A DNA stretch of 53,473 nt, taken from positions 1 to 53,473 of the forward strand of contig SBBG01000127.1 in the NCBI GenBank assembly GCA_005240065.1, read 5' to 3'. The notes beneath the pieces were generated by a model. That model made no database searches, had not been told where the DNA came from, and was given only the letters and a program-made list of their open reading frames with translations. This stretch comes from Gammaproteobacteria bacterium. GTDB taxonomy: Bacteria > Pseudomonadota > Gammaproteobacteria > Ga0077554 > Ga007554. The position numbers and the translations under genes were made by a program. Below are positions 1 through 53,473 of the stretch, piece by piece (within the stretch, counting starts at the first letter, position 1; every line of letters begins with the position of its first letter).

Positions 1-2405
1 ATATCGTCAGACGCGGCCTCCGATTGCGGTTGTGTTTCCGCTTCGAAAGCCGAGGAAACATCTTCCAACCCCGCCAAAGTCTGGTCATCGAGCTGGAATA
101 GCGCTGGTTCTCCCGCCATCTCCGGGATATCGGCCACCGGGGTACTCTTGACGGCCTCGCTCAGGCTGTCGATCGCGCCGGTCAGACTCAAATCGAAATC
201 CAGCGCATTATCCGGCGACGCGGCGACTTCATTGTCGTCGAGCGCAATGGCATCGGTGCTTTGCTTGTCCAGGCCAAACTCGAAATCGATCAGGTTGCCG
301 ACGGGCGCCGCGTGCTCTTCCTTGTTCAGGTCAGCCGCCCCGAGAGCATCGAAATCGCCCATCGCGGCGAAATCATCGCCCAGGCCGGCGGGAATCTCGT
401 GCATACCCGCTGTTTGCATATCCAACGAGGAATCGCCGCTGCCCATGACATCGGAAGCCATCGCCGCACCCGTGCCCACCACCCCGGTAAGCGCAACGCC
501 CGCCACCGCAACGTCCGTGGACGATGCTTTGGCAAACAAGGGATGGTCGGGGCAAAGCTGCCTGCCCATCTCCACCACCTTCTGCCACATGGGATGGTCT
601 TCGCCGCCCAAGCTGGCATAAAGCGCCTCGGCTTGGGTCTCGAAGCCATCCCTGTTTTTGGCGGCGTGATAAATTTCCAGCAGCTTCAACGCCAGATCCT
701 GCCGCTGAGGATCATGCCGTATGGCGTCCTTGATCAGGGATTCGGCTTGTTCATAACGCTTGTATGCCAGATACACATCGGCTTCGGCGATAGGGTCGAT
801 AACCCCCTCTTCGGCATGGATGGCATGCGCATGGCTCTTGGGCGAGACCACCGCCGGCTCGCTGGTAACGGCCTCTTCGTCGACCGCCACGGCCTCGGCG
901 CCAGATGCGCTTTCTCCCGGTGATGATGAGGTAGTAGACGCGGAGCGGCTGAACATATTCTCCGCCGCCTCCAGAGCAGCGGCACGGCGGCGGCGCACCA
1001 TCGCCCACAACAGCGCCGATATCAGCACAAAACCGCCGGCAATCATGCCCAGTTGCTGCGGATTGCTCATGATTTCACCCACCATGTCGGTCGCCACCGG
1101 CTCTTCGGGCTGGGGTGGCGCCTTTGCCGACTGTGGCTTGGCAACGGCGGCAGGAGGTTGAGTTGAAGGCGTTGACGGCGTGGCCGACGCAGGCGCTTCG
1201 GGAATTTTTGCCGCCGCTTTGTTCTGCATCGCGGCGAGGTCTTCGCTCTTGAGGTTCATCAACCGCTGCATGGTGGCGATCTGCTGCTCCAGCGTCGTCA
1301 ACCGTTCACGCAACTCCTGATTCTCCTGACGGCCGGCCTCGGCCGTTTCGAGGGCCAGCGCCAGCTCCTTGCGCAGCGAAGCCAGATCATTGGTATCGGG
1401 CGAACCCGCTCTTGCGCCTCCGGCAGTCGACGCCTTGGCATCACCGGGAGTCACCAGTTTCAATTGCGCGCCCTGGGACGCAACACCTTCTTGTGCGGGC
1501 GATCGGCCCGCTCCCGTCGCCGCCGTGGCGCGCGCAGGAGCCGCCTCGCCCCGCTGCACCGCCAGCCATTGCTGATATTGCGCCGCGACTTCGCTGGCGG
1601 CTTGCTGGGGAGAGACGGCGCGCACGGCATCCGCCGAGGGCAATCGCAGGATATAACCCGCCATCAAATTATTGACGTTGTCGGCGGAAAACGCGTGAGG
1701 ATTGTGCTTGAGCAATGCCAGCATCACCTGCGACGTGCTCACGGACTTGTCCGGGCGCATTTCTTCGGCGATCTTCCAAAGCGTGTCCGTTCGGGTGGTC
1801 GGTCCATAACTCAGGCCATCGCTCTGCCGAGCCGAAACGCGCGGGGGTTTCGCTACGCCAGCCACGCCGTTTCCGTTCTTGGCAAGCAATTCCGCCGCTG
1901 GCGGCGGAGAGGGTTCACCTTGCGTCGTAGCAGGGGACGGTGCGGGAGCGGGCTTGTTCTTGGTGACCGGCGCCTCGATCAGCGCCGGCTTTCCGGCGTC
2001 TTTCGCGTTCTCTGTAACGGCGGGATCGAGCAGCAGCGTGTATTCGCGCACGAAGCGTCCCGCCGGCCAATTGACCTCGACCAGAAAATCGAGAAACGGC
2101 TCGCGCACCGGCTGGCTGGAAGTCACCGTGATGACATGCGAACCGTCGGATTTTTGGACGACGTTGAATTTGAGCTGGGTCAGCAATCCCAGCCGCTCCA
2201 CGCCGGCATTGGCGAAAGCCGCCTCGGGGGCCAACGCCACGGCTAATCCCTGCAATTCGGCGGGCGTCGCCGACAACAGTTTGATTTCCGCATTCAACGG
2301 CTGGTTGAGCGCGGAACGAAGCTCGATGTCCCCCAGTCCCAAGGCATAAACATCCGCGGCTCGCAACAGCACCAGCGGAACCAACGTCAAACCCAGCTTG
2401 CGCAT
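1..2405 (-). CDS. fimV: FimV-family pilus/polar assembly protein, 3' end outside window
   Basis: The reading frame stays open from ATG at 2405 to the left edge, giving about 801 residues with no stop, so the C-terminus is missing. A GGAG lies just upstream of the ATG. The N-terminus is a signal peptide (cleavage probably after DVYA), followed by the FimV domain beginning LGLGDIELRSALNQPLNAEI, then a LysM-like region around residues 195-260. A coiled-coil stretch (RLTTLEQQIATMQRLM) lies near 360-385, a single membrane segment (GMIAGGFVLISALLWAMV) near 445-465 followed by arginines, and a TPR-like segment near 535-600. The rest is acidic and low in complexity. FimV proteins sit in the inner membrane with a peptidoglycan-binding periplasmic part and support type IV pilus assembly and polar organisation. 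It follows asd, the usual arrangement in gamma- and betaproteobacteria. Confidence 0.92.
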   Translation of the reverse strand, partial: MRKLGLTLVPLVLLRAADVYALGLGDIELRSALNQPLNAEIKLLSATPAELQGLAVALAPEAAFANAGVERLGLLTQLKFNVVQKSDGSHVITVTSSQPVREPFLDFLVEVNWPAGRFVREYTLLLDPAVTENAKDAGKPALIEAPVTKNKPAPAPSPATTQGEPSPPPAAELLAKNGNGVAGVAKPPRVSARQSDGLSYGPTTRTDTLWKIAEEMRPDKSVSTSQVMLALLKHNPHAFSADNVNNLMAGYILRLPSADAVRAVSPQQAASEVAAQYQQWLAVQRGEAAPARATAATGAGRSPAQEGVASQGAQLKLVTPGDAKASTAGGARAGSPDTNDLASLRKELALALETAEAGRQENQELRERLTTLEQQIATMQRLMNLKSEDLAAMQNKAAAKIPEAPASATPSTPSTQPPAAVAKPQSAKAPPQPEEPVATDMVGEIMSNPQQLGMIAGGFVLISALLWAMVRRRRAAALEAAENMFSRSASTTSSSPGESASGAEAVAVDEEAVTSEPAVVSPKSHAHAIHAEEGVIDPIAEADVYLAYKRYEQAESLIKDAIRHDPQRQDLALKLLEIYHAAKNRDGFETQAEALYASLGGEDHPMWQKVVEMGRQLCPDHPLFAKASSTDVAVAGVALTGVVGTGAAMASDVMGSGDSSLDMQTAGMHEIPAGLGDDFAAMGDFDALGAADLNKEEHAAPVGNLIDFEFGLDKQSTDAIALDDNEVAASPDNALDFDLSLTGAIDSLSEAVKSTPVADIPEMAGEPALFQLDDQTLAGLEDVSSAFEAETQPQSEAASDD

Positions 2406-2501
2406 GTATTTCTCCGGAAGATACGTCCTTTTTCCGCCAAGCTCCGAGACTGTGAGTTCAATCACAGGGCAGCGGCATCATCCCGTGGCTGGCAAAACTT
2501 G

Positions 2502-3527
2502 CTAATTGAAATAATCTTTTATCAGAATCTCAGCGATCTGAATACTATTCAAGGCCGCACCCTTGCGTACATTATCGGCCACGATCCACAAATCTAAACC
2601 TCTGGGATGGGAAATGTCTTCACGGATGCGTCCGACATAGACCGGATCGTTACCTGCCGCCTCGGTGACGGCGGTGGGATAACCGCCCGGCTTGCGCTCA
2701 TCCAGCACTACCACGCCCGGCGCGTTCGCCAGCAAGGAGCGCGCTTCGGCGGCGGTGATCTTCTTACGGGTTTCGATATGCACCGCCTCGGAATGACCAT
2801 AAAACACCGGCACGCGCACCGCCGTCGGATTTACCTTTATCGACTCATCTTCGAAAATCTTGTGGGTCTCCCACACCATTTTCATCTCTTCCTTGGTGTA
2901 GCCATTATCCTGAAAGACATCGATATGCGGCAGCACATTGAAAGCGATCTGCTTCGGATAAACACGCGGCTCGATCAGCTTGGCGTTGAGCAACGCGGCG
3001 GTCTGGCCCGCCAGCTCCTCGATCGCCTCCTTGCCGGTGCCGGATACTGACTGATAGGTGCAGACATTGATGCGCTCGATGCCGACGGCATCATGGATCG
3101 GCTTCAGCGCCACCACCATCTGGATGGTGGAGCAATTGGGATTGGCGATAATGTTGCGCGTGCGAAAACCGGCGATGGCGTGCGGATTGACCTCGGGCAC
3201 CACCAGCGGAATGTCCGGCTCATAGCGGAAATGCGCGGTGTTGTCGATCACCACGCAGCCGGCCGCGCCGGCCTTGGGAGCATAGACCTCAGAAACCTCG
3301 CCGCCGGCGGAAAACAGGCCGATCTGCGCCTTGGAAAAGTCGAACTGGGCCAGATCCTGTACCGTGATGCACCGCCCCTTGAACTCGACCTTACTGCCCG
3401 CCGAACGGCTGCTCGCCAGCGGATAGAGTGTGCCCACCGGAAAGTTGCGCTCTTCCAGGATGGAGATCATGGTCTCGCCCACCGCGCCGGTGGCGCCGAC
3501 GACCGCGACATCGTATGTTTTGCTCAT
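2502..3527 (-). CDS. asd: Aspartate-semialdehyde dehydrogenase
   Basis: It reduces beta-aspartyl phosphate to aspartate semialdehyde, the branch point to lysine/diaminopimelate, threonine and methionine. The 341-residue protein has the nucleotide-binding start VAVVGATGAVGETM, the catalytic-cysteine motif NPNCSTIQMV near residue 130, and the RVPVFYGHSEAVH segment with the catalytic histidine. I chose ATG 3527 because AAAGG sits 8-9 nt upstream; a GTG three codons earlier (3536) overlaps that ribosome site and is less likely. The gene starts 11 bp after leuB stops and is probably cotranscribed with leuD-leuB. The dap genes (dapC-dapD) and metA that draw on this branch also lie in the window. 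Length matches the family. Confidence 0.96.
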   Translation of the reverse strand: MSKTYDVAVVGATGAVGETMISILEERNFPVGTLYPLASSRSAGSKVEFKGRCITVQDLAQFDFSKAQIGLFSAGGEVSEVYAPKAGAAGCVVIDNTAHFRYEPDIPLVVPEVNPHAIAGFRTRNIIANPNCSTIQMVVALKPIHDAVGIERINVCTYQSVSGTGKEAIEELAGQTAALLNAKLIEPRVYPKQIAFNVLPHIDVFQDNGYTKEEMKMVWETHKIFEDESIKVNPTAVRVPVFYGHSEAVHIETRKKITAAEARSLLANAPGVVVLDERKPGGYPTAVTEAAGNDPVYVGRIREDISHPRGLDLWIVADNVRKGAALNSIQIAEILIKDYFN

Positions 3528-3538
3528 TATTATCACCT

Positions 3539-4615
3539 TTAAACCAGCGCGGCGACGATTGCGTCGCCCATTTCCGCTGTACCTACCTTGCGCATGCCAG
3601 ACGTGTAAATGTCGCCGGTGCGCAGCCCCTGATCTAATACCTTGTTCACCGCCGCCTCAATGCGCGCGGCCAGTTCCGGCTCGTTCAGTGTGTAGCGCAA
3701 CATCATCGCCACCGACAGGATGGTGGCAATCGGGTTGGCGATGCCCTGGCCGGCGATATCCGGCGCCGAACCATGGATCGGCTCGTACATACCCTTGCCG
3801 GAAGCATCGAGGGAGGCCGACGGCAGCATACCGATCGAACCGGTCAGCATTGCCGCACAATCGGACAAGATATCACCAAACATGTTTCCGGTGACCATCA
3901 CATCGAACTGTTTGGGCGCGCGCACCAGTTGCATGGCGGCATTGTCCACGTACATGTGGCTTAGCGTCACTTCGGGATAATCCCTGGCGATGCGCGTCAT
4001 CACCTCGCGCCATAGTTCGGTGCATTCCAGCACGTTGGCCTTATCCACCGAACACACGCGCTTGTCGCGGCGCATGGCGATCTCGAAGGCGGAACGGCCG
4101 ATGCGTTCGATCTCCGATTCGCTGTATACCATGGTGTTGAAACCCTGGCGCTCGCCATTTTCCAGCACACGGATACCGCGCGGCTGGCCGAAGTAGATAT
4201 CGCCGGTCAACTCGCGGACGATCATGATGTCCAGGCCCGCCACCACCTCGGGCTTGAGTGTGGAAGCATCGGCCAGTTGCGGGTAGAGAATCGCCGGCCG
4301 CAGGTTGGAGAACAGACCCAGGCCCGAGCGCAACCCGAGCAAGCCCTTCTCCGGCCGCACTGCGATGTCGAGCGATTCCCATTTGTGGCCTCCCACCGCA
4401 CCGAGCAGCACCGCGTCGGCCTGTTTGGCCAGTGTCAGCGTCTGCTCAGGAAGAGGATGACCGTGGATATCATACGCCGCGCCGCCGACCAGGGCGTGCT
4501 CCATCTCGATGTTCAAGCCAAAAGCGCGGCGCAGCGCATCAAGCACCTTCACCGCCTCGGCGACGATTTCCGTACCGATGCCGTCGCCGGGCAATACCGC
4601 TATTTTTTTAGTCAT
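3539..4615 (-). CDS. leuB: 3-isopropylmalate dehydrogenase
   Basis: It oxidises and decarboxylates 3-isopropylmalate with NAD+ in leucine biosynthesis, in the cytoplasm. The 358-residue protein begins [17 protein letters not shown] and carries the metal/substrate segment [10 protein letters not shown] and the C-terminal [16 protein letters not shown] nucleotide-binding region, all standard for LeuB. An upstream ATG exists in frame (4693) but would lie inside leuD; ATG 4615 gives the family-typical N-terminus. leuD stops 13 bp upstream and asd starts 11 bp downstream, so leuD-leuB-asd look like one transcript. Confidence 0.96.
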
Positions 4616-4628
4616 TTTTAGATACTCT

Positions 4629-5267
4629 TTAGCCAAACAACCATGGCGCCTCGCCGCGGCGCCGTTTTTCATAAGCCTTGATATCGTCCACATGTTGCAG
4701 CGTCAGACCGATATCATCGAGTCCATTGAGCAGACAATGCCTGCGGAACGCGTCGACCTCGAAAGGGATCGCTTCACCGGCGGGAGTGGTGATCGTCTGC
4801 TGCCCCAGATCCACCGTCAGAGCGTAACCGGACACCGTTTTCGTTTCCTTGAACAGCTTATCCACGGTGGCGGCATCCAGCACGATCGGCAGCAGGCCGT
4901 TCTTGAAGCAGTTGTTGAAAAAAATGTCGGCGAAGCTCGGCGCGATGATGACGCGAAAACCATAGTCCTGTAACGCCCAGGGAGCATGCTCGCGCGACGA
5001 ACCACAGCCGAAATTGTCGCGCGCCAACAGAATTTGCGCACCTTGATAGCGCGGCTGATTGAGCACGAAATCCGGGTTGAGGGGGCGCTGGCTGTTGTCC
5101 CTGTCCGGCTCGCCGTGATCCAGATAGCGCCACTCGTCGAACAGGTTTGGCCCGAAACCGCTACGCTTGATGGATTTCAGAAACTGCTTGGGAATGATCG
5201 CATCGGTATCCACATTGGCGCGGTCCAACGGCGCCACGATGCCCGTCAATCGCGTGAATTTTTCCAT
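4629..5267 (-). CDS. leuD: 3-isopropylmalate dehydratase small subunit
   Basis: This small (swivel-domain) subunit of isopropylmalate isomerase works with LeuC to convert 2- to 3-isopropylmalate. The 212 residues include [20 protein letters not shown] and [19 protein letters not shown], diagnostic for LeuD. The start has GGGTCAAT upstream. Unusually, the gene upstream is not leuC: a glycosyltransferase ends 16 bp away and no leuC is visible anywhere in the window. The essential large subunit must be encoded elsewhere, if the pathway is complete. Confidence 0.96.
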
Positions 5268-5283
5268 ATTGACCCTTTAAAGC

Positions 5284-6432
5284 TTAAAGCCCCTTGTCCA
5301 ACGCCAGCGTTTTCTCGGCCACTTTTTCCCAGGCGAATTCGGCGAGAGCGCGTTGATGGCCACGGCTGCCGAGTTGCCTGGCGAAGTTGGGCGAGCCAAG
5401 CAAACGGCTCAGACCGGCGGCAACCTCATCCACCGAGACGCCGTCCACTCTCAGGCCGGTGACAGTATCGACCACCGCCGCGCCGGTACCACCGGCCTTT
5501 CCCGCCAGCGTCGGCGTGCCACACGCAGCCGCCTCCAGAAACACCATGCCGAAGCCTTCGTTATCGCCATTGATCTCGCGGTTGGGCATGGCGAACACAT
5601 CCGCCGCATTATACCATCGCGGCAGGTCCTCGGCAGCCACATGCCCGAGTAAATGAACACGGTCCGCCACGCCGATTTGCCTGGCCAGCGCGGAAAGATA
5701 GTCCCGGTCTTCGCCAATACCGACGACAGCGTAGTGCGCGTTGATCCCTTGCTTCAACAACGCCGGCAACGCTGCGATGACCTGATCGAAGCCCTTGCGG
5801 CGGCTCAAGCGGCCCACGGAGAGGATGAGTTGCTCACCGCCAGCCAGACCCAGCGACGCGCGCAAATCGGCCGTCTCCAGACCGGGGCAAAAACGGTGTA
5901 TGTCCACCCCCGGCGGAATCAGCGCGATCTTGTCCGCCGCCACCCCCAGCTTGAGCAATTCATCGCGGGTGAACTCGCTGTTGGCGATGATCCGGTCGGC
6001 GTGTTTGTAGGCGAATACCATTGCCTGGAATTTGCCGGATTGACGCCAAGTGGTGATCTCCTCGCCATGGGCATAGATCACCAGCGGACGGCGGACAAGC
6101 CGCGCTACCGCCCATCCCGCCAACCCCTCGGGCAGGACGCGCCCGGCATGAACGGCGTCGAATTCGTGGCGCAGTGCCAGCCCCAGCGCCTTGCCGAAAA
6201 GCTTGGCGTACATCGCCAGCGACTCGGGTTTGAGCCACCAATGACGGCGCAGCGAGACGCGATGGATGGTGTTGAGATGCGCCGCATCGTGTTCGGCTGC
6301 CCCCGGCACATCCGCTGTGACGATGTGTATTTCCTTGCCGCCGATGCGCCGGTAGACCTCGTCGAACCAGACCGCTGTGCCGCCTTTGGTGGGCAAGAAC
6401 AATTCAGTAATGACCAGATAACGGGAAGACAT
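5284..6432 (-). CDS. GT4-family (GT-B fold) glycosyltransferase
   Basis: A 382-residue retaining glycosyltransferase of the glycosyltransferase-4/group-1 type. The N-terminal domain starts SSRYLVITELFLPTKGGTAVWF. The C-terminal Rossmann domain has LSVGRLSRRKGFDQVI (near 205-220) and the E-x7-E type sugar-nucleotide motif in GFGMVFLEAAACGTPTLAG (near 295). The start was set at ATG 6432, two bases after the stop of the upstream GT2 gene, which suggests tight coupling; earlier in-frame starts fall inside that gene. Such enzymes add sugars to lipid-linked glycans on the cytoplasmic face. The substrate cannot be read from the sequence. Confidence 0.88.
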   Translation of the reverse strand: MSSRYLVITELFLPTKGGTAVWFDEVYRRIGGKEIHIVTADVPGAAEHDAAHLNTIHRVSLRRHWWLKPESLAMYAKLFGKALGLALRHEFDAVHAGRVLPEGLAGWAVARLVRRPLVIYAHGEEITTWRQSGKFQAMVFAYKHADRIIANSEFTRDELLKLGVAADKIALIPPGVDIHRFCPGLETADLRASLGLAGGEQLILSVGRLSRRKGFDQVIAALPALLKQGINAHYAVVGIGEDRDYLSALARQIGVADRVHLLGHVAAEDLPRWYNAADVFAMPNREINGDNEGFGMVFLEAAACGTPTLAGKAGGTGAAVVDTVTGLRVDGVSVDEVAAGLSRLLGSPNFARQLGSRGHQRALAEFAWEKVAEKTLALDKGL

Positions 6433-6434
6433 TT

Positions 6435-7370
6435 CTATACGCCGCGCAGGACAGAAAACAGGTCGCGCAAAGTGCTCAACCCCGGGTCGGCAGTGAACGA
6501 GGCCCACGCCGCACGCAGTGCCGCGCCACGCTGTCCCTGCCGCAACAAGGCGTAGGCCAGATTCAGGCGGGCGCGGCGCAGCCTACCCTGCCAGCCGCGT
6601 TTCACCACAGAAGGGGCGTCGAGTAACGCCTGTTCGAGCGGCAACAGCGCCTCTAGGGTGCGCTGCTGGGCGCGTAACGGGTCGGAACGCGTGGCGCTAT
6701 GCTCGTGAATGAAATAGACGCCCAGCGGCTCGCAGATTACACCAGCACGCTTGCTGCGCGCACAAAGACGGATCAGGAAGTTGACGTCCTCGCATACGCT
6801 GCGCCCGACTGGATAGCCGTCCAGCGCCAGGAATGTGCTACGCGGCACGCTCAGTGTATGGGTATCACCGAAGTGATCTTCGATGTAGGGGCCGAATTCG
6901 GCCGCCTCCATGACCACTTCCCGCTGCCCGGCCGCCTTTTTCAGCAGCATGACGCCCGCCTCGGTCTTTTCCATCGAGCGGCTGACGAACCCGCCATCGG
7001 CGGCGACGTAATCGTAATCGCCAGTGAGAAAATCAAGATTGGGATCGCGCGCGAGAAAGAAAGCATGCCGCCGCAAGCGGTCGGGGTAGTACCAATCGTC
7101 CGCGTCGAGGAAGGCCAGCCAATCGCCAGTCGCCAGCCGCGCGCCGGCGTTGCGCGCCGCCGACACACCGGCGTTGGCCTGATGAACATAGCACACGCGC
7201 TCGTCAAATTGCGCCACTTCCTGCGCTGTGGCGTCGGTGGAGCCATCATCGACAACGATGATTTCATGTGCCGGCCAGGTCTGCGACAGCACGGACTCGA
7301 TGGCGCGACGGATGGTCTGCGCGCCGTTGTATACCGCGATGATGACTGAAAAGGAAACCGGGCTCGTCAT
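6435..7370 (-). CDS. GT2-family (GT-A fold) glycosyltransferase
   Basis: A 311-residue inverting glycosyltransferase. The start SFSVIIAVYNGAQTIRRAI, the VVDDGSTD nucleotide-binding motif near residue 40 and the metal-binding LDADD near residue 90 are typical of family 2. ATG 7370 was chosen because it gives the family N-terminus and follows the stop of the upstream gene by four bases; a start nine codons earlier would overlap that gene. It probably extends an exopolysaccharide or lipopolysaccharide repeat unit together with the neighbouring GT4, deacetylase and sulfotransferase. Confidence 0.88.
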   Translation of the reverse strand: MTSPVSFSVIIAVYNGAQTIRRAIESVLSQTWPAHEIIVVDDGSTDATAQEVAQFDERVCYVHQANAGVSAARNAGARLATGDWLAFLDADDWYYPDRLRRHAFFLARDPNLDFLTGDYDYVAADGGFVSRSMEKTEAGVMLLKKAAGQREVVMEAAEFGPYIEDHFGDTHTLSVPRSTFLALDGYPVGRSVCEDVNFLIRLCARSKRAGVICEPLGVYFIHEHSATRSDPLRAQQRTLEALLPLEQALLDAPSVVKRGWQGRLRRARLNLAYALLRQGQRGAALRAAWASFTADPGLSTLRDLFSVLRGV

Positions 7371-7374
7371 TTCT

Positions 7375-8631
7375 TCAGCCCGCCGCCGGCAACACACTTT
7401 TCACTGAGGCGTCCGCGCGAAAAAACCGCGTCACGAAAAATAACAATGATGCCGGGACAATGACACCCGTCAACCAGGCCAGCTTGTACAGGCGCGGAAC
7501 CTCGCGCAGACGCAGCAGCCACACGCCCACCCTGCGCATCAGGCCCGTTTCGACCAGTTCCGCATCGACGGCGCACATCCGGCGCACAAGCTGCTCGGTG
7601 GACATGAACATCAGGCCCGGAAAGCGCTCCAGCGCGCCCGCCAGCAGACGGTCCAATTCAAGGATCGCCGCCTCGGCGATGTCGGGATCGCCACTGAAGT
7701 TGAAACGATGGGTTTCGAGCAACGTCGGCCGGCCTGCGCGGGACTTGATGGCCAGCGCCGCCCAGCCCTTTTCGGCGGCATGGCCCAGGGCGGGCTCGAA
7801 GTAGTCATCGCGCACCACATATCTCACTTCACCCACACCAGAATCGCCGTTGCGGATCATACCGCCCCCCGCCACCAGCATGCCATCTCGATCCCGCGCC
7901 TCATAACGCTGACCGGGCGTGACGATCGCCTCCACCCCGGCAGCCGCCCAGGCACGCTCGACTGTCTCGTTCCAGACAAATGTCGGCGGCACGACGATGC
8001 GCGGCGGCTGGCCGAACAAGGCGGAAAAGGTTTCCACTTCCTCGCGCACGGCGGCTTTGATCTCGACCGCGTCAATGGGCCGGGAAGGCAATGCCACGGC
8101 ATCGATCCAGCGGCTTTGCAGATGAGAAGGCAGCTCTTCGGTTCTGGGCAAGTCATCGCCCTCCAGCCACCTCTGGATGGCCGTATCGCCACGCGCCGCC
8201 GCCATCAAGGCCGGTGGCCAGTAATGTTCCATGCCGTGCAATTGCAGGGCGAACACGCCGGAGGAAACGCCATGCTGCATCACTTCGCACAGCGCTGGAA
8301 ACCTCTGCGGAACAAGAAGCACGCGGTGATAATGTTGATAATTCTCGCTGCGAATCCGCCGGGCATCCGGCGCTGCCAGCACCATTCCCAGCGTCATCAC
8401 CGCAGCATGTCCATGGCCATCGCGGTGGCGCGCCAACACCTGCGCGATGCGATGCAGTTGCTGCGCATCGGATTTCGGCCCCGGCCCCCAGTCATCGCTC
8501 TCGATAGTCAGCACCGGATGGCGCAGCACCGGCTCACGCCACAGGGCATAGAGAACACGCCGGTAATGCCAGATCAGCAACAGCCATGCCGCAAAAGATA
8601 CGCCAAGAATGATTGTGATTATCAAGCCCAC
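7375..8631 (-). CDS. Membrane-anchored NodB-like polysaccharide deacetylase
   Basis: A 418-residue protein with a membrane segment at residues 3-20 and a second hydrophobic segment near 385-402 (WLTGVIVPASLLFFV). Between them, TIESDDWG (42-49) resembles the NodB Asp-Asp motif and HGMEH (132-136) fits the HxxxH metal-binding motif. VVPPTFVWNETVERAWAAAG fits the later barrel motif with a catalytic-site arginine replaced or displaced. I infer a carbohydrate esterase 4-like deacetylase acting on a nascent glycan at the membrane. Similarity to characterised enzymes is weak, so it could be a divergent or non-catalytic family member. It is tightly packed between the sulfotransferase and GT2 genes. 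Confidence 0.65.
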   Translation of the reverse strand: MGLIITIILGVSFAAWLLLIWHYRRVLYALWREPVLRHPVLTIESDDWGPGPKSDAQQLHRIAQVLARHRDGHGHAAVMTLGMVLAAPDARRIRSENYQHYHRVLLVPQRFPALCEVMQHGVSSGVFALQLHGMEHYWPPALMAAARGDTAIQRWLEGDDLPRTEELPSHLQSRWIDAVALPSRPIDAVEIKAAVREEVETFSALFGQPPRIVVPPTFVWNETVERAWAAAGVEAIVTPGQRYEARDRDGMLVAGGGMIRNGDSGVGEVRYVVRDDYFEPALGHAAEKGWAALAIKSRAGRPTLLETHRFNFSGDPDIAEAAILELDRLLAGALERFPGLMFMSTEQLVRRMCAVDAELVETGLMRRVGVWLLRLREVPRLYKLAWLTGVIVPASLLFFVTRFFRADASVKSVLPAAG

Positions 8632-8640
8632 ACGCCTGTC

Positions 8641-9618
8641 TCAAAGCTTGTAACCCATGCCCCGCGCCACCTCCAGCACTCCGGGCATGACGCGTTCGAT
8701 GCGTTCGCGGTTGCGGCCGTCGCGCCACTTGTCGAGACGAATCTCGGAGAAAGCGTTATATGGCATGGAAAGCACGTCCTCGCAATGTTTCTCCAAGGCG
8801 GGAGTGAACGCAAGATCGCAACGCTCGAAAGCTTGACGAAAACCGCCGATCGGATCGCGCACCAGATCCTCGTAAAAAATCTCGCTCCACTGCGCGGCAG
8901 GCACCAGATCGCGCCCCGCCATGATCGCCCGGTTGATCGCGTCATACTGAAAAGCGCAGACCTCTTCCACCGGGGCGTTCAGATAATTCCGCCAACCTTC
9001 AGCGAGAAAGAAACACCAGCGTCTGTAATGGCCGTCATCGACCGCGACCGTCTCGGACAACTCGTCCGACCAGGTGGCGAATTCCTCCGCCTTGCCCCAA
9101 CCCTCGATCAGCGAATTGATGTTGTCGCCGGGGCTGCGCTTGACATAGACGAAACAGGCGTCGGGAAACAGCGCGTGAAGATAAGGCACGCACAAACCGT
9201 TCTGATTGTTCTTGTCGACCCAGCGGTGACGGCCGGTGTGCGCATAGAAATAGCGCGAGACGGCATCGCGATCGCGGGAACTGGCGTCAGCAGCGGTCAG
9301 GGCATGCGTATCCCAGTGCTTTTCCGCCAGAGGGTGCAAGTCCACCCAGAAATCGTGGGTTTCGCGTTGCAGGGAACCTATCTCCCGGGCTTCAGAGAAA
9401 GTCTTGTATACCAAGGTGGTGCCCGCCCGGCTGCACCCGAGGATGAAAATGGGCCGCCGCGCCAGCGGATGGCCGAATCCCCATTGCACCCCACGCACCG
9501 CCCTCAACGCCTTTTGGCCGTGATAAGCCAGCGTTTTTTCAACCTTCGACCAGAATTCGCTCACATCAATCAACCAAAATGAATTAACCGTGATTATACG
9601 ATAAGATATGCTTTTCAT
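8641..9618 (-). CDS. PAPS-dependent sulfotransferase-family protein
   Basis: 325 residues from the first ATG. The 5'-phosphosulfate loop is visible in PIFILGCSRAGTTLVYK (about 56-72), and the 3'-phosphate-binding segment in CFVYVKRSPGDNINSLIEGW (about 154-173), which contains the conserved Arg and Ser. These motifs define proteins that transfer sulfate from PAPS to hydroxyl groups of sugars or other acceptors. Its place at the head of a glycan gene run suggests sulfation of the surface polysaccharide. The start is uncertain: ATG 9618 has no clear ribosome site, and GTG 9564 is an alternative that would drop 18 residues. The gene is divergent from the GT2 gene at 9636. Confidence 0.82.
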   Translation of the reverse strand: MKSISYRIITVNSFWLIDVSEFWSKVEKTLAYHGQKALRAVRGVQWGFGHPLARRPIFILGCSRAGTTLVYKTFSEAREIGSLQRETHDFWVDLHPLAEKHWDTHALTAADASSRDRDAVSRYFYAHTGRHRWVDKNNQNGLCVPYLHALFPDACFVYVKRSPGDNINSLIEGWGKAEEFATWSDELSETVAVDDGHYRRWCFFLAEGWRNYLNAPVEEVCAFQYDAINRAIMAGRDLVPAAQWSEIFYEDLVRDPIGGFRQAFERCDLAFTPALEKHCEDVLSMPYNAFSEIRLDKWRDGRNRERIERVMPGVLEVARGMGYKL

Positions 9619-9635
9619 GGCGAATCGAAAAAAGC

Positions 9636-10619
9636 ATGTCCACCGCGCCGCGCATCTCTGTCGTGATCCCGACCCATAACCGGCCCGCCCTCCTTTCCGA
9701 GGCGCTGGAAAGCGTCATGACCCAGACCATGGACAAGTGGGAAGCGATCATCGTGGATGACGCATCCCTGCCTCCGGTTCCCCCAGGCTTCACCGCTGGC
9801 AACCAGGCGAAAAAAATCCGCGTGCTGCGCCATGACTCGCCACAAGGTGGCCCGGCCGCCAAAAACACCGGCGCGAAGGCTGCTCGAGGGGAGATTCTGG
9901 CGTTCCTTGATGACGACGATCTCTACGCGCCCGGTTACCTGGAACGGGCGCTGGATGTGCTGGATCGCCACCCGGACATCCAGGTGGTGTTCATGGGTGT
10001 AGCATGGTTCGGCACGAACGCAACATGGGGAGAGAACGCGTATCACAATGCGATGCAAAAGACGCTGAAAGAAGCACGCGGCGTCGAAATCGAAGCCGGA
10101 GTGCTGTTTTTCGGCGAACCGCTGATCGCCGCCCTGCTTGAGCGAGTGCCCATGGCTTTTCAGCGCCCGGTAGTACGCCGCCATACCTTTGAGAAAATAG
10201 GTGGTTACCGTGACGGCTGCCTGCTCTGGGACTGCGACTGGGCAATCCGCGCGGCGATGGAAGTGCCCACGGCATTGATCACGGAGGGATTATATAAACA
10301 GCGCGCCGGCAATCAGGGGTTCTCTTCAAAACAAGACCGGCGGCTGGAACACATGCTATCGGGTGTGGAAATCAAGGAATATCTGCTTGCCAAGACCCTG
10401 GCGGGTTGTGCCGATTCCACCCGGCGGCTGACACTACTCAGACGATCCGCAGCCAATAGCTGGTTTGACCTGGCTTATCACCACATGAATGAAGGAGCGC
10501 TTGCCGCATCGCTGGCGGCCTGGAAAACGAGTCAGCGCCACTCCTTCAACGCCACCCGCATCAAGATGCTGGGCAAACTGCTCCTCAAATCGCTCGCCCC
10601 TGGTGTCGGCAAGAATTGA
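9636..10619 (+). CDS. GT2-family glycosyltransferase
   Basis: A 327-residue GT-A glycosyltransferase. It begins RISVVIPTHNRPALLSEALE and has IIVDDAS near residue 40 and the extended acidic motif LAFLDDDDLY near 90, which binds the metal-sugar-nucleotide. The C-terminal 90 residues are helical and lack a membrane segment. It is transcribed away from the sulfotransferase and converges on the FkbM methyltransferase, with 11 bp between the two stops. It probably belongs to the same glycan locus. The acceptor is unknown. Confidence 0.87.
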   Translation: MSTAPRISVVIPTHNRPALLSEALESVMTQTMDKWEAIIVDDASLPPVPPGFTAGNQAKKIRVLRHDSPQGGPAAKNTGAKAARGEILAFLDDDDLYAPGYLERALDVLDRHPDIQVVFMGVAWFGTNATWGENAYHNAMQKTLKEARGVEIEAGVLFFGEPLIAALLERVPMAFQRPVVRRHTFEKIGGYRDGCLLWDCDWAIRAAMEVPTALITEGLYKQRAGNQGFSSKQDRRLEHMLSGVEIKEYLLAKTLAGCADSTRRLTLLRRSAANSWFDLAYHHMNEGALAASLAAWKTSQRHSFNATRIKMLGKLLLKSLAPGVGKN

Positions 10620-10630
10620 CCAACGAGCCG

Positions 10631-11647
10631 TCACCGGCGCTCCAGAAACAACTCTTCCTTGTAATTCTCGATCCTGCCGGAAAGTCTCTCATCCACTTGG
10701 AATCCGTGCTTCGCCATGACGGATTTGACAAATTCGGCCTTTTCTCGCCCGAGAATCGCAGTATGCAGTTCGATGGCTATTTTTCTGATATTGCGAAAAT
10801 CGATATATCTGAAGAGATCAAACTCCCCGCCTTCGATATCGAGAATGAGAAAGGTCGGATCGATGCGCCCGATTTCCTCGTTCAATAACTTCATCGGCAC
10901 CTGGATCGGCCGCGCATCGGAGTTGACTCGTATCGTTGAAGACATCCAGAAATCCTTCTCGACATAAAATGTCTGCTCGCCAATACGGTCCGACAGCAGA
11001 CAAATTTCCAGGGTGGGCGCCACGCTGTTCAGCGCGTAGAGCTGGCGGATACAGGGTTCCAGCGCCGGATTGGCCTCGAAGGTAAACACTCGCTCGGAGC
11101 CGATGAGCCTGGCGCAATAACTCGAAATGAAACCGATGCCGGTCCCGATTTCCATCACTCTGTCATTTCTGTCGAGCTTCGATTTCACCGTCCGCAGCTC
11201 GGCCCCCTCGTAATAGCCGCCAAATATAGCGTCGCGCAGATTATCGGAAAGATGTTTGCCGATAGGGATTTTGATGCCCGCGATTTCCACTATCGGCCTG
11301 CGATACGTGTTGTATCTGACCCGGCTATACTGGCGAAATCGCTTGATTTTCCAGCCAATGGCGGCGGCGGTAAGGCTTGGCAAGGCGAAAATCACTTCCT
11401 TGAGGGGAACACTCCGCAAATCGGTTTCCGCCAAGGCATTCTTGCCGGAGGAAACGGCATCCTCAGCGGGCGAGCCACCATTGGCTTGCACAATGTCCAG
11501 TAATTCCATGGCCAGCGCTCTGGCTTGACGCACCGAAAGATTGATTTCCGTACCGGCTGCCCCTCGCAATGAGATGCGCACATTGCGGTTCGCGTCACCT
11601 GTATCAGCCATACTGACCATGACGTCGTCGTTCGCCATCCCGTTCAT
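10631..11647 (-). CDS. FkbM-family SAM-dependent methyltransferase
   Basis: A 338-residue protein. Residues about 110-330 form an FkbM methyltransferase domain: NDRVMEIGTGIGFISSYCA is the SAM-binding motif I, and VFTFEANP and FLILDIEGGEFDLFRYI are family hallmarks. FkbM enzymes O-methylate sugars or polyketides. The first 70 residues (containing NVRISLRGAAGTEINLSVRQ) form a separate small domain I do not recognise. ATG 11647 is favoured over 11653 because GAAGG sits 8 nt upstream of it. The gene is divergent from the asparagine-synthetase-like gene across an AT-rich spacer. Confidence 0.82.
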   Translation of the reverse strand: MNGMANDDVMVSMADTGDANRNVRISLRGAAGTEINLSVRQARALAMELLDIVQANGGSPAEDAVSSGKNALAETDLRSVPLKEVIFALPSLTAAAIGWKIKRFRQYSRVRYNTYRRPIVEIAGIKIPIGKHLSDNLRDAIFGGYYEGAELRTVKSKLDRNDRVMEIGTGIGFISSYCARLIGSERVFTFEANPALEPCIRQLYALNSVAPTLEICLLSDRIGEQTFYVEKDFWMSSTIRVNSDARPIQVPMKLLNEEIGRIDPTFLILDIEGGEFDLFRYIDFRNIRKIAIELHTAILGREKAEFVKSVMAKHGFQVDERLSGRIENYKEELFLERR

Positions 11648-11705
11648 GGACATGCCCTTCCCCGATAGAATTGGATCACGATTTTTCAGCAGAATCCCAA
11701 CACAG

Positions 11706-11717
11706 AATCAATTGATT
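11706..11717. promoter_or_regulatory. 12-bp perfect palindrome, possible operator
   Basis: AATCAATTGATT reads the same on both strands. A partial copy (ATCAATT) follows about 17 bp later. It lies in the AT-rich spacer between the divergent FkbM and asparagine-synthetase-like genes, upstream of the proposed promoter. A regulator-binding role is only a guess. Confidence 0.3.
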
Positions 11718-11736
11718 ATCACACATCAATTATACA

Positions 11737-11766
11737 CAGACAGACAATCAAACGGTTTTGTATAAT
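11737..11766 (+). promoter_or_regulatory. Candidate sigma-70 promoter of the asparagine-synthetase-like gene
   Basis: A perfect TATAAT (11761-11766) is preceded, with an 18-bp spacer, by CAGACA (11737-11742), which matches the last four bases of the -35 consensus. The start codon at 11799 would leave a leader of roughly 25 nt. Confidence 0.45.
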
Positions 11767-11798
11767 GAAGTCCAGTCAATTCATGAAAATACAATAAC

Positions 11799-13637
11799 AT
11801 GAGCGGAATTTGCGGCTGGACGAACAGCGCTCTTGCAGCGGACACCTTGATGACGGACATGATCCTCGGCCTTGGCGGCGGCCAGGGTGCGAATCCGCTC
11901 CGGCATCATGCGAACAATAACGGCCTTGCGGTTTGCTCCCCCTTCGGACGCGCCGCTCTGCATGAAGAGGATGGCATTGCCGTTGCGCTGGAGGGGCGGA
12001 TCTTTTGGCGCTCGCAGGAACTGGCCGCTCTTGCTCTTGACAAGAATCCCGCCGCGACAGCCACCCTGGCCTGGCGGCGCAACGGAGTGAGCGCGCTTGC
12101 GGACATCCACGGGCCTTTCGCGCTGGCTGTCCTGGATCGTAACCGAAACCAGACGCTGCTGGCCATCGACCGGCTGGGCATACATTCCCTGTACTATGCG
12201 CATGTCGGCGATCAACTCGTATTCGGCTCGACGGCCGACAGCCTCATCGCTCATCCCGCCGTGACGCCGCGCATCAACGGCCAGGCGATTTTCAACTACC
12301 TATACTGCCACATGGTGCCCAGCCCGGACAGCATTTATGAAGGGATACAAAAGCTATTGCCCGGCCAATACGTGCTGCTGCGCAACGGACAACTTGAGAA
12401 AGGTTTCTACTGGCAGCTCAACTATAAGGATGACGGCGCGGAATCGCAACCCGCGCTAACGTCACGTTTCCAGCACCTGCTGCGTGATTGCGTGCGGCGC
12501 GCCGCCAGCCATGAGGAAATCGGGGCATTCCTGAGCGGAGGCACCGACAGCTCCACCGTCACGGGGGTACTCGCCGAAATCCAGGGCAAGGGCAAACCCG
12601 TCGACACCTACTCGATCGGCTTCAAGGCCGATGGCTTCGACGAAATCGAGTACGCCCGCATCACCGCCCGGCATTTCGCCACCCGCGCCCATGAATACTA
12701 CGTCACCCCGCAGGACGTGGCTGACGCCATTCCTCTCATCGCCCGCGCCTATGACGAACCCTTTGGCAATGCCTCGGCCGTACCCACCTATTTATGCGCA
12801 AAAAAGGCGCATGACGACGGCATCCGGCTGATGCTGGCGGGCGATGGCGGGGATGAGATCTTCGGCGGCAACGTGCGTTATGCCAAACAGAAAATATTCG
12901 AGCTGTATTTCACCGTGCCCGGCGTCTTACGCAGCGGCCTGATCGAACCCTTGGCTTTTCTGCCTGGCGCAAGTCATCTGCCACCCGCGCAAAAGCTGCA
13001 AAGCTATATCCGTCAAGCCAAGGTTCCCCTCCCCGACCGCCTGGAAGCTTACAATTTTCTGCATCGCTCACCGCTGGCGGACATTTTCGACACCCGTTTT
13101 CTTGAGCAAATAGACCAACAAGAGCCCATCGCACTGATGCGCGAGGTCTATCAGCGCACCGCATCGAAATCGCCCATCAACCGCATGATGCACCTTGACC
13201 TCAAACAGACACTGGCCGACAACGACCTGCGCAAAGTCAACCGTATGTGCGAACTGGCGGGCGTGGAAGTGCGTTATCCGCTGTTGGACGAAGAAATGGT
13301 GGAATTCTCCGCAGAAGTACCCGCCGCGCTCAAGGTCAAGGGTTTCAAGCTGCGCTATTTCTTCAAGGAGGCCCTGCGTGACTTCCTGCCGCAAGAAACC
13401 ATCACCAAAACCAAACACGGCTTCGGCCTGCCCTTCGGCCTGTGGATGAACGAACACCCCCCCCTGCGCGACCTGGCCCACGACAGTCTGGCCTCATTCA
13501 AACAACGCGGCTACCTCAAGCCCGCCTATCTGGATCACCTGATCGAACAGCATCGCACCGGCCATGCTTCCTACTATGGCGTGATGATCTGGGTGGTGAT
13601 GATGCTGGAACAATGGATGCGGGCACGCAAGCTGTAG
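11799..13637 (+). CDS. Asparagine-synthetase-like amidotransferase with degraded glutaminase site
   Basis: A 612-residue AsnB-type protein. The synthetase half is intact: the PP-loop SGGTDSS (246-252) binds ATP, and AGDGGDEIFGGNVRY and LADNDLRKVNRMCELAGVEVRYP match the family. The N-terminal half should be a glutaminase starting with a nucleophilic Cys2, but here the protein begins MSGICGW with Ser2. The usual NGE glutamine-binding motif is EGR (65-67), and the Arg-Gly-Pro-Asp motif near residue 50 is not recognisable. It may therefore use free ammonia or another amine donor. Similar proteins in exopolysaccharide loci are thought to amidate sugar acids; that role is inferred from the adjoining glycosyltransferases. 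A terminator follows. Confidence 0.85.
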   Translation: MSGICGWTNSALAADTLMTDMILGLGGGQGANPLRHHANNNGLAVCSPFGRAALHEEDGIAVALEGRIFWRSQELAALALDKNPAATATLAWRRNGVSALADIHGPFALAVLDRNRNQTLLAIDRLGIHSLYYAHVGDQLVFGSTADSLIAHPAVTPRINGQAIFNYLYCHMVPSPDSIYEGIQKLLPGQYVLLRNGQLEKGFYWQLNYKDDGAESQPALTSRFQHLLRDCVRRAASHEEIGAFLSGGTDSSTVTGVLAEIQGKGKPVDTYSIGFKADGFDEIEYARITARHFATRAHEYYVTPQDVADAIPLIARAYDEPFGNASAVPTYLCAKKAHDDGIRLMLAGDGGDEIFGGNVRYAKQKIFELYFTVPGVLRSGLIEPLAFLPGASHLPPAQKLQSYIRQAKVPLPDRLEAYNFLHRSPLADIFDTRFLEQIDQQEPIALMREVYQRTASKSPINRMMHLDLKQTLADNDLRKVNRMCELAGVEVRYPLLDEEMVEFSAEVPAALKVKGFKLRYFFKEALRDFLPQETITKTKHGFGLPFGLWMNEHPPLRDLAHDSLASFKQRGYLKPAYLDHLIEQHRTGHASYYGVMIWVVMMLEQWMRARKL

Positions 13638-13683
13638 CTCCACTCAGGCGCCTAAATCAAGGCGCGACGCTTTTTCCCCAATT

Positions 13684-13720
13684 ACATGCTCCCTCAACCG
13701 GGGCGGTAGCGTGTTTTTTT
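13684..13720 (+). terminator. Rho-independent terminator after the asparagine-synthetase-like gene
   Basis: ACATGCT (13684-13690) pairs with AGCGTGT (13708-13714), allowing one G-T pair. An inner CCC/GGG extends the hairpin, and seven T follow. A smaller GCGCC/GGCGC hairpin at 13648-13665 precedes it. Confidence 0.7.
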
Positions 13721-13781
13721 GTCAAATCCCGGCGAATGTGCTAAATAGCCGGATACATTTCTGGCAACTCGGTATCCCGTC

Positions 13782-15455
13782 ATGTCCCTCAGTTATCGCC
13801 CTCCGCAACATGCAGGCATGCGCAAACCTGGACTGCTTGCTTTCTGCCTGTTCGCAGGGTTGCTGTTGATGGCGCACGCACGGGCGGAGACGACGGACTG
13901 GATCTATACCGTTCGTTCCGGCGATACGCTGATCGGCATATCGAACAATTATCTGGTGCACCCCCGCAACTGGGTGAAACTGCAAAAGATCAACCGCGTC
14001 GCCAACCCGCACCGGATGCCCCCGGGCATGGCGCTGCGCGTTCCCGTCGAGTGGTTGAAACGGCGGATGTTGACGGCGGAAATTCTACGTGTTCAGGGTA
14101 ATGTGGAGATTCTTCCCGCAGGAGGCGGCGCTCCCGTTTCCGCCGAGGCGGGTCGTATGCTGAGCACCGGCGATCAAATCCGCACGAAGGCCGACAGCAA
14201 CCTCACTCTGCGCTTCGCCGATGGTTCGCGCCTGATGATCACCGAAGGCAGCCGCCTGGCGCTGGAGGAGATGATGGCCTATGGACAATCCGGGGTAATG
14301 AACATCCGTACCCGCCTGGACAAAGGAGGAATCGATACGCAGGTGACTCCGTTGAAGGGGCCAGCGGCGCGCTATGATGTGATCACACCCGCGATTGCCG
14401 TCGGTGTGCGCGGCACGGATTTCCGGGTCAGCGTCGATGAGGATACAAAGACATCGCGCAGCGAAGTCGTGGAAGGCGCGGTGGCGGCGGAAGGCGGGGG
14501 CGCGCGGTTATCCGTTCCCGCCGGCTTCGGCACGCTGGCGGAGGCCGGCAAGCCGCCGATTGCTCCCAAGGCATTGTTGAAAGCCCCGGACTTGTCCGGG
14601 ACGGCAACCTTGCTGCAACGGGTGCCGCTGCGCTTCAAGTGGACATCCGCCGAGGGTGCGGCCACTTATCGAGCCCAGGTCTTCGCCGATCCGGATTTCC
14701 AGAATCTGCTGCTGGATGGCGCGTTCAAGAACAACGAGGCGAAATGGGCGGATCTGCCGGACGGCCATTACTTTCTGCGCGTGCGCGCCATCGACGAACA
14801 GGGCCTCGAAGGGCTGAACGCCGGGCATGCGTTCAGACTCAAGGCTCGTCCCGAACCGCCGTTTCTCAGCGTCCCAGCGGACAAGGGCAAGGTCTATGGC
14901 GACACGGCGCAATTCCAGTGGAGCGCATCCAGCCAGGCCGGCACCTATCATTTTCAGCTCGCCGCCGATGACGGTTTCACACGTCTGACGGACGACACCA
15001 GCGATCTGAAAGACATTCAACATGCCGCCACCGGCCTGACCCCGGGCGGATATTACTGGCGCGTCGCCAGCCGCACCACGAGCGGCGACGAAGGCCCGTT
15101 CAGCGATACGCAGTCTTTCACCCTGAAACCCATTCCTCCCGCGCCGGCCGCCGCGCCTCCCAAACTGGGCGACAAGGACATCGAGTTTCAGTGGCCGGCG
15201 GGCGAAGCGGGTCAAACTTACCGGTTCCAGTTGGCGCGTGACAAAGACTTCAAGGACATCCATACAGACCGGACATTGACCGAACCGCGCGTTACCCTGC
15301 CCAAACCAGACGCGGGCGATTATTACATGCGCGTCAGGGCCATCGACGCCGACGGCTTCGCCGGACCCTTCGGCGCGGCGCAACAGTTCAATGTGCCGCG
15401 CAACATACCATGGTGGCTGATCATCCCCGTGCTGCTCTTTCCGCTGATACCTTAG
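13782..15455 (+). CDS. LysM and FecR domain surface/periplasmic protein
   Basis: 557 residues. A signal peptide or N-terminal anchor (RKPGLLAFCLFAGLLLMAHARA) is followed by a LysM domain (YTVRSGDTLIGISNNYL, about 43-92). A FecR domain (about 97-200) contains GDQIRTKADSNLTLRFADGS and IAVGVRGTDFRV. Three beta-sandwich (Fn3-like) repeats follow from about 265 to 540, each with a pattern like YRFQLARDKDF...YYMRVRAID, and a short hydrophobic tail ends the protein. ATG 13782 and ATG 13818 are both possible starts. The CHASE2 kinase gene begins 12 bp after its stop. FecR-type proteins often lie beside CHASE2 sensors, so a shared envelope-sensing role is plausible. The ligand is unknown. Confidence 0.85.
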   Translation: MSLSYRPPQHAGMRKPGLLAFCLFAGLLLMAHARAETTDWIYTVRSGDTLIGISNNYLVHPRNWVKLQKINRVANPHRMPPGMALRVPVEWLKRRMLTAEILRVQGNVEILPAGGGAPVSAEAGRMLSTGDQIRTKADSNLTLRFADGSRLMITEGSRLALEEMMAYGQSGVMNIRTRLDKGGIDTQVTPLKGPAARYDVITPAIAVGVRGTDFRVSVDEDTKTSRSEVVEGAVAAEGGGARLSVPAGFGTLAEAGKPPIAPKALLKAPDLSGTATLLQRVPLRFKWTSAEGAATYRAQVFADPDFQNLLLDGAFKNNEAKWADLPDGHYFLRVRAIDEQGLEGLNAGHAFRLKARPEPPFLSVPADKGKVYGDTAQFQWSASSQAGTYHFQLAADDGFTRLTDDTSDLKDIQHAATGLTPGGYYWRVASRTTSGDEGPFSDTQSFTLKPIPPAPAAAPPKLGDKDIEFQWPAGEAGQTYRFQLARDKDFKDIHTDRTLTEPRVTLPKPDAGDYYMRVRAIDADGFAGPFGAAQQFNVPRNIPWWLIIPVLLFPLIP

Positions 15456-15467
15456 CAGACGATCGCT

Positions 15468-17834
15468 ATGCGGTTATTGCTCGCAGTCTTGCTGGCGCTG
15501 TCGATCACCGCGCTGATGGGTCAGACGGTATCCTACCGGCAAATGGACCTGTGGCTGGCGGAAAATACCCAGCAACCTCTGATCGCCAAGAAGTTTCGTT
15601 TCACTGACACGGTGATCATCGATGTCGATGAAGAATCCATGGCTCGCCTTGCGCACGATTTCGGGCCGTGGCCTTATCCACGCGACATCTATGACCTGGT
15701 CACGGGCTACCTCAAGGATGCCGGCGCCAAAAGCGTGGTTTACGACATCCTGTTTTCCGAACCGCGCGGCGGGGACGAACGATTAGCCGCGGCCATCCGG
15801 CAGGCCGGCAATGTCGTGCTGCCCGGCGTGGCGCTGCCACTCGCGCCACGCCGCGACACCGCTTATCACGCCCAGTTGTCGTCATTGACGTGGCCGGTCG
15901 CCAAAACCACTCCGGCCAGGCACTGGGACGACATCACGCTGCCGCGCGAGGAGTTCACCCTGCCACCCGATCCGGTCGTGAAATTCGGTGTCATCAATGT
16001 CGTCCCCGACGCCGAGGACGGCATGCTGCGCCGTGTGCCATTGCTGCATGAGACCTACGGCCGCCATCTGCCCACGCTGGCGCTGGCAGCGCTGTTCACC
16101 CGCCAGCCTTACCCGGAAGTGAGCTATAGGCCGGACGCGGCCATGTTGCACGTCGGACCGTATGCCTGGCCGGTCACGCGCAAGGGCGAGGTGCTGTTGC
16201 AATATCCCGCGAACCGTGATGCCTTCCCGGTCATCCCCTTTTACCGGCTGGTGTTCGCCACCCTCGGCGCGCCGGGCTATCAGCTCGACCCGGCCGAACT
16301 GCGCGACAAAACGGTGTTTATCGGCAGCACCACCGCGGTGCTCGGCGACCGTGTCCCCACACCGCGAGGAATGATCCCCGGCCTGCACGTCCTGGCGTTG
16401 GCTTACCAGAATCTGGCGCAGAATCTGGTGCTGCGTCCATCACGCTTCGGCTGGAATCTGCTGCTGACGGCCATCGGCATCGCCTTTCCGCTGCTCGCCT
16501 GGCATCGCCGCTTTCGAAGGGCTTTTTCCATGACCCTGCTGACAGTCTGCGGCATGGCGCTGATCTATCTGATCAGCCTCGGCCTGCTGGCCATGCTCAG
16601 ACAACAAAGCGCATTGCTGTTCGCGCTCTCCAACAGTTTCACGCTTTATCTGATACTGGTGTTATCGCGCCTCAAAACGCTCTACGACGAAAAGCAGCGG
16701 CTGTATTACGAAAAACAGGCCGCCGAAGAATCCAACCAGCTCAAAAGCAGATTCCTCTCCCATATCACTCACGAACTGCGCACGCCGCTGACGGCGATCA
16801 TGGGCTTCAACCGCCTGCTCGGCGCCGATCGATCACTTTCCGCGCAATCGAGAAAATATGTCAAAACCGTCGACCAGAACAGCGAACACCTGCTGAGATT
16901 GATCAACAATCTGCTCGATCAGGCCAGGATCGAGGCCGGCCAGTTGGAAGTCGACATCCGCCCGACGGCGATACACGGCATGATCGACGGTGTGATCGAG
17001 GCGCTGGAGATACAAGCCGCCGCCAAGGGTCTGGAATTGAAGGCTGTCTATGGCGACACCCTGCCGCCGGGGCTGATGATCGACGGCTTCCGGCTGCGCC
17101 AAGTCCTCATCAACCTCACCGGCAACGCTCTGAAGTTCACTGCGCAAGGGCATATCCATCTCAAGGTATCGTGGGAAAACGACTGGCTCGCTATCGCCGT
17201 GGAAGACACCGGGCCCGGCATGCCACAACAAGCGCTGGACAGAATCTTCGAGTCCTTCCAGCAGGTCGACGCCTCGGTGGCGGTCACCCACGGCGGCACT
17301 GGCCTGGGCCTGACCATCAGCCGCAACCTGGCGCATTTGATGGGCGGAACGATTTCCGTCGCATCGACCCTGGGCAAGGGTTCGACTTTTCTGGTGCGGC
17401 TGCCCGCGCCGCGCGCCACGCTGCCCGGCGAAGCGACAGAACCGGCCGCGCCGCCCGCGGCGGAGGAAAAATTGACGGGAAGCGTGCTGCTGGCCGACGA
17501 TTCCGAAGATGCGCGCGTCTTGTTCAGGAATTATTTCAGCCGCTGGGGACTGGACGCCCTCTACGCCGAAAACGGCGGACAAGCGGTGGAAATGACGCTC
17601 GCCAAACAGCCGGACATGGTGCTGATGGACATCGAAATGCCGGACATGAGCGGCGAGGAAGCCTTGAAACGGCTGCGTCGGCAGGGCTATACCAAACCCG
17701 TGGTAGCCCTCACCGCACACGCCGGGCAAGACATGCGTCAGGCGCTGATCGATGCCGGCTTCGACGGCTGCCTGCCCAAGCCGATCAAACGCGAGGCATT
17801 GCGCGGCGCGATTGCAACGATATTGCAAAAGTGA
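15468..17834 (+). CDS. CHASE2-domain hybrid histidine kinase
   Basis: 788 residues. An N-terminal membrane helix is followed by a periplasmic CHASE2 domain (about 30-315), then three transmembrane helices (about 325-405). The HisKA domain has its phospho-acceptor in SHITHELRTPLTAIMGF near 436. The HATPase domain contains the N box LINLTGNALKF and the G boxes EDTGPGMP and GGTGLGLTIS. A C-terminal receiver (about 670-785) has LLADDSEDA and the phospho-aspartate in MVLMDIEMPDMSG near 721. A phosphorelay His to Asp to HPt is expected, and a free HPt gene follows 24 bp later. The input signal probably involves the upstream LysM/FecR protein. No output regulator is encoded next to it. Confidence 0.92.
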   Translation: MRLLLAVLLALSITALMGQTVSYRQMDLWLAENTQQPLIAKKFRFTDTVIIDVDEESMARLAHDFGPWPYPRDIYDLVTGYLKDAGAKSVVYDILFSEPRGGDERLAAAIRQAGNVVLPGVALPLAPRRDTAYHAQLSSLTWPVAKTTPARHWDDITLPREEFTLPPDPVVKFGVINVVPDAEDGMLRRVPLLHETYGRHLPTLALAALFTRQPYPEVSYRPDAAMLHVGPYAWPVTRKGEVLLQYPANRDAFPVIPFYRLVFATLGAPGYQLDPAELRDKTVFIGSTTAVLGDRVPTPRGMIPGLHVLALAYQNLAQNLVLRPSRFGWNLLLTAIGIAFPLLAWHRRFRRAFSMTLLTVCGMALIYLISLGLLAMLRQQSALLFALSNSFTLYLILVLSRLKTLYDEKQRLYYEKQAAEESNQLKSRFLSHITHELRTPLTAIMGFNRLLGADRSLSAQSRKYVKTVDQNSEHLLRLINNLLDQARIEAGQLEVDIRPTAIHGMIDGVIEALEIQAAAKGLELKAVYGDTLPPGLMIDGFRLRQVLINLTGNALKFTAQGHIHLKVSWENDWLAIAVEDTGPGMPQQALDRIFESFQQVDASVAVTHGGTGLGLTISRNLAHLMGGTISVASTLGKGSTFLVRLPAPRATLPGEATEPAAPPAAEEKLTGSVLLADDSEDARVLFRNYFSRWGLDALYAENGGQAVEMTLAKQPDMVLMDIEMPDMSGEEALKRLRRQGYTKPVVALTAHAGQDMRQALIDAGFDGCLPKPIKREALRGAIATILQK

Positions 17835-17858
17835 TCCCCGAATCGCAATATATGCCGC

Positions 17859-18158
17859 ATGGATAAGCTCATCGTGCATGTTGATCCTGATCTTCGGGAT
17901 CTCCTACCCACCTATCTCGCCCGGCGGCAACAGGATGTAACCGCGCTCACAGAAGCGCTGAATCGCTGCGACTACGAAGCGATCCGCGTTATCGGGCACA
18001 ACATGAAAGGCACCGGCAGCGGCTATGGATTGGAGGCCGTCGGCCGGGTCGGAGATGAACTGGAACGAGCCGCGCCGCAACACGATACCCAGGCTATCGT
18101 CACCCTGATCAACCGGCTGGACGATTACCTCCGGCGGCTTGAAATCGTATTCGACTGA
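17859..18158 (+). CDS. Stand-alone HPt phosphotransfer protein
   Basis: A 99-residue helical protein. The HPt motif appears as AIRVIGHNMKGTGSGYGLE, with the phosphorylatable histidine at residue 47 and the usual Lys-Gly pair just after it. It would accept phosphate from the receiver of the preceding hybrid kinase and pass it to a regulator encoded elsewhere. It is the last gene of the FecR-kinase-HPt run. Its final 50 bp overlap the 3' end of the oppositely transcribed permease gene. Confidence 0.85.
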   Translation: MDKLIVHVDPDLRDLLPTYLARRQQDVTALTEALNRCDYEAIRVIGHNMKGTGSGYGLEAVGRVGDELERAAPQHDTQAIVTLINRLDDYLRRLEIVFD

Positions 18159-25691: not shown

Positions 25692-26195
25692 ATGAAACTA
25701 CTCATCCTCCGCCATGCTCCCGCCGAAGCCCGGGAAATATACGCTACCACCGGCGAATCCGACGAATTGCGCCCCTTGACCGACGCCGGGCGCAAGAAGA
25801 TGCGCAAGGCGGCGCGGGCGTTGAATGCGCTGCTACCTTATGTGGATCTGGCCGCCACCAGTCCGCTGGCGCGGGCGGCTGAAAGCGCGCAGATTCTCGC
25901 CGATGCCTATGGCGAACTCAAGGTCGCGGAAGTGAAGCAATTGGCCCCCGGCCATACACCGGAAAGCGTTCTGACATGGTTGAAAACCCAGAAGAAGGCG
26001 GACACCATCGCTCTCATCGGCCATGAGCCGGATCTGAGCCGCTTGGTGAGCTGGCTGCTGACGGGGAAAAAGAAACCCGTTCTGGAACTGAAAAAAGGCG
26101 CGGCGTGCCTGCTTGAATTTGCCGACGGCCTGGGACATGGCAAGGCGACGCTGCTCTGGGCGCTGGCGCCGTCTCACCTGCGTAAACTTGCCTGA
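25692..26195 (+). CDS. sixA: Phosphohistidine phosphatase SixA
   Basis: A 167-residue histidine-phosphatase-family protein. The RHA motif LLILRHAPAEA at the N-terminus carries the catalytic histidine and arginine, and the second histidine is in ALIGHEPDLSRLV near residue 108. SixA removes phosphate from histidine phosphotransfer proteins, so the HPt and hybrid kinase at 15468-18158 are conceivable targets, although SixA is also tied to PTS proteins. AAGGAG precedes the ATG. Confidence 0.92.
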   Translation: MKLLILRHAPAEAREIYATTGESDELRPLTDAGRKKMRKAARALNALLPYVDLAATSPLARAAESAQILADAYGELKVAEVKQLAPGHTPESVLTWLKTQKKADTIALIGHEPDLSRLVSWLLTGKKKPVLELKKGAACLLEFADGLGHGKATLLWALAPSHLRKLA

Positions 26196-26217
26196 CATCT
26201 TGGCGGCGCGCCGATGA

Positions 26218-26317
26218 TATTAACCAGGCAATTAAACTCATCTGCTTTTTCAGCTTTTATCTCTCATGCAGGGTACCTCGCGCGCACCATCCGCGCGGCG
26301 CGTGAAACGCGTCCTAC
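26218..26317. repeat. Copy 4 of the palindromic repeat, with left terminal arm
   Basis: It begins TATTAACCAGGCAATTAAA, matching the left end of copy 2, continues with CATCTGCTTTTTCAGCTTTT, and holds a decayed core from 26268 to GTCCTAC at 26317. It fills the spacer between sixA and the exopolyphosphatase gene. Confidence 0.65.
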
Positions 26318-26352
26318 AGAAACCGCCAAAATCTGCTCATGAGCAGCGGCTA

Positions 26353-27897
26353 ATGATAAAATTACCATCACCATCCACCACCATCGGCAGTAGCAACGTG
26401 CCACATAGCAATAACCCGCAAACCGTCGCCGCCATCGACCTCGGCTCCACCAGCTTCCACCTCGTCGTCGCCCGTATCATGAACGGTCAAATCCATGTCG
26501 TCGACCGGTTGCGCGAGATGGTGGTGCTGGCGAATGGGTTGGATAGTAAAAATCGTCTTGACGAGACCACCCAGAAACGCGCGCTGGACTGCCTGGCGCG
26601 CTTCGGGCAACGCCTGCGCGACATGCCGCCGGGCAGCGTGCGCGCCGTGGGCACCAATACCTTGCGCCGTGCCGGTGATGCGGCCGATTTCCTAGCACGC
26701 GCACAGGCAGCGCTCGGCCATCCGATCGAGGTCATCGCCGGGCGCGAGGAGGCGCGGCTGATTTATCTGGGCGTGGCCCACAGCCTGCCGCCTCAGGAAG
26801 GAAGGCGACTGGTGGTAGATATCGGTGGCGGCAGCACCGAGCTGATCATCGGCGAGGGTTTTGCGCCCATCGATATGGAGAGTCTGCACATGGGTTGCGT
26901 AGGCATGAGCCGTGGCTATTTCCCTGACGGCATGATACGCGCCCGCGACATGCGCCGCGCCGAAATCATCGCCGAACTCGAACTCCAGCCCATCCGGCAA
27001 CAATTCCGGCACATCGGCTGGCAAAACGCGGCCGGCGCTTCAGGCACGATCCGCGCTGTGGACAGGATCGTGCGCGATAAGGGATGGAACGGCGATGGCA
27101 TCACGCGCCCGGCGCTGCGCAAATTACGCGATGCGCTGCTCGACGCCGGCCATGTGCAGCGTCTGCGTCTGGACGGCATCAGCAGCGAGCGTGCGGCGGT
27201 GCTCCCCGGCGGCGTGGCGATCCTGAACGCCCTGATGGAAACGCTTGATATCAAATCGATCCGCGTCGCCGATGGCGCGCTGCGTGAGGGGCTGCTCCAC
27301 GACTTGCAGGGCAGAATCCAGCACGAAGACGTGCGCGAAACGAGCATCCAGACCATGATGGCGCGCTATCAGGTGGATGCCGCTCAGGCGGCTCGCATCG
27401 AAGGCACGGCGCTGGCCTGCTTGTCGCAAGTGGCACGCGATTGGGGACTGAACGGCGAGGAACATCAGTACCTGCTGAGCTGGGCCGCACGCCTGCATGA
27501 AATCGGGCTGGCGATCGCCCACAACCAGTATCACAAGCATGGCGCCTATGTGGTGGAAAACTCCGACTTGCCCGGCTTCTCGCGCCAGGAACAAATGCGC
27601 CTGGCCGGCCTGATTCGCGGCCACCGCCGCAAATTCCCCATGCAGGTCTTCGCGCAACTTCCGGCGTCACAGATCGACCAGGAGTGGCGTTTGTGCCTGC
27701 TGCTGCGCCTGGCCGTGCTGCTACACCGCAGCCGCACTGGCGATGCGCTGCCCGAGCTGCGTCTCACAGCGGGCAAGAAATCGCTGCACATCCAGTTTCC
27801 CGGCCAGTGGCTCGATCAGCACCCCCTCACCGAGGCCGAACTGACCCGCGAAGCTGAGTACCTGGCGGCGGTCAATCTCAAACTGGAATTTTCCTGA
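26353..27897 (+). CDS. Exopolyphosphatase / guanosine pentaphosphatase (Ppx/GppA family)
   Basis: 514 residues from ATG 26353. The ASKHA phosphatase domain shows AIDLGSTSFHLVVARI near residue 22 and DIGGGSTELIIGEG near 155. The C-terminal HD-like domain includes LSWAARLHEIGLAIAHNQYH. Such proteins hydrolyse polyphosphate ends or the 5'-phosphate of pppGpp; the two activities cannot be separated here. An earlier in-frame ATG (26266) lies inside the repeat element, and GTG 26398 is another candidate start. The damX-like gene begins 7 bp after the stop. Confidence 0.9.
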   Translation: MIKLPSPSTTIGSSNVPHSNNPQTVAAIDLGSTSFHLVVARIMNGQIHVVDRLREMVVLANGLDSKNRLDETTQKRALDCLARFGQRLRDMPPGSVRAVGTNTLRRAGDAADFLARAQAALGHPIEVIAGREEARLIYLGVAHSLPPQEGRRLVVDIGGGSTELIIGEGFAPIDMESLHMGCVGMSRGYFPDGMIRARDMRRAEIIAELELQPIRQQFRHIGWQNAAGASGTIRAVDRIVRDKGWNGDGITRPALRKLRDALLDAGHVQRLRLDGISSERAAVLPGGVAILNALMETLDIKSIRVADGALREGLLHDLQGRIQHEDVRETSIQTMMARYQVDAAQAARIEGTALACLSQVARDWGLNGEEHQYLLSWAARLHEIGLAIAHNQYHKHGAYVVENSDLPGFSRQEQMRLAGLIRGHRRKFPMQVFAQLPASQIDQEWRLCLLLRLAVLLHRSRTGDALPELRLTAGKKSLHIQFPGQWLDQHPLTEAELTREAEYLAAVNLKLEFS

Positions 27898-27904
27898 CAC
27901 CAAC

Positions 27905-29209
27905 ATGTTGCGCCGCGAGCCTACGCTGAACACCATCGACGACAGCATTCCCGACACCGCTCCAGCGCACGAACAACGCCTGCACATGCTGCGCTATCTC
28001 GCCCCCTATAGTGCGCTGCTGCTGGTGGCGGGTGACGCGGGCAGCGGCAAGACGGCACTGCTCGACGAATTCGTCGCCCACGCCCATCCCTCCTGGCAGG
28101 TATGCCGGATCGACGCGAACGCTATGATGGATGCCGACGCACTGCTCTGTGCCATTTGCAGCGGTTTTGGCGTGCCCGCCGGGAAGTTTCGCGGCCATGA
28201 AGCACAACTGCAAGCGCTGACCAAGCGCCTGCTGGGCATGCAGACCCGGGGGCAGCGCCCGATGCTGGCGATCGACGATGCCGATCAACTGCCCGAAACC
28301 GCGCTGACGCTGCTGACGGACCTGATCGAGGCGACGAAGGATGACGGCGGCGCGCTCAGCACTGTCCTGTTCTGCCGGCCCCAACTGGAAACCATGCTCG
28401 CCACGCCCACCCTCATCCCGCTACGTCAGCATCTGGCGCACACGTTTTATCTTCCTGGCGCACCCGGAACCAACCTCCCACCCGGCAAAACTTCGGGTAT
28501 CGGAAAGAAAACGCTATGGCTGGCGGCCGCCGCCATCGGAGTGGCGCTGGCGGTGTTACTGGCACAGCAAACGATCAATACGTCACTGGGCGGCAGAGAA
28601 AGTGCTTCCACCACCGCACAGAACAGCAATGTGCCACTGGCAATCCCGCCGGAACACCCCGAACTTTCCGAAAAACAGAAAGAGGCCGCGTTGGCGCAAT
28701 TGGCCGATGTGTCGGTGCAGGCCAGGGAAGCGGGGCTTGGGCTGACCCATGCCCCAACCCAACAGGCGTCCGAGTCCATCGCCACCGCCGCTCCTTCGCC
28801 TAGTGAGGATGCCCCCGCACCCGCCAGCCGGATGGATCAGCCGGCACCTGCAACGGAAGAACCAGCCCGGCAACCGAAAGAGAAGAACACCGTGGCATCA
28901 AGCACCGCGCTCAAGGATGCCTCCTGGCTGCTGGCGCAAAACCCGGATCACTACACCTTACAGCTCATGGCCATGAAAAACGAGACGACGGTACGTGACT
29001 TCGCCGCAAACCATCAATTCTCCGGCGACACCGCCTATTTCCACATCAACCGCAACGGTGGAATGCTCCATGTTCTGGTCACCGGCACCTATTCCAGCCG
29101 CCCCCAGGCCGAACAAGCCGCCAAGGATATTTCTGCCTCGGCGGGAACCACCCCCTGGCTGCGCAAGGTGGGCGACGTGCAGAAAGACATTCAGAAAGCT
29201 AACCAATAA
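27905..29209 (+). CDS. DamX-like ATPase with C-terminal SPOR domain
   Basis: 434 residues. An N-terminal AAA/ExeA-type domain has Walker A AGDAGSGKT (43-51) and Walker B-like PMLAIDDADQLPE near 123. A single membrane helix (LWLAAAAIGVALAVLLA, about 203-220) precedes a Pro/Ala-rich linker and a SPOR domain (about 345-425) containing YTLQLMAMKNETTVRDFA. SPOR domains bind denuded septal peptidoglycan, so a cell-division role like that of DamX is expected. Here it follows ppx/gppA rather than aroB, the DamX neighbour in enterobacteria. Confidence 0.82.
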   Translation: MLRREPTLNTIDDSIPDTAPAHEQRLHMLRYLAPYSALLLVAGDAGSGKTALLDEFVAHAHPSWQVCRIDANAMMDADALLCAICSGFGVPAGKFRGHEAQLQALTKRLLGMQTRGQRPMLAIDDADQLPETALTLLTDLIEATKDDGGALSTVLFCRPQLETMLATPTLIPLRQHLAHTFYLPGAPGTNLPPGKTSGIGKKTLWLAAAAIGVALAVLLAQQTINTSLGGRESASTTAQNSNVPLAIPPEHPELSEKQKEAALAQLADVSVQAREAGLGLTHAPTQQASESIATAAPSPSEDAPAPASRMDQPAPATEEPARQPKEKNTVASSTALKDASWLLAQNPDHYTLQLMAMKNETTVRDFAANHQFSGDTAYFHINRNGGMLHVLVTGTYSSRPQAEQAAKDISASAGTTPWLRKVGDVQKDIQKANQ

Positions 29210-29221
29210 GTTTTTTGGTTT

Positions 29222-29270
29222 GCAGGGTGCGTCTCACGCCCCCTGCACGCTGGTAAAGGCAGATGAATGA
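29222..29270. repeat. Copy 5 of the palindromic repeat, short
   Basis: A compact core GCAGGG...CCCTGC (29222-29245) is followed by an arm CTGGTAAAGGCAGATGAATG, which is the reverse complement of the arm seen in copies 2 and 4. It lies between convergent genes and may help end transcription. Confidence 0.6.
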
Positions 29271-29277
29271 GCCCTCC

Positions 29278-30282
29278 TCAACTCAACACAAGGGCAAGAT
29301 AAGTCACGTACAACCCGCCATTCACCAGCACATGCCAGACCCGAAGCTGCCCGCGTGCGCTCATCATACGCAGCCACAGGGCGCCGCAGAAGGCGATGAC
29401 GATACCGGCCAGCACCTCAGGGCGCGGCGCCCAGGGGGTGAGCATGATGCCGATGGCGGGGAGCAATGTACCCTGGAAAACCATGGCGCCCGTGATGTTG
29501 CCGAAAGCCATGGTGTCCTTGTGGCGACGTATCCAGAGAATGCTGTTGAACTTCTCCGGCAGCTCGGTGGCGATGGGCACGATCATCAGCGACAGCATCA
29601 ACGCCGAGATACCAAGGATACCCGATGCCTCTTCGACGCCGTGGATGAAGCCCTTGGCACCTGCCACCAGCAGCCCAAGACCGATGCCGAGTTGCAGCAT
29701 GATGGTGATAATGTTGGTGGGGAGGCCGATGCGGTTGAGCATCATCGGCGAGTGAGCCTCGGTAGCATGGCCATCCTGCACCAGCTTCTCGGAAGCGCGC
29801 AGGGTCATCAGGATGTAGACAAAGTAGGTTAGCACCAGCGCGAAACCGATCGCGCCGCGCACATAGGGCAGATCATACGGAACATACATCGCCACCGCCG
29901 CTAGCACGAAAGCGAAGAGAAAGAAATCCAGATCGCGCTGGAAGCCGGTTCTTTCAGGTGTGAAATGTCCGCCCCAGCCGCGCTTGCGAAAAGTGAAGAA
30001 CGCCAGCAGCGACACGGACAAGGTCGCCAGCATCAGCGGCGCGCCGAGAATCGCGCCGACACCGATTTCTTCATTCAGATGCTGGTTTTCCGTGCCGGCG
30101 AAAATCGCCAGCAACGGTACCATGGTCTCCGGCAACGCGGTGCCGACCGCAGCGAACAGCGAGCCGGTGACCCCCTCGGATATTTTCAGTTTCTCACCCA
30201 GATGCTCCAGGGCATTGGTGAATACCTCCGCCGCCACCAGAATCAGGACGAGCATCAAGGCCATGGTTACGAATACGGTCAT
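29278..30282 (-). CDS. Calcium/cation antiporter (CaCA family, YrbG-like)
   Basis: 334 residues with about ten membrane helices in two homologous halves. The alpha repeats are GSLFAAVGTALPETMVPLLA (about 40-59) and IVPIATELPEKFNSILW near 245, each with the conserved Glu used for ion binding. Such antiporters export Ca2+ in exchange for Na+ or H+. The ATG is followed at once by a membrane helix. ettA stops upstream across copy 6 of the repeat. Confidence 0.85.
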   Translation of the reverse strand: MTVFVTMALMLVLILVAAEVFTNALEHLGEKLKISEGVTGSLFAAVGTALPETMVPLLAIFAGTENQHLNEEIGVGAILGAPLMLATLSVSLLAFFTFRKRGWGGHFTPERTGFQRDLDFFLFAFVLAAVAMYVPYDLPYVRGAIGFALVLTYFVYILMTLRASEKLVQDGHATEAHSPMMLNRIGLPTNIITIMLQLGIGLGLLVAGAKGFIHGVEEASGILGISALMLSLMIVPIATELPEKFNSILWIRRHKDTMAFGNITGAMVFQGTLLPAIGIMLTPWAPRPEVLAGIVIAFCGALWLRMMSARGQLRVWHVLVNGGLYVTYLALVLS

Positions 30283-30315
30283 GAAAAGTTTGTTCCTTTG
30301 ATTGCGAATACAGAT

Positions 30316-30378
30316 GTAGGGTGCGTCGTGCGCACCAATTCATTCTTCGATGGGCCAGGTGCGCATGGCGCACCCTAC
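30316..30378. repeat. Copy 6 of the palindromic repeat
   Basis: A 63-bp palindrome bounded by GTAGGGTGCG (30316-30325) and CGCACCCTAC (30369-30378). It sits between the end of ettA and the start of the cation antiporter gene, 5 bp from the ettA stop. Confidence 0.8.
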
Positions 30379-30383
30379 ATCCG

Positions 30384-32051
30384 CTACCCCGCCAGCTTCT
30401 TGTATTTGATGCGATGCGGCTGGTCGGCGGCGGTGCCGAGGCGGCGATGCCGGTCGGCTTCGTAGTCGGCGTAGTTGCCTTCGAACCACACCACCTGGCT
30501 ATCGCCCTCGAAGGCGAGCATGTGCGTGGCGACGCGATCGAGGAACCAGCGATCGTGCGAGATCACCACGGCGCAGCCGGAGAACTCGAGCAGCGCGTCT
30601 TCCAGCGCGCGCAGGGTTTCCACGTCGAGGTCGTTGGTCGGCTCGTCGAGCAGCAGCACGTTGCCGCCGCTTTTGAGCAGCTTGGCGAGATGGATACGGT
30701 TACGCTCGCCGCCGGACAGATCGCGGATCAGTTTCTGCTGATCGGTGCCCTTGAAATTGAAGCGCCCCAGGTAGGCGCGCGAAGGCATCTCGAACTTGCC
30801 GACGGTGATCATGTCCAGACCGCCGGAAACCTCTTCCCACACGCTCTTGTTGCCGTCCAGCGCGTCGCGCGACTGATCGACATAGGCGAGTTGCACCGTA
30901 TCGCCGATGCGCAGCTCCCCGGCGTCGGGTTTTTCCTGGCCGGTGATCATGCGGAACAGTGTGGTCTTGCCCGCGCCGTTGGGGCCGATGATGCCGACGA
31001 TACCGCCGCGCGGCAGGTTGAAATCGAGGTTATCGACCAGCACGCGATCACCGAAGCTCTTGGTGAGTCCCTTGGCCTCGACCACCAGATCGCCCAGGCG
31101 CGGCCCCGGCGGAATATACAGCTCCTTGGTCTCGTTGCGCTTCTGATATTCCTGCGAAGCCATCTCCTCGTAGCGCGCCAGACGCGCCTTGCTCTTGGCG
31201 TGACGCCCCTTGGCGTTGCTGCGCACCCACTCCAGCTCTTCCTTCATGGCGCGCTGCCGGGCGCTCTCCTGCTTCTCCTCGACCTCCAGACGCTGCTCCT
31301 TCTGCTCCAGCCAGGAGGAATAATTTCCCTGCCAGGGAATGCCGTGGCCACGGTCCAGCTCCAGAATCCAGCCGGCGACGTTGTCGAGGAAGTAGCGGTC
31401 GTGGGTGATCGCCACCACCGTACCCGGATAATCCTGTAAGAAGCGTTCCAGCCAAGCCACCGATTCGGCATCGAGGTGGTTGGTGGGTTCGTCGAGCAGC
31501 AGCATGTCCGGCGAAGACAGCAGCAGCTTGCACAGCGCGACGCGGCGGCGCTCGCCACCGGACAACCTGGTCACATCGGCATCCCACGGCGGCAGGCGCA
31601 GCGCGTCGGCGGCCACTTCGAGCGTGCGCTCCAGATTGTGGCCATCAGCGACTTGAATGAGCGCTTCGAGCTCGGCCTGCTCTTTGGCCAAGGCATCGAA
31701 ATCGGCATCCGGGTCGGCATAGGCGGCATACACCTCATCGAGGCGGCTGAGCGCATCCTTGACCGGCCGCATCGCCTCTTCCACATTACCACGCACGTCC
31801 TTGGTGGGATCGAGCTGCGGCTCCTGCGGCAGATAGCCGATGCGGATCCCCGGCTGCGGCCGCGCCTCGCCGAGATGTTCCTTGTCCACGCCTGCCATGA
31901 TGCGCAGCAGAGTGGATTTACCCGAACCGTTCAAACCGAGCACGCCGATCTTGGCGCCGGGGAAGAACGACAGCGATATATCCTTGAGAATTTCGCGCTT
32001 CGGCGGCACAACCTTGCCGACGCGATTCATGGTGTAGATGTATTGGGACAT
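30384..32051 (-). CDS. ettA: Energy-dependent translational throttle protein EttA (ABC-F)
   Basis: An ABC-F protein that binds the ribosomal E site and tunes the first elongation steps to energy charge. The 555 residues match the family length. It has two ATP-binding cassettes: Walker [10 protein letters not shown] near 38 and GPNGAGKTT near 355, and signatures [15 protein letters not shown] and [15 protein letters not shown]. The charged linker and arm between them include [20 protein letters not shown]. Start [20 protein letters not shown] is diagnostic of EttA. It is divergent from the histidine kinase gene. Confidence 0.96.
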
Positions 32052-32188
32052 GGGTTTCCGTGTTGGATGCTTGAGGCGATTAGCCGTGCGCGGTGGCGCA
32101 TAGACGGTTTATTATATCTCAGGGAAGGATTTCCTGAAAACGGCGCTTGGAGCCGTGCCCTGTCACAACAGAGCCCCTGCCCCAAAAA

Positions 32189-33832
32189 ATGTTCTCTCTG
32201 CTTCGAATGTTTCGCGTCAGAATCGCCATCGCCCTGGCGGTCTTGCTGTCATTGATATTGATATTGGCAGGCGCATTGTACTGGGGTATGCAACAAACCC
32301 AGTATCACTTTCATCGCAGCCAGCTCGCGCAAGCAGCGCTGGAGGCATACAGCCGCCTGCCGCTCGACGCCTATCTGCACTTCAATGAAATCATCGACGC
32401 GATACTGATCGACAGGTCGATCGGTGGTGGACAAGACAGTCAGGAAATGCGTGCGCGCTTGGAGGAATCCATGGAAAATGTCGCGGCCGCGGTACGGCGT
32501 GAGATCGCCTATCTCGAAAGTTTCGGCATGCTTGAGGAGCGCCAGGGGGAAATTCAGGAATTGGCGGATATTACCGCCATCAGGGCGATTATCCGCGCCA
32601 CTCTGGCATCGCTCGCTCAAGTTGGCTGGCTGCGCAGCCAGGGACATGAGGCGGAAGCACATGCGCTGCTCAACATGACGCTCCAGGAAATCATCGACAG
32701 GGAATTCCGCCCCATGGTGGAAGGGGCGATCGAGCGGGAACGAGCCGAAGCCGAACGAGAAGAACAGCGTGCCAACGAAACGGCGCGGCAGTTGCAAGCG
32801 ATAGCCACGGTGGTGGCCGTCTTATCAGCGTTATTCGCCGCTGTCGCGGGATTCGCCCTGTTCCGCAGTATCGATGAACCCATAAGGGTGCTGGTCTGGG
32901 GCACACGCAGGGTCGCCAAGGGGGATTTGAGCCATCGCATCCAGCTTGGAGGAAGAAACGAGTTCACCTATCTGGCGCGTAATTTCAATTTTATGGCGGC
33001 CAGCCTCGAGCAGGAGCACACACGTCTGCTTGAGATTCAGGCCGGCCAGGAAAAAAAGATCGCTCAACGCACCGCATCGTTATCCGAAGCCAATAACCAG
33101 CTTCGGCGCATCGACCAGACGCGCCGGCAATTCCTGGCGGACATCAGCCACGAGCTGCGCACACCGCTCACCGTCATTCGCGGCGAGGCGGAGGTGACGC
33201 TGCGCGGGTCCCGGCAAGACCAGGAGGAATACCGGACGGCCTTGCGCCGCATCGTCGATCTCTCGGAGCAATTGGCCAAGCTGGTCGACGACATATTTTT
33301 CCTGACCCGCGCGGATCTGGCGGAGCTGCGATTCGACACCACACTGGTGACGCTGAATGAATTGATGGCTGAAGCCAAAGAAAGCGCGCGTGTCCTGGCG
33401 CAGAAGAAGCGGCTCACGGTGACTCTGGACGCGCCCGAAGAGCGACTCATCATCGATGGCGACCCGCTGCGCCTGGGACAGTTGCTGCTGATCCTGGTCG
33501 ACAATGCCTGCCGCTATTCACACCCATCGGGCATGATCGCCTTGACGCTGGCGCGCGCCGGTGAATTTGCCCGCATCACCGTGGCCGATCAGGGCATCGG
33601 CATTCCCGAAGAGGAGCAAGGCGCCATTTTCGAGAGATTCTACCGGGGCACGCAGGCTCGCTGGGATGCGCCGGAAGGCACGGGATTGGGCTTACCCCTC
33701 GCTAAGGCCATCGTCAAGACCCATGGCGGGAATATTACCTTGAAGAGCGCATCGAGCGCGGGCACGATCATTACCATCGAATTACCATTACACAAGGACG
33801 AAAGGGATGGCAATGGCGATTCTGCTGGTTGA
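32189..33832 (+). CDS. HAMP-domain sensor histidine kinase
   Basis: 547 residues from ATG 32189. Two membrane helices (IAIALAVLLSLILILAGALY and LQAIATVVAVLSALFAAVAG) flank a helical periplasmic sensor of about 185 residues. HAMP is RSIDEPIRVLVWGTRRVAKG, HisKA has its histidine in LADISHELRTPLTVIRGE, and the ATPase domain has LLLILVDNACRYSH and GTGLGLPLAKAI. The sensor contains no known domain. The response regulator gene overlaps its 3' end by 26 bp. An upstream in-frame ATG (32147) would add a non-typical leader, and ATG 32207 is a further candidate. Confidence 0.9.
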   Translation: MFSLLRMFRVRIAIALAVLLSLILILAGALYWGMQQTQYHFHRSQLAQAALEAYSRLPLDAYLHFNEIIDAILIDRSIGGGQDSQEMRARLEESMENVAAAVRREIAYLESFGMLEERQGEIQELADITAIRAIIRATLASLAQVGWLRSQGHEAEAHALLNMTLQEIIDREFRPMVEGAIERERAEAEREEQRANETARQLQAIATVVAVLSALFAAVAGFALFRSIDEPIRVLVWGTRRVAKGDLSHRIQLGGRNEFTYLARNFNFMAASLEQEHTRLLEIQAGQEKKIAQRTASLSEANNQLRRIDQTRRQFLADISHELRTPLTVIRGEAEVTLRGSRQDQEEYRTALRRIVDLSEQLAKLVDDIFFLTRADLAELRFDTTLVTLNELMAEAKESARVLAQKKRLTVTLDAPEERLIIDGDPLRLGQLLLILVDNACRYSHPSGMIALTLARAGEFARITVADQGIGIPEEEQGAIFERFYRGTQARWDAPEGTGLGLPLAKAIVKTHGGNITLKSASSAGTIITIELPLHKDERDGNGDSAG

Positions 33833-34490
33833 AGACGACGAACGTATTGTTACATTCGTGAAACGCGGCCTGGAGGCCGAAGGTTATCTGATGGACGTGG
33901 CCAGCACTGGCAAGGAGGCGCTGCGGGTCGGGCGTTCCCCAGTATACGGCCTCATCATTCTCGACCTGATGCTGCCCGACATGGATGGCCGGGAAATCTG
34001 CCGCCAATTGCGAGCGGAAGAGGTGAGCACGCCGATCCTGATGCTGACCGCCATGGATGCGCTGGAAGACAAGGTGGGGGGCCTGCGGCTGGGAGCGGAC
34101 GACTATCTGACCAAACCTTTCGCCTTCGAGGAGCTATTGGCGCGCATCCAGGCCCTGCGCCGCCGCAGCCCTTCCTACACCAGCCAGTCGATCGAACTCG
34201 CGCTCGCCGACCTGACGCTGAATCGCGAAACGCGCCAGGTGCGGCGCGGCGATCACGTCATTGAACTCACGCCCAAGGAATTCGCCTTGCTGGAATATCT
34301 GCTGAGCGCCCCAGGCAGGGTATTCAGCCGCGCCAGGATTCTGGAAAATGTCTGGGGTTACAGCTCCGATCCGCTCACCAACGTGGTCGATGTCTATATG
34401 CGCAATCTGCGCCGCAAGATCGACGAAGACTCCGATAAACCGCTGCTCAAGACCGTCAGAGGCTTTGGCTACAAGATCGATGCGGATTGA
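33807..34490 (+). CDS. OmpR-family response regulator
   Basis: 227 residues. The receiver domain starts ILLVEDDERIVTFVKRGLE, with the phospho-aspartate in LIILDLMLPDMDG near 52 and the conserved Lys in DDYLTKPF. The C-terminal winged helix contains ELTPKEFALLEYLLSAPGRV and TVRGFGYKID. It overlaps the cognate kinase gene. ATG 33807 and ATG 33813 are both possible. Its targets may include the downstream SLC13 transporter and glycerate kinase genes, which lie on the same strand after a structured spacer. Confidence 0.93.
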   Translation: MAMAILLVEDDERIVTFVKRGLEAEGYLMDVASTGKEALRVGRSPVYGLIILDLMLPDMDGREICRQLRAEEVSTPILMLTAMDALEDKVGGLRLGADDYLTKPFAFEELLARIQALRRRSPSYTSQSIELALADLTLNRETRQVRRGDHVIELTPKEFALLEYLLSAPGRVFSRARILENVWGYSSDPLTNVVDVYMRNLRRKIDEDSDKPLLKTVRGFGYKIDAD

Positions 34491-34584
34491 AGAAGACGCG
34501 GAATCTCTGAATAAATCCGAGTTCCTTTAACCTGTTTTTAATAATGCCCCCACCGTTTTTTTCATCTTCGTCATGTGAAATGAA

Positions 34585-34640
34585 ACCGTAAATCACAGGC
34601 CGCCTCCTGAAAGCATCGCGGTGCGGGAGGCGTAAACGGT
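34585..34640 (+). promoter_or_regulatory. Structured leader before the SLC13 transporter gene
   Basis: CGCCTCC (34601-34607) pairs perfectly with GGAGGCG (34626-34632). Outer ACCGT and ACGGT pairs can lengthen the stem. No T-tract follows, and the AAGGAGG ribosome site is 20 nt further on, so a leader RNA structure or operator is more likely than a terminator. Confidence 0.4.
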
Positions 34641-34668
34641 ATCTCAAAATCACAAGGAGGTGAACGCC

Positions 34669-36147
34669 GTGTTCGCATCCCAGATAACAACACCTTCCGG
34701 CGCGGAATCCGCGACACGCTCGCAGCACGTTTACCGCCACATCGGGATCGGCGTGGCGGCCTTGACCTTGGCCGGGGGCATCTGGTTCGGATTACCGGAA
34801 CTGAGCGCCCACGCCCGCTGGGCCTTTATCATTTTTGGCCTGGCGGTGATCGGCTGGTGTTTCACCAGCATCAACGACACCTATATCGCGCTGGCCGCGG
34901 CGCTCGCCCCAGGCGTGATCGGCATCGATACGCCAAACGGGTTTTTCGAAGGCTTGGGCGATTCCATGATCTGGCTGCTGCTCGCGGCATTCATGATCGC
35001 CGCGGCGGTGAACGCCTCGGGTTTGTCGCAGCGGCTGACCATGGCTGTGGCGAAGGGCGCGCACTCGATCAAACATCTGTTCTTCGGCTTGACCGCCATC
35101 ATGCTGGTCACCGCCTTCGTCATCCCGTCGACCTCCGGCCGCGCCGCATTGATGATACCCGTGTTCATGGCGCTGAGCGCGGCGATCGGCAACCCGCGCA
35201 TCACCAGGGCGCTCGCCTTGCTCTTCCCCACCGTGATCCTGCTATCGGCGATCGCTTCCCTGTTCGGCGCGGGCGCGCATCTGGTGATGACCGGGATGCT
35301 GTGGAACATGACCGGCGAGCGCATCGGCTTTGGCGAGTGGATGATGTTGGGCCTGCCCTTCGCGCTGGTGAGTTGTTTCGTATCGGCGTGGGTCATTTTG
35401 CGATTATTCCTCACACCCGAAGAACGCAATCAGCCGCTCACGCCGGGGTTGACGGGCGATGTCGTCAAGGGCGCGGGAGCATTGAGCCCTCAGGAACGTT
35501 ACATGCTGATCATGGTAACCGCACTGGTGACGCTATGGGCGACCGAATCCCTGCACGGCATGAACAGCACGCTGGTGGCGGTGGTCGGCGCCCTGGCGGT
35601 CACCGCGCCGAGGTTTGGTGTGATTTCCTTCGCCGCAGCGATAAAGAAGGTCGAGTGGAATCTGCTCATCTTCATGGCCGCCACTCTGGCGCTGGGAGAG
35701 TTGCTGGTCGAATCGGGCGGCGCGAAATGGCTGGCGGAAAATGCTTTCGCGATGTTGCAAGGCGGCGCCGCATCATCCGCATGGCCGGTGATCTCGGTGG
35801 TCGCGCTGGTGTCACTGCTCTCGCATCTGCTGATCACATCGCGCACGGCGCGCTCCTCGGTGCTCGTCCCTATCGTCGTGCTGTTGGCCGTATCGCTCGG
35901 TTACGACCCCGCCGGCTTGGCATTTCTGTCCACGGTGGCGGCAGGTTTTTGCCTGACGCTCATGGTCAGCGCCAAGCCCGTCACAATGTTCAGTCAACTC
36001 GACATACCAACCTATACGCAACAGGATTTGTTACGCCTGAGCGCCATCTTGTTGCCCATCCATTTCGGCCTGCTAGTCGTTTTCGCCTTTCTGGTATGGC
36101 CGCTTCTGGGGCTGGATTTCACCGCCCAAACCACTCCCAAACCTTAA
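34669..36147 (+). CDS. SLC13/DASS-family transporter
   Basis: 492 residues with 11-13 membrane helices. Motifs such as FVIPSTSGRAALMIPVFMAL and LITSRTARSSVLVPIVVLL fit the divalent-anion:sodium symporter family, including the paired SNT-like substrate hairpins in altered form. I chose GTG 34669, which stands 8 nt after AAGGAGG; a GTG at 34660 overlaps that ribosome site. The glycerate kinase gene follows 17 bp later, so glycerate or a related organic acid is the likely cargo. That assignment rests on gene position. Confidence 0.82.
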   Translation: MFASQITTPSGAESATRSQHVYRHIGIGVAALTLAGGIWFGLPELSAHARWAFIIFGLAVIGWCFTSINDTYIALAAALAPGVIGIDTPNGFFEGLGDSMIWLLLAAFMIAAAVNASGLSQRLTMAVAKGAHSIKHLFFGLTAIMLVTAFVIPSTSGRAALMIPVFMALSAAIGNPRITRALALLFPTVILLSAIASLFGAGAHLVMTGMLWNMTGERIGFGEWMMLGLPFALVSCFVSAWVILRLFLTPEERNQPLTPGLTGDVVKGAGALSPQERYMLIMVTALVTLWATESLHGMNSTLVAVVGALAVTAPRFGVISFAAAIKKVEWNLLIFMAATLALGELLVESGGAKWLAENAFAMLQGGAASSAWPVISVVALVSLLSHLLITSRTARSSVLVPIVVLLAVSLGYDPAGLAFLSTVAAGFCLTLMVSAKPVTMFSQLDIPTYTQQDLLRLSAILLPIHFGLLVVFAFLVWPLLGLDFTAQTTPKP

Positions 36148-36164
36148 TCCAAGGAGGAATCCCC

Positions 36165-37352
36165 ATGTCTCTAAATATTCTGATCGCACCGTCCGGCTTC
36201 AAGGAAAGTCTGGGCGCCGATGAAGTCACGGACAATATCGCCGCCGGCATCTTGCGCGTCTTGCCCGATGCCGAAATCATGAAAGCGCCGCTGGTGGATG
36301 GCGGCGAAGGCTTCACCAAGGCACTGGTGAACGCGACGGGCGGCACCTTGCATCGCGCCACCGTCATCGGACCAGTTGGACAGCTCGTGGAATCTCATTA
36401 TGGTTTTCTTGGCGGCGACGGCCCCAAAACCGCAGTACTTGAAATGGCGGCCGCCGCCGGCCTGCGGCTGGTGCCGCGCGACATGCGTGACCCTTTGTGC
36501 ACCACGACCTATGGCGTGGGTCAACTGATCAAGGCGGCGCTCGATGGCGGTGCGCGACGGCTGTTGATCGGCTGCGGCGATTCGGGCACCAACGATGGCG
36601 GCGCCGGCATGGCCCAGGCGCTGGGCGTGCGCCTTCTGGACGCCGGCGGCATGTCGATCGGGCGCGGCGGCGGCGAACTGGCGCGCCTGGCGAGCATCGA
36701 TCCGTCAGGCCGTGATCCACGGCTGAACGAGGTAACGATCGACGTGGCCTGCAACTGGCATAATCTGTTGTGTGGGCCAAACGGCGTGGCAAGGGTATTC
36801 GGGCCGCAAAAAGGGGCCTCCGCAGAGACGGTGGAGACCTTGGCCAGGGCGCTGGACCGCTATGCGGCGGTCATAGAAAAAACCGCCGCAATCGACGTGC
36901 GCGAGATGCCCGGCGGCGGCGCTTCGGGAGGATTGGGGGCGGGTTTGCATGCCCTGCTGGGCGCCCGCCTGCATCCACGCTACAACATCGTGATGCAATA
37001 TCTCGAACTGGACAACCTGCTGGAACGCGCCGATCTGGTATTCACTGCGGAAGGGGCAATTGATTGCCAGACGCCGCGCGGGAAGATTCCGGCGGAAGTG
37101 GCGCGGCGCGCCAAGCGTTTCGGCCTGCCTGTGATCGCCTTGGCGGGGACGATCGGCACCGAGGCGAAGATCAATTTCGCCCACGGCATCGACGCCTACG
37201 CCAGTATCCTAGAATCCCCCTGCACACTGACCGAGGCCATCGAAAACGCCCCCCGGCTGCTACAGGACGTTACCGAGCGTGTCATGCGTCTGATTCTGAT
37301 CGGCCCCAGCGTCTTTGCCCATCCGCCGAGACAGACACCACTTGCGGCGTGA
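36165..37352 (+). CDS. Glycerate kinase (type I, GlxK/GarK-like)
   Basis: A 395-residue protein that phosphorylates glycerate. It begins LNILIAPSGFKESLGADEVT and contains VDGGEGFTKALV, GCGDSGTNDGGAGMAQALG and GGGASGGLGAGLHALLG, all typical of the GarK family. AAGGAGG precedes ATG 36165 by 7 nt. A much longer open frame running through the transporter gene is an artefact of high GC. Coupling to the SLC13 gene suggests uptake and use of glycerate as a C3 source, under the adjacent two-component system. Confidence 0.92.
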   Translation: MSLNILIAPSGFKESLGADEVTDNIAAGILRVLPDAEIMKAPLVDGGEGFTKALVNATGGTLHRATVIGPVGQLVESHYGFLGGDGPKTAVLEMAAAAGLRLVPRDMRDPLCTTTYGVGQLIKAALDGGARRLLIGCGDSGTNDGGAGMAQALGVRLLDAGGMSIGRGGGELARLASIDPSGRDPRLNEVTIDVACNWHNLLCGPNGVARVFGPQKGASAETVETLARALDRYAAVIEKTAAIDVREMPGGGASGGLGAGLHALLGARLHPRYNIVMQYLELDNLLERADLVFTAEGAIDCQTPRGKIPAEVARRAKRFGLPVIALAGTIGTEAKINFAHGIDAYASILESPCTLTEAIENAPRLLQDVTERVMRLILIGPSVFAHPPRQTPLAA

Positions 37353-37425
37353 ATGGCGGGGAGGTGACGCTTCCAGTGTAAGTCTTCCCGGAAACTTCCT
37401 TATTTCCAACCCCTCTTTTCCGTTC

Positions 37426-37453
37426 GGCCAGGCAAAAACATTTTTGCCTGGCC
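37426..37453. repeat. Perfect 13-bp inverted repeat (hairpin) after the glycerate kinase gene
   Basis: GGCCAGGCAAAAA and TTTTTGCCTGGCC are exact complements separated by CA. The T-run is inside the stem, so it is not a standard intrinsic terminator, but it could stabilise or end the upstream transcript. The rest of the 37353-37711 spacer is AT-rich and holds the promoter described next. Confidence 0.6.
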
Positions 37454-37574
37454 CCCTCGGCTTCGATGAACAAGACATTCATCGCGGAATAATTCTTTCT
37501 TCATGACTTCTTAAGTATAACTTCGCCTTTCTGTCATTTTTCCCGCCTTTAATGATTTTGTTTTCGCAAGGTAC

Positions 37575-37609
37575 TTGACTCAGGTAATTTTTGGGATTAA
37601 ATTCCCAAA
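37575..37609 (+). promoter_or_regulatory. Candidate promoter with overlapping operator for the P-loop/ABC operon
   Basis: TTGACT (37575-37580) and TAAATT (37598-37603) are 17 bp apart. The inverted repeat TTTGGGATTAAATTCCCAAA (37590-37609; 7-bp arms, 6-bp spacer) covers the -10 box. This is a classic position for a repressor site. The coding sequence starts about 100 nt downstream. Confidence 0.5.
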
Positions 37610-37711
37610 CAATAGAGGGAGGAAGATAACTAAAGTGCTCTTCCACAAAACGCCACCTTTGAAAATTGTTTTACCCATGGAATGTCCATAACCCAAGTAA
37701 AGGAGATCACG

Positions 37712-38770
37712 ATGAACATCTTACCCATCAGCCAGTCCCGTCTTTTGAGCGCCAAAATTTCCTATACCCCGCGCAACGTGAAACTCGGGTCGGCGGTAAA
37801 CCTGTTGACCGGCACCGGCGTCACCCCGCAGGCGGGCGACCTGGTGCTGGCGCGCGTGGAAAAAATCGGCCAGCATGCCGGACTGGAATTGACCAATGGC
37901 CGCCGCGCCGCGCTGTTCGCCGGTGACGAGATCGTGGTGTGCTATGGCAATCGCTACGCGCCCGATCAATTCGAAGCCGAGGTGCCGGGCGATCTGGCGG
38001 AGTGTCATCTGGTGGCGGCGGGCGGCATCGCGGCGCAGGCCTTGTCCTGGCACGCCAGCATGAAATCACCGACCGTCATCGCCCCTATCGGTCTACTGGC
38101 GAACGACCAAGGTCATCGCATCAACCTGTCTTGCGCGGCGCTGGAGAAATCGAGCCATCCGCAGTCCTTGCCTTACACGCTGGCCGTGGTCGGCACGGCG
38201 ATGAATGCCGGCAAGACCACCACGGCGGCGAATCTGATCCGCGGGCTGAGCAATGCCGGGCTGCGGGTGGGGGCCGCCAAGGTGACGGGTACCGGCTCGG
38301 GCAAGGACATCTGGTTCATGGGCGACGCCGGGGCGCGTCTTGCGCTCGATTTCACCGACGCCGGTTTCCCTTCCACCTTCCGCTCGTCACCGGCCGAGGT
38401 AGCGGGCATTCTTGACACTTTGACCCGCCACCTGGCGAAAGCCGGAATGGATGTAATCGTGCTGGAAGTGGCGGACGGTCTGTATCAAGCCGAGACGGCG
38501 GCGCTGCTGGATTCTCCGGTGTTCAGCAAAACCGTGGATGGCGTGATCTTCGCGGCGGGCGACGCGATGGGCGCCGCGGCCGGAGTGTCATGGCTGCGTA
38601 GCAAGGGTCTGCCGGTGCACGCCGTGAGCGGTTTGCTGACGGCTTCTCCGCTGGCGATCACCGAGGCCGCCAGCGCGACGGGCCTGCCGGTGTATGACAA
38701 GCGCATGCTGCGCGATGCCGCGATCTTGAGCGATCTCGGCGTGTGCTCCAGAATCGCGGCATCCGCCTGA
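37712..38770 (+). CDS. P-loop NTPase-like protein of unknown function (DUF1611-like)
   Basis: 352 residues. Residues 1-140 form a beta-rich N-terminal region I do not recognise. From about 158, LAVVGTAMNAGKTTTAANLI is an unusual Walker A, followed by AAKVTGTGSGKD and MDVIVLEVADGLYQAE, a layout like DUF1611, MobB or dethiobiotin-synthetase P-loop folds. It has no membrane segment or signal peptide. AAAGGAG lies 7 nt before ATG 37712. Its stop overlaps the ABC exporter start in TGATG, so translation is coupled. A role in nucleotide-dependent modification or loading of the exported substrate can only be guessed. Confidence 0.6.
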   Translation: MNILPISQSRLLSAKISYTPRNVKLGSAVNLLTGTGVTPQAGDLVLARVEKIGQHAGLELTNGRRAALFAGDEIVVCYGNRYAPDQFEAEVPGDLAECHLVAAGGIAAQALSWHASMKSPTVIAPIGLLANDQGHRINLSCAALEKSSHPQSLPYTLAVVGTAMNAGKTTTAANLIRGLSNAGLRVGAAKVTGTGSGKDIWFMGDAGARLALDFTDAGFPSTFRSSPAEVAGILDTLTRHLAKAGMDVIVLEVADGLYQAETAALLDSPVFSKTVDGVIFAAGDAMGAAAGVSWLRSKGLPVHAVSGLLTASPLAITEAASATGLPVYDKRMLRDAAILSDLGVCSRIAASA

Positions 38771-40476
38771 TGAACATCCCGCACACACTCGAAGGGCGCC
38801 GCCGCACCCTGTTCGCCCGCCTGGTCGGCAACGGACTGGCCCAGGCGGGAGCGGCAGTGGGCACGGCGTGGCTGGTCAAATGGGTGTTCGACCACATGCT
38901 CGCGCCGGGATCTTCCACGCCCGTCGCCATGGTGATCTGGGCGGCGGCCGGATTCGCCGCGGCGGCGGGTATCATCGCCTGGTTACGCCTGATGGAACGT
39001 GTCGACGCCGAGCGCCTGGGACAGGATTACGCGGCCGATGTCCGCATGGCGCTGTATGACCGCCTCGGTTCGATGGCGCCCCGCGCATTGCAGAAACGCA
39101 GCCACGGCGGCGTGGCGCTGCGCTTCGTCGGGGACATGACGGCGTTGCGACGCTGGGTGAGCCTGGGGTTGGCGCGACTGAGCGTGGCGGGCATGATGAC
39201 GGTAGCGGCCTTGGCGGCGCTGGCATTGATCCATTGGCCGCTGGCGCTGGCCATCGGCATGGTGCTTTGCGCCGGCGCCTCGGTCGCGCTCAGCCTGGGT
39301 GAGCGCCTGCGCATGGCGGCGCGCGAATCGCGGCGGCGTCTTTCCCATCTGGCCACGAACGTCAACGAGAAGGTGGCGACCATGGCGGTCGTGCAGATGT
39401 TCGGCCAGTCCGGCCGGGAACGCGAGCGCATGGCGCGTCAGGGCCGGCGTCTTCAGGAGGCGATGGTAGACAAGGCGCGCGTCGCCGGCAAGATCCTGGC
39501 CGTCACCGAAGCCACGGCGGCACTCGCATCGGCGGCGGCGCTGCTGCTGGGGGTGTTCGAAGTGGAGGCTGGGCGGGCCAGCATCGGCACGGTAGTGGCG
39601 GCCATGACCATCGTCGGAATATTGATGCCCCCGCTGCGCGATCTGGGACGCGTCCAGGAATATTGGCACGGGGCGCGAGTGTCGCGGGAAAAATTGCAGG
39701 AATTCCTTGACGCCCCCTCGCTGGTGGCGGAGGCGCCCGATGCGCCGGACCTTCGTTTGGGCGCAGGCCGCCTGGAATTCGATGCGGTAAGCGTGGCGGG
39801 AACATTGGAAGGGATCATCGCGACGGTGCAACCGAATACCGTGGTGACCGTGGTCGGCCCCAACGGCGCGGGCAAATCGACCCTGCTGTCCCTGGCGGCG
39901 CGCCTGATCGACCCCGAACGAGGCGCGGTACGCCTGGACGGCCAGGATCTGGCCGGGCACAGCCTGGCTTCGGTGCGTCGCGCGGTGGGTATGACGGGAC
40001 CTGATCTACCCCTGCTGCGCGGCACGGTGGAGAAAAACCTGCTCTATCGCTGGCCGGATGCACCGGCACAGGAAATCGCCCGGGTGTGGGCCTTGTGCGG
40101 CATCGACGAAGTGCTTGCGGACTTGCCGGAAGGCGCGAAAACCCGCGTCGCGGAAGGCGGCGTGGGTCTGTCGGCGGGGCAGCGTCAGCGCATCGCCCTG
40201 GCCCGCGCTCTGCTTGGCAATCCCCCCTTGCTGTTGCTCGACGAAGTCGACGCCAATCTCGACCCGAAGGCCAACGCGGTGGTGGACCGGGCGCTGGCCG
40301 GGTATCGCGGCACGATCCTGCGCGTCAGCCACCGGCTGGATCATGTGCGGAACGCCGACGTCGTCTGGTACCTGGCGGACGGACAGATACTGGAAGCCGG
40401 CCCCCCGGCAAAGGTATTGTCCGGCGATGGCCCGACCGCGCGATTCTTCCGCACCGGTCTGGCGGTGGCAAGTTGA
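38770..40476 (+). CDS. ABC exporter, fused membrane and ATPase domains, atypical Q-loop
   Basis: 568 residues. An exporter-type membrane domain of about six helices (20-300) is followed by an ATP-binding cassette. Walker A is VGPNGAGKST near 365, the signature LSAGQRQRIALARALL near 466, Walker B with catalytic Glu LLLLDEVDANLD near 487, and the switch His is in ILRVSHRLD near 519. The position of the Q-loop glutamine (GMTGPDLPLLRGTV) holds proline, and the usual aromatic A-loop residue is not evident. It would act as a homodimer or with an unseen partner. The start overlaps the preceding stop. The hydrolase gene overlaps its own stop. Confidence 0.87.
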   Translation: MNIPHTLEGRRRTLFARLVGNGLAQAGAAVGTAWLVKWVFDHMLAPGSSTPVAMVIWAAAGFAAAAGIIAWLRLMERVDAERLGQDYAADVRMALYDRLGSMAPRALQKRSHGGVALRFVGDMTALRRWVSLGLARLSVAGMMTVAALAALALIHWPLALAIGMVLCAGASVALSLGERLRMAARESRRRLSHLATNVNEKVATMAVVQMFGQSGRERERMARQGRRLQEAMVDKARVAGKILAVTEATAALASAAALLLGVFEVEAGRASIGTVVAAMTIVGILMPPLRDLGRVQEYWHGARVSREKLQEFLDAPSLVAEAPDAPDLRLGAGRLEFDAVSVAGTLEGIIATVQPNTVVTVVGPNGAGKSTLLSLAARLIDPERGAVRLDGQDLAGHSLASVRRAVGMTGPDLPLLRGTVEKNLLYRWPDAPAQEIARVWALCGIDEVLADLPEGAKTRVAEGGVGLSAGQRQRIALARALLGNPPLLLLDEVDANLDPKANAVVDRALAGYRGTILRVSHRLDHVRNADVVWYLADGQILEAGPPAKVLSGDGPTARFFRTGLAVAS

Positions 40477-41354
40477 AAAAATTCATCTCAGGGATAATCG
40501 CAATGCTTGCACATGCCGCCTCTGTCATGGCTGTGGAAACGGCCGTTCAGGACATCACACCGGACCCCAGCGTGGTATCGCGCCGGACGCTGCCAGATGA
40601 TCCTGGCCAGAGTTATTTTATCTATGTCCCGCGCCACGGCGGCGACAAGGCGCCGATTTTCGTCACCGTACACGGCATCTCGCGCAATGCGCGCGAACAC
40701 GCCGAGCGCTTCGCGCCTCTTGCTGAACGCTACGGCGCGGTATTGATCGCGCCGTATTTTTCAAAAGATCGCTTTCCCGATTACCAGCGGCTGGGGCGCA
40801 AAGGAAAAGGCGAGCGCGCGGACAGCGTGCTGGATCGCATCGTCGCCGACGTGGGCCGGCTGACTGGCGCCCGCACCTACAAGTTATACTTGTTCGGTTA
40901 TTCCGGGGGAGCACAATTCGTGCATCGGTACACTTTGGCGCACCCCGAACGCGTCGCGGGGCTGGTCCTGGGCGCGCCCGGCTGGTACACCTTTCCCGAC
41001 CCCGCGCTGAAATACCCCCAGGGTATCGGACCTTCCAAGCGCCTGCCGGACGTCGTGTTCGATCCGGCCCGTTTTCTCACGATACCCACCTGCGTGCTGG
41101 TGGGCGAACGGGATGTGCGGCAGGACAAAGCCTTGAACAAGGCGACGGCCATCGAACGACAGCAGGGAATAACGCGCCTGGAACGCGGCGAGCACTGGAT
41201 CGCCGCGATGACACGCGCCGCCCAGGCGCAGGGCTTCAAGACATCCTATACATTTCACACCCTCCCCCGCTCCCGCCACTCCTTCACGCAGAGCATGACA
41301 CGGGGCGGCATGGGGGAGCGCGTTTTTGATTGTCTGTTTGGAGAAAAAAAGTGA
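40473..41354 (+). CDS. Secreted alpha/beta hydrolase
   Basis: 293 residues from TTG 40473, which overlaps the ABC exporter stop in TTGA and follows GGTGG. This start yields a clean signal peptide (MKKFISGIIAMLAHAASVMA) that no ATG start in the frame provides so well. The mature protein has VTVHGISRNAREHAERFAPL (oxyanion side), the nucleophile elbow GYSGG with Ser144, and a late histidine in PRSRHSFTQ. It resembles poly-hydroxyalkanoate-depolymerase-like or feruloyl-type esterases, but the substrate is unknown. It is part of the P-loop/ABC/porin module. Confidence 0.8.
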   Translation: MKKFISGIIAMLAHAASVMAVETAVQDITPDPSVVSRRTLPDDPGQSYFIYVPRHGGDKAPIFVTVHGISRNAREHAERFAPLAERYGAVLIAPYFSKDRFPDYQRLGRKGKGERADSVLDRIVADVGRLTGARTYKLYLFGYSGGAQFVHRYTLAHPERVAGLVLGAPGWYTFPDPALKYPQGIGPSKRLPDVVFDPARFLTIPTCVLVGERDVRQDKALNKATAIERQQGITRLERGEHWIAAMTRAAQAQGFKTSYTFHTLPRSRHSFTQSMTRGGMGERVFDCLFGEKK

Positions 41355-41368
41355 AAAACTTGCCTGGC

Positions 41369-41438
41369 GTAGGGTGCGTCTCACGCACCATCTGTGCGGT
41401 GCGTGAGACGCACCCTATGAAACACCGGGTAATGACGA
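41369..41438. repeat. Copy 7 of the palindromic repeat, reaching into the porin gene
   Basis: The core 41369-41418 has 21-nt arms that match at 20 positions, ending CGCACCCTAT instead of CCCTAC. The flank GAAACACCGGGTAATGACGA (41419-41438) matches the right arm of copy 2 (21672-21692) almost base for base. Confidence 0.8.
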
Positions 41439-42559
41439 CCTGCTGGATCGCCACGGCCCTGGCCGTCACTGTTGCCACACCTGCCTTGGGGAAAGAAACC
41501 CCGCCCTTCACCTTCAAGCTCGGCGGACAGGTGATGTACGACGCCGCGTGGTATCAGGGTGATGGCGCATTGAAGACACAGACGGAAGGCTATACCCACG
41601 ACACCGGATTCCGCCGCGTGCGCCTGTCCGCGCGGGGAAGCGTGTATGGCGACTGGAATTACAACGTCACCTTGAGTTTCGCCGATACTCTCAACAATAT
41701 CAGCGACGCCGATCCCGCCGGCATCCGGCAAGCGTTTGTTTCTTATTCGGGATGGAAGGGCATCAAGGTCAAAGCCGGGCAATTCATCGAACCCTTCGGC
41801 CTGGAATCATCCACCAGCTCCCGCATCACCACGTTCATGGAACGCGGTCTGCCTTATGCGTTTTCCCCGGGCAGAAGCCTGGGCGCCAGCGTCTCCACCG
41901 CTCCCGTCAAAGGGCTGTACATGGAGGCCGGGATTTTCAAGGAAGACCTGCACTCGGCCGGAAATCTCGACCAGGCGTTCACCGGCCGCATCGCCTACGC
42001 CCCCATCGACACGAAGGGCTGGCTGGTGCATCTTGGCGCAGGGGCGAGCCACCGCCTTCCAGGTGACGGCACGGTGCGATACCGCACGCCCCCCGAAGCG
42101 GACATGGCGCCAAACTGGTTCAGCTCGGGGACGATCAGGAACGTCGACGATATTCTGCTCACCGGACTGGAAGCCGCCACGGTCATCGGACCGTTTTCCT
42201 TGCAGGGAGAATATATGCGCTCCCGCGTTGATCGCAACAACGGCAGACCGGAGCGAAACCTCGACGGCTACTACGTCTATGCCAGTTGGTTCCTCACCGG
42301 CGAATCGCGTCCCTACCGCGACGGCCGGTTCACGGCCATCGACCCCCAAGGCCGCTGGGGCGCCTGGGAATTGGCCGCACGCAACAGCGCCATCGACGAT
42401 GGCAACGGCCACCGCCTGAACGACATCACACTCGGCCTCAACTGGTACATCAACCAGCACCTGCGGCTGATGGCCAACTACGTGCGCGCCGTCTACGACA
42501 GAGTCTCAGCGCAAGGCAACGCCGACATCTTTCAAGTGCGCGGCCAGGTGGATTTTTAG
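41417..42559 (+). CDS. OprP/OprO-type outer-membrane porin
   Basis: 380 residues. Signal peptide MKHRVMTTCWIATALAV...ALG is followed by a barrel starting FKLGGQVMYDAAWY. GFRRVRLSARGSVYGDWNYN and VKAGQFIEPFGLESSTSS fit the phosphate-selective porin family, and the protein ends in phenylalanine. Anion passage is a family property; specificity cannot be read. The start ATG and the first seven or eight codons come from repeat copy 7. ATG 41432 is an alternative start but lacks the basic signal-peptide N-region. It lies 62 bp after the hydrolase stop, with a strong hairpin between, so it may or may not share that transcript. Confidence 0.85.
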   Translation: MKHRVMTTCWIATALAVTVATPALGKETPPFTFKLGGQVMYDAAWYQGDGALKTQTEGYTHDTGFRRVRLSARGSVYGDWNYNVTLSFADTLNNISDADPAGIRQAFVSYSGWKGIKVKAGQFIEPFGLESSTSSRITTFMERGLPYAFSPGRSLGASVSTAPVKGLYMEAGIFKEDLHSAGNLDQAFTGRIAYAPIDTKGWLVHLGAGASHRLPGDGTVRYRTPPEADMAPNWFSSGTIRNVDDILLTGLEAATVIGPFSLQGEYMRSRVDRNNGRPERNLDGYYVYASWFLTGESRPYRDGRFTAIDPQGRWGAWELAARNSAIDDGNGHRLNDITLGLNWYINQHLRLMANYVRAVYDRVSAQGNADIFQVRGQVDF

Positions 42560-42574
42560 ATTAAACTCCCGAAT

Positions 42575-42669
42575 GTAGGATACGTCTCACGCACCACTGA
42601 CGGATGGTGCGTGAGACGCGCCCTACATGGGGAAATAAAGCTGGAAAAGCAGATGAATTTGATTGCCGA
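42575..42669. repeat. Copy 8 of the palindromic repeat, with terminal arm
   Basis: The core GTAGGATACG...CCCTAC (42575-42626) is followed by an arm AAAGCTGGAAAAGCAGATGA and ATTTGATTGCC, the reverse complement of the left arm of copies 2 and 4. It lies between convergent porin and DMT exporter genes. Confidence 0.75.
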
Positions 42670-42677
42670 CAGGGTTC

Positions 42678-43577
42678 TCAGGGATGATCCTTACCATTCC
42701 TCTCCTCCCGCGTACTAAACCACCCCGCCAGCAAAATCAGCGCCCCGCCTATCCACTCCCTGGGCAACACCACTTCATCGGTCAACAACTGTGCGGAAAC
42801 GGCGCCGGCCACCACCTCGGACAGCAATATCACCGAAGAACGATGCACCGGCATGTTGGCGACACCATATTGCACCGCCACCGTCATCAATACGATTCCC
42901 AGCACACCGATGGCGAAGGCGCTCGCATAAACACCCGCCCCGATGCTGGGCGCAGGCACCCCGCTCACCATCGCCCACACCCCGGCCACACCCACCACGC
43001 CGGCCCAGGTCGTCACCGTCTTGATCGGGATCGTCACCTCCTGCGTCTTGCGCACCAGCACATTCGACAGGGCGAAGGCGAATCCCGATGAAATCGCCAG
43101 CCAGTCCGCCCTGCCCTCGGGCCAGGGAAAACCCAACTCGGGTTCCCAGATGGTGATCACCATCCCGACCATGGCCAGCGCCAGGGCTGTCAAGGCAAAG
43201 CGCGACGGCTTTTCCTTGAGCAGGAAATGGCCAAGCATGATGGTCCACAGCGGCGAAAGGTAAAACAGCAACAGCACCCTCACCACCGTGCCATCGAGCA
43301 CGGCGAGAATGAAGGCGGTATTGCACCAACCATTGGCTAGGGCGATCCACAACAGCATCCAGCGATGACGGCCCAGCTCGCCGAGCCGCCGCCACAGCAC
43401 CGGCAAGCCCACCAGCAGCGCCGAAGCGAAGATCAGCAACGTGGCCCACAGCCCATGCAGACCGTGTTCTTCCAGCAGACGCAAGGGATACCAGAAAATG
43501 CCCCACAGCGTCGCCGCCAGCAACAGCGCGGCCACGGGCAGATTGGCGGGGAGCAGCGATTTGAGTTTGGAAGGCAT
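42678..43577 (-). CDS. DMT-superfamily (EamA) transporter
   Basis: 299 residues with ten predicted membrane helices in two EamA repeats. The first includes LPVAALLLAATLWGIFWYPL, and the second begins ADWLAISSGFAFALSNVLVR. LLFYLSPLWTIMLGHFLLKE is typical of the family. Members export amino acids, nucleosides or other metabolites, and the cargo here is unknown. It is divergent from dapC, with 75 bp between the start codons. Confidence 0.87.
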   Translation of the reverse strand: MPSKLKSLLPANLPVAALLLAATLWGIFWYPLRLLEEHGLHGLWATLLIFASALLVGLPVLWRRLGELGRHRWMLLWIALANGWCNTAFILAVLDGTVVRVLLLFYLSPLWTIMLGHFLLKEKPSRFALTALALAMVGMVITIWEPELGFPWPEGRADWLAISSGFAFALSNVLVRKTQEVTIPIKTVTTWAGVVGVAGVWAMVSGVPAPSIGAGVYASAFAIGVLGIVLMTVAVQYGVANMPVHRSSVILLSEVVAGAVSAQLLTDEVVLPREWIGGALILLAGWFSTREERNGKDHP

Positions 43578-43652
43578 GGCGGGATGTCCTATACTACGCG
43601 CTTAAGACTCACGGCGAAACACACTTCCTCTGTCGTTATCGGCATTTTATTC

Positions 43653-44849
43653 ATGAATCCTGATCTCGCCCGGCTACAACCCTACCCGTTCGAAAAACTG
43701 GCGCGCCTCAAGACCGGCATCACGCCGCCCGCCGGACTGTCCCACATCGGGCTCTACATCGGCGAACCCAAACACGACACGCCGGGCTTCATCGCCGAGG
43801 AAATCATCACGCATCTGCACGGACTGTCCAGCTATCCGGTCACGCGCGGCGGCGCGGCGTTGCGCCAGGCCATCGCGGCGTGGCTGACACAGCGCTTCAA
43901 TCTCGCTCCCGGCGGCATCGACCCCGACCGCCAGGTGTTGCCGGTCAACGGCACGCGCGAGGCGCTGTTCGCCTTTGCCCAGTGCATCGCCGACCGCGGC
44001 AAAGATCCGTTGATCCTGATGCCCAACCCCTTTTACCAGATCTACGAAGGCGCGGCCCTGCTCGCCGGCGCCGAACCCTGGTTCATGAACACCACGGCGG
44101 ACACCGGCTTCATCCCCGATTTCGACGCCGTGCCGCGGCAGGTATGGGCGCGCTGCCAGTTGCTCTACATCTGCTCGCCGGGCAACCCCACCGGGGCGGT
44201 GCTGGATATTGCCACATTACAGAAACTAATCCAACTCGCCGACGAACACGATTTCGTCATCGCCTCCGACGAATGCTATTCAGAAATCTACCTGGACGAG
44301 AACGCGCCGCCACCAGGACTGCTGGAAGCCTGCGCCCGCATGGGACGTCATGACCACCGGCGTTGCATCGCATTTCACAGCCTGTCGAAACGCTCCAATG
44401 TGCCCGGCCTGCGCTCCGGCTTCGTCGCGGGCGACGAAGCCATCATCGAGCGCTTCCACCTTTATCGCACCTACCACGGCTGCGCCATGCCGCCACCGAC
44501 CCAGGCCGCCTCCACCGCAGCCTGGAACAACGAGCAGCACGTCCGGCACAACCGCGCGCTCTACCGTCAGAAATTCGACGCCGTGCTGGACATCCTGCAA
44601 CCCGTCATGGACGTGCAGCGCCCGCCCGCCAGCTTTTATCTGTGGCCGCGCACCCCCATCGACGACACCGGATTCGCGCGCGAACTCTACGCCCGGAATA
44701 ACGTCACCGTACTGCCCGGCAGCTTCCTGTCACGCGAGGCGCATGGAGCCAACCCTGGCGGCAACCGTATCCGCATTGCGCTGGTCGAGCCGCTGGAGGA
44801 ATGCGTGGAAGCTGCCTGCCGCATCAGAGATTTCATAAAAACACTGTAA
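43653..44849 (+). CDS. dapC: Succinyldiaminopimelate aminotransferase
   Basis: A 398-residue PLP-dependent class I/II aminotransferase. It begins [19 protein letters not shown] and contains [14 protein letters not shown], the Asp/Tyr-bearing [13 protein letters not shown] and the PLP lysine motif [17 protein letters not shown] near 250. DapC converts N-succinyl-2-amino-6-ketopimelate to succinyl-diaminopimelate in lysine and peptidoglycan synthesis. Adjacent dapD, which makes the substrate, supports this assignment. ATG 43653 gives the family N-terminus; the open frame upstream is overlap with the DMT gene. Confidence 0.93.
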
Positions 44850-44863
44850 CCCTTGGAGATCAC

Positions 44864-45685
44864 ATGAACGACATCAAACAAATCATCGAAGACGCCTTCG
44901 AACGCCGCGCCGAGATCACGCCACGCAACGTGGATACGCTGGTCAAGGAAGCCATCACCGAAGCCATCCAACGGCTCGACAGCGGCGCCGCGCGCGTCGC
45001 GGAAAAAAAAGACGGCCAGTGGATCGTCAACCAATGGCTGAAAAAAGCCGTGCTGCTCTCCTTCCGCATTGAAGACAACAGCTTCATGAAGGGCGGCTTC
45101 ACCAACTACTATGACAAGGTGCAACCCAAGTTCGCCGACTACAGCCCGCGCGACTTCCGCGCCAGCGGCGTGCGCGTGGTGCCGCCCGCCTCGGCGCGCA
45201 AAGGCGCCTATATCGCCCCCGGCGTGGTACTGATGCCCTCCTACGTCAACATCGGCGCCTATGTCGATAGCGGCACCATGGTCGATACCTGGGCCACCGT
45301 CGGCTCCTGCGCCCAGATCGGCAAAAACGTCCACCTCTCCGGCGGTGTCGGCATCGGCGGCGTGCTCGAACCGGTCCAGGCCGGCCCCACCATCATCGAA
45401 GACAATTGCTTCATCGGCGCCCGCTCCGAAGTCGTGGAAGGCGTCATCGTCGAAGAAGGCTCGGTCATCTCGATGGGCGTCTACATCGGCGCCAGTACCC
45501 GCATCTACAACCGCATGACCGGCGAAACCCTCTACGGCCGCGTCCCCGCCGGCTCCGTGGTCGTCTCCGGCAACCTGCCCTCTCCCGACGGCAAATACAG
45601 CCTCTACTGCGCCGTGATCGTCAAGCAAGTGGACGAGAAAACACGGGGCAAGGTGGGGATTAATGAATTGTTGCGAGATGTTTGA
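44864..45685 (+). CDS. dapD: Tetrahydrodipicolinate N-succinyltransferase
   Basis: It transfers succinyl from succinyl-CoA to tetrahydrodipicolinate. The 273-residue protein has an N-terminal helical part and a left-handed beta-helix of hexapeptide repeats ([40 protein letters not shown]), all standard for the trimeric enzyme. TTGGAG precedes the ATG by 6 nt. It follows dapC by 14 bp, so both are likely one operon. Confidence 0.97.
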
Positions 45686-45718
45686 ACCATCAATCCGGTG
45701 AACGATTGAGTCGCAAAT

Positions 45719-45862
45719 ATGAAGAACATCGTAGCGATTCTTATGCTTATTTCAGCAGCCTCTTCTTACTCCTACGCAGCGGAGAAGTTGGTCGAGCCAT
45801 CCAAGGCGGGTATTCAACAGATCCGTTGCGCGAACCCCTCTTTGATGAGGCTGGGGGAATAA
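45719..45862 (+). CDS. Possible small secreted peptide or truncated gene start
   Basis: A 47-residue frame begins with a good signal peptide (KNIVAILMLISAASSYSYAA) and continues with about 26 residues, including a single cysteine, before TAA. No ribosome site is clear. Because the next 300 bp hold remnants of other genes, this may be the 5' end of a lost gene rather than a working peptide. Confidence 0.35.
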   Translation: MKNIVAILMLISAASSYSYAAEKLVEPSKAGIQQIRCANPSLMRLGE

Positions 45863-45890
45863 GAGAAGCGTCCCCTTATTTTCCCCTTTG

Positions 45891-46081
45891 GTCGGCGTCA
45901 TCCTCAACCTCGCCCTCTTCTTCGGCTATCACATGCTCTGGCCGCAGGGCTTCGCCGGGAGCTTCGACGGGGGCTCGGCGCTGATCGCCTTGGGGGCCGC
46001 TGTTGCGCTTAGCGCGATGTGATTCACGTCATCGCGGGGTGCGCCGTCATTGGCTTGATACTGAGAACTTTGATTCTTTGA
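45891..46081 (+). pseudogene. Remnant of a chromate transporter (chrA) 3' end
   Basis: The frame from 45891 reads VGVILNLALFFGYHMLWPQG followed by FAGSFDGGSALIALGAAVAL, which strongly resembles the final membrane segments of ChrA-family proteins. It meets TGA at 46020-46022. A shifted frame continues VIHVIAGCAVIGLILRTLIL to a stop at 46079-46081, as the family's last helix would. No start or 5' portion remains, so this is a frameshifted fragment. Family identity is from memory of the C-terminal pattern. Confidence 0.6.
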
Positions 46082-46086
46082 CGAGG

Positions 46087-46140
46087 ATGAACGCGAATAT
46101 TCTTTACGCCCTGCTTGCCGCCACTCTTTTCGGGCAATAA
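46087..46140 (+). pseudogene. Possible 5' remnant of a DMT transporter gene
   Basis: An ATG frame of 17 codons reads MNANILYALLAATLFGQ and stops. This is the usual first helix of EamA-family transporters, cut where the conserved Ala-Ser-Thr-Pro segment should follow. It is short enough that chance cannot be excluded. Confidence 0.35.
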
Positions 46141-46153
46141 GGAGAGGAGAGGG

Positions 46154-46543
46154 TCAGGGTAAGGGCCGCCCCTTGAGCGGAAAGCGCAATACCGTCTCTT
46201 CTTCTTTTTGCTTGATATGCACGAATAGCGTCTGCGCGGCGGGATCGGTGACCATCAGCGAGCGGCGGTAGACGCCGACGTGACCGTCCTGGATCGCCTG
46301 CTTCCATGGATCGCTCTCGTTCATGCGCATCGACACGACGAGATCGAACACGGGTCTCTTCGGTTTTCTGGTGGTGATCACCAGAAATTCGTTCATGCCG
46401 GGCGACACCACAACCGGGCGGGTTTCGACGCTGACCTCGATGGCCTTCCAGGTTTGCGAAGGTATCGAAGGCGCCTGGTTATCGACGCCGCACGACATCA
46501 GAAAGAACCCCAGCAACGCAACGGCGAAGGCTCTTCTCCTCAC
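46154..46543 (-). CDS. Predicted lipoprotein, FixH-like
   Basis: 129 residues starting at GTG 46543, which overlaps the cytochrome stop in GTGA. The signal peptide ends in a lipobox-like LMSC (Cys18). The mature part has beta-rich segments, including QDGHVGVYRRSLMVTDPAAQ and TLFVHIKQKEEE. These recall the periplasmic domain of FixH/YtkA-type proteins involved in copper delivery to cbb3 oxidases. The resemblance is weak and is supported mainly by the ccoG gene in the same run. Confidence 0.55.
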   Translation of the reverse strand: MRRRAFAVALLGFFLMSCGVDNQAPSIPSQTWKAIEVSVETRPVVVSPGMNEFLVITTRKPKRPVFDLVVSMRMNESDPWKQAIQDGHVGVYRRSLMVTDPAAQTLFVHIKQKEEETVLRFPLKGRPLP

Positions 46544-46854
46544 GCACCACCCGCCGAATATTTCCGCAGATAGGTGACAATCTCGCGGTGCTCCTCATCG
46601 GTGAGCGGCGGGAAATTGTTCATGATGCGGTTATGCTGCATGCGGTCGACGATTAGCGGCCATTTGTCAGCGGTGCGGCTGGAGGGCATGGGAGGCACAT
46701 GGCATTCAGAGCAGCGCGCCTTGAAAAGCCTGCCTCCCGTCGATTCAGGGTCGGGATAACCGCTCGCCATGGCGGCGGTGTTGCTTGTTTTATGTGAACA
46801 ACCGCCCATGATGGCCAGAATGCCGGCCATCGCTAATACTGTCAAAGCTCTCAA
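46540..46854 (-). CDS. Small c-type cytochrome, probable lipoprotein
   Basis: 104 residues from TTG 46854, directly after the stop of the upstream gene. The N-terminus is hydrophobic and ends in MGGC, a possible lipobox at Cys19. A single heme-binding CSECH occurs at 48-52, and Met72 or Met78 could be the axial ligand. LTDEEHREIVTYLRKYS is the usual C-terminal helix of small class I cytochromes. It probably carries electrons in the periplasm, anchored to a membrane. It overlaps the following lipoprotein gene by 4 bp. Confidence 0.8.
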   Translation of the reverse strand: MRALTVLAMAGILAIMGGCSHKTSNTAAMASGYPDPESTGGRLFKARCSECHVPPMPSSRTADKWPLIVDRMQHNRIMNNFPPLTDEEHREIVTYLRKYSAGGA

Positions 46855-47277
46855 TTAGGTGTCCTGTTCTTGCGAATGCGCTTTATTTTCTTGTTGCGCG
46901 GCTTTCTTGCCGCGGCGAATGTGCCGGTAGTCCGCCAGCCAGTAGATGACGATCACCGCAATGGTGGTATAGACCACGCCCAAGGGCAGACCCCAGTTGA
47001 ACCATTCGCGTTCATAGCCTGGGCGATCGCCCCAGAAGGGAAAGTTCAGGCCGACGGCGATCAGCAACAGGGCAACGAAAATGGCGATGAACCAGTAAGG
47101 AATGTTGTGCTGGGATTCGGGAATTTTCTCCACCAGCTCCCAATCCTCCAAACCGCGTTTTTTTAGACGCTCGGCTTCATCGACATAGCCAAAATTGTCA
47201 TCGTCGGTTTTTCCCCATTCCACCGGCTTCTCCAGGGATGGCGGCGGGGCATGCTTTTCTGTCTTCGGTTTAAACAT
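46855..47277 (-). CDS. Two-helix membrane protein, CcoP N-terminus-like
   Basis: 140 residues. A hydrophilic start (1-55, including EDWELVEKIPESQHNIPYWF) leads to helices at about 61-79 and 97-114 and a charged tail. The segment before the first helix recalls the N-terminal anchor of CcoP/FixP, but the cytochrome domains of CcoP are absent and a separate small cytochrome gene follows. GGAGG lies just before the ATG, 3 bp after the ccoG stop. I would not assign a function beyond a membrane component of this redox cluster. Confidence 0.65.
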   Translation of the reverse strand: MFKPKTEKHAPPPSLEKPVEWGKTDDDNFGYVDEAERLKKRGLEDWELVEKIPESQHNIPYWFIAIFVALLLIAVGLNFPFWGDRPGYEREWFNWGLPLGVVYTTIAVIVIYWLADYRHIRRGKKAAQQENKAHSQEQDT

Positions 47278-47280
47278 GGA

Positions 47281-48591
47281 TTAACTCCTCCCGACAAAAT
47301 GCTGCACACGGAAACTATCACGCCAACCCTCGGCGGATTGAGCGCGCACCATGAACGAATGAACCCCTGGCGGCAAGGCATCGCTGATACGCAGAATGAT
47401 GTCCTTGCGCTCGGCGGTATCGAAAGCCGCCTGGGTGAAGGCAAGAGTATACATCTCTTTAGGCAAGCCTTCGACCCGCACGTTCACCACGCCACGCTGG
47501 TAGATCTTGTGGGCAATGCTGATGCGGTATTCCTGGAGCTTGCTGCCCTGCCACGCCTCGGAACGGTAGACCGAGAAGTCATAGGGCTGATATTGCCACA
47601 TCCCCCATGCCATCATACCCAGCGCCAGCACAAACACCGGCAGCGCCCAACCCGCCCGCTGCGCCAGCGACGTCAGATTGGAAGACGGACGCACGCCTTC
47701 CACCTTGCGTTCGCCGAACTCGAAACGCAGCAGCCCAGCCACGCCAGCTTTCTTGTGTAGCGAATCGCACGCGGTGACGCACTCGCCGCAGTTGGTGCAA
47801 CTGTCATACAGCAGGGTATTGCGCGGATCGATGTCCACCGGGCAGGTGGTGACACAGAAATTGCACTTGGCGCATTCCTCGGAACGCGACTGATCGTAGG
47901 TGATGTGCAGGGTTTGACGGGTCTTGAATAGAAACTGCCAGATGCGGTAGACGCAGGTGTAGCGGCACAGGTAATAGCGCATCACCGCCACATTGCCGAG
48001 CGCCAGCAGCACGAAAATGCTATAGATCAAGTACCAGGAACGGGTGATGCGCGGATCGTCACGCAGGATAACGAAAGACCACACCGCATCCGCCGGATAG
48101 AAATAGAGCATCGGAATGAGCGCGATCAGCATCGCAACCAGCAGCAATTTGCCACCCAGGATCAGCCAGTTCCTGAGCTTGTTTTTTCCGGAAGAGACCT
48201 TCGATTGCTCGTGCCCTTCCCAATCGATGGTGGCACGCTTGCCCAGGTATTTGACCGTCTGCCGGTTCGCCCAGGCGGAGAGGGTATTTTGCGGACACAC
48301 CCAGCCGCAGAAGGAGGTCCCCAGTGTCGAATAAAACATCACCAGAAGGCAGGCCAGCGCCAGCCATACGCCAAAGACGATGAAGAAATCGGAAAACCAG
48401 ATCTGGCGATCCAGCACCACAAACCCGGCGCCGGTATCGATGCGGAATACGCCGGTGATCGGCACCAGGATCAAGAGAAGGATCGCCGCCGTCTGCACCG
48501 CGCGGCGCTTCCACTCCAGCCCCCCGCCCCTGGCGGCGCCGGCAGACTGAACAACCACGGGAATCTTGCGCAAGGCGTCGTTAGCGCTCAT
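47281..48591 (-). CDS. ccoG: Cytochrome c oxidase accessory protein CcoG (RdxA/FixG family)
   Basis: 436 residues. About five membrane helices carry a CxxxCP motif in GWVCPQNTLSAW near residue 97. The ferredoxin-like region has two clusters: CAKCNFCVTTCPVDIDPRNT and CTNCGECVTACD. The C-terminal periplasmic domain is an Ig-like FixG domain. CcoG reduces copper for cbb3-type oxidase assembly. The oxidase genes ccoNOP are not next to it. It begins a four-gene run and is divergent from the ATPase gene. Confidence 0.92.
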   Translation of the reverse strand: MSANDALRKIPVVVQSAGAARGGGLEWKRRAVQTAAILLLILVPITGVFRIDTGAGFVVLDRQIWFSDFFIVFGVWLALACLLVMFYSTLGTSFCGWVCPQNTLSAWANRQTVKYLGKRATIDWEGHEQSKVSSGKNKLRNWLILGGKLLLVAMLIALIPMLYFYPADAVWSFVILRDDPRITRSWYLIYSIFVLLALGNVAVMRYYLCRYTCVYRIWQFLFKTRQTLHITYDQSRSEECAKCNFCVTTCPVDIDPRNTLLYDSCTNCGECVTACDSLHKKAGVAGLLRFEFGERKVEGVRPSSNLTSLAQRAGWALPVFVLALGMMAWGMWQYQPYDFSVYRSEAWQGSKLQEYRISIAHKIYQRGVVNVRVEGLPKEMYTLAFTQAAFDTAERKDIILRISDALPPGVHSFMVRAQSAEGWRDSFRVQHFVGRS

Positions 48592-48816
48592 GGGTTACCA
48601 CATTAACCGAAATCTAAAAAGCGCTGATAAAGCGCTCTCATGCGAAAGGCCGTCCCTGCGCCGCCGAATTTCCAACCCTCGAGATTCAGGGGGCATCCTG
48701 CCATATCATTGGATTTGACTCAAGAGATGCGCAAAAAATCCCAACCACCTTGTAACACAGACCGTTCCGCGTTACGCTGCCGTCATCCCTGAAAAAACCC
48801 GGTTGGAACCCCTCAA

Positions 48817-49671
48817 GTGAAATTGACACCCGACGAATTTCGAGCCTGGAAAAACAAGCGTATTACCCTGCTGGGCATGTCCGGGGTAGGCAAAACCCAG
48901 CTTGCCGCCCTGTTGCGCCAGAACAACTGGTTTCACTACTCCGGTGATTATCGTATCGGTACCCGTTATCTGGATGAACCGATTCTCGACAATATCAAGC
49001 AGCAACTGATGCAAATCCCCTTCCTGCGCGATCTGCTGCGCTCAGATTCCATTTACATCGCCAACAATATCACCGTAGACAACCTGAAACCCGTCTCCAG
49101 TTTTCTCGGCAAACTCGGAGATCCGGAAAAGGGCGGGCTGGGGCTTGCGGAATTCAAACGCCGCCAGAGCTTGCATCACACGGCGGAAATCGCCGCCATG
49201 CGCGATGTACCCGAGTTCATCGGCAAGGCGCGGGAGATCTACGGTTACCAGCACTTCGTCAATGACGCCGGCGGCAGTTTGTGCGAGCTGGACGACGAGG
49301 AAACGCTGCAGATCCTCGCCAAACACACGCTGATCCTGTACATCAAGGCCACCACCAAGGACGAACAGGAACTCATCCGCCGCGCTGAACAATCGCCCAA
49401 ACCGCTCTATTACCGCGAAGCCTTTCTCGACGAGCAGTTGGAAATCTACATGCGCGATCGCGGCCTGCCCTATGTGGCCATGATCGACCCCGACGACTTC
49501 GTGCGGTGGATGTTCCCGCGCCTGTTTTATTCACGTATACCGCGCTACGAGGCCATCGCTGCGCGCTACGGCCACACCCTCACAACCGGCGAACTATGGC
49601 AGGTGCGGGACGAAGCCGATTTTCTGCACTTGGTGGAAAGCCTCCTCTCCCGCCAGCACGAAAGGATGTAA
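48817..49671 (+). CDS. P-loop ATPase of unknown function next to metA
   Basis: 284 residues from GTG 48817. Walker A is LLGMSGVGKTQLAALL (18-33). YQHFVNDAGGSLCELDDEE near 145 looks like Walker B with a nearby cysteine, and HTLILYIKATTKDEQELI follows as a kinase-like strand. There are no membrane segments. It resembles small-molecule kinases or ATPases but I cannot name a family. metA begins 2 bp after its stop, so they are coupled; a role in methionine or homoserine metabolism is a guess. Confidence 0.7.
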   Translation: MKLTPDEFRAWKNKRITLLGMSGVGKTQLAALLRQNNWFHYSGDYRIGTRYLDEPILDNIKQQLMQIPFLRDLLRSDSIYIANNITVDNLKPVSSFLGKLGDPEKGGLGLAEFKRRQSLHHTAEIAAMRDVPEFIGKAREIYGYQHFVNDAGGSLCELDDEETLQILAKHTLILYIKATTKDEQELIRRAEQSPKPLYYREAFLDEQLEIYMRDRGLPYVAMIDPDDFVRWMFPRLFYSRIPRYEAIAARYGHTLTTGELWQVRDEADFLHLVESLLSRQHERM

Positions 49672-49673
49672 CC

Positions 49674-50744
49674 ATGCCTTTGGTCGCCAATTCCGATCTG
49701 CCCGCCTTCCAACGCCTGGAGGAAGAAGGCGAAACCATCGTACCGCGGGATGCCGCCGTCACGCAAGACATCCGCGAGCTGCACATCGGTCTGCTCAACA
49801 TGATGCCCGATGCCGCCCTGGAGGCCACGGAGCGCCAGTTTTTCCGTCTGGTCGGCGAGGCCAACCAGATCGCCCAGTTCTACATGCACCCCTTCACTCT
49901 GCGCGAGCTGCCGCGCGGCCCGGAAGGCAGGGCGCATGTCGATCGTTATTACGAGACCTTCGATGACATCAAGGCACAGGGGCTGGATGCGCTGATCATC
50001 ACCGGCGCCAACGTCACCCAGCCCGATCTCGCGCTGGAGCCCTTCTGGCAACCGTTGATCGAGGTGATCGATTGGGCCTATGCGAACGTCACATCCACCT
50101 TGTGCTCCTGCCTGGCCACCCACGCGGTGATGGAATTCCGCTACGGCCAGAAGCGGCGCCACATGGGGTTCAAGCGCTGGGGTGTATACTCGCACCGCGT
50201 GGTAGACCGGCATCACCCCTTGACGCTGGGCGTCAACACCCGTTTCGACGTGCCACACTCGCGCTTCAACGATGTCTCGCGCGCCCAATTCGAAACCGCC
50301 GGCGTGCATGTGCTGGCTGAAAGCGACACTGCAGGCGTACACTTGGCAGTGAGCGAGGATCTTTTCCGCATCGTCTTTTTCCAGGGACACCCGGAATATG
50401 ACACCGTAAGCTTGCTCAAGGAATACAAACGCGAAGTCATGCGCCATGTGCGCGGCGAACGCGAAGACTATCCGCCGCTGCCGGAGAATTACTTCACCCG
50501 ACGCATCCAGGCTATCCTCGAAGAACACCAGACACAGGTCATCACCGCTCGCGCGCACGGCGGACCCATCCCCACCCTGCCTGAATCACTCATCATTCCC
50601 AGCTTGGACAACACCTGGCATGACACCGCCGAAGCGGTGATCAACAACTGGATCGGAAAGGTCTATCAAATCACCAATAAAGACCGGCGCCTGCCGTTCA
50701 TGGAAGGTGTGGACTGGCAGGATCCGTTGGGGCTGAAGGGATGA
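49674..50744 (+). CDS. metA: Homoserine O-succinyltransferase (MetA family)
   Basis: A 356-residue acyltransferase that activates homoserine in methionine synthesis. The class I glutaminase-like fold shows LHIGLLNMMPDAALEATERQ near the start, the nucleophile region TLCSCLATHAV (Cys144/Cys146) and the catalytic dyad/triad segment FFQGHPEYDTVS. Acyl specificity (succinyl or acetyl) varies in this family and is not certain here. ATG 49674 follows the ATPase stop by two bases, with AAAGGATG upstream. The stop codon TGA overlaps the first bases of the following inverted-repeat element. Confidence 0.88.
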   Translation: MPLVANSDLPAFQRLEEEGETIVPRDAAVTQDIRELHIGLLNMMPDAALEATERQFFRLVGEANQIAQFYMHPFTLRELPRGPEGRAHVDRYYETFDDIKAQGLDALIITGANVTQPDLALEPFWQPLIEVIDWAYANVTSTLCSCLATHAVMEFRYGQKRRHMGFKRWGVYSHRVVDRHHPLTLGVNTRFDVPHSRFNDVSRAQFETAGVHVLAESDTAGVHLAVSEDLFRIVFFQGHPEYDTVSLLKEYKREVMRHVRGEREDYPPLPENYFTRRIQAILEEHQTQVITARAHGGPIPTLPESLIIPSLDNTWHDTAEAVINNWIGKVYQITNKDRRLPFMEGVDWQDPLGLKG

Positions 50745-50900
50745 ACCTGTTTACGATCTCGCCGAAGGGCGCATCTCAGCGTTGAAAATGGCCTCACAAT
50801 GCTCACATACTCCGTGTATGCTCCGCTTTTTCGGCTATTTTCGCCTGCGCTGGGAACCCTTCGCTTCGCTCTTCCCTTGATCGAGATCGTAAACAGGTTC
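50743..50900. repeat. 158-bp element with perfect 19-bp terminal inverted repeats
   Basis: GAACCTGTTTACGATCTCG (50743-50761) and its exact reverse complement (50882-50900) bound a sequence that is itself nearly palindromic. CAGCG with GAAAAT and GGC/GCC parts face each other, and CATAC/GTATG closes the centre. There is no coding frame. It lies between the convergent metA and rlmB genes and may be a miniature mobile element as well as a two-way terminator. Confidence 0.85.
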
Positions 50901-50918
50901 CAAGCTCCTCAGCGCTCC

Positions 50919-51662
50919 CTAAATCCGCCGCTGCCGCAGCGCCTCGAATAAAAAAACCCCGGTAGCAACAGAGACATTCAGGCTTTCCACCCGCCCTGCC
51001 ATTGGAATGCGAGCCAGGATATCGCAATATTCCTTGGTAAGGCGGCGCAGTCCTTGGCCTTCCGCGCCCATTACCACCGCCAGGGGGCCGCGCAGATCGA
51101 CGCTGAAGAGATCGCCGTCGCCATCGGCATCCGCGCCCACCAGCCAGATACCGCGCTCCCTGAGCATGCGCAGTGTGCGGGCAAGATTGGTAACCTGAAT
51201 GAAGGGAACAACCTCCGCCGCGCCGCTGGCGACCTTTCGCACCACGGGGGTGAGGCCGACGGCGCGGTCGCGAGGAGCGATCAGGGCGTGGGCACCGGCG
51301 GCAGCGGCGCTGCGCAGGCAAGCCCCAAGGTTATGCGGGTCTTGCACACCATCGAGAATCAGCAAGAAGGGCGGTTCGGTCAGGCCATCCAGCAGTTGTT
51401 CGAGATCCTCCTCGCGTCCAGCCTCCCTGCCCTGCATACACGCGGCCACACTCTGGTGCCGCGCATCTGGCGCGAGGGCATTGAGTTCCTTGCGCGAAAC
51501 CTTGCGGACCTCGATACGGTGGGACACCGCCGCATCGAGAACGGCTTGCATGCGCGCATCCTTGCGATCCTTTTCAACCCAGACTTCGCTGAGGCTGCCG
51601 GGGTTACGCTCCAACGCCGCCTGGACGGCGTGCAGGCCATAAATCCATTGTCCGCTCTTCAC
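50919..51662 (-). CDS. rlmB: 23S rRNA (guanosine-2251-2'-O)-methyltransferase
   Basis: A 247-residue SPOUT methyltransferase that 2'-O-methylates G2251 in the ribosomal P loop. The N-terminal substrate domain begins QWIYGLHAVQAALERNPGSL. The catalytic domain has NLGACLRSAAAAGAHALIAP, VMGAEGQGLRRLTKEYCDIL and the knot residues IPMAGRVESLNVSVATGVFL. Its start overlaps the rnr stop by 4 bp, the usual rnr-rlmB pairing. Confidence 0.95.
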   Translation of the reverse strand: MKSGQWIYGLHAVQAALERNPGSLSEVWVEKDRKDARMQAVLDAAVSHRIEVRKVSRKELNALAPDARHQSVAACMQGREAGREEDLEQLLDGLTEPPFLLILDGVQDPHNLGACLRSAAAAGAHALIAPRDRAVGLTPVVRKVASGAAEVVPFIQVTNLARTLRMLRERGIWLVGADADGDGDLFSVDLRGPLAVVMGAEGQGLRRLTKEYCDILARIPMAGRVESLNVSVATGVFLFEALRQRRI

Positions 51663-53473
51663 GCCGCCTGCTTCCGCCTTCTACGAGGTTTACGCTTCTT
51701 TTTGACCGCCTTTGGCTTTCCTTCGAGCGTCGATTGCCTTGCTTCCGGTTCCGCCGGCCCCGTCACTTTTTTCTTCTTTTTCGCCGCGCGCTCTTCGGGC
51801 TGTGTTTCGGCGAGATCAAAATCGATTCTGCGGTTGTCGAGATCGACGCGCATCACGCGAATCCGCACCGGATCGGACAGGCGATAGACCTTGCCGGTGT
51901 GCTCGCCGCGCAGGCGATGACCGACGCTGTCGAAATGATAGTAGTCATTCTTCAGCGCCGTCACATGCACCAGGCCCTCGACATAAATTTCCTTGAGCTC
52001 AACGAAGATGCCGAACGATGTCACGCTGCTGATGATGCCATCGAACTCCTCGCCCACCTTGTCGAGCATGAATTCGCACTTCAACCAGTCGACGGCATCG
52101 CGCGTCGCCTCGTCGGCGCGGCGCTCGGTGGTGGAACAGTGCTCGCCGAACGACGCCATATCATCCACCGAGTAACCAAATGTTTTGGCTTTCTTTCCCG
52201 CTACGGCATGGCGGATGGCACGATGCACCAGCAAATCGGGATAGCGGCGGATCGGCGAGGTGAAATGGGTATAGGCCTCATGAGCCAGACCGAAGTGCCC
52301 TGTGTTTTCCGGGTGATAGGTCGCCTGCCCCAGAGAACGCAACATCACAGTCTGGAGCAAACGATGGTCGGGACGGCCACGCACCTGGTTCAACAACTCG
52401 GCATAGTGTCTCGCCTCGGGCTTCTCGCCGCCGCGCAGAGTCAGCCCTACCTCGCCCAGAAAGGCACGCAGGTCGGCCAGTTTCTCCATGGTGGGTCCGG
52501 GATGCACGCGATAGATGGCGGGAATCTTGCGATTGAGCAGAAACCGCGCCGCCGCAACATTGGCGGCGATCATGCACTCCTCGATGATGCGGTGGGCGTC
52601 ATTGCGCACCACGGGCACGATGCGGTCGATCTTGCGCTCCGGGCCGAAAACGATGCGCGTCTCGGTGGTTTCGAAATCTATGGCGCCGCGCCGCTGGCGT
52701 GCCTGGTAAAGCGACTTGTACAAGGCATACAACTCTTCGAGATGGGGCAACAATACAGCGTGCTTTTCACGCAGCGCCGGTTCTTCACCCGCCAGCATCG
52801 CGGCCACATCGTCATAAATCAGCCGCGCAGCGGAGCGCATCACCCCTTCGAAAAAGCGATGACGGGTGATCTCGCCCTCATCGTCGATGAACATCTCGCA
52901 CACCAGGCATAGCCGATCGACGTGCGGATTGAGTGAGCACAGTCCGTTCGACAGGATCTCTGGCAGCATCGGAATCACGCGCTGCGGAAAATAAACAGAA
53001 TTACCGCGTTCGCGCGCCTCATTATCCAACGCGGTGTAAGGGTCTACATAGGAAGAGACGTCGGCAATAGCCACCAGCAAACGCCAGCCGTTGCGGCGGC
53101 GTTCGCAATACACGGCGTCGTCGAAATCGCGCGCATCGGCCCCGTCGATAGTCACTAGAGGCGTCTCGCGCAAATCCACCCGTCCCTTCTTGGCCTCTTC
53201 CGGCACCTCCGGAGACAACCCGGCGATCTCGCCGCGCACGCCCGCTGGCCACTCCAGGGGAATTTCATGCGAGCGGATGGCAACCTCGATCTCCAGACCC
53301 GGCGCCATATGGTCGCCCAGCACCTCGATCACCCGACCCAGCGGCCGGGTATACTTGTCGGGCTGCTGAAGCAACTCCACCACCACGATCTGATCGTGGC
53401 GCGCCGCTTCGCGGACACGGTGATCCGCAGCCGGCGGCGTCTCACCTACGGCGAGAGCCGGCGGCTGCTGGAA
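51659..53473 (-). CDS. rnr: Ribonuclease R, 5' end outside window
   Basis: The frame is open to the right edge, giving about 604 C-terminal residues; the start lies beyond the window. The RNB catalytic domain has DGADARDFDDAVYCE with the metal-binding aspartates, NSVYFPQRVIPMLPEILSNG, and HFTSPIRRYPDLLVHRAI. An S1 domain (FDGIISSVTSFGIFVELKEI) and a Lys/Arg-rich tail (KKKRKPRRRRKQAA) follow, as in RNase R. This 3'-5' exoribonuclease degrades structured RNA. It is coupled to rlmB. Confidence 0.95.
   Translation of the reverse strand, partial: FQQPPALAVGETPPAADHRVREAARHDQIVVVELLQQPDKYTRPLGRVIEVLGDHMAPGLEIEVAIRSHEIPLEWPAGVRGEIAGLSPEVPEEAKKGRVDLRETPLVTIDGADARDFDDAVYCERRRNGWRLLVAIADVSSYVDPYTALDNEARERGNSVYFPQRVIPMLPEILSNGLCSLNPHVDRLCLVCEMFIDDEGEITRHRFFEGVMRSAARLIYDDVAAMLAGEEPALREKHAVLLPHLEELYALYKSLYQARQRRGAIDFETTETRIVFGPERKIDRIVPVVRNDAHRIIEECMIAANVAAARFLLNRKIPAIYRVHPGPTMEKLADLRAFLGEVGLTLRGGEKPEARHYAELLNQVRGRPDHRLLQTVMLRSLGQATYHPENTGHFGLAHEAYTHFTSPIRRYPDLLVHRAIRHAVAGKKAKTFGYSVDDMASFGEHCSTTERRADEATRDAVDWLKCEFMLDKVGEEFDGIISSVTSFGIFVELKEIYVEGLVHVTALKNDYYHFDSVGHRLRGEHTGKVYRLSDPVRIRVMRVDLDNRRIDFDLAETQPEERAAKKKKKVTGPAEPEARQSTLEGKPKAVKKKRKPRRRRKQAA

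Follow-up and report, generated by a model that had tools for sequence, protein, structure and literature searches.

What do a P-loop protein, an ABC-exporter-type protein, an alpha/beta hydrolase and an OprP/OprO-type porin accomplish together? The question is raised by four adjacent forward-strand genes in the window, that is, the whole stretch of 53,473 nucleotides that was analysed. The P-loop protein gene (37712-38770, 352 amino acids), with AAAGGAG just 5' of its ATG, overlaps the ABC gene (38770-40476, 568 amino acids) by 1 base, the ABC ATG lying inside TGATG, and the ABC gene in turn overlaps the hydrolase gene (40473-41354, 293 amino acids) by 4 bases, the hydrolase TTG start lying inside TTGA. 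A genome-wide palindromic repeat at 41370-41417 separates the hydrolase gene from the porin gene (about 41417-42559, 380 amino acids, with a signal-like N-terminus); a TTG-initiated reading frame at 41330 in a mechanical list of open reading frames was rejected as the porin start, being over-extended and crossing this repeat. The place and strand of the four genes and the tight coupling of the first three, as given in an earlier note on this DNA, are confirmed. Upstream of the module, and beginning at the first base of the stretch singled out in the earlier note, lies a promoter-like site (TTGACT-17-TAAATT, 37575-37603, forward strand), a consensus match only and a weak one, since three such matches occur in the region against 1.2 expected in shuffles. 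Further 5', on the same strand, are genes for a two-component sensor and regulator (32147-34490), a DASS-type anion symporter (34660-36147) and a glycerate kinase (about 36192-37352), taken here as context of the module.

The four genes were compared with 80 named loci, the top scorers among at least 581 relatives (P-loop protein identity 47-82%), a choice that leans to close kin. Among these best 80 of at least 581, with loci cut by contig ends excluded from the denominators, the ABC gene lies downstream of the P-loop gene in 62 of 75 testable loci (upstream control 1/75), the hydrolase gene in 46 of 69 (upstream control 2/68) and the OprP-type porin gene in 21 of 62 (upstream control 0/64). 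Eight loci that duplicate others (L071, L072, L081, L098, L108, L121, L130 and L142) were kept in the 80 for gene order and excluded from neighbour clustering and from the counts of residue conservation, ATPase state, Walker A and hydrophobic N-termini. Across 369 genomes of the class, 17 carry a cassette-type P-loop gene; a hydrolase of at least 150 bits, a threshold picked after the scores were seen, is present in 11 of these and in none of the 352 others (Fisher 3e-17; two weak matches of 64-68 bits, G173 and G287, were set aside). Leaving out the four positives that belong to the window's family gives 7/13 (Fisher 1e-11). The gene-order counts against their upstream controls and this co-occurrence rule out a chance neighbourhood. 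The earlier note had taken the four genes as one module and suggested looking for their co-occurrence, and they do stand together in order, not scattered, in 20 of the 80 named loci (best 80 of at least 581), all of them Pseudomonadota; the order holds between genera and between classes and, in part, between phyla.

The commonest pair of the module is the P-loop gene with the ABC gene, which is found in eight phyla among the named loci (best 80 of at least 581). Five Gram-positive or Thermomicrobiales loci (L084, L099, L118, L123 and L132) have this pair without a hydrolase or porin gene, and several actinobacterial loci (L133, L136, L141, L143, L145 and L148) have the P-loop gene without an adjacent ABC, hydrolase or porin gene.

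The P-loop protein consists of an N-terminal beta domain (residues 1-150) and a P-loop domain like those of BioD, CTP synthase and DUF1611 proteins (151-352). Residues 151-349 match the BioD/CTP synthase/TM0796 fold with Z 14-16 and rmsd 2.8-3.8 over 166-193 aligned residues among the matches listed; for TM0796 (PDB 2g0t), which we take to be a DUF1611 protein, Z is 15.9 and rmsd 2.8 over 168 residues. At the sequence level the window protein stays under every curated cut-off of Pfam and NCBIfam: it matches MobB, CbiA and DUF1611 only below cut-off, with DUF1611_C (PF07755) at 18.2 against a gathering cut-off of 25, and ten further relatives fall below the DUF1611_C cut-off or have no match. 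Weak DUF1611 matches occur in 21 of 33 aligned relatives, and since the best E-value among the 33 is 6e-7, some relative may pass the cut-off. K168, T169, K190, D199, D205 and E252 are invariant in 103/103 aligned sequences. In a BioD profile match at 0.0008 the two lysines of BioD line up with K168 and K190 and an acid falls within one column, E252 being outside the alignment; in BioD these positions are presumably the Walker lysine, a second lysine and metal-binding acids. In residues 151-349 the protein has the fold of dethiobiotin synthetase and the CTP synthase amidoligase domain, but it scores 13.9 against the dethiobiotin synthetase NCBIfam equivalog cut-off of 83.3 and has an additional beta domain. 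From DgcN, reportedly described by Yu and colleagues in 2023 as a DUF1611 protein with D-glutamate N-acetyltransferase activity, and from DUF1611 proteins in general it differs in its sub-threshold score, its N-terminal domain and its gene neighbours.

That N-terminal domain had been called unrecognised in the earlier note, and it stays so, with no match to any Pfam family and no clear match to a solved fold (best Foldseek E 1.2; best Z 3.8, to UmuD and the C-terminal domains of LexA and lambda repressor). Structural alignment covered the chains ranked by Foldseek only, so the domain may still have a known fold.

A hint of the chemistry comes from a sister clade. In eight genomes a sister-clade copy lies inside an arginine operon (neighbours were checked gene by gene in L067 only and by BLAST clusters in the other genomes), and neither ArgA over its cut-off nor ArgJ was detected in 8/8 of them, against both being missing in 6 of 19 comparison genomes searched with stricter E-value limits (Fisher 0.0014). 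Elsewhere in four of the eight there are weak matches (20-32 bits) to the GNAT portion of ArgA, so that a separate short synthase may exist in arginine-type genomes. By its genomic context, in arginine operons of genomes where ArgA and ArgJ were not detected, this sister clade hints that acidic amino acids are N-acylated. Genes of a third clade lie beside M20 hydrolases, whose best matches, all sub-threshold, are to models of hydrolases and glutamate carboxypeptidases. Identity between the sister clade and the cassette enzyme is about 30%, which makes any transfer of the chemistry tenuous. A part of the cassette enzyme itself in arginine synthesis was rejected, given the presence of ArgA in 17/17 and ArgJ in 15/17 cassette genomes, ArgA alone making the enzyme dispensable for arginine.

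The membrane protein of the window fuses a transmembrane domain to an ATPase domain (ABC_membrane 83.6 bits, ABC_tran 94.3 bits), with intact Walker A (GPNGAGKST), signature (LSAGQ) and Walker B (LLLLDE) motifs. MsbA/CydD-type exporters share this fusion, but the window protein falls far under both the MsbA and the CydD cut-offs. Among relatives, with loci cut by contig ends excluded, the ATPase domain is absent in five loci that leave no room for one (L091, L113, L116, L124 and L131) and degenerate in about seven (L095, L112, L117, L119, L122, L125 and L135); Walker A is kept in 52 of the 62 named loci whose ABC protein extends into the ATPase region, and in two loci (L105 and L127) an MFS gene replaces the ABC gene. 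The exporter, called atypical in the earlier note, is a recognisable ABC fusion in the window, with loss or decay of the ATPase in some of its relatives. The five transmembrane-only relatives would be expected to share with SbmA an ABC transmembrane fold without an ATPase, but three match ABC_membrane (one just below cut-off), two match no family at 0.001, and a Pfam search for the SbmA family found no match in any of the five; SbmA is, moreover, an importer, described in PMC13316013 as taking up peptides by the proton gradient. A link to cyanophycin was also considered and set aside, the score behind it (171 bits against 880) being that of a generic match for an ABC protein.

The window hydrolase just exceeds the gathering cut-off of Esterase_PHB (PF10503; 24.6 against 23) and misses the NCBIfam PHA depolymerase model (43.2 against 150). 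Its PDB matches are LpqC (8e-23) and poly(aspartic acid) hydrolase-1, PahZ1 (2.6e-19 and 6e-18), and these alpha/beta hydrolases are related to it over most of its length. However, the cassette hydrolases form a separate group by score, and identity with PahZ1 itself was rejected, the cassette hydrolase of Novosphingobium (L122) matching PahZ1 at only 2e-14 and 7e-13. PahZ1 cuts beta-amide bonds in poly(aspartate), according to PMC4456602. S144 (60/61), D214 (59/61) and H269 (60/61) would, from the fold, form the catalytic triad, and three arginines in the motifs QFVHR and QGxxRxxR are conserved as well (R152 61/61, R235 60/61, R238 61/61).

The earlier note had called this hydrolase secreted, which is apt for the window and for loci L037-L041 of its family, where the N-terminus is signal-like. 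Elsewhere a hydrophobic N-terminus was seen in only 13 of 59 hydrolase domains, 45 of the 58 scored domains being without one; this is a crude hydrophobicity test, with the domain start misplaced in L049, L080, L083 and L103, and the 59 exclude domains under 190 bits and L150 and include L103, too short to score. Outside the window's lineage the hydrolases thus look, judging by their N-termini, mostly cytoplasmic, so that export followed by cleavage, as the note had proposed, falls away as a general scheme. In two Bdellovibrionales loci there is a second hydrolase that resembles a lipoprotein.

The window porin matches Porin_O_P (PF07396) over the whole profile (1-370 of 370; 244.9 against a cut-off of 20.9, E 2e-72), as OprP/OprO porins do. 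It differs from these in that the module has no recognised phosphate genes and that the slot, also 3' of the hydrolase gene in relatives, is filled by any of three families, Porin_O_P, Porin_4 or OprB. The synthetic enzymes that neighbour the module are lineage-specific: Mur ligase and RimK-like ATP-grasp genes adjoin it in two Bdellovibrionales loci, and an Asp/Asn beta-hydroxylase gene does so in Alphaproteobacteria. PGA_cap is found in one of four cyanobacterial loci. In 19 genomes that carry a cassette-type P-loop gene and 19 that do not, Mur ligase matches reached at most 49 bits in 37 of the 38, in both groups. A general link to Mur ligase and ATP-grasp enzymes was therefore rejected, since these matches fit the cell's own Mur enzymes and are alike in genomes with and without the cassette; the link is local to the two Bdellovibrionales loci.

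We propose, tentatively and with a confidence that stays short of even, that the conserved module makes and releases a small anionic amide derived from an amino acid. The cytoplasmic P-loop enzyme would N-acylate or amide-link an acidic amino acid or peptide, and the membrane protein, ABC-driven and in some lineages without an ATPase of its own, would move the product over the inner membrane. The LpqC/PahZ1-like hydrolase would trim an amide or ester bond; this would happen in the periplasm in the window's lineage and inside the cytoplasm in most lineages. The porin would pass the product through the outer membrane. The module would in this way activate and export a small molecule. The actinobacterial loci with a lone P-loop gene and the lineage-bound distribution of the synthetic neighbours count against this proposal. 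Transport could run in either direction, and uptake with breakdown is the main rival, possible though rather doubtful: an anionic oligomer or conjugate would enter by the porin and be imported by the ABC-fold protein or MFS transporter, the hydrolase would cut it, and the P-loop enzyme would N-acylate the freed amino acid, a step modelled on the activity of DgcN in D-glutamate breakdown. Dedicated, specific porins in operons usually mean uptake, most of the hydrolases are without a hydrophobic N-terminus, and the anion symporter and glycerate kinase genes adjoin the module in the window. Transmembrane-only versions of the membrane protein occur in the module, as in the importer SbmA, and PMC12363236 places dgcN in a D-glutamate pathway described as catabolic. 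Against uptake stand the retention of Walker A in most loci, the five loci that have the P-loop and ABC genes without hydrolase or porin, and the synthetic nature of the Mur ligase, ATP-grasp and hydroxylase neighbours; nor was a substrate-binding protein recognised among the recurrent neighbours scanned.

Two further readings are less probable. In puromycin producers a metabolite is masked, exported and unmasked, and in the window's lineage the P-loop enzyme might likewise N-acylate a metabolite that a transporter exports and the secreted hydrolase unmasks. The signal-like N-termini in the window and L037-L041 and the lipoprotein-like second hydrolase of the two Bdellovibrionales loci would suit such a scheme, but the many hydrolase domains of other loci without a hydrophobic N-terminus argue against it, and we consider it improbable. 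More improbable still is a reading in which the P-loop protein serves the membrane protein as its ATPase or regulator and is not a metabolic enzyme. In loci that have lost the ABC ATPase it could drive or gate the membrane domain, and the P-loop and ABC genes are the commonest pair; however, the same conserved residues are kept in relatives that stand in arginine operons, beside M20 hydrolases or with no ABC gene next to them.

The preferred reading, release of an acidic amino-acid amide, can be extended. The P-loop proteins would form a new superfamily that acts as amino-acid N-acyltransferases or amide synthetases, with one clade a new class of N-acetylglutamate synthase replacing ArgA/ArgJ in some Gammaproteobacteria; the cassette clade would be coupled to an ABC-fold transporter that lost its ATPase several times, turning from an ATP-driven into a secondary exporter, and to a porin slot refilled from different families, the whole being a widespread unnamed pathway. 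It is unlikely that all these parts hold jointly.

The four-gene module is seemingly undescribed so far. No scanned family library names it as a system, and no description was found in open-licence literature on its component topics (DUF1611, DgcN, the D-glutamate pathway, PahZ1, SbmA and DUF6502/DUF5666). A role in anti-phage defence was rejected: in PADLOC the P-loop protein, hydrolase and porin have no match, and the hits of the ABC protein, to mad3 (91 bits) and more weakly to three other models, fall on its ATPase domain and are taken to be generic for ATPases. A widespread gene module is defined, with all four genes in proteobacteria and the P-loop/ABC pair reaching eight phyla among the named loci (best 80 of at least 581). 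It ties an enzyme family whose N-terminal domain lacks a clear fold match to a transporter whose motor has disappeared from several lineages, and this series with and without ATPase is natural material on how ATP-driven exporters turn secondary. For the first step of arginine synthesis, missing in some Gammaproteobacteria, the sister clade provides a candidate.

As to the wider surroundings, regulator or sensor genes lie at most 4 kb away in 22 of the 80 named loci (best 80 of at least 581), and in three genomes of the window's family (L043-L045) the symporter and glycerate kinase pair is found again, there beside a P-loop gene of a second type with 53-55% identity.

The P-loop protein gene (37712-38770), the gene for the ABC-type membrane protein (38770-40476), the hydrolase gene (40473-41354) and the porin gene (about 41417-42559), all on the plus strand of the window and preceded by a promoter-like match starting at 37575, form a module. 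The TGATG and TTGA start-stop overlaps that the earlier note read between the first three genes are borne out in the window sequence, and the order that it proposed to look for across genera (P-loop, ABC, hydrolase and porin genes on one strand) recurs in several families in the fetched neighbourhoods. A scan of 84,980 species genomes returned at least 581 relatives of the P-loop protein, the best 80 of which (47-82% P-loop identity) were kept; judged by their record titles, these represent ten phyla, with 53 of the 80 in Pseudomonadota. Among these best 80, an ABC gene lies directly downstream of the P-loop gene in 62 of the 75 loci that could be tested (1/75 in the upstream control), a hydrolase gene lies downstream in 46 of 69 (2/68) and an OprP-type porin gene in 21 of 62 (0/64), and all three partners occur together at 20 loci. 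In the same sample, the P-loop and ABC pair extends over eight phyla and the P-loop gene with a downstream hydrolase over six, and the full four-gene set is confined to Pseudomonadota (Alpha-, Beta- and Gammaproteobacteria). Five loci from Gram-positive bacteria or Thermomicrobiales (L084, L099, L118, L123 and L132) have the P-loop and ABC genes without hydrolase and porin, and six actinobacterial loci (L133, L136, L141, L143, L145 and L148) have none of the partners beside the P-loop gene.

Within the class, P-loop matches were found in 31 of 369 genomes, 17 of them above 270 bits, and six of the eight genomes of the window's order, its own included, carry the gene. A hydrolase of at least 150 bits is present in 11 of the 369 genomes, all within those 17; the Fisher values for this co-occurrence (3e-17, or 1e-11 when the four positive genomes from the window's family are left out) are inflated by genome kinship, and the spread across families is independent of them. 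The parts of the module fall into known superfamilies. None of the family libraries scanned names the four-gene system, and no description of it was found in the open-licence literature searched by its parts.

The AlphaFold model of the window P-loop protein (mean pLDDT 95) resembles dethiobiotin synthetase, CTP synthase and TM0796 in its fold over residues 151-349 (Z of 14-16 among the matches shown). K168 and K190 line up with BioD's two lysines in a weak profile match (E 0.0008), and all 103 P-loop sequences compared share K168, T169, K190, D199, D205 and E252. Residues 1-150 are confidently predicted as a beta domain (pLDDT 94 when modelled alone), for which a search of solved structures gave no convincing match (best Z 3.8). 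Neither the window protein nor ten relatives scanned singly reached Pfam or NCBIfam cut-offs; the 33 sequences of one alignment gave best E-values of 1e-8 for MobB and 6e-7 for DUF1611, and some of its single members may pass those cut-offs. DgcN was reportedly described by Yu et al. in 2023 as a DUF1611-type N-acetyltransferase.

A sister clade of P-loop proteins, found in eight class genomes (L060-L067), shares about 30% identity with the protein of the window; in a quick P-loop tree it is set apart by a branch whose support is 99. By BLAST clusters, its gene lies between argG and argC in seven of the eight genomes; in L066, argC and later genes adjoin it and argG is absent from the locus listing. 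The L067 operon, examined one gene at a time, comprises ArgR (below cut-off), ArgG, ArgC, ArgD (below subfamily cut-off), N-acetylornithine carbamoyltransferase (over cut-off), ArgB and ArgH. Searches of these eight genomes found neither ArgA over cut-off nor ArgJ in any, whereas 13 of 19 comparison genomes have one or both (Fisher 0.0014); ArgA is present in 17 of 17 cassette genomes. Because of its operon position and the lack of a detectable ArgA or ArgJ, the arginine-type protein is a candidate for a new N-acylglutamate/N-acetylglutamate synthase. Four of the eight genomes have, at other places, low-scoring hits (20-32 bits) to the GNAT portion of ArgA, and may therefore have a separate short synthase. 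The P-loop genes of a third clade (L068-L070) neighbour M20 hydrolase genes; the two M20 proteins scanned scored best, below cut-off, against hydrolase and glutamate carboxypeptidase models. dgcN ranks as a key gene in a D-glutamate pathway (PMC12363236). Together, the arginine operons, the M20 neighbours and dgcN suggest that the family N-acylates acidic amino acids, and the cassette clade may carry out such a reaction too.

In the window, the membrane protein has the full ABC exporter-type fusion and its motifs are intact; of the 62 loci whose protein reaches the ATPase region, 52 retain Walker A. Five loci (L091, L113, L116, L124 and L131, two of them from the named strains Blastomonas sp. 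AAP53 and Novosphingobium taihuense) encode the transmembrane domain alone, with the hydrolase gene immediately 3' and no room for an ATPase, and about seven more, including Vibrio, Bowmanella and Asticcacaulis, have degenerate ATPase motifs. On the quick P-loop tree, the transmembrane-only state takes three changes or more and any ATPase decay four or more, the latter counted over a wider set of 13 degenerate loci; both counts are blind to loss versus gain. Within the transmembrane domain, E81, R92, D122 and R188 are kept in 14 of 14 decayed copies, including L114 and L140. At L105 and L127 an MFS transporter gene follows the P-loop and hydrolase genes in place of the ABC gene, and at L100 and L120, where few other neighbours were scanned, no ABC gene directly follows the P-loop gene.

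Among solved chains, the hydrolase is closest to LpqC (8e-23) and to poly(aspartic acid) hydrolase-1 (PahZ1; 2.6e-19 and 6e-18), an enzyme that cleaves poly(aspartate) beta-amide bonds (PMC4456602). The presumed triad S144, D214 and H269 and the arginines R152, R235 and R238 are kept in 59-61 of 61 hydrolases, a pattern that would fit an anionic substrate. The hydrolase had been taken as secreted, which agrees with the hydrophobic, signal-like N-terminus in the window and in five relatives of it (L037-L041) but not with most lineages: only 13 of 59 domains other than the window's have a hydrophobic N-terminus, two of these belonging to a second, lipoprotein-like copy in Bdellovibrionales loci. 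The enzyme of most lineages is probably cytoplasmic, which weakens the earlier proposal of export followed by cleavage. As for the porin, a Porin_4-type gene replaces the OprP type within the operon in Alphaproteobacterial L093, L113, L116, L120 and L124, and an OprB-type gene does so in four cyanobacterial loci (three scanned); in L114 (Pseudoalteromonas) a Porin_4-type gene stands in a neighbouring divergent cluster. A porin of any of the three clusters is nearby in 30 of the best 80 loci. The porin families are distinct and may be related, the window porin also exceeding the Porin_4 cut-off (41 versus 27). This exchange of porin types within one slot suggests that outer-membrane passage matters to the module.

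We tentatively favour a cassette that would synthesize a small anionic amino-acid amide and then export the product, because the fused exporter is the commonest form of the membrane protein, because five loci keep the P-loop and ABC genes without hydrolase and porin, and because the neighbours include amide ligases at two loci of Bdellovibrionales and, at six Alphaproteobacterial loci (three of which were examined with Pfam), an Asp/Asn hydroxylase cluster. Uptake and breakdown is a serious and only somewhat less likely rival, since the module includes porins, the hydrolase appears mostly cytoplasmic, and SbmA offers a known precedent for an ABC transmembrane fold working without an ATPase (PMC13316013).

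Around the cassette in the Bdellovibrionales loci L106 and L110, there are separate Mur ligase and RimK-like ATP-grasp genes, assigned by scan in L106 and L110, respectively, and by cluster in the other member, and a second, lipoprotein-like hydrolase. DUF5666-type genes lie beside the cassette in ten loci (L037, L039, L040, L042, L046, L053, L077, L078, L094 and L149) and DUF6502-type genes in eight of these, both being clusters with one member each checked by Pfam. An ECF sigma factor, a Pfam-less protein and a subtilase, also clusters with one member each scanned, occur near the cassette in Alphaproteobacteria (L093, L119, L120, L122, L124, L140 and others).

In the window, a two-component system, a DASS symporter and a glycerate kinase lie 5' of the module. 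In L043, L044 and L045, of the window's family, a second type of cassette, with 53-55% P-loop identity, adjoins a DASS symporter and glycerate kinase, the same pair beside which the window has the first type; a cassette swap at this position is possible. A palindromic REP-like repeat with the half-site GGTGCGTGAGACGCACCCTA has 60 exact half-sites genome-wide and, with up to 3 mismatches, 11 inside the window versus 0 expected. Copies at 41370-41417 and 42576-42625 lie on either side of the porin gene, and seven more near matches are located between 19815 and 30336.

Follow-up and report, generated by a model that had tools for sequence, protein, structure and literature searches.

The window analysed here, that is, the whole stretch of 53,473 nucleotides, is one contig (C95) of a draft genome that comprises 2.68 Mb in 243 contigs. 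It contains a porin gene with a copy of a repeated element inside its 5' codons, preceded directly by a hydrolase gene. The features used in the analysis are as follows.

40470-41354, plus strand: alpha/beta hydrolase (PHB-esterase-like) gene directly 5' of the porin gene; PF10503 above the cut-off, the same neighbour at five orthologous loci (5' end approximate; stop codon TGA 41352-41354)
41340-41343, plus strand: Shine-Dalgarno-like GGAG with a 7-nt spacer to GTG 41351, from the sequence and the anti-SD duplex
41351-42559, plus strand: porin gene (Porin_O_P) counted from GTG 41351; PF07396, E = 2.1e-72, frame intact
41351-41353, plus strand: GTG at the ancestral porin start position, in a 4-nt overlap with the hydrolase stop, from alignment with five orthologues
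41351-41368, plus strand: native codons MKNLPG, aligning to the orthologue N-termini MKCFP / MKCIP / MRYLP
41369-41418, plus strand: element core, two inverted GTAG-tagged REPs (BIME-like) with the last base changed from C to T, from the profile match and the hairpin
41417-41419, plus strand: in-element ATG, proposed as the start in the preliminary description, from the sequence
41419-41452, plus strand: element right arm (profile positions 101-135), shorter by one A and without the final ~9 nt of the terminal repeat, from the profile
41432-41434, plus strand: another ATG inside the element, shared by most right arms and followed by no basic residue, from the sequence
41453-41491, plus strand: native rest of the signal peptide, TALAVTVATPALG, giving an orthologue-like peptide once joined to MKNLPG
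42574-42668, minus strand: further element copy (left arm and core), inverted, just 3' of the porin stop, from the profile
21580-21715, plus strand: full-length element copy used for comparison (copy 2 of the preliminary description), from the profile
26218-26320, plus strand: element copy (left arm and core) used for comparison, from the profile

The mature porin matches PF07396 over the complete profile (positions 1-370 of 370), as expected for a Porin_O_P domain. Five genomes of the same family contain orthologues of this porin (68-70% identity) with the same hydrolase immediately upstream, and the repeat was not present in any of them. In all five, the porin ATG overlaps the hydrolase stop by 4 nt (ATGA), while the overlap in the window reads GTGA. 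Removal of exactly 41369-41452 (84 nt) from the window joins the native parts into MKNLPG-TALAVTVATPALG-KE, which corresponds in length and layout to the orthologue peptide MKCFPAALMVAALATSPVFA. The repeat was thus inserted into the porin gene after codon 6, as the preliminary description had supposed when it spoke of recruitment into coding sequence, and the comparison with repeat-free orthologues that it proposed revealed a different N-terminus at this place.

The sequence at 41369-41450 is as first described: 41369-41418 reads GTAGGGTGCGTCTCACGCACCATCTGTGCGGTGCGTGAGACGCACCCTAT and is followed by GAAACACCGGGTAATGACGACCTGCTGGATCGCC. The core is a REP pair, GTAGGGTGCG...CGCACCCTAT. A profile built from eight other copies matched 41364-41452 at profile positions 46-135 (68.4 bits, E = 1.5e-20). 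The porin copy is therefore a remnant of a MITE-like element of about 140 bp; it comprises 84 nt (28 codons) of the core and right arm, lacks the left arm and has no element ends of its own. The codons for M-K-H-R-V-M-T do come from the repeat, and the element-derived stretch continues beyond them to MKHRVMTTCWIA, so that the repeat contributes part of the hydrophobic core in addition to the basic n-region. The single C-to-T change said to create ATG 41417 was found in comparison with copy 2, which reads CCCTACGAAACAACCGGGTG at this place, but it does not suffice: the porin copy has also lost one A (GAAACAACCGGG > GAAACACCGGG), and only because of this loss is the ATG in frame. The core has a single open forward frame (frame 1), which is the one used by the porin, and the porin frame is open across the entire repeat back to GTG 41351.

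The element belongs to an abundant family. The 10-mer GTAGGGTGCG occurs exactly 235 times genome-wide (120 forward and 115 reverse), against 7 occurrences (3 + 4) of the reversed control pattern. In 40 genome stretches and the window, 28 inverted dimers of exactly 50 nt were found, and 54 paired cores were listed, with GTAG at one end of a short palindrome (GTAG GGTGCG...). This structure, the high copy number and the frequent inverted dimers are those of GTAG REPs and BIMEs. Longer copies have the form TATTAACCCGGCAATCAAATTCATCTGCTTTTCCAGCTTTTCTCCCAAGG-[core]-GAAACAACAGGGTAATGACGATCTATTTGATTGCCGGGTTAATA, with a length of 144 nt and 18-nt terminal inverted repeats. The terminal inverted repeat TTAACCCGGCAATCAAAT was found at 75 genome sites with at most 3 mismatches, many of them exact, and its reversed control at none, as is typical of a MITE. 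We therefore call the element MITE-like, carrying a REP pair. A screen of 1.10 of the 2.68 Mb, picked to take in most contigs with terminal-repeat matches, gave 106 profile hits that score 25 bits or more and do not overlap, namely 25 full copies, 28 with left arm and core, 6 with core and right arm and 47 with the core only. Of 16 full copies, 7 have TA at either end, which fits TA duplication, although TA could belong to the repeat. Many left-arm copies end at a similar point on the right side of the core, directly following GAAAC (profile ~103-107), for example those at 26218-26320 and 42574-42668, as if loss of the right end were recurrent.

Among the listed terminal-repeat sites of this draft genome, no inverted ends lying 0.7-2.5 kb apart with a transposase between them were recognised. 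The genome has two Y1_Tnp genes; the one with both flanks covered (RAYT-like, L115 6045-6660, contig C227) sits between inverted copies, GTAGGTTGGG / CCCAACCTAC, of a different GTAG repeat, unlike that of the porin. A terminal-repeat-like end lies about 100 nt 3' of this gene. In four relatives the terminal repeat gave 1-4 matches each, all with 3 mismatches, and in genomes of the sister genus (g3) only the core part was found. The REP core is common there and the MITE arms appear in this genome only, which suggests that MITE and REP pair were joined in this lineage, either of them having acquired the other.

According to the preliminary description, the repeat supplies the start codon of the porin. 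On this reading, translation would begin at ATG 41417, the signal peptide, MKHRVMTTCWIATALAVTVATPALG, would have an ordinary length of 25 aa, and GTG 41351 would be a relic. ATG initiates translation more strongly than GTG, and the peptide made from it would be of usual length, carry two basic residues and have a hydrophobic core. The two changes (C>T and loss of one A) both make and phase this ATG, and the replacement of the ancestral ATG by GTG would fit relaxed constraint on the old start. However, the ancestral start position is retained as GTG 41351, in frame and preceded by GGAG, whose anti-SD duplex was estimated at -6.4 kcal/mol (-2.9 to -13.1 in the orthologues). The core alone folds into a 21-bp hairpin of -44.5 kcal/mol; ATG 41417 lies at the hairpin foot, and this codon and the 19 nt before it are contained in the hairpin. 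The predicted cost of opening the ribosome footprint is 40.3 kcal/mol for ATG 41417, compared with 13.3 for GTG 41351 and 24.8 for ATG 41432 (ViennaRNA, isolated RNA). Shine-Dalgarno-like bases for ATG 41417 are found only in the loop and stem of the hairpin, and the loss of a single A also occurs in the arms of other copies, so selection at this locus is not needed to explain it. The insert, at exactly 28 codons, keeps GTG 41351 in the porin reading frame; such continuity would arise by accident one time in three and is support rather than proof. Likewise, the retention of GTG and GGAG is not independent evidence, because both overlap hydrolase codons. Taken together, these features indicate that the repeat gives the porin 28 codons but probably not its start codon. 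ATG 41417 is most likely a secondary start at best, and we regard its use as the main start as rather unlikely, though it is the strongest of the alternatives.

Since GTG 41351, ATG 41417 and ATG 41432 are all in frame and ribosomes coming off the hydrolase gene could restart locally, two starts might be used to make two forms of the signal peptide, or translation might begin at ATG 41432. The latter peptide would have no basic n-region and dual use is favoured by no sequence feature, so this option appears improbable.

Another alternative is that the insertion inactivated the gene, with the porin now being lost. An insertion of 28 codons into a signal peptide is a plausible lesion, and most such insertions should presumably be purged. 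Against this, the reading frame is uninterrupted over the 380 codons that begin with ATG 41417, and the porin has diverged to the same extent as the intact hydrolase: identities with the orthologues are 0.68-0.71 for the porin and 0.69-0.71 for the hydrolase, and differences by codon position are about 0.22/0.14/0.43 in both. This pattern indicates that the porin gene is under purifying selection of ordinary strength, with no decay. The insertion is also not recent, because the element copy itself has diverged, as comparison with the profile showed. Gene loss is therefore very improbable. As ordinary constraint acts on the porin, its leader with the element is presumably functional in export. 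Judged by simple rules only, the peptide has the elements of a Sec signal peptide: a basic n-region with a net charge of +2 or +4, a hydrophobic core (best 9-mer 2.30) and small residues at -3/-1, with ALG before KE.

These data allow us to propose the following account, to which we assign a probability of roughly 0.63 as a whole: insertion after codon 6 of the porin gene, translation from GTG 41351 through the repeat, and survival by tolerance. A MITE-like element with a REP pair entered the signal-peptide codons of an operon-borne porin gene, where 84 nt of it, core and right arm, are left. Most likely, GTG 41351 at the ancestral position still serves as the start codon, and initiation there is coupled to translation of the hydrolase 3' end; coupling at the 4-nt overlap followed by elongation through the hairpin would be the simplest route. 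The product would be a 47-aa signal peptide, MKNLPG-[VGCVSRTICAVRETHPMKHRVMTTCWIA]-TALAVTVATPALG, in which the element would encode a long basic n-region and the front of the hydrophobic core, followed by the native end and cleavage region. A signal peptide of 47 aa with an n-region of about 30 aa is unusual, which counts against this account. Such insertions may survive because signal peptides tolerate added n-region residues and because a form of the element shorter by 1 nt encodes basic and then hydrophobic residues in frame.

All screened element copies were tested for open frames in genes of any type, and three more in-frame insertions were revealed. All three lie in signal peptides and are absent from the orthologues, and all four in-frame copies have the same orientation and the same frame. 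The first (L061 15783-17410, contig C43) is a full copy in the leader of an SBP_bac_5 lipoprotein, MNSIFSLPALSAAAIVLWL-[element]-NLTAC. Its native start GTG overlaps the upstream stop, and the orthologues have plain lipoprotein signals. Read-through would here set a strong hydrophobic segment before the element, a poor fit to lipoprotein topology that favours an internal start. A start at the arm ATG, giving the compact lipoprotein signal MAILLIAGLINLTAC, looks better, so a start supplied by the repeat may hold in this gene and is more plausible than in the porin. The second (L088 4226-4850, minus strand, contig C189) is a full copy in a cytochrome c lipoprotein, MRTSYRLPLHL-[element]-AGSTLTISGC, with the native ATG and the Shine-Dalgarno sequence GGAGG kept upstream; the orthologues read MSKKYFLPVLVGIVALGGC and similar. 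In both genes the arm ATG of the element heads a compact signal peptide, much as ATG 41417 would in the porin, and this speaks for the preliminary proposal. The third (L094 5783-9862, contig C120) consists of left arm and core and lies in the n-region of an exported protein of 1,359 aa, MNSHHI-[element]-LLGLFMAFVFCLALSDQAQA; the protein has no Pfam match, and one orthologue (44% identical) is without the element.

Signal peptides make up about 1.4% of codons by a crude gene call, and it is very unlikely that four of four in-frame copies fell into them by chance. Survival in a tolerant region and target choice explain this pattern equally well; in the account given above we infer survival. The element is open in forward frame 3 and is fused in frame within these four genes, as in palindromic elements of the Rickettsia type, and in that frame it encodes basic and then hydrophobic residues (KHRVMTIYLIAGLI). 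The consensus element would add 142 nt, while the variant with the right arm shorter by 1 nt adds 141 nt (47 codons) and reads LTRQSNSSAFPAFLPRVGCVSRTIRVVRETHPTKHRVMTIYLIAGLI. The shorter arm occurs in the porin, SBP and cytochrome copies as well as in a further copy outside genes; the five arms of the longer length occur in none of the in-frame cases. Compared with the element-removed peptides, peak 9-residue hydrophobicity is higher with the element in three of the four genes (1.76 to 2.30, 2.52 to 3.34 and 1.17 to 2.00). It can tentatively be suggested, at somewhat less than even odds, that the 1-nt-shorter element (141 nt, 47 codons, KHRVMTIYLIAGLI) is a portable signal-sequence module that rebuilds the signal peptide it breaks. 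If so, the element could live repeatedly in genes for exported proteins, altering the n-region and possibly the start site.

Several other candidates were rejected. The copy before mreC (L114), considered as a fifth N-terminal fusion, lies in the 5' leader, as the mreC frame of relatives starts at a conserved ATT/ATA/ATC-Lys-Pro. A core copy before modA (L056) precedes the gene's own ATG, which is 3' of the repeat. Long open frames through copies in L103, L097, L079, L049 and L065 are antisense shadow frames, judging by composition and opposite-strand coding, and the CTATG that precedes a siroheme-synthase-like start in L064 does not share the frame of that gene. Joining of flanks to find interrupted ORFs was uninformative: adjacent genes fuse if boundaries shift by 0-2 nt. 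As a separate observation, mreC in this family appears to start with a non-AUG codon (ATT/ATA/ATC before Lys-Pro-Leu-Phe; L114 7565-8600, minus strand, and L140-L145), and in several relatives there is no in-frame ATG, GTG or TTG upstream of mreC.

The four genes form a natural, orthologue-controlled set of signal-peptide insertions. With this set it becomes testable how far extension of the n-region is tolerated by a bacterial export signal, and whether mobile repeats choose signal-peptide codons or merely survive there. They also call for caution, as start-codon calls beside REPs can err in both directions.

In the open-access literature searched, we found no report of a single element family that recurs in signal peptides. 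GTAG-tagged REPs within ORFs have been described by Di Nocera et al. (2013, PMC3733652), who found intragenic copies to be more numerous towards the NH2 end than towards the COOH end; they suspected annotation errors behind the N-terminal ones, which would then be extragenic. The present repeats are similar in the GTAG tag, palindromic stem, head-to-head dimers and in-frame intragenic copies. However, the orthologues here place the native start upstream, so the copies are intragenic, and the REPs form part of a longer MITE-like element that has terminal repeats of its own. Rickettsia palindromic elements (Ogata et al. 2000, 2002; reviewed in PMC10969869) are about 150 bp long and have been inserted into many protein genes without disrupting the frame, where they encode a conserved peptide; they are likened to the present element by description, and they occur in a wide range of ORFs, whereas the confirmed in-frame copies here are all in signal peptides. 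Coxiella QMITEs (PMC5896051) are MITEs that extend or interrupt ORFs in frame, and the element resembles them in this respect; the term "signal peptide" is absent from the text of that paper. A precedent for a signal peptide is the enterobacterial RU-2, which forms that of YPO1552; the homologues have unrelated signals (Delihas 2007, PMC2759123). This is one main case among various fusions, in contrast to the four independent insertions described here, which belong to one family in one genome, all affect signal peptides and have the native start kept upstream. Thus, in-frame repeats and one repeat-formed signal peptide were already known, and four such cases in one genome look new.
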